64,000 bases of DNA from Selaginella tamariscina (taxonomy: Eukaryota; Streptophyta; Lycopodiopsida; Selaginellales; Selaginellaceae). The notes below the pieces were generated by a model. That model was not told the DNA's origin. It saw nothing but the letters and a program-made list of their open reading frames with translations, and ran no database searches. A program made the position numbers and the translations under genes. Positions within the stretch are counted from its first letter, which is position 1. The number at the start of each line of letters is the position of its first letter. Positions 1 through 64,000 of the stretch are shown piece after piece. The stretch lies in assembly GCA_003024785.1 (NCBI GenBank), contig PUQB01000304.1, forward strand, positions 1 through 64,000. Direction: 5' to 3'.

Positions 1-879
1 AACTGGGCTCTCAAATTTGTATTGAGGCATAGTCTTTGTGGGCAAGCTACACTTCTCCACTAACTTTATTGACACAACGTTATCACTACTCCTGCTATTT
101 CATAAAGACTCGCACTGGACGCTCACCAAGTCATCCCTCCACCACAATAGCACGTGTATGTGGCTCCTCTCGTGCCATGTACTTTACATGTTGAACAGGA
201 ACAAACAGAAATTTATCTTGTGGTTTAGAGAAGTCTCCTTTGTACTTCTCTCCACTCCATCTCCTAAAGCTTATTAAGTGTCTACTTGTCCTTACCACCA
301 ATGAAACCCTTCTTTGGACAATTTGCCTTTCAGTGTCCAACATCTCCACATAGGTGGTATTATCCTTTCCTTCCACCAGGCACTCATCTCGAACCTTGCT
401 CGATACCAATTGTTAGGCACCACTACGTACAAACTAGGACCCTCACAAAACCACCCAACCTCTCCCAAGTTGTCTCTAGTCTCCACACGTTGCTTTACAA
501 AAAAGGCTTCACCCTTAATCTCTTAGATCTAGGTATATATCTTCACGAATATTCTGGCTTATACCTTTCTATGGGAATATTCTTTGATTCGTTATATGGG
601 TCATAATAAAACATGCCAATGAAACTCTAAATGCCATGCAAATTCTAAGTATTGCAAATACCAATCCTAATCCTTTTAAATAAGATTTACATGCTTAGAA
701 ATCATACCTTTAAAAGCCTAATGCTCGATAGCCCGTATTTTGTGGATGAAAGGGAAATGTAAAAGATTGTTAAATTTATTTGTGAATAAGAACCTTTAAA
801 ACTTTAATAATAAAAATGAGTCCATTATTTAATAAATCCGTTATGGACATGAATGGTGCAAATTACCCAAGTGAGTAGA
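1..879. other. Unassigned AT-rich sequence, probable transposon remnant
   Basis: Short frames on both strands (for example about 131-409 on the minus strand) show no motif I recognise. The stretch abuts an integrase fragment, so it may be more decayed polyprotein or LTR, but nothing in it proves this. Confidence 0.25.
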
Positions 880-1135
880 AAATCAAACAACACTATGGAC
901 CGTGGTATCTAGTAAAGCTGCAACCTCCACCCAACGTGTGTATAAATAATCTGTTAAAACCATAACATATCTATTGCCTGCAGCCAAAGGAGAAAAAGGA
1001 CCAATTAAATCCCATGTTACAAGTTTGAATGGTTGTTCTACCTATATAGATTCTAAAGCATCAGTTAATCGTGAAGAGTTTTGAGTCTGACACAATAAAC
1101 AATCGTACTGTACTGGATATCATCTCGTCACATAT
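880..1135 (-). pseudogene. Ty3/gypsy integrase core fragment (minus strand)
   Basis: The reverse complement reads through a recognisable integrase catalytic-core start: a WDLIGPFSPLAAGNRY block followed by VMVLTDY and TRWVEVAALLDTT. This is the first Asp region of gypsy integrases (D-x-I/xGPF...NRYxxVxTDYxTRWVEA). One stop codon lies just before it (near 1048) and the frame is lost after it. Only the N-terminal part of the core is present, with no RT or LTR attached. It faces the opposite way from the integrase fragment that starts at 1140 and belongs to a different gypsy family. Confidence 0.6.
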
Positions 1136-1139
1136 TTGG

Positions 1140-2090
1140 CCAAGGAGGTTGCATGAGGTCTTGAGTAGTGATGTACCCTGCGAGGATCTTAACTTTTGTA
1201 CATATGGCACGATTTTTTCGATTGATGGATGACATGCTTGTGTTTGTTGGATACAGTTCCGAGTGTCGTGTGGTGGCACCACCAATTTACATTAACTCTT
1301 GGTTGCAGTTGTTTTATGACAACAACCCGATGTCCGGACACATAGGATTCTAACGATGCCTTAAGAGGATTCGACAACACTTGTATTGGCCCCAATTATA
1401 GCAAGAATTACATGAGTACATTCATACGTGTCCACAGTGTCAATAGCATAACGTGTCCACACTTCCTCCTGTTTGCAAACTCTGGAGCCAATTCGAGTTT
1501 CTTGCCCCTTTAAGCTGGTAGCTTATGACATCATAGGATCATTTCCTTATATTGCAGTTTGGTAATCGATCGATACATCATTGTGTGCTCTGATTGCTTG
1601 ACTCGGTGGGTAAAAGCGTGTGCTTTGCTGAATGCTACAGCAACTTCTATCATCAAATTCTTGCTAACTCAAGTGGTGCTGAGGCATGGTTGTCCCAAAC
1701 AAATTTTATCGTATCAAGGATCGGGGCCAACAACAGAAGTAGTAGCTTTATTGATGCGATGGTTGCAGATTCAACAATCATTTACCTCGGCTTATCATCT
1801 TGAAATTGATGGTTGGTAGAGCGGTTGAACATGACTTTCAAAGTCATGCTTACCAAGTATGTGAGTCCTGACCATATGAATTGGGATATGTGACTTCCAT
1901 ATCTCTAGTTCACTTATGTTTTAACCGCTCACAAGTCAACATGGATTTTCCCATTCAAAGCTTTGTATGGTCGTGAATATGTTTGCCGCTAGCAGTTGGC
2001 ATCACTCTTCATGAGGCATAAGATATATGAATGAGCGTATGTGGTTGGAGCATTTTAACCAAGTCTTTCCTATGTTGTTATATGCTCAAG
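1140..2090 (+). pseudogene. Decayed Ty3/gypsy integrase (zinc-binding plus core), plus strand
   Basis: Broken frames encode an H2C2 zinc-binding remnant (DNNPMSGHIGF, about 1318-1350) and an integrase core (DRYIIVCSDCLTRWVKA, about 1570-1620; later HGCPKQILS and SAYHLEIDG, where functional relatives have AYHPETDG). Stops and frameshifts occur throughout. The stretch is closely similar in nucleotide sequence to 16690-17600, the 3' part of the larger decayed element in this window, so both come from one family. Reverse transcriptase and LTRs are absent here, so this is a 5'-truncated or eroded copy with no coding capacity. Confidence 0.75.
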
Positions 2091-2099
2091 GTTGAAAAG

Positions 2100-2440
2100 C
2101 CCATACAACTTTATGATATATGTTATGTTTATTAATTATTGAGTTATTTTGATTATGTTAATTTTGAGTCACCTCTATAGTATTTACTATAATTACTTTA
2201 CAACATATGTTATATAATATAAATTGTCGAAATATATAATGTTATTCAAGAATATAAACACAATATTAAAGAAATTTATAGTTTTAAAACTCTTTATTTA
2301 GAAAAACCAATCTTTAGTTAATAAATTTATATTTAAAGTTTATTATCCTATTTACCCAAATTTATTTTAAAATGACTTCTTAAGTGATTCTTTCTGTTTA
2401 ATTTTTTCATTATGTTCTTCTTATTTTTCCTCTATTTTCT
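2100..2440. other. AT-rich spacer, nothing recognised
   Basis: Very AT-rich sequence with no open frame of note and no repeat I can define. It separates the integrase remnant from the tRNA fragment. Confidence 0.5.
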
Positions 2441-2448
2441 GAGTCACC

Positions 2449-2498
2449 AGGTCCCACCGAGATTTGAACTCAGGCTATTGGATTCAAAGTCCAAACCA
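2449..2498 (-). tRNA. 3' half of a tRNA-Gln(UUG), pseudogene
   Basis: On the minus strand the sequence forms a perfect 5-bp anticodon stem (TTGGA/TCCAA) around the loop CTTTGAA (anticodon TTG). A T-arm follows (CTGAG-TTCAAAT-CTCGG) and then the acceptor 3' strand TGGGACC with discriminator T. This matches the 3' half of plant nuclear tRNA-Gln. The 5' half (acceptor GGTCCCA, D-arm) is missing upstream, so a functional tRNA cannot form. The B-box promoter element is intact. It may be a broken tRNA gene or a tRNA fragment captured during retrotransposition. Confidence 0.6.
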
Positions 2499-2646
2499 CA
2501 AAAAGTTACTTACACATCAATATCAGTTATATATAACACTATACATATGATTATGAATGCAATATGATACACTAGATTATACTAGTATTCATAATATAAG
2601 TGACACCTTTATTTCAAAGCCATTAAAAAAAGAACTAACAAGCTCT

Positions 2647-4173
2647 TTACCACTCTTTACGGCGTCCATATCCACTTGAGCCATAACCAGATCGTCCATA
2701 CTCCTCCCCTCCCTGAATAGATCATATTATTAACATTTTATATATGAAGATAATAATTGTTAACATTCTATTAACTTACCAGGGAGAGACCCTCAACCTG
2801 CTCAGAAACGTCATCATGCTTGTAATGCTTTCCATGTTTGCGTCCACTCTCATCTTCACCATAGGTTTTACCATATTCGTACCCTTCACTAGTCTCTTTT
2901 TCACCACCGTATTTCCCACCGCCGTACCCTTCATCTACTTCACTTGGTTTCTTACGTACCCACCACCGTAACCTTCAGTTTCACCTTCTTCACCATACTT
3001 CTTACGGTATCCACCACCGTACCCTTCGGTTTCACCTTCTTCACCATACTTCTTACGACCGTACCCTTCATCTCCACCGTAGTTTTGCTGGCGTATCCTT
3101 CATCTCCACTGTACTTCTTCCGACCACCATCAACTCCGCCGTAGTTCTGCTGGCCGTACCCTTCATCTTCACCATACTTCTTCAGACCACCACCGTACCC
3201 TTCATCTTCTTCACTGTGTTTCTTAGCATACCCACTACCGTACCCTGCGGTTTCACCTTCTTCACCATACTTCTTACGGTACCCTTCACTTTCGTCTTGA
3301 CCATACTTCTTCCGACCGTACCCTTCATTTCCACCGTAGCTTTCCTGGCCGTACCCTTCATCCTCATTCTTCAGACCACCACTGTATCCTTCATTCTTCT
3401 TCTTACCACCGTATCCTTCATCTCCACCATAATTCTGCTGACCATATCCCTCCTCTTCACCGTATTTCTTACGACCACCGTCACCACCGTAACTGGCACC
3501 GTATCCTTCATCCTGTCCGTACTTCTTCCCACCGTAGCCTTCGTCTTCCAACTCCACCTCCACCTCCACCGTAAGCACCGTAGCTTTGACCTCCACCGGA
3601 GGTTTGTTGAGCACCGTAACCTTCATCCTGACCGTACTTCTTGCGTCCACCGTACCCTTCCTCTCCTCCTCCGTACTGCTGCTGCCCACCACCGTAACCG
3701 TGGCTTTGAGTACCTGTGGAACAAAAACTATCAGGCTCTCTCATGACAATCTATACTATTTATAAAACTGATTAATTTATAACTACTTAAATATACCTTC
3801 ATCTTCCCCATGCTTCTTGCGACCACCATAGCTGGGCTTGGAGTGCCCATAATTAACAGAGGCGTACTCAGCAGCATGCTCAGATCCACCACCACCATAT
3901 CCCTGGGGTGTAGGAGCTTGTACGAACTCACTCCATCGTGACCATGCCCGTAGCAAGACGGCTTGGCATTTCCGTACTCCGCAACACGATCCACATCTAT
4001 ATTGGATTCATACTCACCGGATTCATCACTCTGTGGTAGCTCCAGTCCGGATTGGCCTCACGGATCGGTCCGTAAACAGATGCAATGTCGTAGCCTCCGA
4101 CGTATGGCTCCGGATCGAAATCCTCGTGGTCCTCTGCGCTGTCTCCTCGATCGCCCCTCCATCTTCGTGCCAT
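2647..4173 (-). CDS. Tyr/Gly-rich GYGxKKYG-repeat protein, PLDrp1-like
   Basis: Three exons are inferred: 4173-3797, 3713-2780 and 2712-2647, with GT/AG introns (GTATAT...CCACAG and GTAAGT...TTCAG). The N-terminus, starting MARRWRGDRGD, contains FDPEPYVGGYDIASVYG, which resembles the start of plant PLDalpha1-regulated proteins (PYGGGYDI-x-x-TYG). The long second exon is low-complexity: about a dozen imperfect repeats of the type DEGYGGRKKYG, rich in Tyr, Gly, Lys and Glu. The C-terminus is EYGRSGYGSSGYGRRKEW. No enzymatic domain is visible. Such repeats suggest a disordered, possibly RNA- or membrane-associating protein; that is inference. Exon 1 has two frame breaks (near 4035 and 3920) and the repeat exon has more, so the frame cannot be followed without correction. 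A G-box lies about 60 bp upstream of the ATG. The family assignment is moderate. Confidence 0.55.
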
Positions 4174-4233
4174 TGCTAATCAAATCCGATCTACCTGGGA
4201 AGTGAAATTATAGGGATAATATGCCACTGGGAA

Positions 4234-4241
4234 CCACGTGT
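4234..4241. promoter_or_regulatory. G-box / ABRE-like CCACGTGT
   Basis: A palindromic CACGTG core (4235-4240) lies 62 bp upstream of the predicted ATG of the Tyr/Gly-rich gene. This is a usual promoter distance for bZIP/bHLH binding sites. Function is inferred from position only. Confidence 0.35.
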
Positions 4242-4744
4242 TGCCTGCGCGTGGCAGCGCGTTATCTATTTAATGAAATTATCGATTGACTTTATGCCGT
4301 ATGAGAATATGCTATATATTCGTTGCATAGTAACGATGAAACAAGGAATATGCGCATCAGGAGAAATTCCATGTTGTCAATCCAAATTTTCACGGTGATG
4401 ACATGGAGACGTATATTCTTGCGGTCAATTGATTTCAAATGTTTGAATTTTTAAATTTCTGATTTTTAAGTTAAATTGTTAACTAATTAACTCGATCTAA
4501 GCATGTTTATTAATATATTAACGAATCTTAAACTTCACTTCATTCCAAAAAATCAACACACACACAATTATATTTATCCTGTGATTTACTTTGATATGGT
4601 TGGTGTTTGTCTATATGAGTTGTAATATGTATGCATATTTTCTCAATAATAATAAACGATTTTATTGTCAATTGATTTATAACTTCTATAAATATTAAAA
4701 AATTAGTTTTATATAACCATATTAAAATTTTCATTTTTTTTATT
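4242..4744. other. AT-rich intergenic spacer
   Basis: Contains the upstream region of the Tyr/Gly-rich gene and the downstream region of the EF-hand gene. No coding sequence or repeat is recognised. Confidence 0.5.
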
Positions 4745-5685
4745 CTACCTAGCAACCAATGCAATCCTTCTGGTAGCACGAGGGAGGGATAGTATTTCAC
4801 TCAAACTCAGCTGTCCATCCTTATCTTGATCATACTCAGCCACAAAGGAGTCAGCTTCCAAGCGAATAGCGTAAGGGTTCCGCGAGATGTTGAGAGCCAA
4901 AACGATTCTCTCAACTCCATCAGCTACTGTCAACCATTTCTCATGCTGTCTCTTCCGCTGCAGTATTCTTTGGTACTCTAGAGAAGGATACACGTCCTGG
5001 CCATAGTAGCCTGTGAAATAGTACAGCTTACTATGAAAGCCAAGCCCATCCACTATGCCATCGTGGTCATTGTCCATCTTATCAAACAACCAACTGTACA
5101 ACTTGCTACTTTTGCTCTCTTCGGGGTACATCATATCTCTGAACTCGCCCCTGTCCACGACTCCGTCCCCGTTAGCATCGCACGCATTGAAATAACTATC
5201 TGCATCTAAGTGATATATATACTTGACGCAGCATAAGCACTTGTAGTGGATCAACCTTGACACCTCGAAATCAAGAGTATTATTGTAAGCCCACTTCTCA
5301 GGGTCTGGAAGATGCCTAAACTCTTCTAAAGACACAGTATTGTCCTTGTTACTGTCTATTACATCCCATAGGTGCTGCTCTCTCTGCATATCTGCTTTTC
5401 TTTCTTGCTCGTCTACCCAACTCTTCAGTTCAGCTCGGCTTATAAGCCCGTCCGTCGGACTGGAATCAATGTCTGAAAATCGTTCTTGTATTACCTGCAC
5501 TGCATCTCTTCAGTTATATACTCAGCTATATCGAGCTGAAAACCTGCGCATCGAGCGTAAGGTCCAAAACCGAATATATCACTGAGTGGCCTGTTGCATT
5601 GCTGCAAGCACATGTTATATCTTTGCTCAAGGGGATACCACTACAAAAAAATGTGCAAAGCACAGAGTACCATGAACCTTCTCAT
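4745..5685 (-). CDS. CREC-type EF-hand calcium-binding protein (reticulocalbin-like)
   Basis: A single open stretch from about 5494 to the stop at 4745-4747 encodes several EF-hand loops: DIDSSPTDGLIS, DSNKDNTVSLEE, DANGDGVVDRGE, DNDHDGIVDG and DQDKDGQLSLSE. The spacing and the motif FxxxMYPEES resemble the plant CREC proteins, which act as Ca2+ buffers in the secretory pathway. Upstream, the frame ...LDIAEYITEEMQ would join well, but a 5-nt TGCAG duplication at the join (about 5495-5504) breaks it. A possible first exon starts at ATG 5685 (MRRFMVLCALHIF, signal-peptide-like) with a donor at 5644. Its reading frame does not connect cleanly, so the N-terminus is unresolved. The fourth loop lacks some canonical acidic ligands. 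No C-terminal HDEL is seen; the protein ends RRIALVAR. Confidence 0.7.
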
Positions 5686-5822
5686 TGTATGATTGTTTGT
5701 GTAGAAAGCTGAAAGCTGCTTCTATATATATAGATCATACAATACTAATCTGGGCAGAGACTACAAACAAATTTATGTGAAAATTCATAATAATATCACT
5801 TGTCTTTGTTTATACTTAGCTC

Positions 5823-6191
5823 CTATGATCTTGGACAGAAAGCTTTCGAGATGCGAAGCTTTAGTTCTGCGAGGTCATGCACAACCATGTGCTCGTTCTG
5901 CATCACGTTACCAATGATGCCAATGATGTTAAACTTGGTTGCAATTCCCCTGGGAAGAAGTCCGAATGCAGACAGAAATAGCCCGCCTCGACCTCGATCC
6001 TTACGTATGTTCCCATTTCCAGCTTCAAGGTCGCACCCATTAAGTTGACGTCGAATCTTGGGCCGTATTCTAACCACGAAGGGTCAGAATCCGGTATAAG
6101 GTAGCATACTCCTTGCGTTGGTGAATAAAACATCTGTTTATATCTCGCAAATGCCTTGTCAATTTGATTCTTTACCTGCATACACAGAAGA

Positions 6192-6236
<45 letters not shown>

Positions 6237-7420
6237 ACCTTTCCGTAGTAAGGCTGGGCAAACTGAACCATCGTTGTCCCAGAGTCAAACTGTACAATTT
6301 TGCCAGGAGGAGCTGAAACAAAGATGTCTCCAATGGTGACCCCTCAAAAGAATACATAGTATCTGCTATCTTGGATGGTGTTTACAAGATCAACTTCATA
6401 GATAATAAACTGTGATTGATCCAGTCGAAGTTTGCTGCATCTCCTATGTAAAGTGCACCCGACTTCCCACTCAAGCAGTAACCGAACTTCCTAATACCAC
6501 TCTGCTGAACAAAAGACGCTGGTCCCATGTCAAATCCCAGCAGTCCATCCAAGTCTTGGAGATGAAGAGCCTTGTGCTCAAGCTGTATTGCCATTCCGAA
6601 CGCTATATTGGTAAATGGCACGTTAGTTTCATCACCTGCAAATTTCATGTCAGCTCTAGAAGAAGTGCCTGCCACGTAGCTGTTGTCTGCATAATTGATT
6701 GCAAACCGGCATGGAGCAGAAGAATGGTATAAGTCACAGTGCTGGCTGAAGTCCAGGTCAAAGTACCGGCAGAGTGTATCCGTGCACTCCATGTCAGTCA
6801 CCCCGGATAAACCCGTGTAGATAACCCAGTTCCTCTTAACCCATGAACGGAACTGCCTGTGTCTATGATCATACTGGCTGGACTTCTCCATGCTTGTGGA
6901 TTTGATCCAACCTCAAGATCGATACGATACCAACCAGTTCCTACTAGAGGCCCATCAACTCCAAGTTTGCCTTTCGTTTCTATCTGCACAGTCTGGTTAT
7001 CTAACACATATGGTGTCCATGTCAGTTTGTGTATTGATCCTTCCTGGTAAAACAACAAAGTGGAAGAGTCTCAGTCTCCAAAACAAAGCAACACAAGTCA
7101 CCTTGAGAGATGCAACAGGTGCGCCAGCTTCAGGTTTTGCAGCGCCTCCCCACTGCACAGGCAACAGACAGTGTTGTACATATCTATTCAGGGCCAGGCT
7201 TATCTTTATCAAGCTTCACACACACACATGCGTATGCGCATGAACAAGTTGATACGTACCATGCACATCACCAGCACTATCGACCAGCAAGACATTCTTG
7301 GTTCGCTAAGACCCGGTCAGAGAAGATATTAGGGAGGACTGTTGCAAACATGACGTTATTTCTGACTAACGTTACTCTGTTTACATCGCACCGTTTCCGC
7401 ACGACCTTTGCATGAATAAT
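5823..7420 (-). CDS. Pepsin-like aspartic protease (A1 family)
   Basis: Both catalytic motifs are visible: SMIIDTGSS (about 6865) and QFDSGTTMVQF (about 6275). Between them lies a typical plant A1 N-lobe with paired Cys (MECTDTLCRYF, HSSAPCRFAINYADNS, GLLGFDMG). The C-lobe ends GIIGNVMQNEHMVVHDL and stops at 5823. One intron is almost wholly a microsatellite: YYGK is followed by GTGTGT...GAGAGA and a TATGCAG acceptor, then VKNQID. Another intron lies between about 7105 and 7049. Frame breaks occur just after DTGSS, near 6400 and near 6350. Possible 5' exons lie farther upstream (8650-8718 and 8291-8365), so the true start is open. The family hydrolyses peptide bonds, usually in vacuole or apoplast. 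Fragments of this gene recur inverted at 10980-11490. Confidence 0.8.
6191..6238. repeat. (CT)n(CA)n microsatellite forming most of a protease intron
   Basis: On the gene strand the intron opens directly with the GT repeat, then GA, then a short acceptor. Confidence 0.9.
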
Positions 7421-8290
7421 ACACACACACATTATGCTGTTAACTAGGACGAGGAGAGGACGTACGAATAATATTTCAAGGCTGATAAAACAAACTGTTC
7501 ATTAAAAAAATATAGACCATATGTCATCACAGATCAATGAGCTCTTAATTTAAGATATATAATACAACACATCATTTGGGTGAATGTGTTTGTGTGCGTA
7601 CGTGTGTGCTTGTGTGTGAGTGAGAGAGAGCAGGGGGGATAATTAACATACTCAGTGTAGATTTTGAATGTATTAATAAATTATAGAATAAATTAAATAT
7701 AAGTTTGCTTTGCATAATGGACCACAGTCATCTGCAATTTATTTTAAATATAATGTAAATATTGTATGTATAATGTATTTAAATATTTATATTGTAATAA
7801 TATAACATATGTCATGTTATATTGTATATATAGTATATATACTGTGTGCCTTATGGGATTGGTAGTGCCTGCTCAGTTTGCTCTTTCCCAGCACGTTTAT
7901 GAATAATATTAACTTAATATTCAAATTTTAATTAATTTAATGAATTTTATTTTAATTAATTTTACCTTTGTGATATGATCTTTCGCCATTTATTTCACTC
8001 TTTTATGCGCTTCTTACGGTATCTCCTTAAGTACTCCTCTCTTAACCCTGGACGGCTTCTATCTGCAGTATTAAGTTTTTATTTAACTACAGACATTTTA
8101 TACATTATATGAAGATATAATTTTGTATTTTAATTTGTGTTTCCTTTAAAAATAAAAAAAAAAAAAAAAAAAAAAAAAACTTTTAAGATATTAAGAAAAT
8201 AAATTGCTTTATTATATCTGATTTGACATATGCAAAGACACACGCATACATACGTATGCACGCGCGAGCGCGCACACACCGTAAATTTAC
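7421..8290. other. AT-rich spacer or intron with poly(A) run
   Basis: No coding sequence is recognised. It contains GT-rich stretches (about 7585-7625) and a near-pure A run at 8152-8180. If the exons at 8291-8718 belong to the protease, this is a roughly 0.9-kb intron, unusually long for this window. Confidence 0.4.
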
Positions 8291-8718
8291 CTTTGGTGGC
8301 CGGTGGGCGGTAACAAGTTGGAGTGTCAGTGAGACTCCGCCTTTACGAAGCAACACTTCCTGTATCTGAAATATTATATAAATACATGTGTACATATATC
8401 TTTGTGTATGTGTCCTGGACCATTACTGTTTTTGATTGAGCTTATATAAATCATATATATTTAAATAATTAATATAGCTAACATACTTATATTCATCTTT
8501 ATTACTTCTTGTTCAAATAAGTTTTATCATATTCTTTTATAAGAAATTTAAATACTTTCTTTTAGAACAAACTTAAGTGTGCAACTGTGGGTGTGTATGT
8601 GTGTGCATTGTATATTATACATAGATACATATTATATATACTGTAGTACCTTTCGAGCAGGACGGATTGGAATTGATAGTTCTGACCTTGGTATGACTGT
8701 ACGGATCGGATGAAACAT
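8291..8718 (-). CDS. Two small candidate 5' exons, possibly of the aspartic protease
   Basis: Exon 8718-8650 starts with an ATG (MFHPIRTVIPRSEL...) and ends RPARK at a GTAC donor. Exon 8365-8291 follows a TTCAG acceptor, is 75 nt, reads IQEVLLRKGGVSLTLQLV and ends at AAAG|GTAAAT. The two join in phase 0, giving 48 residues with no stop, which is better than chance for AT-rich DNA. A CACGTG lies at 8755-8760, about 40 bp upstream of the ATG. The strand and order fit an N-terminal propeptide region of the downstream protease, but I cannot link the last exon in frame and recognise no domain. Confidence 0.3.
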
Positions 8719-8887
8719 CTGCTAATACGGGGCTTTGAACTTTGTTCGTTTTATCACGTGGATTTGTATACTCTAACTAGCTAGTCCTCATACACATTAC
8801 ACACTCTGACAAACATGAGATAATGGGATGAACCTTCATCATGTGAGCTAAACAGACTGTCTTAAAAGGGGCTGTTGTATCGTATAT

Positions 8888-10670
8888 GTTTAGTTAACAT
8901 ACATGTTAGAAAGGAGAATGTACGCACCGGAACGTCCAGTTTGAAGCTCAAATGCACGTCTGGCCGCCTGTTCACCACACAAACATCCCCTTGAGTTCTA
9001 CACGCACCAAGCAGCGCAGTCCATTCGACATCATCTGGCTTAAAAGGCATACTCTCCACAAGGTCAGCAGCATATTCAACCTGACCTGCCCGTCCAAGCA
9101 CATCAACCATGGCACTGTAATGCACCATCATAGGTTCAATATAATAGTCCTGAATCATCGATACAAAGTAGCCTCGCGCCTCCTCCACATCACCAACATG
9201 GTCGAATCCGGTTAGAACAGCTGCAAAAGTGGTTTCATTCAACCCGACTCCGGTGAGGTTAGTATTTTGTATGAACTCGGATGCCTGGTCGATATGCCCG
9301 TCTCGCGCGTATCGTTGTACAATGGCATTGCAACAAACAACATTTTGGTACGGCTCTTGTTGAACATCCCAACAGCCTTGTCAATATGACCTCCATGGGC
9401 ATATGCAGCAACCATTATAGTCCACGAGTGTGCATTACACTGGGGCATCCTTGTGAAGACTCTCTCACACTCCTGCATGTTCTCAGATAATATGTATGCC
9501 AAGAGTACCCCATTCCATGACCGGTCGTTTCTCTGGGGCATGTTACAGAACACTTCCAGAGCTGCTTCAGGGTTGTTTGCTACCCCATATGCCTCATAAT
9601 GGAGTTCCACGAGACAGTGTTCCTCTGTGGCATGAGTTCCAGCATTCTGACTGCATCTTCGATATCCCCGAGTTGGGCGTATGGTGTGATGAGTGCATTC
9701 CAGGAGACCCAGTTCCTCTCTGGCATCGTCTCAAAGAATTGTTTGGATTCATCTGGCTGACCAGCTTTGGCATATGCGGATAGCATTGATGTCCATGTGA
9801 AGACTGTTCGTAGCTGCATACAGTTGAAAATGTTCCTTGCTTCTTCAAGATTTCCCGCCTCTGCAAGTATCTGAAGCATGGCATTGCATGCTATCAAGTC
9901 CCAGTATGGGATGGCCTCGAAAACTCGCTGGGCGAGATCGATATGCCCCATCTGAGCATATCCAGTCATTAACGAGGTGCTACACACGGGATTGTGTTCG
10001 GGCATTCTGTGAAACACGTTCTTTGCTTCCTCCAGCCTCTCAAGCTCAACAAAGCCTTGAATCATCGTGTTCCACGAGACTATATCTCGTTGCTGGACAT
10101 TGTCGAACACGTCTCGGGCCCGCTCAATATCCTCAAGCTGCACATATGCTGCAATCAATGCGTTGCAAGAAACCAAACCAAATCTGGATGCAATTCCCAC
10201 TGCTGTGTAAAGTTGCCCACTCTGGGCATATGCAGTGACTACAGAGTTCCAAGTCACAGTATGCCATGCAGGCATCTTCTCGAAGAACTCACCATCCAGA
10301 TCGAGGTTCTCGCTGGTCATATACACGTTCATCATGATATTCCATGCAAACACGTTACGAGTGGGCATGTTCTTAAAGAGCTCTTTCCGCTTCGTGTATA
10401 TGCCCATTTTGGGCATATGCAGCGAGCATGATAGTCGTGGAATACACATTCGGAAACCGAATGCCATCGAAGACATGTTTAGCCTCGTGCACTCTGCCGC
10501 ACTTTCCATACATCTCCACCAGGAATTAGTAAGAAATTTGTCATAACGAATGGTGTTCCGAGTATCTCTGCATGAACTTGCTTTCCCAGCAAAAGATCCC
10601 GTGCGTTACCGCAAGACTTGATGAGTTGGGCATATTTGCCAACATCCCGCATCAAGGGGGAGTCATTAGC
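8888..10670 (-). pseudogene. PLS-type pentatricopeptide repeat (PPR) gene with frame breaks
   Basis: Translated in pieces, this is one PPR protein of roughly 580 residues without introns. The N-terminal region has YAQLIKSCGNARDLLLGKQ and VEMYGKCGRVHEA, the usual PLS-PPR opening. A dozen or more repeats of the NVFAWN/VSWNALI...AYAQ.GDIEDA type follow, then MVDVLGRAGQVEYAADLVESM and an E-like tail start (AYILLSNMYVN) that stops near 8888. At least five frame changes are needed, near 10530, 10385, 9590, 9360 and 8935. Sequence on both sides of each break stays good PPR sequence. PPRs of this class bind organellar RNA and many guide C-to-U editing, but no DYW domain is present, so the role is open. 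It is either a recent pseudogene or a real gene damaged by assembly indels. Confidence 0.8.
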
Positions 10671-10689
10671 TTCACAAATACTTAATAAA

Positions 10690-10975
10690 TAATACTAAAC
10701 CAAATATACCCGCCAAACTTTGAAACACTCTGTTGTTAGGCTGTGAAAAATAAGAAATAAGCTGTACCAAGCTGTGTGTGTGTGAGAGATAAGGAAGGAA
10801 AAGAGAAAGAATGTGTGTGTATCATTTGTAAATACGAAGTTGGTGTTCTTTAGAATAGAGAATATAATTGTTGAAGAACATGCAGATGGCATGGGGTGTA
10901 TTTGTTGTGACTTGTACCTGCAACACTGGTTAGCAGCGTAACAGATCTTTACACCCGAGATCAGTAAATATGTGC
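10690..10975. other. Spacer, nothing recognised
   Basis: Between the PPR gene and the protease fragment. It has short GT-rich stretches but no coding sequence I can support. Confidence 0.4.
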
Positions 10976-10979
10976 AACC

Positions 10980-11105
10980 CAGCCCTTGATCATGCTGGCT
11001 GGACCTCGCCACTGTCATGGATTTGAAGAACCGACCTCCAGATCAACACGGTACCATCCAGTGGCGACAAGAGGCCCGTTAATCCGCACAGTGTTGCTTC
11101 TGTTT
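10980..11105 (-). pseudogene. Aspartic-protease exon fragment, inverted copy A
   Basis: The minus strand reads VRINGPLVATGWYRVDLEVG and then GPASMI, matching GPLVGTGWYRIDLEVG...SPASMI of the gene at 5823-7420. The reading breaks at the catalytic DTGSS. No other protease exon follows in order. Confidence 0.75.
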
Positions 11106-11194
11106 GCACTCTGTATAACTGTTTCCCTTGCTGTGGATAGTGTTGGTAATACCATTGCCATGGTATGTATGTGCATGTGCTAAGGCACTGCTAG

Positions 11195-11490
11195 GCTTCT
11201 TCCTGATGCATCTCTCAAGGTGATTTGTATTGCTTTTCGGTTTTTGTTAAGTGGATTCGGACTCTGATTTTCTTGTTTTATCAGGAGGGATGGTACACAA
11301 TTTGTGTAGTCCGAGGTACACAAATTGACATGGACATCGTATGTTCAAACTACAGAAGCAAAAGGTACTGTGCAGATGAACGGGCATCTTGTCGTCACTG
11401 GATGGTACCGTGTTGATCTGGAGGTCGGTTCTTCAAATCCACGACCACCGGAGGTCCAGCCAGCGTGGTCATAGATACAGGAAGATGGAT
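11195..11490 (+). pseudogene. Aspartic-protease exon fragment, inverted copy B
   Basis: The plus strand carries an ASLK|GTGA donor (about 11205), an intron-like stretch ending TATCAG (about 11283) and then a decayed exon with HLVVTGWYRVDLEVGSSNP. It parallels the exon-intron-exon unit of the gene at about 7110-6870. It is in the opposite orientation to copy A and ends before the active site. Confidence 0.75.
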
Positions 11491-11499
11491 AGCTGCTTG

Positions 11500-11868
11500 A
11501 GCTCTGCTGATGTGAGCACTGTAACATTCATGCGTCGTCGCGAATTGGACAGATATTATAAGTCGTATATTATTTGAGTGTTGTATATTATTTGAGTATA
11601 CACAAGTTGTAATATGTGTGTAAGGTCCAATATGTGTGCTAGTAGTTTAGCGCACATTGGGGCACGGCTCCCCCAAGAAGATACAAGTACACAAGTATTT
11701 AGGTGTTGGTTTTGCCATTGCCAAGAAATTGAATGAAAGGTTGTCCCTCTTTTACCTGATTGGCAGTAGCAATATGAGAATGAAATTATAACAACGTCTT
11801 TAATTTATTTTGAAATCATATGTACCAAATGCTAGAAAAGCCTGATTTGTTTTTACTTTTCATGTAGA
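11500..11868. other. Spacer before the gypsy LTR
   Basis: No gene recognised. The tandem phrase TATTATTTGAGTGTTGTATATTATTTGAGTA near 11568-11600 is a short direct repeat. Confidence 0.4.
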
Positions 11869-11869
11869 A

Positions 11870-12115
11870 TTGTAAGGTTTCATAGTATATACGCCACATA
11901 GACTCTGCACAATAGGCACCATGTGGCACTAGGATCAGGCACAATGACATGGGCAACAGCTAATCTGGGGCTAGGATTCACCTGGCACCATGAGTGTTAA
12001 TTGTGGCACGGACACTTAGTATAAATGCTTTATATGAATGAAACCTAATGGAATCATTTGTTATTCACATCTCTCTCATTAGTGGAGATGTTGGATAATC
12101 CTTCGAAGGCTTAGC
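11870..12115 (+). repeat. 5' LTR (approximate) of decayed Ty3/gypsy element
   Basis: The stretch from AAGGTTTCATAGTATATACGC through GGCACCATGTGGCACTAGG and GGACACTTAGTATAAATGC to TTATTCACA is repeated at about 17945-18105. The TATAAATG box sits in the same place in both. Exact ends cannot be fixed because the copies have diverged by indels. Confidence 0.65.
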
Positions 12116-12756
12116 TTTTTTATGTTCTTCTTTGTCTCCCTCTCCCCTTGTTGTTATTGTTCGTGATAGCAAATGGAAAAAGGTGGTTGTAGTTGAGCAT
12201 GGCGAATTGGACTACTCTCATGTAGAAAATTCACTAAGGTATGCAGCAAAATGCCAATATGTTGCAGAGTGTCAATCCACTTCTTTTGGGTTCGAATCTA
12301 CGTGTGTGTCCAGAGTTCTTCAAGGGGAAGGTTGGAACAGATGTGTACCATTAGTGGGAACACTTTCAAAGGATTGCTAATTACCATGGATGGTTTGAAT
12401 CCCAACAGTTGTGAGAGTTCCCAACGTGTCTGTAAGGACTTGCCTTGCAATGGTACAATGGTGTCCTCGTTCTCCATTGACAAGATTGGAAATCTTATTT
12501 CAATGATTCAAGCAAGTGTTTGTTAAGCCCGAGTATTCTGTTGCGGCTTTTCGTGAACTCCATGATTTGAAACAAGTGTCGGGGAGACCATTTAATGATT
12601 TAGGATCAAGTTTTAGAACTTGGTCAATCGTGCAAATCCGAGCATGACAGAATGGGTACGATTGGGCTTGTTGTGGCCGGTTCTTTGCCTTGATTTGGCT
12701 GGCTTAGTGGAGGATTTAGTCCCTTGATTGTGGAGGAGGCCTTGAGGATTACACAA
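12116..12756 (+). pseudogene. Ty3/gypsy gag, first part (interrupted)
   Basis: Broken frames encode a gag-type helical domain. Recognisable phrases include FRIKFQNLVNRANPSMTEW-like text around 12600-12660 and VEDLVPSTVEEALRI-like text near 12710-12750. The reading passes directly into the zinc-knuckle segment at 14362 if the inserted element between them is skipped, so gag was intact across the site before the insertion. Several stops are present. Confidence 0.65.
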
Positions 12757-14356
12757 TGTCAGAGTTTTAACCCGAAGGGCTAACGTGGCAACACGTGGCT
12801 GCCAAGTGGCCATTCAGCATCATCACCATATGTGCCAATGCTAAGAGTCTGACTCAGAGGCCCAATTAGGCAGAAGACTTAAAGTCCTACCCTAAGTTTC
12901 CTAGAAGGACCATCCCCTGAACCTTAGAGGATAACTCGAGTAGACTTTAGGATCCTATCCCAGTAGACCTAGACAGGCTCATGCCCTAGCCCCACAAAGA
13001 AGATGTGTCTCACACATACCCCGTGATAGAGCCAAGGCATCGTCACTTACCCCTTGAGGAATCACCCTCATCCGGGAGTACAACCCCTTTAGGTGACAAT
13101 GGGTACCCTGAACCACAACTAACTCCCTAAGGCTAAGTTTGGATAATCCTAAGTACATGACCTTGCGAGTGCTTCACGAAGAGGCTTCTGCTAACAAGCT
13201 TAGGTTGTTCAACCCCTAGATTCCAAGGAGAACACTCCCCTAGCCAAGTGTGCCTAAGCACACCTAGTTATGAGACCTAACCTCCCTTGAGCAAATGCCA
13301 AGGCTTAGCACTCTAGTGTGAGCACAAGCATGTCTGTTTTGCTAAATTATCCAACCCCTTGGTGACAAGCCCATGACTCAACCCCAAAGGGTGTGCCTCA
13401 GGCATTGTATCGTGTGACGTATAGCCCAGTGTCACATCTCCATGTGACACTGCCTTCCACGATGTGGGCTATCAGCCATAGCCCTTAGATTCAAGAGTTG
13501 CACCAAGTGCCACAAATGTGGCTCCTAAATGCCAACTCTAGAACCCCTTAGTGAACCCTCAGAAGTTGGGTAATGAGAACCCGTCAAACAAGATCCTATG
13601 CCCACAGTTGGACAAGGACACAAATGTGCCTTGCTTGGCCATGAGTGCTACACCTAGCTTAACATGGAAGAGGAGGCTGGAGACAAGCCTCAACCTTTGC
13701 CTTTGGAACGTGCATTCCCACAAGACCTCCCAGGCATGGATTTTCCAACGTTAAGGGTAAGTTACTGTCATTTGGAAGTTAGGGTGGCACAACAGAGGGT
13801 TGTGCTTTGACGACACAAGCTACAACTGGGAGAAAAGTAACGAGCTCAATCATGAACCCAGGAACCCTCACTCTTACCTTATTTATGTGACGAAGCCCTC
13901 CCCCACCCCCCCCCCTTCCCCTTTTCCTGAATGTGTATGTGGGCTTGCATGAATTTAGCTGCCCCTTATTAAGTTAATGAGAGAGTGTTTAACTTAGCCT
14001 AACTCTAACCCTAAAACCCTACCCAAGGGGTTTTTAGGGCGTGGGTTAGGGCAACCCTAGGGTTAGGTCAACCCTAGGGTGTTCCTAACCCTACTAAACA
14101 CGTCAAACTCATTTACATTAACCAATTAATCTAATTGGGACATCAAAATTGGGGGTGGGTTTCTAGAAGGTAAGTTCTAGCTTCGCTTAAAATTTCCTGC
14201 AAATACCTAATGGCACCCGGCCGGACCATTACCAGATACCCAAGTGCACTAAACAGGCATGTTTCATACTACATTTATGGTCCATCAACATAGTACAGTA
14301 AGTAGCAACAATTAACGTCCAAAGTAAAGGGTCGAGTCATAGTAAAAACTATGACA
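12757..14356. mobile_element. 1.6-kb LTR-like element (copy 1), inserted in gag with CACAA target duplication
   Basis: The element begins TGTCAGAGTTTTAACCC and ends ACTATGACA, so it has TG...CA termini. It is flanked by identical 5-bp repeats CACAA (12752-12756 and 14357-14361). Removing it restores the surrounding gag reading. A second copy lies at 46088-47749. Neither copy contains a protein-coding frame of retroviral type, so each looks like a solo LTR of a large-LTR element or a non-autonomous element. It carries telomere-like CCCTAA/ACCCTA phrases near 14005-14075 and a terminal hairpin (GTCATAGT-AAAA-ACTATGAC). Confidence 0.8.
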
Positions 14357-14361
14357 CACAA

Positions 14362-17300
14362 CGATTTGAGAACTCGTTGAGTGCAGCACAACGTGTGTAT
14401 CCTATGTCGGCACCTGTTCCTGGAACTTCTTTGACATCCGATCATGTTCCAATAGAAGTGGGTGTTGTCCAGATGGAGGACAAGTCCTCAAGCCACATGA
14501 GTGGTCGAGGCCAATTTGCTGGTCAGTGTGGTCGTGGTCATGGGCGGAACATTCAGTGCTATGAGTGCCAAGGTTGGGGACATGTTGCATGAGCATGTGC
14601 AAATCGACATCAAGTAGCCACCATCGAGACTACAGAAGAAGTTAGATGCTTCTTCAGCCAGAAAACGGGGAGTAGTGCATGGGGTGTCAGAGGACCCATG
14701 ACATCACCTCTAAAGAATATGACTCATGTGCATAGTCAACACTTCCCTGAAGCACCTTTGTTTTTCCATGCTTGTGCGGGCATTGAGTTGTCGAACACCA
14801 AGCGTTTTATGTTTGTGTTCTTAGGCATGGTAGAAGGAACTCTTGTTTTAGTCCTGGTGAACTCTGGATTTGGTATATCTTTTATCAATCAATTGATAAC
14901 TGAGTCTCTGCACTTGCACACAGTACTTACCAAGTGGACTCTGAAGGTAGTGTTTGTTGATAAGAAGTCCTTTGCTTGATCACATTGAATTGCACACGTG
15001 TCTGTGGTGTTAAGAGGATACCATCATATACTTTTGTTGTGGTTAATGCCGAGCCAAGTCCATGACATCATCTTGGGTGTCAATTGGCTCCGTGCGGTCA
15101 AGGTGAGATGTGATTTCGAGACATGCATGCTGTTTATCCCATGATGCCCTCCATTGTGGGCTATAACATGCACTGCATGGCATGGCGGCGACATTGCAGG
15201 GCATCATGGTGCTTAAGGAAGAGCCTTCCCTAGAGCAACTAGCCAAGGACATCAAGGACTTGTTAGCAAGGTATCCGAACCTATTCAAACCCATTGTAGA
15301 AGCTGCAAATCCCTTATTGACTACTCAGCATCACATTTCAACTGGTACAACTCGCCTGATCATGATGGGGCTCCGGCAATGTTTTTCGAAGGAGAAGGAT
15401 ATTCTAAATCATTGTGTGAGGGAGATGCTGGAGTTGAAGGTGATACATAAGTCCCGAAGTTCGTAGGTGGCAGAACCACACCTAGTTTCGAAGCTAGATG
15501 GGACTGCACGTTTCACTATCTACTTTCAGCCATTGAATGATGTTTCTATTCCAGATTCATATATATTATCGAGGGTGGATGATTTGGTCGATGCATTGGG
15601 GAACAACCGGTACTTCATTATCCTTGACATGGCTTCTGGCTATTGGCAGATCCTTATGGCTCTTGAAGATGCAACAAAAAACAGCATTTGAAACACCATT
15701 TGGTTTGTATGAATTTACTATTATGTCATTTGGATTGATCAGGGCCCCAACAACCTGATGGATGAACTATTAGAGGGCTTTAAAGAATTTGCACGTGCGT
15801 AAATTGATGACCCTTTGATTCACTCTATTACGTGGGAGGAGCACCTTCAGCAGTTAAAATGGGTCCTGCAACGATTAATGCAATACGGGCTAAAGTTGAA
15901 AGAGCAGAAGTGCAAATTTGAATGTACCTCTTAAAATACCTCGGATTCATCATCATGGCAAAGGGTGTGAAGGCGGATCCTGAGAAGACCCTGGCTGTAC
16001 AAAAATTTCATACTCCTAAGTCAATGGCTGAGTTGCAACATTTCTTGGGGAAGGCAACATACTTAGCAAGGTTTATTCCGTGGTTCTCAGATTTGACTAC
16101 CCATTGCGGGATTGTTAAGACAAGGAGCTCGGTTCCTGTGGTCCAAGAAGTGTCAGAAGGCGTTCAAGGGCGTTAAGGCACTGCTGGGATCCCCACCTTT
16201 GTTGCGGTATTCAGACTTTAGCAAATCCTTTATTCTTTGGACCGATGCTTCAAATGTCGGGTTGGGAGCAGATCTATTGTAGAAGACTCCCAATGGTCAG
16301 TGGTACCCAATGACTTATGCAAGCTGGAGCCTTAATGATGTAGAGAAAAACTATCCACCATGGACAAGGAATGCTTGGCAGTCGTATGGGCTTTTCAAAT
16401 GTTTCATGTGTATTTACATGGCTCTGACACATTATTGGAAACTAATCATGCTGCAATCAACTCGATCATGAAGAGGAGGAATGTGACGAGGCGACTTGCA
16501 CATTAGACTTTTATTCTGCAAGGGTATCATTTTCGGGTTGTTCATCGGCCAGGATGTAGCATGGTGAATGTGGACGCGTTATCCCGAGCTCCTATGGCGG
16601 TGGCGGCACCTGTGGCATTGTTGTCAAATGCCCTTCTCGATTGCGTCCTTCTGAGACGGGAAGACATTGTGGAGGCCCAAAGACAAAGCCGCGGATCAGG
16701 AGGTTGCATGAAGTCTTGAGTGGTGATGTACCTTGCAAGGATCTTAACTTTTGTACATATGCACGGTTTTTCAGATTGATGGATGACATACTTGTGTTTG
16801 TTGGAAATGGTTCCGAGTGTCGTGTGATGGCACCACCAATTTACATTAACTCCTGGTTGTAATTCTTTCATGACAACCTGATGTCCGGACACATGAGATT
16901 CTAACGATGCCTTGAAAGGATTCGGCAACACTTGTATTGGTCCTGATTGTGGCAAGACATGCATGAGTACATTTATACGTGTCCGGAGTGTCAACGGCAT
17001 AACATGTCCACACTTCCTCTTGCTGCAGCCTTGAAGCCAATTCGAGTTTCTCGCCCCTTTGAGTTGGTAAACTTATGACATCATGGAACCATTTTCTGTG
17101 TCACAGTTTGGTAATCGATACATCATTGTGTGCTCTAATTACTTGACTTGGTGGGTAGAAGTGTGAGCTTTGACGAACGCTACAGCAACTTTTACTATCA
17201 AGTTCCTACTAGCTCAAGTGCCCCAAACAAATTTTATCAGATTAAGGACTGGGTCCAATAGCGGAAGCAATAACTTTGTTGATGCGATAGTTGCTCATCC

Positions 17301-17600
17301 GACAATTCTTTGCCTTAGCTTATCATCTTGAGACTGATGGTTTAGTGGAGCAGTTAAACATACACTCAAATTCATGCTCGCCAAGTACGTAAGCCCTAAC
17401 CATACGGATTGGGATATGTGGCTTCCATATCTCTAGTTCGCTTATGTTTCAGCCCCTCACAAGTCAGCAAGGATTTCCCCATTCAAAGCGCTGTATAGTC
17501 ATGAACATGTGTTGCCACCAGCAATTGGCATCACTCTTCAAGAGGCACGGTATATAGATGGGCGTATGTGGTTGGAGCATTTGAACCAAGTCCTTCCTCT
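14362..17600 (+). pseudogene. Decayed Ty3/gypsy gag zinc knuckle and pol (PR-RT-RH-IN)
   Basis: In order: a CCHC-type knuckle CYECQGWGHVA-x-AC (about 14556-14597); a protease-like segment LVNSGFGISFINQ (about 14850-14890), where the catalytic Asp of D-S/T-G is replaced by Asn; RT with EPHLVSKLDGTARF, SRVDDLVDALG and FIILDMASGYWQI (about 15470-15660); the RT thumb/RNase H link LKYLGFIIMAKGVKADPEK (about 15925-15985); RNase H LWTDASNVGLGAD (about 16238-16275); an integrase zinc finger and core (about 16780-17340). Stops and frameshifts occur in every domain. It shares the integrase family of the remnant at 1140-2090. Confidence 0.85.
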
Positions 17601-17944
17601 ATTGTATGCTGAAGGTGGAGAACAATTAACCCAAGCACAAGAGTATCAGCGTCAGACTTACAATCAACGACATTGAACGCCACTTCAATATTAAGTGGGA
17701 TATTTAGTTTTCGTCAAGTTTCCGAGGCTAAGGGATCAAACACACGCAGTAGGGCTTCATCTGCGATGGGTTGGGCTATGGAGTGTTGAAGAAAAGTTGG
17801 GGACACAAGTGTATCACTTGAAGCTTTGTGATGGCGTTTGGGAGTCACAACATGTTGACATGTGTGTTGGCTATTACCATTCCACCAGCGGACACTCATC
17901 CAGGGAGGAGGACAACCTTGATAGGCAGGTGTTGAGTCTTGAGA

Positions 17945-18105
17945 GGAGAAAGGTTCCATGGTATATATGCAATATATACGCTATATTGAAGGTGCCATGT
18001 GGCACTAGGATCCATCTAGGCAATAGCTAATCCTGGGATGGACACTTAGTATAAATGCCTTGTATGATCAAACCTAAGGGCATCATATTTGGTATTCACA
18101 CCTTC
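17945..18105 (+). repeat. 3' LTR remnant of decayed Ty3/gypsy element
   Basis: Matches the 5' LTR (11870-12115) at AAGGTTCCATGGTATATATGC, GGTGCCATGTGGCACTAGGATC and GGACACTTAGTATAAATGC. It is shorter than the 5' copy through internal deletions. Confidence 0.65.
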
Positions 18106-18119
18106 TTTAGAATGAACAT

Positions 18120-20560
18120 CAATATAATAAGAATGCAGTTAAAATTATAGGATTTATCTAGGTATTAATGTATGTAACATGTAACACTCCACACAGATAA
18201 TGCCTCCTTGAGTTTTACACTAGATTTTTATGAAGCCAGTTGTGAAGGGACCACACGTCATCTCTAATTATAAGTTTATAATTGCACTCAATCAAATAAT
18301 ATAAATTTTCTTTTTTAAGTGATATTATATTATATTAGCTTAGTGTCTCCTATGTAAGGGTCGCAGGCAACCTAATTAGAGATCAATCTGTTTAGTGCAG
18401 ACTAGCCTATCAATTCTTACTTCTCTTGGGTAGTCTTAATTGAAGAAATAATAATACTTTCTATTATCAATAAGTAATTTTAGTTTGTTAAATATACTAA
18501 ATAATCTTTTTTATGTTAACGAGTTTCATTGGTCATGGTACATGGTGAAAGAATTTGGATTTTATCAAATCCTATACAGCTTTTTTCTAAATGTGTTACA
18601 GGATTTTAATCATAATTGTTTAACCTTGTTTTCCACCGTATTCTCTTTTGCTTTGCATTATATGATGTGAATGCATTTTAATTAAAAATGTATAACAAGT
18701 CTAGACTTGGCATAATATATTAGACATGAATAAGTTTTAATGTAAATGGGCTAGCCACAATGATGTTAATTATAACTAATTAGGGGGTAATAATTATAAC
18801 TAAAATTACTTAAGTTATCTCAATTAAAAATATTTAAGCATTATTGAAGATATTTGGATAATGTAGTAATAATAGGTGTTACAATGCCTAAATATCTTGA
18901 ATTGAATTTCAATAATTCCAATTGCAAAATTTTATACATTATAATAGCATCAAAATAATATTAATTTGGTATATTTTATTATTATTATTATTATAGTGTA
19001 AAAATTTTACAATTAAAATAACTCAAATAATCCTAATTTACAATATTGAAGATTGTAATAGTAATAAAGTATTCCTTAAGTATTTGAATATTTTATATGA
19101 TTTATAAAAATTAATGAAGAGTCAAACTTTTCAAATTTAAAAAATATATTTTAACTTGAAAAATAAATTTAGAATATTTGTAGAGTATTTTAATAAATTA
19201 TTTATAAAATAAAATAATCTCATTAAAAATTAAATTAATTTATTACATTAATAAGCATAAGAAAATTTAAGCATTTGTTACACAAGATGTCTTCCTCAAT
19301 GTTTATGAATAAAAATATCATTCTATTTGATAACAAACCGTTAACTTTATTTATATACTCTAGTTATAAAATCTTAGTCCTCTTTAAAACTTATATAATA
19401 CTTACATACTCTAGCCTTTCAAATAGTGTCAATCTTGAATTGCAATTTAAATTTGTTATACATTATTTGACAAGGGAAAGGCATGTGATGAAAAACTTAT
19501 ATAAATGAATTGGATTATACATTTTTTATAATTTATTTGTCATAAATGGATATTTCGTCTAATTTTGGGCATGTTATAGAGAACACAAGATTTAAATTTG
19601 TTAAGGCCATTAGTATCATAACTAATATAGTTTTTTTACAACATATATATATATATATATATAAACCAGCATGTTCATTGTTTTTATTATATTCGATATG
19701 TGACCAAAATTGCATTCTTTTAATTAAATAACAAAAGTGTAAGGTTTTACCTTATTTAACCCATGCTTTTTTCAACTTTAATATAACTTTATGAATCTTG
19801 TTTATAAGTGTCAACATACATATTAAACTATGTTTAAATTATATGATTCCATAATTTTACCATATCATTTTTACTAAAGCTGAGGTAAGTGTGTGTTGTA
19901 ACCCTTGTTATCTTATGATATCGATAATTACTTTTCAGTTCATTGTATTATTTTATGAATGTTTTTTATTTGTCCTAATGGTCATTTTCTATAACATTAA
20001 TTAATCTCTATATAAAAATGACCTTTAATAATAATTAGCTCTATATGCATTGTAACATGGACAATTACTACCAATTTAAAAAATATTATGATGTTGCTAT
20101 ATATCATAAAGTTACACAATTAGGATTGAGTAATTCCAATTTGGGACAATTAGTTACCATCAAAGTATATCATACTATTTAGCTTTTCTCCGTTACTTTT
20201 GTAAAAAGAAAAAAATAATGATAAACTAAATTTAATATGAAGAAATTTATTCCACATTAACAATTGTTAAAAGTGATGATCCAAAAATGATTCTAAATTA
20301 TGAATTTATAAAGATTTATTTACTTTAGCCCACATTTTTAGATAAATATGTGAATATCATTCTTAAAAAAACAAAAAGTTAAATAACAAATTCTATTCTT
20401 TTGTTTTTCTTTCTTCCAACAAACAAACCAACCGGCGGGTGTGCATCGACCGGGAAATACCCGGAACTTTTATATAGAATATACCGAATACTCCTTAAAC
20501 TAGAAGGGAATATACTGGCCGGGTAATACCTGGCGCTAAAGAAGAACACCTCGGTGAATA
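18120..20560. other. 2.4-kb AT-rich spacer, no genes seen
   Basis: Extremely AT-rich, with only chance open frames and an (AT)n run near 19642-19662. I see no exon with splice signals, no RNA gene and no terminal repeats. Confidence 0.6.
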
Positions 20561-21068
20561 TTTATTCGGTCAATGTCCCTAATAAGTAGAATAAGTTTAA
20601 TGTGTAGTGGCGTGCATCTGGTCCACAAGAGCCCATTTGGTATACAGATTTATGTAATGAAATACCCGTCTTAAGAACGTTGATAGAACGTCTCATTACA
20701 CTCCTTACAGAGCAGCCAAAGCATCCAGCGGCTTTTTCTAAGATCTGTGAGGGAAGATGACTGTGAAAAAAGAAAATTGATCCACACATCCTTCACACAC
20801 AACACACAAATCTTATGTGTCTTTCCTAAGAGAACAAAGAACATTATATACATTCACTATTGATATAACTAAAAAAAATACTTAGACATACACCTATAAC
20901 TTTGATAACCAGTCTGGGCGGTTGAGGAACCTCTATCAAGGTGTACATGTATAAACACATATACATACATATAGACCCATAATTTAGGGTAGAAGAACCT
21001 TGACCAACATGTACTTTACTCGAAACATTTGATAAATTTCAAAATTTATCAAAATACGTTCATACATG

Positions 21069-22066
21069 TCAAAATAAAGCTTTAGGCAGAAGCACTTGAT
21101 CCCACGGCATATATATGACCACTGGCTTGTCGTTGAAGACAATGCCAACAATGTAAGACTCAACCAGCCCAGTCTCAACAGCCACCTTCAAGCCTCCCAT
21201 ATAATTGACCCTCACCTCGAAACCGGCCAGAGTCTGCAGCGCTCCTTGATGAACTTGAGACTCCACGGAGGAGAGTAAACAGGAACAGCGTGGTAATTAA
21301 GCACAGTTGACAAGAAGATTATTCTCGTTTATCTTAGACCACGCCTTGGGTGTGAGTGACTGGAACGCCTTGTCACTTGGAGCGAACAAGGTAAACGCTG
21401 GAAGAGACTCGAGATAACCCGTCACCTTGCGTGTCGGTAAGAAGGCCTGAGAAGGTCTTGAAGAACGGAGAAGCCTTCAAAGCGCTGAGAGCCTGAACGG
21501 CAACAGAGGCATCGCAGGAGGGGGATGTGGCGGTGACGGCAGAACTATATCTTTTGGGAACAGTACCTTGTCGCAAACGTAGACAGCCACGGGATGTGCA
21601 TCGAAGGCCTGAGCAACGATTCGTGAGAGAATGTTCTTGTGGTGTTGACGTAGTAACCAGGTGTGATGGATAGCTGGAATGTGGATTTGTTGTCCCCAGA
21701 TGCAATTGTGGAATCATCTTGTTAAGCAGCTTCTCAAACCGGGCAAACCTGTAGTACTTAGACAAAGCATGGTACTCCAACACCTTGATCATTTGCTCAC
21801 GGGTCAGCTTCTGGAGGAACTGTTGCACGCCTGCCTCGGCAAATGCATCGTCTGTGGGAGCAAACAGTGTGAGACCACGAGATTTCTTGAAAGCTCCAGA
21901 TATAACATCCACATTCTTCAAGAGGCCAAGCAAGACAGTAAAATGGCCATCAGAGGACAAGGCTTTTGATTGCAGCATTCACTTGCTCCGGCCTCACTCT
22001 TTGGCACCCTCAGATCCGCTGCAGAGAAACTGATGAGACAAAGGAGAATGAATGGAGAAGAGCCAT
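21069..22066 (-). CDS. Fasciclin-like (FAS1) arabinogalactan-type protein
   Basis: The start is ATG 22066 (MALLHSF...), followed in a shifted frame by a hydrophobic signal-like stretch LILLCLISFSAADL. Two FAS1 domains can be read in pieces. The first has FTVLLGLLKNVDV, GLTLFAPTDDAFAEAG, LTREQMIKVLEYHALSKYY and VAVYVCDKVLFPKD. The second has VQALSALKASPFFKTFSGLL, LPAFTLFAPSDKAFQSLTP, NYMGGLKVAVETGLVESY and VIYMPWDQVLLPKALF, then the stop. A Pro/Ala-rich linker separates them. FAS1 proteins are secreted cell-wall or membrane adhesion glycoproteins. At least four frame breaks are needed. No GPI-anchor tail is seen after the second domain. A partial copy lies just upstream at 22482-22890. Confidence 0.75.
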
Positions 22067-22481
22067 TGTGAAGCAGAGAAGGCTGAGAAACACATGGAAA
22101 TCTTTAACCTTATATAGTATGGTAATACTTTAGAATAAGGGGCTATGATGCAGGAAAAGAATTCGGCTGGTTCTCAGGGTTTGAAATCTGTCTAACCACT
22201 TATAAACTTGGATATTGTGTACATAGTCAACTGTATCGTGGATGCATGTCTGCGATAGGTGTATATAGCCATTTTACGAGTATCTACGTCTAATATGCTC
22301 AAATGTACGATAGAATATTCACTGTGTTCGTTGCACTGAGCAACAATACAGGAAGGAAAGCTAAAATATACTGAATATTCCTAAGTAGGGAATATAATAT
22401 AATACCTGGAATACCTTAAATTTATGAGTGAATATTTATTTAGTCCCAGCAAAATGTATAGATCAATATCCGTATTCGACC

Positions 22482-22890
22482 TCAACTGGAAACCGACCAG
22501 AGCTCGGCCAGAGTCGGCAGCGGCTCCTTTATGAACTTGAGACGGATAGTAAACAGGAACGCCTTGTCACTTGAAGCGAACAAGGTAAACGCTGGAAGAG
22601 ACTCGAGATGATCCGTCACCTGAGTGTCGTTAGGAAGAAGGCCTGAGAAGGCTTGAAGAACGGAGAAGCCTTCAAAGCGCTGAGAGCCTGAACGGCAACA
22701 GAGGGAGGGGGAGGTGGCGGTGACGGCGGAACCATATCTCTTGGGACAGCACCTTGTCGCACACGCAGACAGCCACGAGATATGCATCGAAGGCCTGAGC
22801 AACGATTCGTGAAAGAATGTTTCTTGTGGTGTTGATGTAGTAACAGGTGTGATGGATAGCTGGAATGTGGATTTGTTGCCCCAGATGCGA
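22482..22890 (-). pseudogene. Partial tandem copy of the FAS1 gene
   Basis: The minus strand repeats the middle of the FAS1 gene (DAxxVAVxVCDKVL, then LPAFTLFASSDKAF) with high nucleotide identity to about 21370-21720. The first FAS1 domain, signal peptide and most of the second domain are absent. The copy is broken by frameshifts. Confidence 0.75.
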
Positions 22891-22950
22891 ATTAGCTACT
22901 TAACAGTATTAAATGTACTAATAATTTATTTAAAATACATTCATAATTAT

Positions 22951-25900
22951 TTAAAGATTTAAAATTCTCTTTATGGAATCAAACTTGGTGGTTTGTTTGT
23001 GGGAGAACTCCCTAGCTAAGACCTCAATCTCTCGTTGTAAACTTACAGAACCGCAATAAAAAACTCCTGCATAAATATATATAATATAAATTAAGAAATA
23101 TGTAATATTTTATAAGGTACCTATTCTAGCTTTCGGATGAACATTTGCCAAGTTAGTAAACACCTTCGTCCAGTTAGGTTTTGCAAAATGAGTTCTTACC
23201 TGTTCCAGTGAATAAACCGTTATATATAAAAATACACGTCATATACATGTGTGTACTTGTGTGTGTTGTATACATATATATCATACCCGAGTGCCAGAGA
23301 GAATATCTACTCCCTTTCTTTTCATGGTGTAAGGTTTGTACCATGGTTATCAAAGCTGATCTGGCATCATCTTCAGCGTACACGCTTGTTAGGTAGTTAT
23401 GCATCTCAATCACAGCCTGCATGTACAACCAAAATAATTATAAATGATTAGTTAAATAAAACTATTTACTTATTAAAATAATATCATTAATAGAAAAATA
23501 TATAGAATAGAAAGCTATTAATAATCCAATCAAAATTTAAAACTATACACAAAAATCTTCCTAATACATTTTTTTAAATACTTACTGAGTGGTCTAGAAC
23601 AGCAACTTCATTCATTACTCCTTTAAACCATTCAAAAGAACCTTGTTTCTCTAGTCAGCCAATAAAAATATGCATTTCTGGTGCATGGTATTGATTTCTT
23701 TTTGTTGTTGAGGATCTACTTGTCTATGATTATTATATTAATTAAGTTTAATAATCCTTAATATATTATCTAAAACTTAAATAGTTAATGTTCAAATTTA
23801 AACCTGTTTGTGATCATTAAGTATGTCTTGAGTATACTTATAAACGGTGTAGCACCAATTCCAAGTCCTATCAAGAGCAGCACATCATACTTCTTATAAT
23901 CTTGTGCTGGGCTCCATATGGACCGTCAATTAATAGTTTTGGAAATCTATAATAAAATCATACCATTTTATAAGAAATAATTATGCTCTTATTTACAGTG
24001 ATATATGCCGTAGTAAAAAAATGCTATGAATTAGTAATTAAACTAGATTAATAATTAATAAATTAGTAATTAAATATTTCCGTAGCATTTTTTGACTACA
24101 GATTAATCACTGCTTATTTACCTTTGGTTTGACTCCACATGTATGCTCAGCTCGCAAAAGACCACTTCTACCTCCAACTGGCGGCTCACAGACCTGTTAC
24201 ACGAGTACGTGTTATATACACGCACACACACGCACACACACGCACGTATATAAAAGCTTACTGCTGAAGAAGATTTTGCCATTTCACCAGTCCAATCTCC
24301 AGCAATACGAATATGTACACTGAGGAAGTCATCACAGGTGCGGAAGTGATAGAAAATGGGTGCCTATTAATTAAAGAATAACAAAGTTTAATTAATATCT
24401 TAATGATTAATATTAGATACCATTCAAAAGGTGATATCGCCGGGCACTTGATGAATATATACATACCACTTTGGTATCGAAAAACTTGGAGGCTTGGTCA
24501 TGTGTAGTAATAAAACGTTTCCAGGGTAAATTGCAGCCTAAAAGAATATGTATAGAATATTCTAATGGTTCATTATTGATAAATTATAATAATTACAAAC
24601 CTTCAAGATTTCGACAGTGGAATGTCCAGCACGGAAGCCAGAGAGTGTCCTCTCACCAAGGTAGAGAAGTGCGGGACCAAGAGATACATCCATGTCTATT
24701 ATGGAAAAATTAAATCATTAATATAGTTAATGATTATTATTAAACTATGCTATTTCAAGTTAATTATATTTTATTTAAATAGTTTAGTACCGTTTTTTGT
24801 CTCCAGTCATGTTGCAGAAACAAGAAGTGAATGTATAACGAGCATTATGTACACGAATATAAAGAGGTGGTGTGAGTACCAGAAAGCATTGAATCCAGTT
24901 AATCTATGTAAGGGCCATGGAAGCTTTACCATATTCCTTCTAAACCTATAAATGAAAAAAAAATATATGTGTATTCATACACACACATACACACACGCGC
25001 ACACACAACCTTCGTGAAGCTAAGACAAATGAGATGAACATTAAGAGGAGCATAGCAAACGCCAGTGATGCCTTCTATAGATTTGACAAGCTCCCAATAT
25101 GTTGGTTGTTTTCCATCAAAGTCATGTCCAAGAACAGCAAGAAATCTCTTATGTGGATAAGTGGCAATCCGTGGAAGATCACAGGTGAGATGCATACCCC
25201 CGTGTAGAATCACCCCCACAACAATTGCACCAGCTATCATCTGCAATATTACACATATACATACACGCACGCACACACGTGTGTGTGCATTAATATGTAT
25301 ATACGTATGTTCAATGGATTCATGTTCAGCTATTGATACAGTTATTAACGTGCCGTTACACTGAATGTCAACACACTTAAAGTTATATGAAATACGAAAG
25401 TATTTTATTATTTTTACGAGGCAAAATTGTCCACCATAGCGTATTATTATAAAAGAAGTAGTATAATATAAACTTACTTTGTGAAAGTTAAGATTATCGT
25501 CGAAAGGAACAAAGTAACCAAGTTTAGTGGACCTTAACCGTGTAATCGTATTTCTACAAACAGGAGAGTATAATTGCCATGTTTAATTTAAGTGTTTCAG
25601 CAGCTCCTTTAGCAACACATACACAGTAACCTGCATTAACAATTAAATTAAACTTAATTAAAAATTAATATTAAATTTTAAATTTAGGTTTTACCTGCCA
25701 CGATGAAGGGTGCTCTATGTTTATACTGTATAAACTTCCATATAAATAATCCACACATTATGAAGATCCAAAGGCAAACTAGCCAAAGTCTCTGCCAATG
25801 CTCAGTAAAAATGTATGTAATTTGCCGTAGTAACTGTTTAGTGCGTTTCTGTGGTTGGGTCAGATTTGACTATAGTTGACTGCAGCTGTAAGCTCTTGAC

Positions 25901-26963
25901 CTTGAATATAAACTCTCTAGTTGCCAAAGCTGATAGAAATTTAATTTGTAATTTATTTAAGATAATGTTAAATTTGTACATTACCTCAATGTAGCCTCTA
26001 TGGTCAGGGTCTAATTCTTCCATGATCAAGGCAGCATATTCTCCGGCACGATCCTTTAGCTTGGATAGCTTGTTTTCGGATGCACTTAGCATTATGACCT
26101 ATGAAAATACTTACACATATATTATAAGTGTGTGTGTGCGTGTGCGTGTGTTTATATATATTTAGAGAGGAAGTGAGAGAGGAGAGAACCTCTTTAATTT
26201 CTTCTTCGGAGATCAACCCATCAGAATTCTTGTCACACCTGATAAAATCACAATGAATAACACAGACACACACGCACGCACGCACGCACACACACACAAA
26301 TCGAAGAAGAGCTGCATTCTTGAGTCAAACTTCTGGTCAGAGATTTGCAACCAGAAATCCTGGAGCTCCTCCTTAGATATACTCTCCAAACACTGATGCT
26401 TTCTCCTCGAAATGTGTCGAATATCTGCCCTGCAAATTCTTCTGACTCCTGCATTCCTGTATAAGAAGGTATACACAAATTAGCACATAATCTCTCTTCC
26501 TCTCTCGCACACACACACACACGTTACCAATGCAGATCCCGAATTGGGAGCGGCAAATTCTCCCTTGTTTGTTGGCAAGCTTCATGAATCTGTTTTCTAC
26601 ATCTTCCCATTTGATTTCTGAGTTAGAAGCGATGAATCTGAGCCCTTGCAGGGCAGATTTCGTTCGCTTTAGTCTCCTCCTCTCAGGCTTTCGATCAATG
26701 TATGTATCTGGAGTTGTATTCGATGAGTTACTCGAGAGCTTTGAGAGCTGCTTTATGAGTTTTGCTGAGAAATTCTGTGAGTTCCTCCGGGGAAGAACTT
26801 GAGTGTTCGAGTCCTGTATGTCGATTCTGAGCTCCAACAAATGCGTCTTCGGGTGTTCTTCTTCTTGGGTAGCCATTAAATCTGCTAAACTCTTGCGGGT
26901 CTTGGTTCTGTATGCATGCTTATCCATGATTTGATCGAAATTGCAAGCTACATTGTGACCCAT
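22951..26963 (-). CDS. RBOH: Respiratory burst NADPH oxidase (Rboh)
   Basis: Seventeen exons follow GT/AG sites: 26963-26528, 26456-26298, 26238-26190, 26098-25985, 25929-25695, 25630-25478, 25240-25010, 24945-24791, 24695-24601, 24537-24421, 24363-24262, 24193-24122, 23946-23804, 23677-23586, 23416-23287, 23199-23121, 23066-22951. Domains in order: an N-terminal Rboh region with [14 protein letters not shown]-hands ([24 protein letters not shown]); ferric-reductase membrane segments with haem histidines ([22 protein letters not shown]); the FAD motif [14 protein letters not shown]-binding motifs ([23 protein letters not shown]); FYCGS and the terminal KFD segment. The enzyme moves electrons from cytosolic NADPH to apoplastic O2, making superoxide, gated by Ca2+ and phosphorylation. 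Single-base frame breaks occur in several exons, including the C-terminus, where one T is missing from the conserved KFDFHKENF. It is divergent from the CYB5D1-like gene. Confidence 0.93.
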
Positions 26964-27881
26964 TTGAGAGGGTTTTTTATGTATTTCTTACGATCATCAT
27001 GCGACAGAAACCTTCTAATGACGTGCACTAACACGATCTCTCGTGTAAATGTCTGCAACTCTCAAGAAAAATTACAAGTTTTATATTCTCTTTCTCTCTT
27101 TATTTTTTTGGCGGCCTTCAAGAAGAGAAAGTCCACCATGTTCTGCGTTTTCTTCTGTATTGAGAGCAGAAGATAGAGTTAAAGATAGCTGGCTTCAACT
27201 ATGGGACAAATTTCTTTGTAAAGAGTGGAAAATTGGCGTATGAGTATTTGTTTGCATATTCTTAAGTATTTATTAGAATATGATTAATGTTAAATTAAGT
27301 GGAGTTATTCTAATGTTTCGGTGACACATTGTTTTTGTTCTTCTCTCTTGTCGTGAGTCCGTGTGTGAATACATATATGACTTTCACCGACGGACTTGGG
27401 AACTTACGTAGCTTAATCAACTTTGGATTAGGTTAAATACCATATTTTGACTCATTGTCTCGAATTTTTATAGAAATTTTAAATACTAATGTACGTAGTG
27501 CTATTACGTATCGTAATTTGCGTTGGGAACTTACGTAGCTTGATCAACTTTGGATTAGGTTATAATACCATATTTTGACTCATTGACTCGAATTTTTTAA
27601 AAGAAATTTAAATACTAATGTACGTAGTGCTATTACGTATCGTAATTGTGTTAATAAACCATATTGTTTAAGGTAAATTCGAATGCCATGTGTTGGTCCA
27701 TATTAATTCTGGTGCCACATGTACATAATGGAGTGTTATAATAGGATTGGCTTCACGAAAATCGGTATGAAACACGTACCGCAAAATTCGAACCAAAGAA
27801 TATTCTATGGATATCCGAAACTCGTTAGCAGGGAGGGCGGGATAGGGCTGACGTGGCTGTACTGTCCCTTGGAATCTTATC
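26964..27881. promoter_or_regulatory. Shared spacer between divergent Rboh and CYB5D1-like genes
   Basis: The 918 bp between two start codons facing apart must carry both promoters. It holds a 127-bp tandem duplication (27396-27650). I do not see a convincing TATA box assignable to either gene. Confidence 0.5.
27396..27650. repeat. Tandem direct repeat, two units of about 127 bp
   Basis: Unit 1 starts at about 27396 and unit 2 at about 27523. Both contain GGGAACTTACGTAGCTT, ATCAACTTTGGATTAGGTT, TTGACTCATTG and ATTACGTATCGTAATT. The units differ at about ten positions. Confidence 0.85.
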
Positions 27882-28946
27882 ATGACGAGTCCCCGACGGA
27901 GCAGCAGATGGTACACTGCCAATGAGGTGAAAGAGCACTGTACAGTTTGGGATTGTTGGGTCACATCCCTTGGCACTGTGTACGACGTTACCCCACTTAT
28001 CCCCAGGAATCCCGGCTTCCTTAGCAAGGTAAATCCCATATATACAGTTTTCATAATTTATATAATGAATTTTAGGTTAAGCATCCATCATTATTCTTTG
28101 ATTTCTATAGTTTTAAAACCACATTATTAATTTGAATACAGAACCATTTAGAAAATAATCCATATAATGGTTCGATTGTGTTATATAAGAGCTTTTAATA
28201 GATATTAAGTTTGTATGCAGTTGCTTGTTCATGAAGCTGGAGGAGACATAAGTCACTGGTTTGATGCAAAGACAGGAGATGTGAAACTTCACATTGATCC
28301 CATTTCAATTCTGGAAGCTTACCATGTTCCTCAGGTACACACACACACACACACACATGTTTCATTAGATGCATACATACATACATATTGTGTATATGAT
28401 GCGTATATGTGTAATACTACAGGGAAGGTTTGCATATACCACCAACTGGACCAAGAACAGATTGGAACAGCGGGTTCGAGTTTAATTGGTGGAATGATCC
28501 TCAATATATAATTGGCAAGCTCAGTAAGAAAACACGTTTTGTGAGGATAAAAAACGTCCTGATTGATCAAGAAATCCTCTTAGAGGTCTGTTATTATATT
28601 ATTAATCATATATATAGAAAAAATTATAACATTTATAGTTAAGCATGTACAAGTTTATTATATGCTGATCAGTTTTAAAACCTGTTATACTATAGTTTAA
28701 TCATTTATTAAGGTCCCAATCTTATATTATTAGGTGCCTTCGGAAGAGAATATTCGGCAGATATTAGAGCGTTACTTGGCATATAACGCACGCGCAAATA
28801 GTTACACGTGGAAGGCAATGTGTATAAATGATAAGAAAGATTTTGTGGATTTAGATATGGAGAAAACATTGGCAGAGAACGGAGTTCCAGATGAAGGTGA
28901 CTTGTTTGTTTCATTAGTTTGGCATCATATTATTACATACCCGTGA
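27882..28946 (+). CDS. CYB5D1: Cytochrome b5 domain-containing protein 1-like (cilia-associated family)
   Basis: Four exons: 27882-28028, 28221-28334, 28423-28585 and 28734-28946. The protein starts MTSPRRSSRWYTANEVKEH, followed by DCWVTSLGTVYDVTPLI (b5 fold start), EAGGDISHWFDAKTGDVK and HIDP (haem-binding region with His), FEFNWWNDP, YIIGKLSKKTRFVRI and RYLAYNARANSYTWK. This order and these motifs match animal CYB5D1 (DISHWFD, HIDP, a WW pair, GRLSxRTRxIRI, YNxHAxSYTWK) rather than ordinary cytochrome b5. In animals the family is axonemal and needed for ciliary beating; it is generally missing from species without cilia. One frame break is needed in exon 3. The end reads into a stop after GVPDEGDLF and may lack a last exon (GAAG|GTGACT could be a donor). 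Confidence 0.85.
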
Positions 28947-29574
28947 TTCATATTTTTTTAATGATGATTTAACAGACTTTTGTTAGATGTAATAATAAGA
29001 AACTAACATGTAGAAATTTAAATATTAAAACTAATTTAGAGGTAGTAATTACATATCACATACAATGTTTTTATAATATAATTTACAGGCATTATGTAAT
29101 TTCAGTTATATATACTATTAATAATTAAGAAACCTTTTCTGAGTTACGGTCTATAGAATATTAAAAATTGATTTATATGGGACAACCTATAGTATTTAAT
29201 TATATTAAAGTTATAAAACTGTAATAAAAAGACCATTATTATCCTGTGTATAATGTCTCACACATTTATATTGTAAGTATATTTTGTTTAAGATATTTTA
29301 AAAATAAAATGCAACAGTACTCCCATGCCATCTTATAGAATTACTTCTAAATATAAATTATATCAATTTTAAATATTTTTCAATTTGCAATTTTTAATAG
29401 TACATCTATTATAAACTATCTTCATTCAGTATTTTGAATTTATATACAAAAATAGCCTCTAATATGATACTCAGGTGAAAAAATTAAATTAAAATATTTA
29501 TATTATGAGATACATACAGGGACATATATAAGTTTAGTTTTATACTGAGATACATGCACACATGCCTCTCTCTC

Positions 29575-29606
<32 letters not shown>

Positions 29607-29607
29607 A

Positions 29608-29658
<51 letters not shown>

Positions 29659-29773
29659 CACACACGTCGTACCTCAATTTATATTTCATATTTAGATTTA
29701 CGATTTGTAAAATTTATGGAAAAACATTAACTCTGAACAATTCTCGTCTATAATTTCAATTACACGATACCTC
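28947..29773. other. Tail-to-tail spacer with a long (CT)n(CA)n microsatellite
   Basis: AT-rich sequence between the convergent CYB5D1-like and NSUN6-like genes. At about 29565-29658 it carries a compound CT then CA dinucleotide tract of roughly 95 bp. I could not find a last exon of the CYB5D1-like gene here. Confidence 0.55.
29565..29660. repeat. Long compound (CT)n(CA)n microsatellite
   Basis: About 40 bp of CT (with small interruptions) followed by about 55 bp of CA. Confidence 0.95.
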
Positions 29774-32700
29774 TTAATTATTCTTTGTTGCCGAAACTTG
29801 AAACTTGCAATGAAAAATCCTATTGTATCTTCTGGACCTGAAGGATCGAACCTCTGAACTAAATCCTCTTCACCTTCTTTTAACCATTCCCTGTAATATT
29901 TCGGTTAAGGCCTCAGTTAAGTATGACTTAATCATATTGTATATATATACAGTTCATTTGTATATATACACATTCTGTGTGTCTGTGTGAGTTGGTAGGA
30001 GGAATACTAATTTAACTTATCAAACCTGTGGCCACGATCGTCAAACACATCAGTCCCTCCGACGAGTCCTGGGCCTCCAATCCGGGGTGTCTAACAAAAC
30101 ATAAGTTTAAGCATTAACATATCATAAAAGTATGATATATGCATGCATACTAAACTTAAATATAGACAAGCCAGTCACCTGAGGAGCGAGAGTTAAAAAC
30201 TTGTACTTGTTGAGTGCATAGCGAACCAGAGCTTCATTCTCGCCAGGATTGATTGTACACCTTGTTTAGTTACAATGTATGTTATATTACTGATATCAAT
30301 ACTTCATTTAAGCGTGTGTGCGTGTGTTAGCTTTAACTTACGTGGAATACACTATAGTTCCTGAAGGTTTAACCAGCTGAACAGCTCTGTCAAACATTTT
30401 TTTTGGTAATTAGCATGTCTTCCCAATGTCTCTAGTGTTTCCTGTATACAGAGAAATTTTTAATGATATCTTATCTTCACTAATATATAATGTGCATAAA
30501 CAAATATGTAGTAAGGAAACAGCTAGATTTACTCTAATGTTAATCTAATAATATTTTCTTTTAATGGCTATTTAACCTTGATCTAACACGCTCAATTTGA
30601 AATACTACATGCCACGGCTATAAAAGTTACTGCTCCAAAACACACACACACACACACAGGTGATACGTACAATAATATAGTACAAAAGTTAACAAATATA
30701 AATAAATAAATAAAAAACCTGTAAGCTACTATGAAGCCCCTTCAGAGGTGAGAGTAATATAACTGAAGCTAGAAAATGCTAAACTCAAACAGCAAGTTAC
30801 AAAATGAGAAAGTATTACCAGTTCATATTCTATAATAGTTTCAGATGTGTGTGCGCGCGCGCGCGTGTTTACCTCTGCTGTAAAGAGACGGGGCCTTAAA
30901 CCCAATGCAGAACACGGTGCATCAAGTAAAACCCTGTCAAATGTGTTCGGTGCAAAACTTGGACTCTCTTCAACCCTCCCTCCCAATTGCTGTCCTCTCC
31001 CCGGCCCATTCTTCATCCTTCTTGCTTGCTTTCTCTCTTTTGCTTTACTTATATATCTCCCTAGAATATCCGAGTCTGCAGCCGGAATGCTCTCTTTTGA
31101 GTTTGCAGCTGGAATATTCACCTCTGCAAGATCTGCCATGAAGCTTTGAACCTCTAAACTCACACATGAAAGAGACCATAAGTTATATATGATATATATT
31201 AATTGTTTATTTGATTTATAGTTTTAATATCTGCAACTTCTATTGAAATTGCTCGATAACTAGCATAGTTAATATTGATAATAGTCTATTATATGATTTT
31301 TTATTATATATGGCGTTGTTGCATATTACAATCAATAGCTATTGAGTGCACTATAATGAACGCATGCAAGTGTGTGTTGTGGGGGGCGGGGCGGTTCAAA
31401 ACTATTTGTAATAAATTCTATCAGGATTAGTTATTATGAATCTGTTATCATATACCTTGCTCTAATGGATGTTTAAACGCATTAGTGGGCCTAGATTTTG
31501 GAGTATCCTCTTTGACAGACTTCAAAGCATCCTTTTTAAAAGCTTTAATGCAGGATATCCCAAGTTCTTTTGCAAGGTTTAGGATCCCCAAAACCTAAGT
31601 TGTAAAGTATACGCGTATTATGCTCTTTAACATCTATAAACCGTATATAATAGTCTGTATGTGTGTGTGCAAATGCGTAGCCTATGTATCATTATTACAT
31701 ATATACTGTACATGCTGCATATATTACATTATTTATGCATATGGTCAATGATAATGTACATACATATATATACCTTATTATGTGTGCGATCAAAAGCAAC
31801 TACTTCTCCAGTATTATTCATCAAAGTTGCGATTGCAGTACTTTTACCACCAGGAGCAGCACACATATCTAATATCATCTCTCCAGGCTTGGGATCTGCA
31901 GATACACGAACTTAAGTTTACATCTGAGAATGTATATACGTACATATGAATATATATGTACCTATATAAATATATACGGAAATATGCATCATACCGAGAA
32001 CAAGAGCTGTGATTATACTTGGAAGATTCTGTAAGAATATTTTCCCCTCCAGCACTCCTGCCACATTAAAGTTGATACTAAAATGGTTGTATATTTGTGT
32101 ATGCATGTAAAGATACATAATTTATTAGTCTAAATATGTAAATAACTAAATAGTTAATTTAACACATCAATAATTGAGATAATTACCGTGTAATGCTGGA
32201 AGGTTGTAAATCCTGTCCGTCAATTTTACTGCAGTGCCTTCTCTTTCTTTGAACAAAGTTGACCTTGACATCATTGCTCGGCCCTTCCCTATAAACCAAT
32301 CCTCATAATATTTGCCAAGTACTGCATAAACCAAGTTTTATGTGTCAAATACATTCGGATCTCTAAATATGTGTATATACGTGTGCATGCATTTGTATGA
32401 TTACGTACGTGATTCCCAGTTCGTTAGAGGTATAGTTGTGCCACGTGTCATTCCATTAGAATATTTCCCACTATTGTCTTTCACCTCGATTCTTGCAAAT
32501 ATTGCCACAGTATCACCTTCTTCTACATGCTCACTGCACGCCAGAACACCTGGTACATACACCTTCATACTAACATTAGAAATATCCGTCTCCAATTAAA
32601 GAGAGATCATTATATGTATGCATAGGAATATGTGAACGCTTCTGTGTGTGTGTGTGTGTGTGTGGGCGCGCGCGCGCGTGTGTCTGTGTGATAGTATTGA

Positions 32701-33523
32701 TAACTAATCATGCATATCACACGAAAATACTAAAATCCAAACCATTAAAGAAATATACAAGCAATATAAGCTGATGGGCTGAAAAAAAGTTCTATAAACG
32801 CGCACACATAATATGTAAGTAACAAGTTTTAGTAGAAAACAGAAAAATTTAACACCATATCCGTATCAGAACACATGGCATTTTAGTGTGCTTGTGTGTT
32901 CACAAATATAGAATTGTAGCTAATACTGCATAAAATACTTAAAAAGAATCATATAGGTTGAATCAAGTTTATGTATGCGTACACATATTGTAGTTTTGAA
33001 AAGAGCATTTTAGTATTTCCTGTGCATGTTTTATGATTATATATGCTTATTAAGCTACCAACATAACTACATATGTTAAATATACGTGCATACTCACACA
33101 CACACACACAACACATATATGTGCTTACTTCAGCTCCACGAAGAACAGACTCAGCACACTTCCTGCTAACGACAATAATCTTCTGTGTATCGTCATAATC
33201 CAATTGGTGAGGTCCATCTCCTTGAACAACAACCACATTCTTCAGTAATGGGTGCTCAAAACAGTTCTCATTCCCAGATAAGCACTTCTTCAGCTCCAAA
33301 ATCACATCTTTGCTCGTTGTTTGCAGCGAATTCACACGGATTGATGAATACTTGGATGGTTGCCTGTGTACAAGTTTTCAATAGGATAAACACACAATTG
33401 ATGAACTTACATGAGCGCTTCACATATTCTGGAAAATCGATCGGATCCATAAGCCGCATTGAGGTACTTGTGGACTCCCTCGTCCCAATGCAGCTTCGGC
33501 CTGTACCCTAGCTTCGTACCCAT
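29774..33523 (-). CDS. NOP2/Sun RNA m5C methyltransferase, NSUN6-like
   Basis: Twelve exons: 33523-33411, 33363-33129, about 32572-32409, 32321-32187, 32057-31995, 31895-31774, 31594-31456, 31153-30873, 30441-30342, 30260-30179, 30090-30026 and 29890-29774. The N-terminus (MGTKLGYRPKLHWDEGVHKY, then SSIRVNSLQTTSKDV) leads into a PUA-like segment (GVLACSEHVEEGDTVAIFA). The catalytic Rossmann core has ILDMCAAPGGKSTAIATLM (SAM motif I), FDRVLLDAPCSALG (motif IV, Cys) and a YSTCTINPGENEALV block (motif VI, catalytic Cys). The end is GFFIAKFQV-like after one frame correction. A PUA domain inside a Sun-domain enzyme is the NSUN6 arrangement; NSUN6 methylates cytosine near the 3' end of certain tRNAs and some mRNAs. 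A few single-base breaks interrupt the frame. Confidence 0.88.
32643..32690. repeat. (TG)n(CG)n(TG)n microsatellite in an NSUN6-like intron
   Basis: A TG run, then a Z-DNA-prone GCGCGCGCGC core, then TG again. Confidence 0.9.
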
Positions 33524-33777
33524 AAACCCTAAATCTGTTTAGGTTTTTTTAACCTAAATTTAAATTTAACGGTAAAAAGAAAAGAATAAACAACATGGTA
33601 TGTAGACATCGTAAAAACATTAAAAACATTTTTAAGGATATCACTTGTTGTATTTGCGAAGAATATATGTATATCAAGCATTGCATCAAGGTTATATAGA
33701 GATCATTTTATACTCGTTTTTACTTATAAGATTTATTATATGTTATAATTGATTTTAATTTCAAAAATCTAATGATT

Positions 33778-35288
33778 TTATATAGTAAAGCTCTTGACAT
33801 CACATGAAAGACGCCATTTAGCAACAGTAACCAATTGTTCTTTCTTTCGCATTACAACTCCCTGGCTTTCTTTCATGTTTACCATCTTGACTCCTTTGGG
33901 AAGCTCCCAATCAAATGCATGAATGAGTTGAGCTAACATGAGCTCCACGATGCACTGCCCAAGTGCCATTCCAACGCACATCCTTCGACCAGATCCGAAC
34001 GGAATCAACTCAAACCCTCGCTCTTTCACATCCATGAAACGCTCAGGCTTGAAGCTCTCAGCATCCTCCCATGCACTCGGATCATGGCCTATGGACCACA
34101 GGTTCACCATGAGCCATGTGTTCTTAGGTATTTTATACCCTCTAACTACGCAGTCTTGTACGGATTTGTGTGGTGCCATCATTGGAGCTGGAGGATGCAA
34201 ACGGAACGACTCTTTGACAATTGCCTTCAAGTACTTCAAACCCTGCAGGTCGGATTCTGTCACTATGCGATCTCGACCCACTGCAAGGTCGATCTCATGT
34301 TGTGCGTCTTGTAAGCATGCAGGATTTGCAAGGAGCTCTGTAAGTGCCCATTCTACAGATATCGATGTAGTGTCTGTTGCTCCCACTAGTAAATCCTGAA
34401 TAAAAACTTAAAATTAGGGTTTACGATTACATATAGCTTACCAGTAGCACTGCTTTGATACAATCGTCATTGATTTTGTCTTTTAGAAGGGCGTCGATGA
34501 AATCATGACTGGTTTGATCGGTACTCACTCGGTGCTCATCGATGAGCTTCTGAAGTATTCCATCAAGTTTCCAGTGGGCTTTCTTTAGTCGAGGGATAAA
34601 CCCCATGGGATCAAACCACCAGAGCCACGGAATGTAATCACCTATATTCACTGCTCCTAACAGATCATTAACTTCAAGCATTGCTGATAAGAAGCTATGG
34701 GCATTCTGAGGAGAATCGTCGAAGAACAGCCTTCCCACTGTCGTTCTTGTTATGACATTCAAGCTTACCCTCGAAAGCATAGGCTTTAAGATTACTGGAA
34801 CACCTTGTCTATAGTACAGGGTACGAAGAAGGCCGGACATCTCTTCATGCCTGACATTCTTGGATTCGGCCATGCGTTTTGCACTGAAGAGCTCCATCAT
34901 GCATATCTTCCTCATGTTTTTTAAGTATTCAGTGTATTCACCACAGGCAATGTCTTTTGACTTGTAGCATAGTATTTCCGGAGAAATGAGTTTTGGCCGC
35001 GATGAAAAAACGCCATCATATGTGGTGAGGACTTCTTTAGCGAGTTCTTTGCTAGAGACAACGACTGCAGTGACTATTCCCAGCCTGATGGTCATCAGAG
35101 GACCATATTTCTTTGAAAGAGAGAACAGTGATTGGTGTGGTAGAAATATCAAATAATGGAGATGTCCAGTAGAGGAAGTCCCTTGGTCCTGGTGGTAGCC
35201 CCTTGTTGATTTTGCTGCTTTTGCAGAACCACAAAAAGACAGTAGTAGAAAATGCTAGTAAAATGACAATGCAACTCAAAGGAGTCAT
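33778..35288 (-). CDS. Cytochrome P450, CYP71-clan (A-type)
   Basis: Two exons, 35288-34442 and 34395-33778, are split by a phase-0 intron just before DLLVGATDTTS. This is the diagnostic A-type P450 intron position. The N-terminus has a membrane anchor (CIVILLAFSTTVFLWF) and the hinge LPPGPR. The I-helix is GATDTTSISVEWAL, the K-helix KESFRLHPP (ExxR), the PERF region FKPERF and the haem loop PFGSGRRMCVG, with the Cys thiolate ligand. Length is about 490 residues, normal for the family. It is an ER-bound monooxygenase; the substrate cannot be told from sequence here. There is one disturbed spot near 35150, where LPPGPRG and GHLHYL lie in different frames, consistent with two missing bases. 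It lies 255 bp upstream of, and in the same orientation as, the NSUN6-like gene. Confidence 0.92.
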
Positions 35289-35329
35289 TGTAACAAAGCA
35301 TACGTCTAAGTGTCTGCTTCCATGCACAC

Positions 35330-37130
35330 AAATAAATACCTAGTTGGTGCTTGTATGTGCATACGAAAGTGACGGGGACAACGATTTTGAGCGTGACAAG
35401 GTGGAACTAGCGAAGTTCGAGGACAACAATTTTGAGGTTGACGAGGTTTACATCGCATCGTAGATGTGTATAATGCATACAAAAGAGACTAGTTATTATC
35501 TTGTTTTCCACTTATCTTATGTTGAAATGTAATATAAGTACGGTAATCCATTATCCAAACCGTATGTAACGCTTTGCATGTTCAAGGCACTGTGCATATA
35601 AAAAATTTGGAAGCTTTTAAATAAGAATTTAAATATTAAATTAGTTTGACATTCTGTAAGTTTTTTAAACACATATTTTTAAATAAAAATCGATTGAGTG
35701 CTTATAAATTGTATTTATAAAAATATAAAATTAAAAGATCCTGTAAATTTTTATTATTCATTTATATATACTGGTTTTAAATACTATGTAATGTACAGAT
35801 TAGATATGATTTTTACATGTTGAATCTCCATTTATAATGTGTAAGAGCAAAAATTTATTACATTTTAAAGATTCAATTATTAAATATTGTTATATTTTAA
35901 CATGGGATACGTTCTGATGATAATCTTACTTTTAAACTGTTATTTTATAAAACTCATTAAAATCACTTTTAATTTTGAATATGGATTAAACTTCACTTTC
36001 CAATTGTACACGGTTGAAGTTTAACAGTTATTTCTAGAGCAGTAACCAAATATTGTTCTGGTATTAATAATAACTTCAGCTTCTAAATGTTTCAACATGA
36101 AACATTATACTTTATAAAATGTTTTAAAAATATCAAAACCTTATGATTTACATAGTTATTTCATGTTTCACTTGTTAGAATGTTCACACACATACACACA
36201 TTATTTATATATATATATATATATATAACATACCTTGTATTAACAAGGTTTATCCACAAATTGAAGTGTTTTATACAAAGTAGATTTAAGAATTGAGTGC
36301 AACAAAGCCCATGTGTAATCTAGCGACGAGTTCAAGTAAATTAGTTAAATTTTTTCTTTTTAATAATATACACTACCCTTAATCTAAACTATTAATAAAA
36401 TCTTTATAATACATTTAAATGTTGTTGTATATTGATGTATGTACATGTTACCTTTTATAGTGTAAATCACACCTCCTACGCTGTGTGACCTTTAAGCTTC
36501 CACGATCAACATGAAGATGGCCCATCGGATGATTTAAGTACGTAGGAATGTAGGTGAAATTTGGAGAGAGAAAGCAATCACATCTAGATAATGCAGGATT
36601 ATCCATTACAATAAATATGAATAAATAAGGCTGACCGTCGTAAATACAATCATTATATAAAAATAATAATACCAAATATTACTTTAATGACCACCACCTC
36701 ATCGAACTAAGCTTCTAAATGATGAATAATATACAAAATTATGGATTTTGTATTTTATATGGGTTTTATGCATAAAATCATATAACTATATATAAAACCA
36801 TATATATCTACATAGTGTGTAATTAATAAATAAAATTATATGATGAGTCCCATGGCACAAGAAATATGCAGAACTTGATATAGTTAGTATCCAAGTATAT
36901 TTTGGACGTACCGGTGAACGAGGAAAAAAGCCCAAGTCAACACAATACAATGGTTAACGATAACTTTTAAGTGAATAAGTTAGATAGAATTACTTTAGTA
37001 AATCTGAAAATTCTACTTAATCATGTAAGTTCTCAACTACCATAAGAATGACAACTCATCCAATTGAGCCACCTGAAACACTATGTATTATTCTAAGATA
37101 AATAAATTAAGCTTGGCAGTTATTTCATTT
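35330..37130. other. 1.8-kb AT-rich spacer, no genes seen
   Basis: Chance open frames only. An (AT)n run lies near 36205-36226. No transposon motif is recognised before the copia-like sequence starts at about 37140. Confidence 0.55.
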
Positions 37131-37139
37131 TCCTCTGGT

Positions 37140-39063
37140 TTACCTTGGTCACTACATTCCGAGCCTACACTACTCTCAATAGAAGGCTCACGTCTTATGC
37201 GTGCGAAGTAGTTGAGACCGAGTTGGGAGTACTGGGATCTTATGGATGGCTAATGCAGCCCGATGCTTAAAGAAGATTTTTGGTGGCAGTGGCTTAGTAA
37301 AGATATCAGCCACTTGATGTTCTGTTGGAATAAACTTGAGTCCCAACACTCCCTCAGTCACTTGCTCGCCAATAAAATGAAACTTATCTTGAATATGTTT
37401 TGTTTGAGCGTGAAACTTCGGGTTTTAAGATAATGCAATAGGCACTCTTGTTGTCGCAATGAATCAGTGCAGCTCCACTCTGCTTCAAGTATAGGCCTTC
37501 AAGTAACTCTCTCAGCCAAATAGCCTCTTGAGCAGCTAGAGTAAGTGCCACATACTCAGATTCCGTACTTGAAAGTGCTGTAACTTGTTGTCGCTTACTA
37601 ACCCACGTAAGAAACTCCACTTCCCATTGTGAAACAATAGCTTGAAGTGGAACTTTTGGTTTCTTGGTCACCTGTCGGAGATATACGCTATGAGTGGTTC
37701 AGGGAGAGTCACGACTCTTGATATGTATTTATTGTTACGATGGTATCTGACCATATTCATATATTAATTGTACACATTCATTGTTCATTTCGGTCCGCTT
37801 ATTCACGACATCATCAGCATAATCGGCATCTGTCTGTAAATATCTCAAAATCCGCTTCACAGCCAACCAATGGGACCAGCTTGGATTAGCCATGTACCTG
37901 GCAACGGCATATGCTATGTTTGGCCGAGTACAAATAACCAAGTAAATACAATCTGACGAAAAGGCATGTTCTCCATCCTTTGTCATTCCTCGTCAGTAAC
38001 TGGGGACATGTCCTATGTTAGATGAAAATTAGCCTAAGGATTCACCTATGTGAAACCAAATCGGCATAGTAGTTATTGGACATGACAAAGTCACAATGCT
38101 TGTCAACGTGCAACTATAATCCCTATAAAAGTTATGACTGCACCTAAATTTGTCACTCAAATTTAATAGTTAGCTTATGCTTTGTCTTAGCTAACAGGAA
38201 GCCTCATTTGAGAGAGAAAGATGCAATCATCAACATACAGAGCCAAGATCACCAAGGAATCACCAAACTGCTTGCATTTGTCTCCTGAAAGCCAAGAGAT
38301 GTCCAAGTAATGATCTATCTTCCCATGGCACACTCGTGGAGACTGTTTCAAGTCATATAAGGCTTTTTTAATAAGACCTGAATATAAACTTCTTCCTGTG
38401 GCTCACTGTTAAGGAAAGCTGTCTTAACATCCATGTGCTCTAGCAAGTCATACTTTGCTGCTAAGCCAAGAAGAAGTCGAATGGAAGCCATCTACACCAC
38501 GGGGAAAATGTTTCCATACAGTCAACTCCCTCGACTTGAGAGAAACCTCTTGCAACACCTTCCCACTTGTGCCAGTCTTCAAACAATTTTAGTAGAAACC
38601 ACATTGGCTCCATGTGGTAACATGTGACGTCTCATTCTTCTCATGAGACTTCATCTCATCAGCCACTGCAACTTCCCATTCTTTAGCTTGTGAAGATTTC
38701 CTTGCTTGGATCAATGTAGGAATCTTAGTTGCAGTGAACATTGAAGAGGGAGGTTTATAACTCTTTCTTGCTAAAAGCCTAGCACATTGATTACAAGCTA
38801 CTTCTGGTATGCCGCTCCTTTCTCAGTGTAACGAACCTCATGAGATGACCTTCTTGGTGTAGAAGGCTGAGTGGATGATGAAGGGGAAACCGTAGGTGCT
38901 ATGACTTCAGCTGCGACTTCCTCATCATTCACAGGTGGAAACACCACTAACAGATCTTGTAACATAGCTTGAACAGTCACTAACACTGTAGTTGTTGGTA
39001 CAACTCCCCCTGAAGTCAAAGCACCATTGGCAAAAAACCGTGAGGTATAGAGTCAAAGCCATC
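37140..39063 (-). pseudogene. Decayed Ty1/copia pol (RT and RNase H), 3' segment
   Basis: On the minus strand, reading down from 39019: a Pro/Ser-rich linker (QPSTPRRSSHE); RT with GFSQVEGVD, ETFSPVV, MDVKTAFLN, KKALYDLKQSPR and the catalytic YVDD (38226-38237, ALYVDDCIFL); VICTRPNIAYAV with AVKRILRYL (about 37840-37930); RNase H SSTESEYVALTLAAQEAIWL and DNKSAY (about 37440-37570). Stops and frameshifts are frequent. The other half of this copia sequence lies beyond the inserted chromovirus, from 44854. Confidence 0.85.
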
Positions 39064-39428
39064 TGTCACGACCTTGTGCAAAGGGCGAAATCTTTAGAAC
39101 AAGGGTGGAACCTTGAAAGGAGGAGATTGTATTCAAGAAAGAAATGAATACAAAATGAAACACAAAACCGAAGACTGGTGTTGAATGATTCTGAGAAACC
39201 TAGAACTGAAACCCTGTTTATATATCTGAGGTCCTGAGGATTGTATGGTCCACAACTGGTTGAAATCTGTAATCCACAACTGGTCTGGAATGTGGGTCCA
39301 CACTGGTCTGGAGCTGTTGATGGTGTAGTTCAACATCCAGGATCATACGGACCAGTTGGTTAACACAGTGTGTGTTAGCCAAAAGGTCTCGGGTTCAAAA
39401 GGCAAAAAAATGACTCATAATCCTTACA
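39064..39428 (-). repeat. 3' LTR of the chromovirus
   Basis: TG...CA ended. It contains TATATAAA (near 39224), the CTCAGAATCATTCAA block about 30 nt downstream of it, and direct repeats of CCACAACTGGTCTGGAATGT. It carries small deletions relative to the 5' LTR, one of which damages the tRNA-like B-box. Confidence 0.9.
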
Positions 39429-39442
39429 CTATCTCCCCCTTC
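39429..39442 (-). other. Polypurine tract (plus-strand primer site) of the chromovirus
   Basis: On the element strand GAAGGGGGAGATAG lies immediately before the 3' LTR, the canonical position for second-strand priming. Confidence 0.8.
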
Positions 39443-39464
39443 GATGACGAGCACTGCGCGTCAC

Positions 39465-40015
39465 TGGTCCAGGTTTTGCAAGATATCGTTGATGGAACTC
39501 GGCAACAAGATCAAGAGCATGAACAAGATGAACTCGGCAACAAGATCAGGAGCATGAACAAGATGAGCACCGCGCGTCATTGCAGGTTTTGCAGGATATT
39601 GTTGATGGAACTCGGCAACAAGATCAGGAGCATGAACAAGATGAGCAGCAGGTTCCCAAGTGCGTTCGCTAGGTGGATAACTGATCCAGTCCACGAAATA
39701 GTGAAGCTGACCACGAACAAGTTTGGTCCAGGTTTTGCAGGATATTGTTGATGGAACTCAGCAATAAGATCAGGAGCATGAACAAGATGAGCAGCAGGCT
39801 CCCAAGTGCGTTCGCTAGGTGGATAACCGATCCAGTCCACGAAATAGTGAAGCTGACCACAAACAAGTTTGGTCCAGGTTTTGAGGATATCGTTGATGGA
39901 ACTCGGCAACAAGATCAGGAGCATGAACAAGATGAGCAGCAGGCTCCCAAGTGCGTTCGCCAGGTGGATAACCGATCCAGTCCACGAAATAGTGAAGCTG
40001 ACCACGAACAAGTTT
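39465..40015 (-). repeat. 146-bp tandem repeats of chromodomain-coding sequence
   Basis: Three full units (39579-39724, 39725-39870, 39871-40015) and one partial rearranged unit (39465-39578). On the element strand each full unit encodes the same chromodomain core ([23 protein letters not shown], then [11 protein letters not shown]). The period is not a multiple of three, so only the first unit (39871-40015) continues the pol frame and the others lie in other frames. Confidence 0.9.
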
Positions 40016-43000
40016 GGAGTCAAGAATTGCAGCAACCTCGAACTCAGGTTCACCAGCAACTGTAACTGGAGGAGGTGGTGGAAGAAGTCGGCCAGGTTCA
40101 GAAGGAGCATGATAAGGCTCCAACAAAGAAACATGGAACACGGGATGGATCCGGATGGTTGGCGGAAGCTCGAGACGAAACGTCACATCAGAGAGTTTGT
40201 CGATGATGCGAAATGGCCCCAAGCGTTGATAGTCCAGCTTGTCACAGGGACGTGTGGTTGGCCAATGACGCCGGAGGAGCCACACTTGGTCACCAATTGT
40301 GAATGCTGGAGGAGAGGAACGGGAACGATTAGCAGCTTGTTGTTGCAAATCCCGAGCGTTGAAGATGATGCTGCACTTCCTCATGGACCTGTCGGAGATG
40401 CTCAACACGATCATCGGGCAGTGGTGAGGCCAGGAACCACGGGCAAGCTGTAGGACCAGCGAGGATGAACACCAGAGAACGCGAAAAATGGCGACACACC
40501 TATGGATGAGTGTGCCGTGTTGTTGTACGCGAACTCGGCAGCAGGAAGGAGATCGACCCAATCATCTTGCAGATGAGAAATGAAACACCGGAGATATTGT
40601 TCCAGAGTCTGAATTGTGCGCTCCGATTGTCCATCTGTTTCAGGATGATGTGCAGTAGACAGCTTCCCGGTGATACGTAGCCGATCTAGGAATCTCCGCC
40701 AGAATGCCGAAGTGAACTGGGGACCTCGATCAGTGACAAGTTCATCAGGAAGACCATGAAGGCGGAACACCTCCCGGTACACCAGATCTGCAGCATCAGG
40801 ACCCGAACATGTCTTGTTGCAGGGAACAAAGTGCGCCATCTTAGAGAACCGGTCAACAATGACTAGGACAGCATCAAACCCTCTAGAAGGTGGTAAATCC
40901 GTGAGGAAATCCATGGTGATGGATGACCATGGCCGCTGAGCAATAGGAAGAGGCTGTAGTAGTCCAACCGGTCGATGACGAGGAAGCTTTGTACGCTGGC
41001 ACGTGTCACAAGATCGCACAAATCTCTCAACATACACGCGAAGCCGAGGCCACCAGAACACCCATTGTACCAGCTCGATCGTCTTTCGAATGCCAAAATG
41101 TCCTGCAGCTGTGTTGTCATGGCAGTGTTGGACAGCTCGCAACCTCAGTTCTCCGTCCGGAACATAGATTTGGATGTGGTGGTACAGCAACCCATTATGA
41201 AGATGGAAAGCAGCATAATCTCGTAGTTGTGACCCTGAAGACAATGGCTGAACTCGTCGAACATGTGCAAGGACATCACGAGCAAACTCGTCTTGAGGGA
41301 GATTTTCTCGGATTAGATCCAAAAACGAAGTGTCAACTGGAGCAGAAGAACGGGAAAGCGCGTTCACCAACAACTGGTCGGAGCTCAGAATGACTTGTTC
41401 TTGTTGATTAAATCGGATTTCACCTGGTACTGGAGCTAGGTAACTGCGACGAGATAAGGCATCTGCTTTGCCATTTAGACGACCGGACGATGAATAATCT
41501 CGTATCGGAACCGGGACAAAGACTGTGCCCATCGCGCCTGACGTCGATTGAGAACTCGTGCTGTTGCCCAGTACTGGAGGTTCTTGTGATCACAATACAC
41601 CTTAACCACATGCGGGGAACCTTCAAGGAATCTGCCACTCCTCAAAGGCATCGACGATCGCCAGCAGCTCCTTGTTGTAACATCGTAGTTGATCTCAGGT
41701 GCAGTGAACTTGCGGGAATGGAAAGCAATGGGATGGAGAAGATGATCTGGACCTTCCTGGGACAACACTCCACCAATGGCGAAGTCAGAGGCATCAGCTT
41801 CCACGAAATATGGCTTCGCAGGGTCAGGATGGATAAGAACAGGTGCCGAGGTGAACGCCTTCTTTAGGAACTCGAACGCCTCCTCAGCCTCAGAGGACCA
41901 GACAAATGGAACATCCTTGCCAGTCAACTTCGTCAATGGCAACACAATCTTGGAGAAATCCCGAACGAAACGTCGATAGAAGTTCGCAAACCCGAGGAAA
42001 CATCGAACATCACGAACATTTGATGCTCTCCCACTCTAATACAGTCCGGACTTTTGCAGGATCCATGTGAACACCTTCAGCTGAAATGATGTACCCCAGA
42101 ACTCGACAGACTGCTGACTGAAAGAGCACTTCTCCAACTTGGCAAACAGGTGGTGCTTCCGGAGCCTCTCCAAGACTAACCGTACATGCCGTTCGTGTTC
42201 TTCTCGAGTCTTGGAAAATATCAGGATGTCGTCTAGGTACATGATGACAAACAAATCCAAGAAGTCCCAAAATATCGTTAGCCATGTGCTGGAACACAGC
42301 AGGTGCATTTGTCAGGCCGAACGGCATTACTACGTACTCGAAATGTCCGTAGCGTGTACGGAAAGCTGTTTTCCACTCGTCCCCTTCTCGAATTCGGATG
42401 AGATTGTACGCTCCTCTTAAATCGATCTTTGTGAAGTACCGGGCACCAGAAAGACGTTCGAGCATGTCGGAGACGAGCGGGAGAGGATACTTGTTTGGAA
42501 TGGTGACCTTATTCAGATCTCGTAGTCCACCACGAGCCGGAGACTTCCATCCTTCTTGGAAACAAAGAATACTGGAGCACCAGCCGGTGATCGCGAATGA
42601 CGGATAAATCCGGTGACAAGATTCTCCTCAATGTATTTCCTCAATGTCTCCAACTCTGTTGGTGAGAGACCGTAAATGGGACCGGAGGACGGCTGCTTAC
42701 CCTCAACGAGATCGATAGGACAGTCGTACTCACGGTGCGGTGGCAAGGCAGAAGCTTTCTTTTTGTCGAAGACGTCTGCGAAATCGGCATACTGCTTTGG
42801 TAAGGCAGGAGGAACAGAAACATCCTTAGCAGAGCAGGGATAGACTTTGATCGCGAACACGGATGCTGGGTCATGTCGGCTATCTTTCTTGAACTGCTTC
42901 AAGGTGATATGCGAGACTCGAAGTGGAGGAGGAACTGGAACAGGATCGGAATCAAAGAGTGTGGCTGGAGTTGAAACAGCTGGGAAACTGTTCATGAAAC

Positions 43001-44341
43001 GTTCTCTCCAACCAGGATCCACCAACTCGATCCACGGCAAACCAAGGATAATCGTAGAGTCTGGAATAGAAACAACACTGAAGGAGATGTTGCACACAGC
43101 ACCGCAAGCAACGACCTCAACGAACTCCGTGTCATTTATTACCGCTCCAGATTTGATATCTCGTCCATCAACGACCCGTACAGAACCAGGAGTCTTCAAA
43201 GGATGTAGACGGATCCCGTGCTGACAGCAAAATTCTTGTCGATGAAATTTGCGTTCGCTCCGCTATCCACCAAAGCTTTACCAGAGAACTCCACCTCTGG
43301 TGTCTTCAGCTGCACCGGAACATGGAACGGCTTGCACACCTTCGTGGATGGAATGGATCCAAGATGAGGAAGGGAAGATGTTATGAGTGAAGAGCCTTGA
43401 GGAACATGAGTTGTTCCACGGCAATCCAGCCGGACGGCTCCTATTCGGGCTGGATCTTCTCGTTTCCCGGCAGCACAGCAAGGGCCACTTCACGAGCTTG
43501 TTTTGGACGTCGATGACAATTCTCCAACTTGTGGTACGGGTCCCCACAGTACAAACAAAGCTTGTACTGAATCCGCTTCTGACGTTCGGTTGGCAAAAGC
43601 TTGCCTCGGCGTGATCGCCCTAATTCCATCGGGGATGGTTCTACTGAGGAAGATGATGAATCAGCAGATGAGGGAACAGGGACTGCAGAAATGGAAGAAG
43701 ACGGCACCAAGAAGAAAAAGGATGCCGACGTTCTTGTTTCCGCTCGATCAACCGGTTGTCACAACGAATTGCCAACTCGATCATGCTGGTGAGGGTTTCC
43801 GGAACCGCAAAATTCAGCAACATGTCTTTGACCTCGTCCTGCAACCCCGACCGGAAAACCTCCTTGAGAGCACGATCTCCCCATGTGACATCACAAGCAA
43901 GAAGTTGAAACTTCGATGCGTACTCTGCTACCGACATACCCCCTTGGTGAAGCTGACGGAGTTTGGTGATGGCAGCACTCTCACGATCCACGTCACTGAA
44001 CATCGCCGTGAACCGTTCCACAAACTCGTCAAAATTCCCAAGGATCGGATCATTGTTCTCCAGCAAGGCTGAGAACCATGAAAGAGCAGAACCAGAAAGC
44101 AGCGACCCGATCAATCCAACCTTAATGGGTTCTGTGTTAGCGCCTCGTGCATCACGATCCGCAGACGAACTTGATTGAGAAAACCTCGGAACTTCGATCG
44201 GGTACCATCGAACTTTTCGGGCATGCTGATCTTCGGCTCTGGAGAATTCGCACGCTGTCGGAGCTGATCATTCTCCAGGTGTAGTTGTTCGAGCTGCTGC
44301 TGGAGGGCAGCAACTTGCTCATGAAGAGCATGCTCGGACAT
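39815..44341 (-). CDS. Chromovirus gag-pol polyprotein
   Basis: Start ATG 44341 ([16 protein letters not shown], coiled-coil-like). Gag has [18 protein letters not shown], as in the Tf1/sushi group, and a CCHC knuckle [14 protein letters not shown] (about 43516-43557). Protease: [12 protein letters not shown] (about 43255). [36 protein letters not shown] and catalytic YLDD (42229-42240). RNase [14 protein letters not shown]. Integrase: HHCC finger ([14 protein letters not shown]...CDTCQR) and D-D-E core ([28 protein letters not shown]). It ends in the chromodomain [21 protein letters not shown] few frame shifts (near 42500, 41980, 41650, 41500 and 43210) separate otherwise long open stretches. 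The product would copy and insert the element; chromodomains direct integration to chromatin marks. Confidence 0.9.
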
Positions 44342-44463
44342 GATGAGTCGAAGAAGAAAAATCAAAAAGAAAAAAAAAAAAAAAAAAATCGAAAAGAAAA
44401 TTGAAAAGAGAGAAAGAAAGAAAATGGGATCGATGACAAGCGGAAACAGAAGCTTGTCACTAC

Positions 44464-44478
44464 CTCAGAATCATTCAA
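44464..44478 (-). promoter_or_regulatory. Candidate self-priming site (PBS) of the chromovirus
   Basis: Two bases after the 5' LTR end the element strand reads TTGAATGATTCTGAG. It is the exact reverse complement of CTCAGAATCATTCAA inside both LTRs (44612-44598 in the 5' LTR). A tRNA-type TGG start is absent. Confidence 0.7.
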
Positions 44479-44480
44479 AC

Positions 44481-44853
44481 TGTCACGACCTTGTGCAAAG
44501 GGCGAAACCTTTAGAACAAGGGTGGAACCTTGAAAGGAGGAGATTGTATTCAAGAAAGAAATGAATACAAAATGAAACACAAGGCCGAAGACTGGTGTTG
44601 AATGATTCTGAGAAACCTGGAACTGGAACCCTGTTTATATATCTGAGGTCCTGAGGATTGTATGGTCCACAACTGGTCTGGAATGTGTGATCCACAACTG
44701 GTCTGGAATGTGTGGTCCACACTGGTCTGGAGCTGTTGATGGTGTAGTTCAGCATCCAGGATCATACGAAGTTGGTTAACACATGTGTGTGTTAGTCAAA
44801 AGGTCTCAGGTTCAAGTCCTGTGAAAGGCAAAAAATGACTTATAATCCTTACA
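44481..44853 (-). repeat. 5' LTR of the chromovirus
   Basis: TG...CA ended LTR. On the element strand TATATAAA (about 44641-44634) is followed 29-30 nt later by CTCAGAATCATTCAA (44612-44598), the expected transcription start. In the distal part (44766-44830) lies a tRNA-like module in reverse orientation. Confidence 0.9.
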
Positions 44854-46070
44854 CCATTCATCATCTTCATCCATTTGGGGATTCATCACTTGCTTATCTC
44901 GTTCCTGATTACTAACACCAGAAACTTTGCTTTACTCATTATATCTAATGAACACACGTTGTATCTAGCTTTTTTCTTAGCTCTGATACCACCTCATTGG
45001 AAACTACAACTTGCAATCTAGATGAAATAACTCTTGTAATTATAACAATATGACCATGTTTCATGTGCTTGATCTCAACACATTGGAAAACTACAACTTG
45101 CAATCTAGATGAAATATTCATCCTCCTCCTCATCATCATTTTATCAATGACGACTTTTAAATTTATCAAAATTTCTCTGAGCAATTGAAATTAGTCTTAG
45201 TTTGGTAACATTCCTCTGACGTTATCTCTTCACCTCATAATCACAAGACTGATGACCAACTTTCTTACTTACCAATGAACCAATGCCACAACAGAGATTT
45301 AAATCCTCAGGCTTCTCAAATTTATCCCTTGCATCACTATTACCTGAAGCTGGCTAGGACTTGAGTGAACACTTTTGGTACCAAGTTGTTCCTGTACATT
45401 TCTCTTTTGAAATATCTAGTTATCATTGTAATTCCTGAATCACGAGAATTAATTGTCATTGTCTTATCAAACTATGCCAATTCTGTACATAATTCTTCAT
45501 GAAAAATCTCTTGCTTCCTCAACAAGTGCATATAAGATTTCAATGTAAAATCCCACAACCTTTAAAAAGCACAACCAAGAACTCACCTTCTTCAACCTCA
45601 ACTTTGAAATTCACTAGTCAAATTTCAGCAACTTTATGCTTTAAAAGGGTGATAAAATGCTCAACACTTTCATCATTTCTACTCCATCGTATAAAACTCC
45701 CTCTTCTTCAGTATAATATCTACATCTTATTTAGCATATGCCCCCATGATAGAGCAAATAGCCCAATTTTCTACAACAGTTTTCTCCACATCCATGTGCA
45801 CATAGTAAAGCCTAAACCACCACCTAGTGCAGCCACTGTTTATGAATTCAAATCTTGCCACTCATTGTATGCATCTTTGTCTCCGATATTTAGACAAGGA
45901 AGTTTTCTCGATACACCATCAACACATTCTCTTAGTCCATCCTTGAATAATATGTAAATATGTACTCATTTTTTAGAACTAATGAAGTCCTCAAGCTTAT
46001 ATTATTTTTTATAAACAATGACTAACAAAAAAGAAAAGACTACACAAAGTTAATTAACTTGTTCATAAAG
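44854..46070 (-). pseudogene. Decayed Ty1/copia gag and leader sequence
   Basis: The minus strand at 45180-45960 reads in pieces as a copia gag: FEFINSG, DVDIILKKREFYTM and a broken knuckle region (FEKPEDL...GHQSCDYEVK). Frameshifts are dense. At 44980-44991 there is a perfect initiator-tRNA-Met primer site. I do not see the copia integrase, which may have been lost. A 35-nt phrase (CATTGGAAACTACAACTTGC...) occurs twice at 44995 and 45078. Confidence 0.6.
44980..44991 (-). promoter_or_regulatory. tRNA-iMet primer-binding site (copia type)
   Basis: On the minus strand TGGTATCAGAGC is the full 12-nt complement of the 3' end of plant initiator tRNA-Met including CCA. This is the usual primer site of Ty1/copia elements. 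Confidence 0.75.
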
Positions 46071-46087
46071 TACTTGAGTTGGTCACC

Positions 46088-47749
46088 TGTCAGAGTTTTA
46101 ACCCAAAGGCCAACATGTGGCAACACGTAACTGCCAAGTGGCCATTCAACGTTATCACCCTTGTGTGAGCAACGCTAAGTTTCCCAGAACAACCCCAACG
46201 ACCCCTAGGGTTAGACTCTAATGCCCAAGTGGACAAGAGACTTTAGGGTTTAGCCTAAGTCTCCCTATAATGTCTACCCCAAAACCCTTGAGGGATAACC
46301 CTAGTTGACTTAGGGTCTTGCCCTAGAAGACTTAGACAGGCTCATGCCCTAACCCCCATCAAGGAGACGTGTGTTCCACACATATCCCCGTGACAGAGCT
46401 AAGGCATTGTCACTTACCCCTTGAGGAATCACCCTCATCCGGGAGTACAACCCCTTTAGGGCGACAAGGGGTACCCTGAACCACGACTAACCCTAAGGGT
46501 TTGAGTGGCCAAGTCATATCTTAGACCTAGGGCTAGTACTTAGTGAGGACACGAGTGTTCTGCTAAGCAAACTCCCTAAGGCTAAGTTTGGGATAACCCT
46601 AAGCACATGACCTTGCGAGTGCCTCACGAAAGGGCTCCTACTAACACGCTTAGGTTGTTCAACCCTTGAATTTCCAAGGAGAACACTCCCCTAGCCAAGT
46701 GTGCCAAAGCACACCTAGTTATGAGACCTAACCTCCTTGAGCGGATGCCCAAGCTTAACCTTAGTGCAAGCACAAACACATGTCTGTTTGCTAAAGTATC
46801 CAACCCCCTTGGCGACAAGCCTATGACATAACCCAAGGGCGTGCCTGGGCGTGTACTATGTGACGTTTAGCCCAGTGTCACATCTCCTCCATGTGACACT
46901 GCCTTTCCGATGTGGGCTATCATGCCATAGCCCTTAGATTCAAGAGTTGCACCAAGTGCCACAAACGTGGCTCTTAAATGCCAACTCTAGAACCCCTTAG
47001 TGAACCCTCATGAACTAATAATGTGAATCTGTCAAACAAGATCCCACGCCCACAGTTGGATAAAGACACGAATGTGCCTTGCTTGGCCGTGAGTGCTACA
47101 CCTAGCTTGACATGGAGGAGGAGGCTGGAGACAAGCCTCAACCTCTGCCTCTTGGAACGTGCATTCCGACAAGACCTCCCAAGCATGGATTCGCCAACGT
47201 TAAGGGTAAGCTACCCGAAGGTGGGACGTACCCCTGGCATCTGGAAGTTAGGGCGGCACAATAGAGGGTTGTGCCTTGACGACACAAGCTAGAGCTTGCA
47301 CCGGGAGAAGAGTAACGAGCTCATTCATGAACCCAGGAACCCTCACTCCTATATACTACCTTATTTATGTGACAGAGGCCCCCCTGTTTTCCTGTTTACA
47401 TAAGTGGGCTAGCACTGAAATCTCATTCCCAGAGGGAACATACTTGGTGAGTTATCCATCGACCCCTAAACCCTAACATGTCAAACCTGGGGGTATTTCT
47501 AAGCATATCCGACATGCCGAACTCACCAGAACTAGCCATTAATCCAACCGGAACACGGAAACCAAGATAAGAGTTTTCTAAATGGAAGTGCTAGCTCGCC
47601 CAGAGTTTCTTGTAAATACCTAATGACACCCGGACAGACCATCACTAGATATCCAAGTGCACTAAGCAGGCCTGTTTCTTCTACACCTAAGGCTTATCAA
47701 CATAGTACAATAAGTAACAACAGTCAACGTCCAAAGTAAAGAGAAGTCA
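46088..47749. mobile_element. 1.6-kb LTR-like element (copy 2)
   Basis: It starts TGTCAGAGTTTTAACCC and follows copy 1 (12757-14356) closely along its length. Examples are the shared CACTTACCCCTTGAGGAATC and GTCCAAAGTAAAG phrases. The likely end is ...AAGTCA at about 47749. Flanks TCACC (46083-46087) and TCATC (47750-47754) may be a target duplication with one change. Like copy 1, it has no retroviral coding frame. Confidence 0.75.
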
Positions 47750-48045
47750 TCATCGTTTAAAGTACATGGTAACCAATGCCATGTATATATTGAACAAGAC
47801 AAATTAGTACTTAGTAATCAAGTTGCTCATGTACTTGAGTGTGGTGATCAATCTCGCTTGTTTGAACATATAGTGACTAACATTACTTTCATATGTTAAC
47901 TTTATTCTTAAATAAAAAACTTGTAACACTCAGTAACCAACATTACTGGTGTAAGTTAGTTATAATGACTAACTCCACTCTTGAATGAGAAAAAATGATG
48001 ATCAACACTACTTACAAATGTTAAAATGATAACCAACTTTACTCT

Positions 48046-48173
48046 AAGACTTGTTAATTATTATGGTAACTTGATGATTAATAATACTCTTGAACATGTA
48101 ATCAACATAAGACTTGTTAATTATGTATGCTAACTTGACTATTAATAATACTCTTGAACATGTAATTAACATA
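48046..48173. repeat. Tandem duplication, two units of about 63-65 bp
   Basis: The phrase AAGACTTGTTAATTAT...GTAACTTGA...ATTAATAATACTCTTGAACATGTAAT...AACAT appears twice head to tail. It lies in spacer DNA with further loose echoes (ACCAACATTAC) at 47870-48000. Confidence 0.8.
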
Positions 48174-48179
48174 AGTAAC

Positions 48180-49108
48180 GGGTGACCAACACTACATGTA
48201 TCATCAACTCCATTATTGAATAACAAATTGAATTTCTTATGTGAAAGGAAGTTAGGAATTGAGTATAATATTATACTAACAAAAGAGCCGATTAAATGGA
48301 GATGCTTAGTTGCATTATATGGTCGTCACCATTCATGATACACAATGCAAAAAAAATTATATATAACATTAAGGCATTACATCTATGAGCACGACATAAC
48401 ATAAACTTAATACTTCAATATGATATTAAAAGCATAATCATGTTAACTCCTCGTTTAAATAATCTTACAGTGATGATTTAGATTCTTGCATATGTAGTTG
48501 TCACATCTCTATTATCAATCCCAATGTACACGCCACATCAATGTGGCATAGAATATCTAACTAAAATTCAGTATACATGGGCCAGTATCCCCGCTTGAAT
48601 GTATTATAGTTTTTGAAGTTAGAGGGGCCGTATTATATAACGGAATTAGTTCATATAACTAATTCTTTTATAATAGGATGGATATTTGGGTCAACATTAA
48701 TGGAATCATATAGCCACATATGTAAGATCAAACGGTTGTCATGCATTCGTTAAATTATATTCAATTGTTGAATTAGACAATCTAGGGTTTTATGTATGTG
48801 ACGTATTCTCGAGCACATGCGTGCTAATAGTAATATGCATGTTGATATGTATGCTTCGTATATCAATTGTTAAAAGTAAAACTTATCATCTAGGGGCATT
48901 ATCATATACTTAGTTCACACTGCCGTAACCCTAAAAGTAACTTTTATCATTCAGCCCTAACCACCCTTTCATACACGAGAGGAATTTCAAGCGGCAGAAT
49001 CCAAGTTGGTCTTACATATCCCCGTCCAGAATGTGTTTCTATCCGGATCCATAATGGACCTAAACACACCGCACTGCAGTAAGATACTGTACATGTTCTG
49101 AGCAAGAG
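48180..49108. other. Upstream region of the CDPK gene
   Basis: AT-rich, no coding sequence recognised. It must include the CDPK promoter, but I cannot assign individual elements with confidence. Confidence 0.4.
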
Positions 49109-51264
49109 ATGGGGAACTGTCTTGGGGGCGGAGACGCTAAGAAGCCAAATGCAAGACAGCAGTTAGTCTCAAGTGTACTAGGACAACCTCACAAAGATAT
49201 AAAGCAACAGTTTACGATTGGCAAGGAGCTTGGGAGGGGACAATTCGGGGTTACGTATCTCTGCACAGACAAGAAAACCGCGCAGCAGTTTGCAGTGAAA
49301 ACCATCTCCAAACGCAAGCTGATGAACAAGGACGATGTGGACGATGTAAAGCGAGAGTGCAGATCATGAAACACCTGTCAGGGAGGGATAACATAGTGGA
49401 GTTGTACAGTACATTCGAGGATAAGTCTACCGTGTACCTGGTTATGGAGCTTTGTCAGGGCGGGGAACTGTTCGATAGGATTGTTTCTAAGGGGCATTAC
49501 TCAGAGAAGGCGGCGGCCGCTGTCTGTAGGACGATAGTGAAGGTTGTGCATACTTTGTCACTCTCATGGTGTTTATACAGGGATTTGAAGCCTGAGAATT
49601 TCTTGCTTGCAAATAAGCGCGAGGACGCGCCTGTGAAGGCCACTGACTTTGGGCTCTCTGTCTTCTTTAAGTCTGGTTAGTGTGTTCTTATGATAATCTA
49701 CAGTTTTATAATGAATACTTTGTGTTTGATGGTTTATGTATATGGTTTTCTCTTCTGCAGGGCAGGTTTTCAGAGAAATTGTGGGGAGTGCTTACTACGT
49801 AGCACCTGAGGTTTTGAGGAAGAGTTATGGAGCAGAGGCTGATTGTGTGGAGTGCGGGTGTTATTTTATATGTTTTATTGGCTGGAGTTCCTCCATTTTG
49901 GGCAGGTTATACTATTCTCTAAATCATTAGATAAACCTGTTCATAATTAGTTTTAATACTACAGAAACGGAGAACGGTATTTTTGAAGCTGTGTTGAGGG
50001 GTCATTTAGATCTCAATGGGAGTCCTTGGCCTACAATCTCAGCAGAGCAAAGGATTTAGTAAAAAAAATGTTAAAGGCAAACCCAAAGGAACGTATGAGT
50101 GCTGCTGAAGTATTGCGTAAGTTTATTAATATCATTTATTACATAATATCGATATGTTATTGTTTTAGTTATTAATTATGTTTTAATGATTTGCAGAACA
50201 TCCTTGGATAAGAGAAGATGGTGAAGCTTCAGACAAACCCATTGATAGTGAAGTTTTGTCGAGAATGAAGAACTTCTCTGCCATGAACAAGCTTAAGAAA
50301 GTTGCTCTCAAGGTACATAAGCATACACACACATACATATACGCTGATACATGTGTGTACGTATATACTATTAATTATGCAGATAATATCTGAGAGTATG
50401 TCTGAAGAAGAGATTATAAAGCTCAAGGACATGTTTAAACAAATGGACACGGACAATAGTGGCACTATCACATTTGAGGAGCTCAAAGCAGGTCTTGCTA
50501 AACAAGGGTCTACTATGTTAGATACAGAAGTTTCAACAACTCATGGAAGCAGTACGTGTGTATACGTATTCATACACACACATATATGTGTATATACACA
50601 TATATACATATAGATAGATATATGCTTTATTTTTTATAGGCTGATGTTTGATGGTAATGGAACGATTGATTATTTAGAGTTTATTCAAGCTTCTAATGCA
50701 ACTAAACAAGATGGATAAGGGCGATCATTTACATGCTGCTTTCCAGAACATTGACACTGACGGCAGCGGGTAAAAGTTTATAAGTTACTTAAATATATTT
50801 ACATATTTATTAATATATTTAATATATAATATATTAATTATTATATGTTTAATTTAGGTACATCACAATGGAGGAACTTGAAGCTGCTCTCGTGAAACAT
50901 GGTTTGGGTGTTGAAGATGCTAAAGACATCATCAAAGAAGTTGACACTGATAATGTAACTCTCTCTCTCTCTCTCTCTCTCACACACACCAACACACACA
51001 CACACCACACACAACACATGCAATTGTCATATTATATATGGTGGACGATGTTATACATATAGACATATAAACACTCATTAACATTAACGTTTATAACGTT
51101 AATTTTATCAATTATATATATATATATATATATTTCAGGATGGAAGAATAAATTATGAAGAGTTCTGTGCAATGATGTTGAAGAGGAATACATCTCCAGG
51201 CGGTACTCATCAAGGCCATAGGAGAAGTATAAATGACCTCCCAGTTGGAATTAAATCAAATTAA
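49109..51264 (+). CDS. CPK: Calcium-dependent protein kinase (CDPK/CPK)
   Basis: Eight exons: 49109-49675, 49761-49905, 49965-50116, 50197-50312, 50383-50551, 50640-50769, 50858-50954 and 51139-51264. The start MGNCLGGG has Gly2 for N-myristoylation and Cys4 for palmitoylation, so membrane attachment is likely. Kinase domain: [16 protein letters not shown] (P-loop), FAVKTISK (Lys), [20 protein letters not shown] (DFG), [11 protein letters not shown]. The autoinhibitory junction is [18 protein letters not shown]. Four EF-hands follow: [47 protein letters not shown]. The enzyme phosphorylates Ser/Thr targets when Ca2+ binds; Rboh proteins are known CDPK targets. Frame breaks occur at 49366, about 49550-49585 (catalytic HRD reads YRD), 49845, about 50050, 50551 and about 50715. 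All look like single-base indels. Confidence 0.94.
50959..51014. repeat. (CT)n(CA)n microsatellite in CDPK intron 7
   Basis: Starts five bases after the donor GTAA. Confidence 0.9.
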
Positions 51265-52119
51265 CAACAAAAAGTATATACTTTTTATATGGTAAGAATC
51301 TGTAACCCCAGATTACTGGGAGTTTTCTTCGTGTAAATATGTTAAGAAACCCCGCGTTTCCCACAAAATCCCCAGAAATCCCATTATATATACAATATAC
51401 ACGCGTGTATACAAAGATGGAGTCCACACATTCGGTTTTCGACTGACACGTGTAACTCGTGGGTGCGGGTTACGCGTATACCTTTATATGTGTATACACG
51501 TAAGGGTATATCTTCTTGAGTATATGTTTTATTCGAAACATTTTGATAAGAATACTGTATTCTGAATTATTATTATTATTATATATACATTGTGTAGATG
51601 AGTATATTCTTGGAACAAAAGCATATGCGGTAGGGCAGGAAGAATATACCCGAAACATGACCCTGGAATGCAGCTTACTGTATTGTTTTCTAGAGCCTTC
51701 TCCTGTTTTTTTTTCCCTACAGCGTGTTCGATCGGCCGCAAGAGCACTCACAGGATTGTCTTTCCGGTACGTAATCCGTCCACCGCCTTGGATTTCTCCA
51801 CAGAGGCTTAGATGGTCTAGGTTCGCATCAATCTCAGCAGAATCATCGATTTCTTCCTCTGCCGCTTCAAATTCGTAGAAACCGGGGTTAGATCCTGGCG
51901 AAATTTGGATTTTCACAGTTTTCTTGCCATAATTCTTAGATAATCATCGATTTCTTGCTTCAGATTCATAGAAATCGGGTTAGATCGTAGCAAAATAACG
52001 TTTTTATTGGGTTTCTTGCTTAGATTCATAAAATTCAGTAGCGGACTCAGCGGTTTCTTGCGGTAGAATTTTGGTGGATTTCTGGGGAAAATCACGGGAA
52101 CTGAGCGATTTTGAGACCG
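51265..52119. other. Spacer between CDPK and DUF789 genes
   Basis: It probably holds the CDPK 3' UTR and the DUF789 promoter and leader. A phrase ATCGATTTCTT-C...TTCAxATTCxTAGAAA-CGGGxTTAGATC occurs at about 51845-51897 and again at 51944-51988. A minus-strand frame at 51916-51716 is acidic and Cys-poor and could be a small coding exon, but it has no recognisable domain. Confidence 0.4.
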
Positions 52120-55104
52120 ATGGTAGGACACAGGTTTTCGAATAGAGGGTATGAAGAAACGAAAACATCGAGGGTGTGTGATGAGGTTGTAGAGCAGCCA
52201 TCGACTTCTACGATTGGTTCGTCAAACTTGGATCAGTTTTTGCATCACACCACTCCGAAAGTACAAGCTCAGTATCTTCCCAAGGTAGGCAGACCCATGT
52301 TTATTCTTCTTTAGTTTATTCTGTTTTCTTGGTGAGTGATATTCTAGTCAAATGTGCGGGTGTAATGTGTATCTATATGTTTAGTTTATGCTATTTTGTT
52401 GGTGAGATTCTGATCTTTTAGTCAGTTCTACCTGCATATGCGTACATATGTGATGTGCATATATGTGTATATAATATACATATATGTGACATAATTGGTC
52501 ATTTGTCTTTTTTCTCTTTTCCTTTTGGAAAATCAGAATGAAGTTCACGACATACATTAACTTTACTTTTTAATTTGTGAATGTAATAATAATAATAATA
52601 TATAATAATTCAGAATAGTCGATACATTGAACTATTATACATTGAACTGGTAAAAACTATTTTACCAGTTCAATGTATCTTTTTATGTATATATATGAGG
52701 ACATCTACACTGGCTGTGTATAAAACGATATATTATAAATATATCTATATGTATGCACTTCATAAATATGTATGTACGTGATTCTAAATACGTGATTTAT
52801 GCACAGATAAGACGTCCAAGCATAGATACAGTGGTTTACATATCTTCGCATATCAGAGCGTGTGTGCCTACAATATGTGTATATGTATATCATAGATATA
52901 CATTCATGTACCCACACACACATACACAGACAGATACCCTGGCTTAACACATGTAAAATAAACACATGGGCAGATATAGTTATGTATGTGGATGTGTGTA
53001 AAAATGTGGATGTGGAAACATGTCGAGTTGTTTTGTGTTAGATCTGTATTCCCGTGTAAGTTTTGCACCTTCTGCGGATTTAAGCATTCTTCTAGGATTT
53101 TAATATTATTCTAAGAATATTAAATTTTTTTCAGACTTGTTCATGGGTGAAGAGATGGAGACCAGCAAATGTGGAAGCAATCCCTTTTTTCACGTTAGGG
53201 GACTTATGGGACACTTTTGACGAGTGGAGTGCGTATGGTGCTGGGGTTCCCCTTGTATTAAGTGGGAAAGAGGCCGTCGTACAATACTATGTTCCGTACC
53301 TTTCTGCCCTTCAAATCTACACAAGAACTGGCGTAAGGCGATGCATGAATTATAGGTGAGTATAATGTATATATATTTTTATTTCTTTCATTATGGAATG
53401 TTATTGTTGAAATATAATGTACTATGCTATGTACTTTTGACTTTTTAATAATGATATACAATGAGTAATATTTATTATTTCTTTGTTTACAGAGAAGTGG
53501 AGGATACTGCTAGTGAGAGTAGTGATTACAGAGATTCCAACAGTGAAGCAAGCAGTGACAACGATAGTGAATCGAGCATGGAAGGTATTATAGGATTTTG
53601 TGGGGTATTCAATGAAAATTTTATTGGACTTTAAAAACCGTAGTTTCTTCTATATGGATAGAGAGAGATTAGTAATTAATATTACTAACACTAATGTATT
53701 ATACATAGGTATGGGTCCAATATCAACTACATTTTGGAAGAAATGCCAGAGTGGTTTCTGTAGAGGACAGCCAGGCCACTCTCTGACTTCTCTGCACGAG
53801 TGCTCAAGTGACGACGATGATAACTGGGAAGATAAACAGTCTGACCATCTCCTCTTGAACTACATTGAAGAGTCTGCACCCTTCTCTAGAGTACCTCTTG
53901 GTGACAAGGTGTGTATGCATGTGTGTGTGTCATATATAACTATGTGTAGTCAGGTGTGTATATGCATGACATATCTATTTGGACGTGAATGTGTATTTTG
54001 ATGTAATTTTCATTTCTGTAGGGTGACTTTAAGTTTTTCTCTCTCTTCTCTCTCTCTCTCTCTCTCTCTGCAGATACAAATAGATGTGTATAGGGAAGCA
54101 CCCATGAAACCATTCAGCATATGAATGGATATACATATATATACGAAGGTAATGTGTCTAATGTAATTTCCATTTCTCTAGGGGTGACTTTGAATTGTAT
54201 TTGTGTTCTCTCGCAGATACAAATAGGTTTGTAAATTTTGTGTGTGTGTGTGTGCACCTCTTCCATTTTGTTTCCTGTGATTAAAAGCTATAACTAAATC
54301 ATCAATTTATAATAATAAATAAAGGGTTTACGAGTGCAGATTACGGAATTGGCAAGGAAGTTCCCAGAGATAAGAACGCATCACAGTTATGAACTTCTGC
54401 CAACGAGCTGGTTCTCAATAGCTTGGTTAGTGTTAATTATTGCTCATTAGACTTTGAATTACTTTAATAAATTCATCAATTTTTTCAGGTTCCTATTTAT
54501 CGGATTCCAATGGGTCCAACATTGAAAGATTTGGGTACATTGCTTCCTCACATTTCATTCGCTCTCAACACCTTTGCGAGGTTCGTTTTGTAATAAACTC
54601 TAGTTTAGAGATGCAACTAATCCTTACGTCTTCGTATTGATTTGTGTTATTGCTGTATTGTGTGTGTGTGTGTGTGTGCGTATGCTTAAATCTTTCTGAT
54701 ATATATGGTAGATAGCCCATGTGCATGTGGTATGAATGTGGAGATACATACGAATTTATGATACATTCTCATTAATGTTATCCTTAGCTCTCTCTCACGC
54801 ACACGCACACGCACACGCACACGCACTACATTTACATTTGATGTGTTTAGCAGATGTTCTCGATGTACCGTACGGATCTGCAAGGTTGGACTTAGTAAAA
54901 GGCTCCGTAAATCGCGACGAGAAGTCCAACAAGCTGTGTCTGCAGTCGTTTGGGCTGGCATCGTAAACTACGGGGGCATTCTGGAATACGGCTGGAAGTA
55001 CGGAAAAGATGCTGGCATCTAAGCTAGAGAGCCGTGCAGAGTCCTGGCTCAAGGGGCTCGATGTTTTCCACCGAGATTTCGACTTCTTTGCCAAGAGGAA
55101 GTGA
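52120..55104 (+). CDS. DUF789 family protein
   Basis: Seven exons: 52120-52284, 53135-53355, 53493-53584, 53709-53908, 54340-54425, 54489-54580 and 54854-55104. Diagnostic DUF789 motifs appear in order: [40 protein letters not shown] followed by [22 protein letters not shown]; a Ser/Asp-rich linker; [39 protein letters not shown]; a [13 protein letters not shown] block; and a C-terminal LQSFGLAS...[18 protein letters not shown]. The biochemical role of the family is unknown. The start is ATG 52120, which fits the usual short N-terminus. Intron 1 is long for this window (850 bp) and holds a perfect hairpin. Frame breaks occur at the exon 5/6 join (54425/54489) and at about 54963 (an in-frame TAA in GLASYKLRG). 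Confidence 0.9.
52637..52678. repeat. Perfect 19-bp inverted repeat with 4-nt loop in DUF789 intron 1
   Basis: Arms 52637-52655 and 52660-52678 (ATACATTGAACTGGTAAAA and its exact complement) are separated by ACTA. The RNA would form a strong hairpin. No flanking target duplication was noted. Confidence 0.85.
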
Positions 55105-56685
55105 TGAATATTCTTTGAGGCATATTCTCGAGAATATTCTCCAGCATACTGACGGTCAGTTTTTTTTGTTATTTTATTTAATTATGCGGGCTAATAGGTT
55201 TAAAAGAGAAAAAGGTAAACTAATTACAGGTAGGAGTGTGGAGATTTTTTTTCTTTTTTTTTTCTGGTGGTTTTTATTATTCCAGAAAAAAAAAAAACTA
55301 AAAAAAAGGTGATCGTATGTTAAGTACGACTTTTTCTTAGTTGTAGATATCTCTTGTACTCTAATCATAAACAAAAGACTAGTTGACTTGGTATCATTCA
55401 ATATAATAAAGTTTAATCCTTAAAAATTAAACGAATCGCCTCCACGTGTCAGTGTCACGTGTCTCCGTGTATGCCACGTGGCAGAGAATGTGTAACTCGT
55501 TAAATTCCCTGAACGAGGGAGGTGATGTATGTATGCATAAGTTTGGGAAAGAAGGTTCAAGTATTTATGCACAATGCTTGACCTTGCATTTATATATATA
55601 TATATAACAAATATAATGAAAAATATAATATATCATATATAATGATATATATATGTATAAATTTGTATATACTTTCCTATTAATAAAAATGTAATTAAAA
55701 CAAATAGTCAATTGCTACCTAATTCTTTACAATTAAAACACAAAAAAATGTAAAATCAAAATCATTATTAATATAAAATATACATAACCACATGACACAT
55801 CATGCATTATACATCTTTATATGTAAAAGCATAGCTAAGTAGTTACAATTCAATTAATTTTGAGTTAGAATAGCTGGCAACCATAATAGTCATTATTTAA
55901 AATTCAAATATGCTCAAATAGTTATCAAATATGTCAAAAAATAAATAATTATTGGGTAAACCAAGCTTAACATAAATTAAATTAAATTTAAAAAATAAAA
56001 AGTAAAATTAAGGTTTTAAAACATAGAAGTTAGTGTTTTGAAAATGTGGTTCCTTCCAAAGGTCAGGTTGGCCAAATAAATGAAAATAATAATATAGATA
56101 ATGTTAATAAGTAAAATTCTTTAAATTAAAAATTAATAATTAAAATTTAATTAAATTTTAGTGTTACCATTAACATTATCAATGGAAAATAAATGTAACG
56201 TTAGCATAGAGATTTATTAAAAAGCAATGCACTGAAATATAAAATTAACGAAGTTGAACCGTTCAATACAAGTCAAAAGCAATTAGTAAAAAAAATATTT
56301 ATTTTTTTTAATTTTTTTAAAACTTAAATTAAATTAATCCATAATTTTTTTTTCTTTAGTTTTACCGATTTGAACGATAAGTTATTAATTTTTAAATTTA
56401 AAGAAGCCCATATGTGTGTGTATATATATATATATATAACCTTTTAAAAACTTTAAATAGTGAAAGAAACTATACCTTTAGATAAAATATAGAAATCACC
56501 TATATAAGTACTGGAAATAAATAAAAAATATAATTAAAAGTTTACTATTTCTTCAAACATTTATCTAGAATAACTTTTATTTACAGGTATCCAGATACAA
56601 ATATATAAAAGTTTACATAGCCTCTTTCATGACATTCAAAAAGCTCAAAGAAATGTTTACAAATTAAGTAATAATATCACACATT
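55105..56685. other. Convergent spacer between DUF789 and P4-ATPase genes, with G-box cluster
   Basis: AT-rich, with no gene recognised. It includes an A/T homopolymer stretch at 55240-55310 and three CACGTG boxes within 37 bp (55443, 55456, 55474). Confidence 0.5.
55443..55479. promoter_or_regulatory. Cluster of three CACGTG G-boxes
   Basis: CACGTG occurs at 55443-55448, 55456-55461 and 55474-55479. No start codon of a recognised gene lies nearby, since both neighbouring genes end toward this spacer. Confidence 0.35.
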
Positions 56686-58051
56686 TCATACAGCCTGTGG
56701 AGCAGGAGCGGTACTGGTACTCTGCCTCCTAAACTTGGCCAACCCCAAAACAATCTGGTAATCTGAAGGCCTTATTGCCCACTGAAAGCACCTCACAGCA
56801 AAATCCGGCAACACAGCCACCACAACCACCAACAACTGCAGCAGCCAGTAGCTTGCGGACGGTGCCAGTACCCCACAAACTCCCGGAAACCCTCTGTCGA
56901 GTACAGCGGCGGTAAGGAGCCATACACAATAAGAAAGAGGTACCACGTAATATACTGCCCAAGATCACCACGTGGTGTGTATCCACGTGAAGTAGTGTAC
57001 ATATGTAATAGCTGAAGGTTTGCTACCAATACCAATACAGTAAACATGGCAGCTCCAAAGTCTTGTAGAGCTGCTGGGTGACCTTCAGAGTCTATAGGTG
57101 TTACTAAATACAGCAGCACAGGGAAGAAAAATACCACCAGGGAAGCGTATATCGAGTGCAGAATTGATAAGGACACGAGGGTTGCATTGAAGTACTGCTT
57201 GCGTCGTCCTGCTCTGTATAACTGCGGGTAGTTTATGCAGTCTTCAGCGGAGACGTCCTGGTCCGTTGTTCCTATCGTGCCTACTGGTAGTGCTGTGAAT
57301 AGCGTGCTGTAGAAGGACGCGTACCAGTCGTCGTACAGTGGTGTGCCCGAGAAGTAGGAGAAGACGTTTGAATACAAGGATATCCACCCCATTAAGCACA
57401 CCTTGAAGAAAAAGTAGCGAATCTGCGAGCATGTACAGACAAAGGTTAGAGAGAGATGTGATACAAGAAACTAACAAGCATAATGCAAGTAATTACATAT
57501 AAACATAAATAAGCTTACCATTACAGAAATTCGTCTATAACACCAATGGCCGTGTACAGAAGTAATCTCTCTAAAAACCTGAACTTTGCAATCGTATAAT
57601 CAGCAGCCATAGCAGCCTGTAGGAACAAGTACATTAGTTCTATACACACACGTCTTGTATATACATATAGTGTGTATTTATGACTATGGATCGTGTGTGA
57701 TATATGTATATATATTTATATATATACACACACAAGGTTATGTACCTGAGCACCTTCAACACCGATAATTCCAACACCCACATTAGCAACTTGGATCATT
57801 ACCAACATCATTTGCACCATCTCCAATGGCTAAACACACCTTGTCCTTGCCCACCCTTTCATTACAAGCTTGTTACCAAAGCTTTTGTTTTGGTTGAACT
57901 CTGCAGCACAAAACTGAAGTGCATTTTGTGGCCAGCTCTAGAAATGGCTTTTGTAAATCTCTGTAATCAAAATATGTTAATGATAAGATGTGTGCGCGTG
58001 CTTGTGAGTGTGCGTGTACGATATATATACTATATATAGATAGATAGATAG

Positions 58052-58088
<37 letters not shown>

Positions 58089-58964
58089 TCATGTAAGTGA
58101 CCAAAGACACACACATACCTGTAAGAATTACTGAAAGTGAGTCCCCATCAATAACAAGTGCATATGTCTCACTCCCCGTGGTCTACTTTCTGTAACTCCT
58201 CCTGTCCTCTCTGGACACTATTTCTCTGAAAATTCAGTTATTATTAATATGTATAATATAAGAATTATTTATATTATGGTATAATAAAATTTCATATACA
58301 AAAACATTGTAATAATTTTAGCATATAAGTTATATTAACAATAATTTTTAACAGATTAAATATGATCTGTAAATTCATATTATTTATTGGTTTTTTAAAA
58401 GTATAATATAAATATAACTTACTTGCAAATCTGAATTTGAAAACCGTGAGGAACCATTCTGAAGATATTCACCAAATCTTTCAGATCTCCCACGCTGGAG
58501 CTTCTGTTGGACGGTGGAGGTGAACCGTGAATCGAACGGTCAGACTTTGTTGAGGAAGCTGTTGGAGTTCTACTTCTCTTTCAAAATGTAATAACGCATT
58601 GTCAAGTTGCTGACGCACCAAATTCTCCGACTCCTGCATAATATATACTAGCATTAATATTTATAAATTTAATTATGTATACTATATAAATTATACATAC
58701 CACCCACCCACCCACCCACAACACACACACACACACACGTTGTGTGTGTGTGTGTATTCATGTATTAATTGGATATCTTCTGTATCTATCAAACTACGTA
58801 GTCTGGAGGATCCAATGTGGAAGATCCACCATCTTATTCAAAGTAATATCTTCGTAAAATATCCCATTATGTGTACAAGAATATATTATATACTTTGTGT
58901 GCTATGCATCTGTACATCATATACGTATATAATAAGTATTGTTATGTAAGTATGTCTATGTAAA

Positions 58965-59010
<46 letters not shown>

Positions 59011-62000
59011 GTTGCATACTCAGGTATATTCATATGTATGTCTAGCCATGTATGTATGTATGTATGCATATATCGACATGTTTTCTATGATTTGTCGGTA
59101 GGGTATTTATATGAAAATATTTTTTAAGCTCAATAATAACAACAAGTATGACTACAATTACATATGAGTGCATATAAATGTATATAATGTATATCTTGTA
59201 ACTTACACTTCTCCGTCTCCGGGCTTTTTCTTCAGGGGAAAAGTTCCCTTGATTAAGTCTTTCATCAACAGACTCCATGCTGAGCCTCCTAAATTTACAA
59301 TAATCTTTTGCATTCCCGGCCTCAGTAAACTGCAACAACATTTTTTAAATAAATCATAACTAATAAAATATAACGTATAATATCTTGATACCTATCTATC
59401 TACATATACGTGCGTGCGTGTGAGCGTGTGTGTACCTGCATGCATAGCCAATGTTGATAGCAGTCTCCACTTTATCACCAGTTAAAACCCATATTTTAAT
59501 GCCTGCTTCAGCAAGCCGTTCAATACACTTGGGAACGCCTTCCTGAAGTTTATCCTCAACACCTATATTACAAATGTTATTACGTAACTAATCATATGGC
59601 TAGATATACGTGTGTGTGTGTGTGTAGACAGATAAAGTTATATATACATATAGATGTATCAATCCAACTATTCGTATCATATCCATACATGTATTATACA
59701 TACCCATACATGTGTATAGTAATAGCTATATGTATATACTCTAATATGAGTACGATGCTTACATGATAACTTTAGATGTGCAGCCAAATATACATATAAA
59801 ATATTTATATTACTACTATATATACCTATTCAAATTATAGTTTTATGTGGTAATCACTCCAGAAAGAAAAAAATAATTAATTTAGTTTGATTACCTGTTC
59901 CACCAAGTAATCTTAATCCTTTTCTATCTCGTCTCAAGGACTTCCATAAGCTCCTCTCGTTTGTTTCCCACCACGTTTTGTGCGTTTAGAAAATTTATGT
60001 GCCATTGTTCATATTCTGCCTGTTGTAGCTCCTTATATGCAAATAATAAAGTTCTTAAACCGCCTAAAAAACAAGAAATAATTAATAAAAGCCTATATTT
60101 CCACGTGTGTGTGTGTGTGCAAAAACATACATAATACATACATATATAACTGAAACGTATATGTAAGTGAAATACAGCTTTATTATACAGGTAAATATTT
60201 AATTGTAAAGAGTTCTAAAAATATTAACACTAATGAAAAGCAGATAAAAGAATATATAATAGCAATACCTTCTGCGTATGTTCTCAAGTGGTCCTTAGTT
60301 TTTCTCACCAAGCGTTTATCCTGACCGTCCAACCTCTCAAGCATCACAGAATCTGCACCCTTAGATAGTAGCATAATATTCCCTTCTGGAAACCGTACGA
60401 TTACGGACATACGTTTTCTTGCACTGCTAAATTCTAATACATCCAAAAGCTCGTATGATCGCTCTTCATATTTATCAGGTCCTGTCATATATATATTATA
60501 ATAACTTAAATAAATTTAATTGAGGTTATATTATACACATTGTATATACTATGAGTACACAAGTAAAACCATATAACCATTAAAAAATGGAAAATATATT
60601 AGCTTAACTTGTCACCGTAAACATCAGTATTTACAATAAATTTCCGACGTTCATTAAAGAATTACATCACAAGGGCCTTTGTTGTACAATATAGCTGTTG
60701 ATGTTTCCACACACACACACATCTGTGTGTGTGTGTGTGAGTGTGTACGTATATGTATATAAATATTATACATATATATATATATTGTACAACTACTAAA
60801 CTGTATGTTACAATAAGCGAGTGGCTTCGGCATACCACAAGCTAGAAATACACACACACACATTCCGTTACATGCATAGTAAATACACAGATCATATATA
60901 CATACACACACACATACATACACCTAAAAGAATTTGTATGTAAACGTTGTTAGTGCATGACATAATGAATACATATGCAGATGCTACGTATAAACGGGTC
61001 AATACACATCATAGATATATTAGATACGGATGTGTTTATGACCACGTATATGCAATGTATATCCATAAACACATACACGATAAAGATAAGGTAGACGCGT
61101 AATACATGTATACATTTATATGAACAAGAGTACATATACATACCTATCACTTCTTGAAGGTATAAATTCCCCGGAGTCTTTTTATAGAAAACAAAACCGA
61201 ACTTCTTCGCAGCAATAACAAGGGCAGTCTCATCTGGAGATTCTGCACGATACCCAATATTCGAAATATCACCTTCAGGTATCGCAGTGTGATTAAGTGC
61301 TAAACAACGTAAGAAAAGCCGTATTCTATCTGCATTTGGCTCCGTTAACCACCTATAAAAATCAGAATTGGTATTTATAATATATACATATATTATATTA
61401 GCGATATAGCATATATATTGTATAGCTAAATATATGCGAGCTACATACACTACTAACTTACATGACTTCAACTATGTTTATAAGATATGTACGCATGTGT
61501 GTAAATGCACACACACCCCACAGATGTACATACCACATATTAATATGCCAACTGGCCTATTATGCTTACTACATTGATTATACACACGCGCACGCACGCA
61601 TACTGACTACTTACCTCCCATTCATGAGTCGCACGTCATGAAAATTGAACCCTTTTTCAATAGTTAGAGATGGTTCTTCGCCTTCGGACTCTTCCAACTC
61701 CTGGGTAGCATTTTCATTCTCTCTTGTTAAAGACATACCAAGCCTTTTTGCTGCCCTTTCCACGTCCGTAGAACCCTTACCGTATGACGTCCCATCTATA
61801 GTGCATTTGCAAAAGTCCATTTGGTTGGCTGTTAGCGTCCCGTCTTATCGGACAATATTGTATCCACCTACACAATCTCAATATTAGTATAAATATACGT
61901 ATAAATATTGTATATATAAACTTTAACTAATAATTCAAACAGTACCTGTCCAAGTTCCTCGTTTAACCCTGATGACTTAACCTTTGCAGGCCTGTCTGTC

Positions 62001-63468
62001 TCTGGATCATACATACCAAGGTCCCAACCTATAAAGAGTGCTTGAAATTCGGACGATCTCCAGGGTAATATAGAGTGATATGGGTATCAAGTATCCATAT
62101 AATACCAGCGCATTTACAAATGCTATTATCCCTGCTACCGCAGATTTCCTCGGGTTGTAGTATGGATTGTCCTCCCTAGGCCGTAAGTAAAAGATATCCT
62201 GCATACAGGCGCACACGTATGTAGTTTCTGTGTGTGTGCATGTGTGTTATATTCAACTAAAGAACAATATTTACACATACTGCACACACACACACACACA
62301 AGAGTGAACTTACCTCACCACGGGTCTTTGTGCGGACACCTCCAATCAGTCCACTTGTAAAGCTCATTACGAAAAGTATGATAAACATTACAAGCATAAT
62401 CTTATCCAGGCTCTGATCAATCCTGCTACGTTTAGAGGGAGGTGCTATAGAGTTTCTCATAACTTTTGTGTCTGGCCCTGCATATATTACCACCCCAAAC
62501 ACATAATCTGTGTTTTGTAGGCAGGAATCTCTTAAAAGCAGCTGTTGAGGGCCCAAAGGATACACCTGTGTATCAAGATATGTATATGTATGTGTGTGTA
62601 GATGTGTGTGTATGTGTGTGCATATGATATCGCATATATAAACATGTCGATATAATATTGTTATATGTACCTGGCCATCTGGAAACTCGAGTTTGCCATT
62701 GAAAGAGTACAATGAAGCATTTGGTGGCTCACATTTGACAACTGCTTCGAAATTGGCAAAGCTTTTCTCATGAACAAGATGCAACGTACTTCGTAAAGCT
62801 TGTCGGACCTGCCTACATAAACAATTAATATTTAGTCTACAGTGAATAATTAAATATATCTAATATATTACTACTAGTTAAATTATACAAAACTATATTG
62901 AAAACTCGTCACCTTTAAGTTTGTTTCACCGTCAAGGTTCTTGGTTTCTACGTAGCAAACTCCATCCCGTTGCTTGACTGTAGAAAGAGTATATCCGCTG
63001 GAAAATATTCCTTGTCCATGACTTTAACTACATCTCCTACTTGAACCTCACTCCACGCCTTTCTATGTACAACCCCTTCTGTACAGCATGTAACCGGCCT
63101 CGAGTTGATCTCACGGTCACCTTCAAATTAATTTTATGTTAAATGATAGTTATATACAACACGCGGGCATAAATATGTTTATAAACCCATACATATACTT
63201 GTATAAATAGATACCTTGAGCACGGCGAACATCTTCCCATAGCTCCCTAGCCATACCCACAAGAAGCACAAGCACCAAAGGAAATACGACACTATACCAT
63301 TTATATGGACTGAATGGTGTAAGTGAAAGAGCTGCCATTGCTGTAAAGTACCAATAAGCTGCTCTTCTGTATTGCTCAAATAATGATCTCGGTACAAAGT
63401 ACCATGTGTACTTTTTGTTGTCCATGTTCTATTGTTGGAATATCTGTATAAAGTACGCCTTATTATAC

Positions 63469-63506
<38 letters not shown>

Positions 63507-63990
63507 TACAATTATATCTATATGAGACACAACACGTCACGACGCACACACACATATAAACAGATATATATATATCATGACATGTACGAGCTCTGTACAG
63601 GTGTCAAAGAATGCTATATACAAGTCAAGTAATAAAGTTATAGCTACCGAAAGATATGGTCATACGCGCGGAAGTATATACTTAACAAAGTTTGTCCTTA
63701 ATAAAATGGTTTTCTAATAAAGTAAATACAAGTACGAAAAATAGTGTACTTTAACAAAAGTAAATAAAAATAAAGTAAAGTTTTGCATATGGGAGTGGTA
63801 TGAGAGTGATGAACACTTAACTATGGTATAATCTATGTAATTGCTTACCCGAAAGGAGCATTAAGAGACAGATTGTTGCAATGAACCTCGTGCTCATCTC
63901 CAGCCGCTACTGCCAACAATCTTGTGCGTCTAATCCCCTTCTGCTTCTCCCAAACCACCACTTCTTCGTGCTTCTACACAGAATCACGTC
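56686..63990 (-). CDS. ALA: P4-type ATPase, aminophospholipid flippase (ALA-like)
   Basis: At least 17 exons: about 63990-63849, 63443-63215, 63120-62913, 62808-62671, 62565-62314, 62198-61946, 61867-61615, 61352-61144, 60481-60269, 60063-59895, 59562-59436, 59329-59207, 58633-58423, 58225-58119, 57960-57746, 57616-57519, 57422-56686. Landmarks: [19 protein letters not shown] (TM1); a [14 protein letters not shown] block (actuator TGE-type loop); LSDKTGTLT phosphorylation loop (Asp, about 61850); [50 protein letters not shown] (hinge); FRFLERLLL followed by HGHWCYRRI; and C-terminal membrane helices. The family moves aminophospholipids to the cytosolic leaflet, usually with an ALIS/CDC50 partner. 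Single-base breaks hit conserved motifs, including DKTGTLT (a G missing at 61839-61841). The start codon is unclear: an in-frame TAG lies just upstream near 63975, so the first exon may begin beyond the window. Confidence 0.92.
58054..58084. repeat. (GATA)n/(GA)n microsatellite in a P4-ATPase intron
   Basis: A short GATA run (from about 58036) leads into about 30 bp of GA. Confidence 0.9.
58967..59010. repeat. (CT)n(CA)n microsatellite in a P4-ATPase intron
   Basis: The CT tract passes directly into a CA tract, as at 6191 and 29565. Confidence 0.9.
63468..63507. repeat. (GT)n(GA)n microsatellite in P4-ATPase intron 1
   Basis: The GT tract passes directly into a GA tract. Confidence 0.9.
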
Positions 63991-64000
63991 TCATATTGCA

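Follow-up and report, generated by a model that had tools for sequence, protein, structure and literature searches.

A decayed Ty3/gypsy chromovirus, lying on the minus strand at 44858-39059 of the window (the whole stretch of 64,000 nucleotides that was analysed), appears from its sequence to start reverse transcription with its own RNA, a reading given a probability of about 0.87. Self-priming of this sort is a known way for LTR elements to do without a tRNA primer. The features of the element are given below in the order of its own strand, where L002 denotes a related element described further on.

44854..44858, minus strand: left target-site duplication AATGG, matching the right copy GATGG at 4/5 positions
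44481..44853, minus strand: 5' LTR of 373 bp, TGTAAGG...CGTGACA, aligned to the 3' LTR
44634..44641, minus strand: TATA box TATATAAA, from the sequence
44598..44612, minus strand: CTCAGAATCATTCAA, putative self-primer at the presumed RNA 5' end, exact complement of the PBS, 29 nt from the TATA box, with six compensatory pairs with L002
44577..44587, minus strand: left arm of the U5 helix, CGGCCTTGTGT, in the MFE and centroid folds; 0/1000 shuffles as stable
44486..44496, minus strand: right arm of the U5 helix, GCACAAGGTCG, adjoining the LTR end, from the MFE and centroid folds and the shuffles
44479..44480, minus strand: two-base spacer GT from LTR to PBS, identical in L002
44464..44478, minus strand: PBS TTGAATGATTCTGAG, exact complement of CTCAGAATCATTCAA
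43839..44105, minus strand: gag capsid domain PF03732 (Pfam), 49% identical to L002 gag over 135 residues
42262..42525, minus strand: part of the reverse transcriptase, PF00078 (Pfam)
42039-42311, minus strand: YLDD, in a translated frame separate from the PF00078 part
41478..42035, minus strand: RNase H frame, PF17919 and PF17917 (Pfam)
40642..41157, minus strand: integrase zinc-binding domain and core, PF17921 and PF00665 (Pfam), 53% identical to L002
40109..40294, minus strand: SH3_Tf2-1 domain PF24626 (Pfam)
39890..40042, minus strand: chromodomain with the aromatic residues F, W and Y at the three cage positions (Pfam and alignment)
39432..39442, minus strand: putative polypurine tract GAAGGGGGAGA preceding the 3' LTR, from the sequence
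39064..39428, minus strand: 3' LTR of 365 bp, aligned to the 5' LTR
39059..39063, minus strand: right target-site duplication GATGG, flanking the 3' LTR

The original prediction was built on two 15-nt blocks, TTGAATGATTCTGAG at 44478-44464 and CTCAGAATCATTCAA at 44612-44598, which are indeed exact complements at these coordinates, the latter beginning 29 nt downstream from where the TATA box (44641-44634) has its first T. As had been claimed, the 3' LTR retains both the box and the block, the latter at 39195-39181, and no TGG, the mark of a tRNA-type primer site, occurs within the first 60 nt past the LTR. The PBS had been placed two bases inside the LTR; the two-base offset is correct, but it runs outward from the inner LTR end (44481), with the PBS behind the spacer GT. 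From the TATA box and by analogy with Tf1, the RNA 5' end is expected at 44612, and it is to the 5' end so placed that the PBS is complementary. The two LTRs are 95.6% identical over 362 columns, with 16 differences (13 transitions and 3 transversions; K80 0.046) and 14 gap columns besides, and 0/16 of these differences fall in the R arm.

Such complementarity could be due to chance or be a by-product of the surrounding DNA, since the window is microsatellite-rich and complements of at least 15 nt in the adjacent 376 bases were found at 14 of the 6267 positions sampled elsewhere in it, with a maximum of 38. Nevertheless, when the longest complement between the LTR and the leader was measured in 5000 dinucleotide shuffles, at least 12 nt were reached in 3 and at least 13 nt in 0, as compared to the observed 15. 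Random placement of a 15-mer in the window against a fixed target with 11 offsets yielded a perfect complement once in 400000 tries, and 11-nt placement against a fixed target gave 9 in 400000. Inverted repeats of at least 15 nt elsewhere in the window leave unexplained the position of the blocks as well as the covariation with L002, in which the match recurs with different letters. A chance match is rejected on the shuffles, the random placement and the relative, and its probability is close to nil.

The self-priming reading is further supported by the predicted RNA fold. The RNA from 44612 to 44464 (149 nt) folds at -56.9 kcal/mol (z -9.97, with 0/200 shuffles as stable), the R-U5-PBS segment forming one long closed predicted structure in which all 15 primer/PBS pairs have pair probabilities of 0.90 to 1.0 at three RNA lengths. 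The U5 part keeps a stable predicted fold when both arms are removed (z -6.82, 0/200 shuffles as stable). In the predicted U5 helix, CGGCCUUGUGU pairs with GCACAAGGUCG and the final LTR bases GAC pair just below, and the spacer GU is also paired when both arms are included in the fold. This U5-to-pre-PBS helix was matched in stability by 0/1000 shuffles in the window and 34/1000 in L002. The LTR differences at 44584 and 44583 (C to T) both leave G-U pairs in this helix, and that at 44508, where the 3' LTR has A for G, disrupts one pair of a small hairpin inside the predicted fold. A fold so stable and closed could serve several roles, such that the inverted repeat might act in RNA packaging, in translation, as a dimer signal or as a DNA cruciform, with something else acting as primer. 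This is very improbable, because in both elements the arms lie at the PBS and near the expected RNA 5' end, and a general stem needs neither position. Downstream of the PBS, the leader to gag (44463-44342) is T-rich, and a 9-bp hairpin, GTGACAAGC/GCTTGTCAT, is predicted directly after the PBS.

The relative was obtained by a scan of genome contigs with the 373-aa integrase frame, in which L002 was the sole true relative among 26 pattern matches. Two further scans of viral contigs yielded 6 and 78 stretches fitting the pattern and no relative among them; one viral-contig candidate, L001, was dropped as chance, with 28 residues at 48% and frames that look phage-like by eye. L002 is a contig of 4604 bp labelled uncultured Trichormus (a cyanobacterium), and over 1-4604 it is a eukaryotic-type retrotransposon contig within a species-representative cyanobacterial MAG, where it is probably a contamination from a plant host. 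Trichormus includes T. azollae, a cyanobacterium living in the fern Azolla, and from this association L002 is perhaps Azolla DNA. Its identity to the window element is 53% in the integrase, 49% over 135 residues of gag, 51% over 167 residues of the reverse transcriptase (partly out of frame) and 61% over 61 residues of the YLDD piece. With 49-61% protein identity the two elements are distant, and hence the primer/PBS match was kept while its letters changed.

L002 begins at the TATA box (6), continues into gag and pol, and carries the R arm AAGGCGAACAA at 38-48, then the LTR end CGTGACA, the spacer GT and the PBS TTGTTCGCCTT at 161-171. Its primer and PBS form 11/11 pairs, being exact complements in the same position as in the window element, with the R arm starting 32 nt from the TATA box versus 29 in the window. 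Taken alone, L002 is weaker than the window copy, since its 11-nt match was reached by 4/10000 shuffles and its fold has a modest z of -3.33, with 1/300 shuffles as low. In the interval between its TATA box and R arm, TTCGCCTT (20-27) repeats the last eight PBS bases, a complement of the R arm that may have been left by a template jump or may compete for pairing.

Conservation of the complementarity, one of the points on which the original prediction had staked itself, was checked in this one relative, and the pairing is conserved. Of the 11 pairs in the primer/PBS helix, both partners differ in 6 and neither in 5, and all of them pair. The RNAalifold prediction from a plain MAFFT alignment of both elements has 23 pairs, with double changes in 8, the primer/PBS helix accounting for 6 of the 8; besides this helix it contains the U5 helix in shortened form and, upstream, a hairpin of three pairs. 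With the partners shifted by 1-3 columns, pairing was 27-59% instead of 100%, and 0-2 double changes were left of the 6. In a shuffle control on the pair the observed value was reached in 8/500, a floor limited by there being two sequences, the window copy and L002, in the whole covariation comparison. Between the two, conserved blocks occur where the R arm ends (CAACACCAGT) and where the LTR meets the PBS (CGTGACAGTTTG), so that the pair reveals which bases are held, as these are, and which drift together. It also suggests a simple search rule for further elements: CAACACCAG ... CGTGACAGT and, after these, a complement to the bases that precede CACC.

The covariation also bears on tRNA priming, according to which the segment past the LTR would bind the 3' end or an internal stretch of a tRNA and its match to the LTR would be accidental. 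Most surveyed plant LTR elements do carry tRNA-complementary sites (PMC6317226), and half-tRNA sites lacking TGG would escape a search for TGG. However, the complementarity covaries across two elements, and TGG, absent from the first 60 leader nt of the window element, is absent also from the L002 leader up to the start of gag. The TGG-starting PBS of the tRNA-primed plant chromoviruses Tekay, Reina, CRM and Galadriel is not found in the first 60 nt past the LTR. Priming by a tRNA is very improbable. The self-priming inference draws its support from the exact complement lying where the RNA is expected to begin, from the very stable closed fold and from the covariation in one relative.

On the self-priming reading, transcription would start about 29 nt past the TATA box to give an RNA beginning with CUCAGAAUCAUUCAA, whose 5' end would fold back onto the PBS two bases past the LTR, with the primer helix stacking on the U5 helix, which contains the end of the LTR. 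By the example of Tf1, the RNA would then be cleaved by the element's RNase H where the primer helix ends, and the freed 5' RNA piece would prime minus-strand DNA. In Tf1 the cut is made by the element's RNase H, the primer remains on the DNA and the primer helix is of 11. If the primer were copied into the plus strand, the PBS would be rewritten from the RNA 5' end in each round, a change in R would carry over to the PBS, thereby restoring the match by itself; such rewriting would explain the perfect matches. As compared to Tf1, the primer helix has 15 bp in the window and 11 in L002, and the third duplex is unsupported in the window. Tf1 self-priming is described as requiring an RNA with three duplexes (PMC10085805), and two of these three are supported here in the predicted folds. 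For the third, the pairing of U5 with sequence after the PBS, 835 to 916 of 1000 shuffles were as good in the window, and in L002 it is weak, with 17 to 48 of 1000 as good. Thus, a full three-duplex Tf1 'pretzel' is not supported for the window element; in the accounts of PMC10085805 and PMC4600332 this structure is described for Tf1 and several of its kin and is not given as the definition of the group. In the likeness with Tf1 and Tj1/Tosmo, compared by description, the PBS is complementary to the RNA 5' end and U5 forms a helix with the pre-PBS region (PMC10085805, PMC4600332).

The gag-pol character originally read from protein motifs and a chromodomain is borne out by translations and Pfam, the motifs (YLDD among them) and the chromodomain all being present. 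The Pfam order (gag, RVT_1, RT_RNaseH, Integrase_H2C2, rve, SH3_Tf2-1, Chromo) is the RT-RNase H-integrase order of Ty3/gypsy with a chromodomain, and the domain layout of sushi-ichi is like it. Ty1/copia elements have the integrase before the RT, and an element of the TAR type of Ty1/copia is ruled out by the domain order, with RT and RNase H before the integrase and the chromodomain after it. For the TAR lineage (Houba, Osr-1) self-priming has been proposed as well (PMC6317226). The Pfam scan covered ten frames as they stand, of which two matched no family and one had matches only at scores under the curated cut-offs. The coding region is split over several frames and the window copy is not intact; with its coding part broken, activity of this copy cannot be claimed. 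The chromodomain residues F, W and Y align with Y, W and F of CBX5 (2rvl_A; E 6.6e-10), so that the type I cage is kept, its positions being set from this alignment and from the description in PMC3350952. At 39583-40019 part of the chromodomain region is present in three tandem copies of 146 nt, 92-97% alike and with starts spaced by 146 and 145; this spacing is no multiple of three and the later copies are out of frame, which probably reflects slippage rather than a multi-chromodomain protein.

Self-priming in land plants is already in print as a prediction, and the mechanism is not new in kind. According to the survey of Neumann et al. 2019, most Tcn1-clade chromoviruses of mosses and club mosses, which are kin of Tf1/sushi, have no tRNA PBS and were predicted to self-prime (PMC6317226). 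The window element resembles this clade in its Ty3/gypsy domains and cage-type chromodomain, the majority of the clade likewise being without a tRNA PBS (PMC6317226, PMC2864245). In the account of Novikova et al. 2010, Tcn1 occurs in mosses and Selaginella, and for SM-Tcn1 of Selaginella no PBS is reported, with evidence of neither tRNA priming nor self-priming (PMC2864245). SM-Tcn1 shares with the window element a thymine-rich stretch from the 5' LTR to gag, and its way of priming is described as unclear (PMC2864245). In contrast to SM-Tcn1, for which that account gives no PBS, the primer and PBS of the window element match over 15 bp, with compensatory changes seen in L002. The presence of Tf1/sushi elements in non-seed plants is restated in a paper on the S. 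osmophilus genome (PMC10085805). For sushi-ichi and the vertebrate and fungal Tf1/sushi group, the LTR motifs are CNTNACA (the Sushi motif) at the end, to which CGTGACA conforms, and TGTYANR at the start, from which TGTAAGG departs at one position (PMC3601003). The window element and L002 probably belong to the plant branch of Tf1/sushi-like elements. What is new, at the level of sequence comparison, is the primer/PBS covariation between two distant elements.

The gene content of the window (PPR, P450, protein kinase, P4-ATPase) fits a land plant and cannot separate fern, lycophyte and moss. Among plants, the chromodomain cage was found in non-seed species only, and it occurs also in part of Galadriel and Chlamyvir and is therefore not group-specific, as given in PMC6317226. 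The kept cage accords with a host among the ferns, lycophytes or mosses; PMC3350952 draws its range more widely, with type I chromodomains appearing to extend to most green plant lineages, and hence the cage does not prove the host. For ferns and horsetails, the PCR of Novikova et al. 2010 on 26 species gave no Tcn1, and failed amplification is named as possible by the authors (PMC2864245). In the account of two Tmesipteris ferns Tekay and Reina are found, Tcn1 is unmentioned and about 30% of the genome is unmatched to the database (PMC9916801). Among the matches listed from open-licence literature (in the capped lists the best 15 of 110, 12 of 128 and 15 of 52), none reported Tcn1 from a fern. 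It is conceivable, at somewhat less than even odds, that self-priming Tcn1-like chromoviruses exist in ferns (the window and Azolla) and that their two arms evolve as one via rewriting of the PBS from the self-primer. A fern host is possibly a novelty; if the host is a fern, the plant range reported for these fungus-like elements would be wider, with a bearing on vertical descent versus horizontal transfer.

A search of the window for tRNAs and RNA families (ARAGORN; Rfam at the gathering threshold) found nothing. Other repeats are present in the window. Another family has two copies at 13019-14329 and 46386-47741, about 33.4 kb apart, and a further repeat has two copies about 15.5 kb apart at 1143-1982 and 16698-17510, with pieces 79-94% alike and a frame at 1529-1816 in the first copy that looks integrase-like by eye. 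A repeat pair about 1.19 kb apart occupies 21359-21635 and 22553-22821, its first copy lying within a fasciclin-domain frame.
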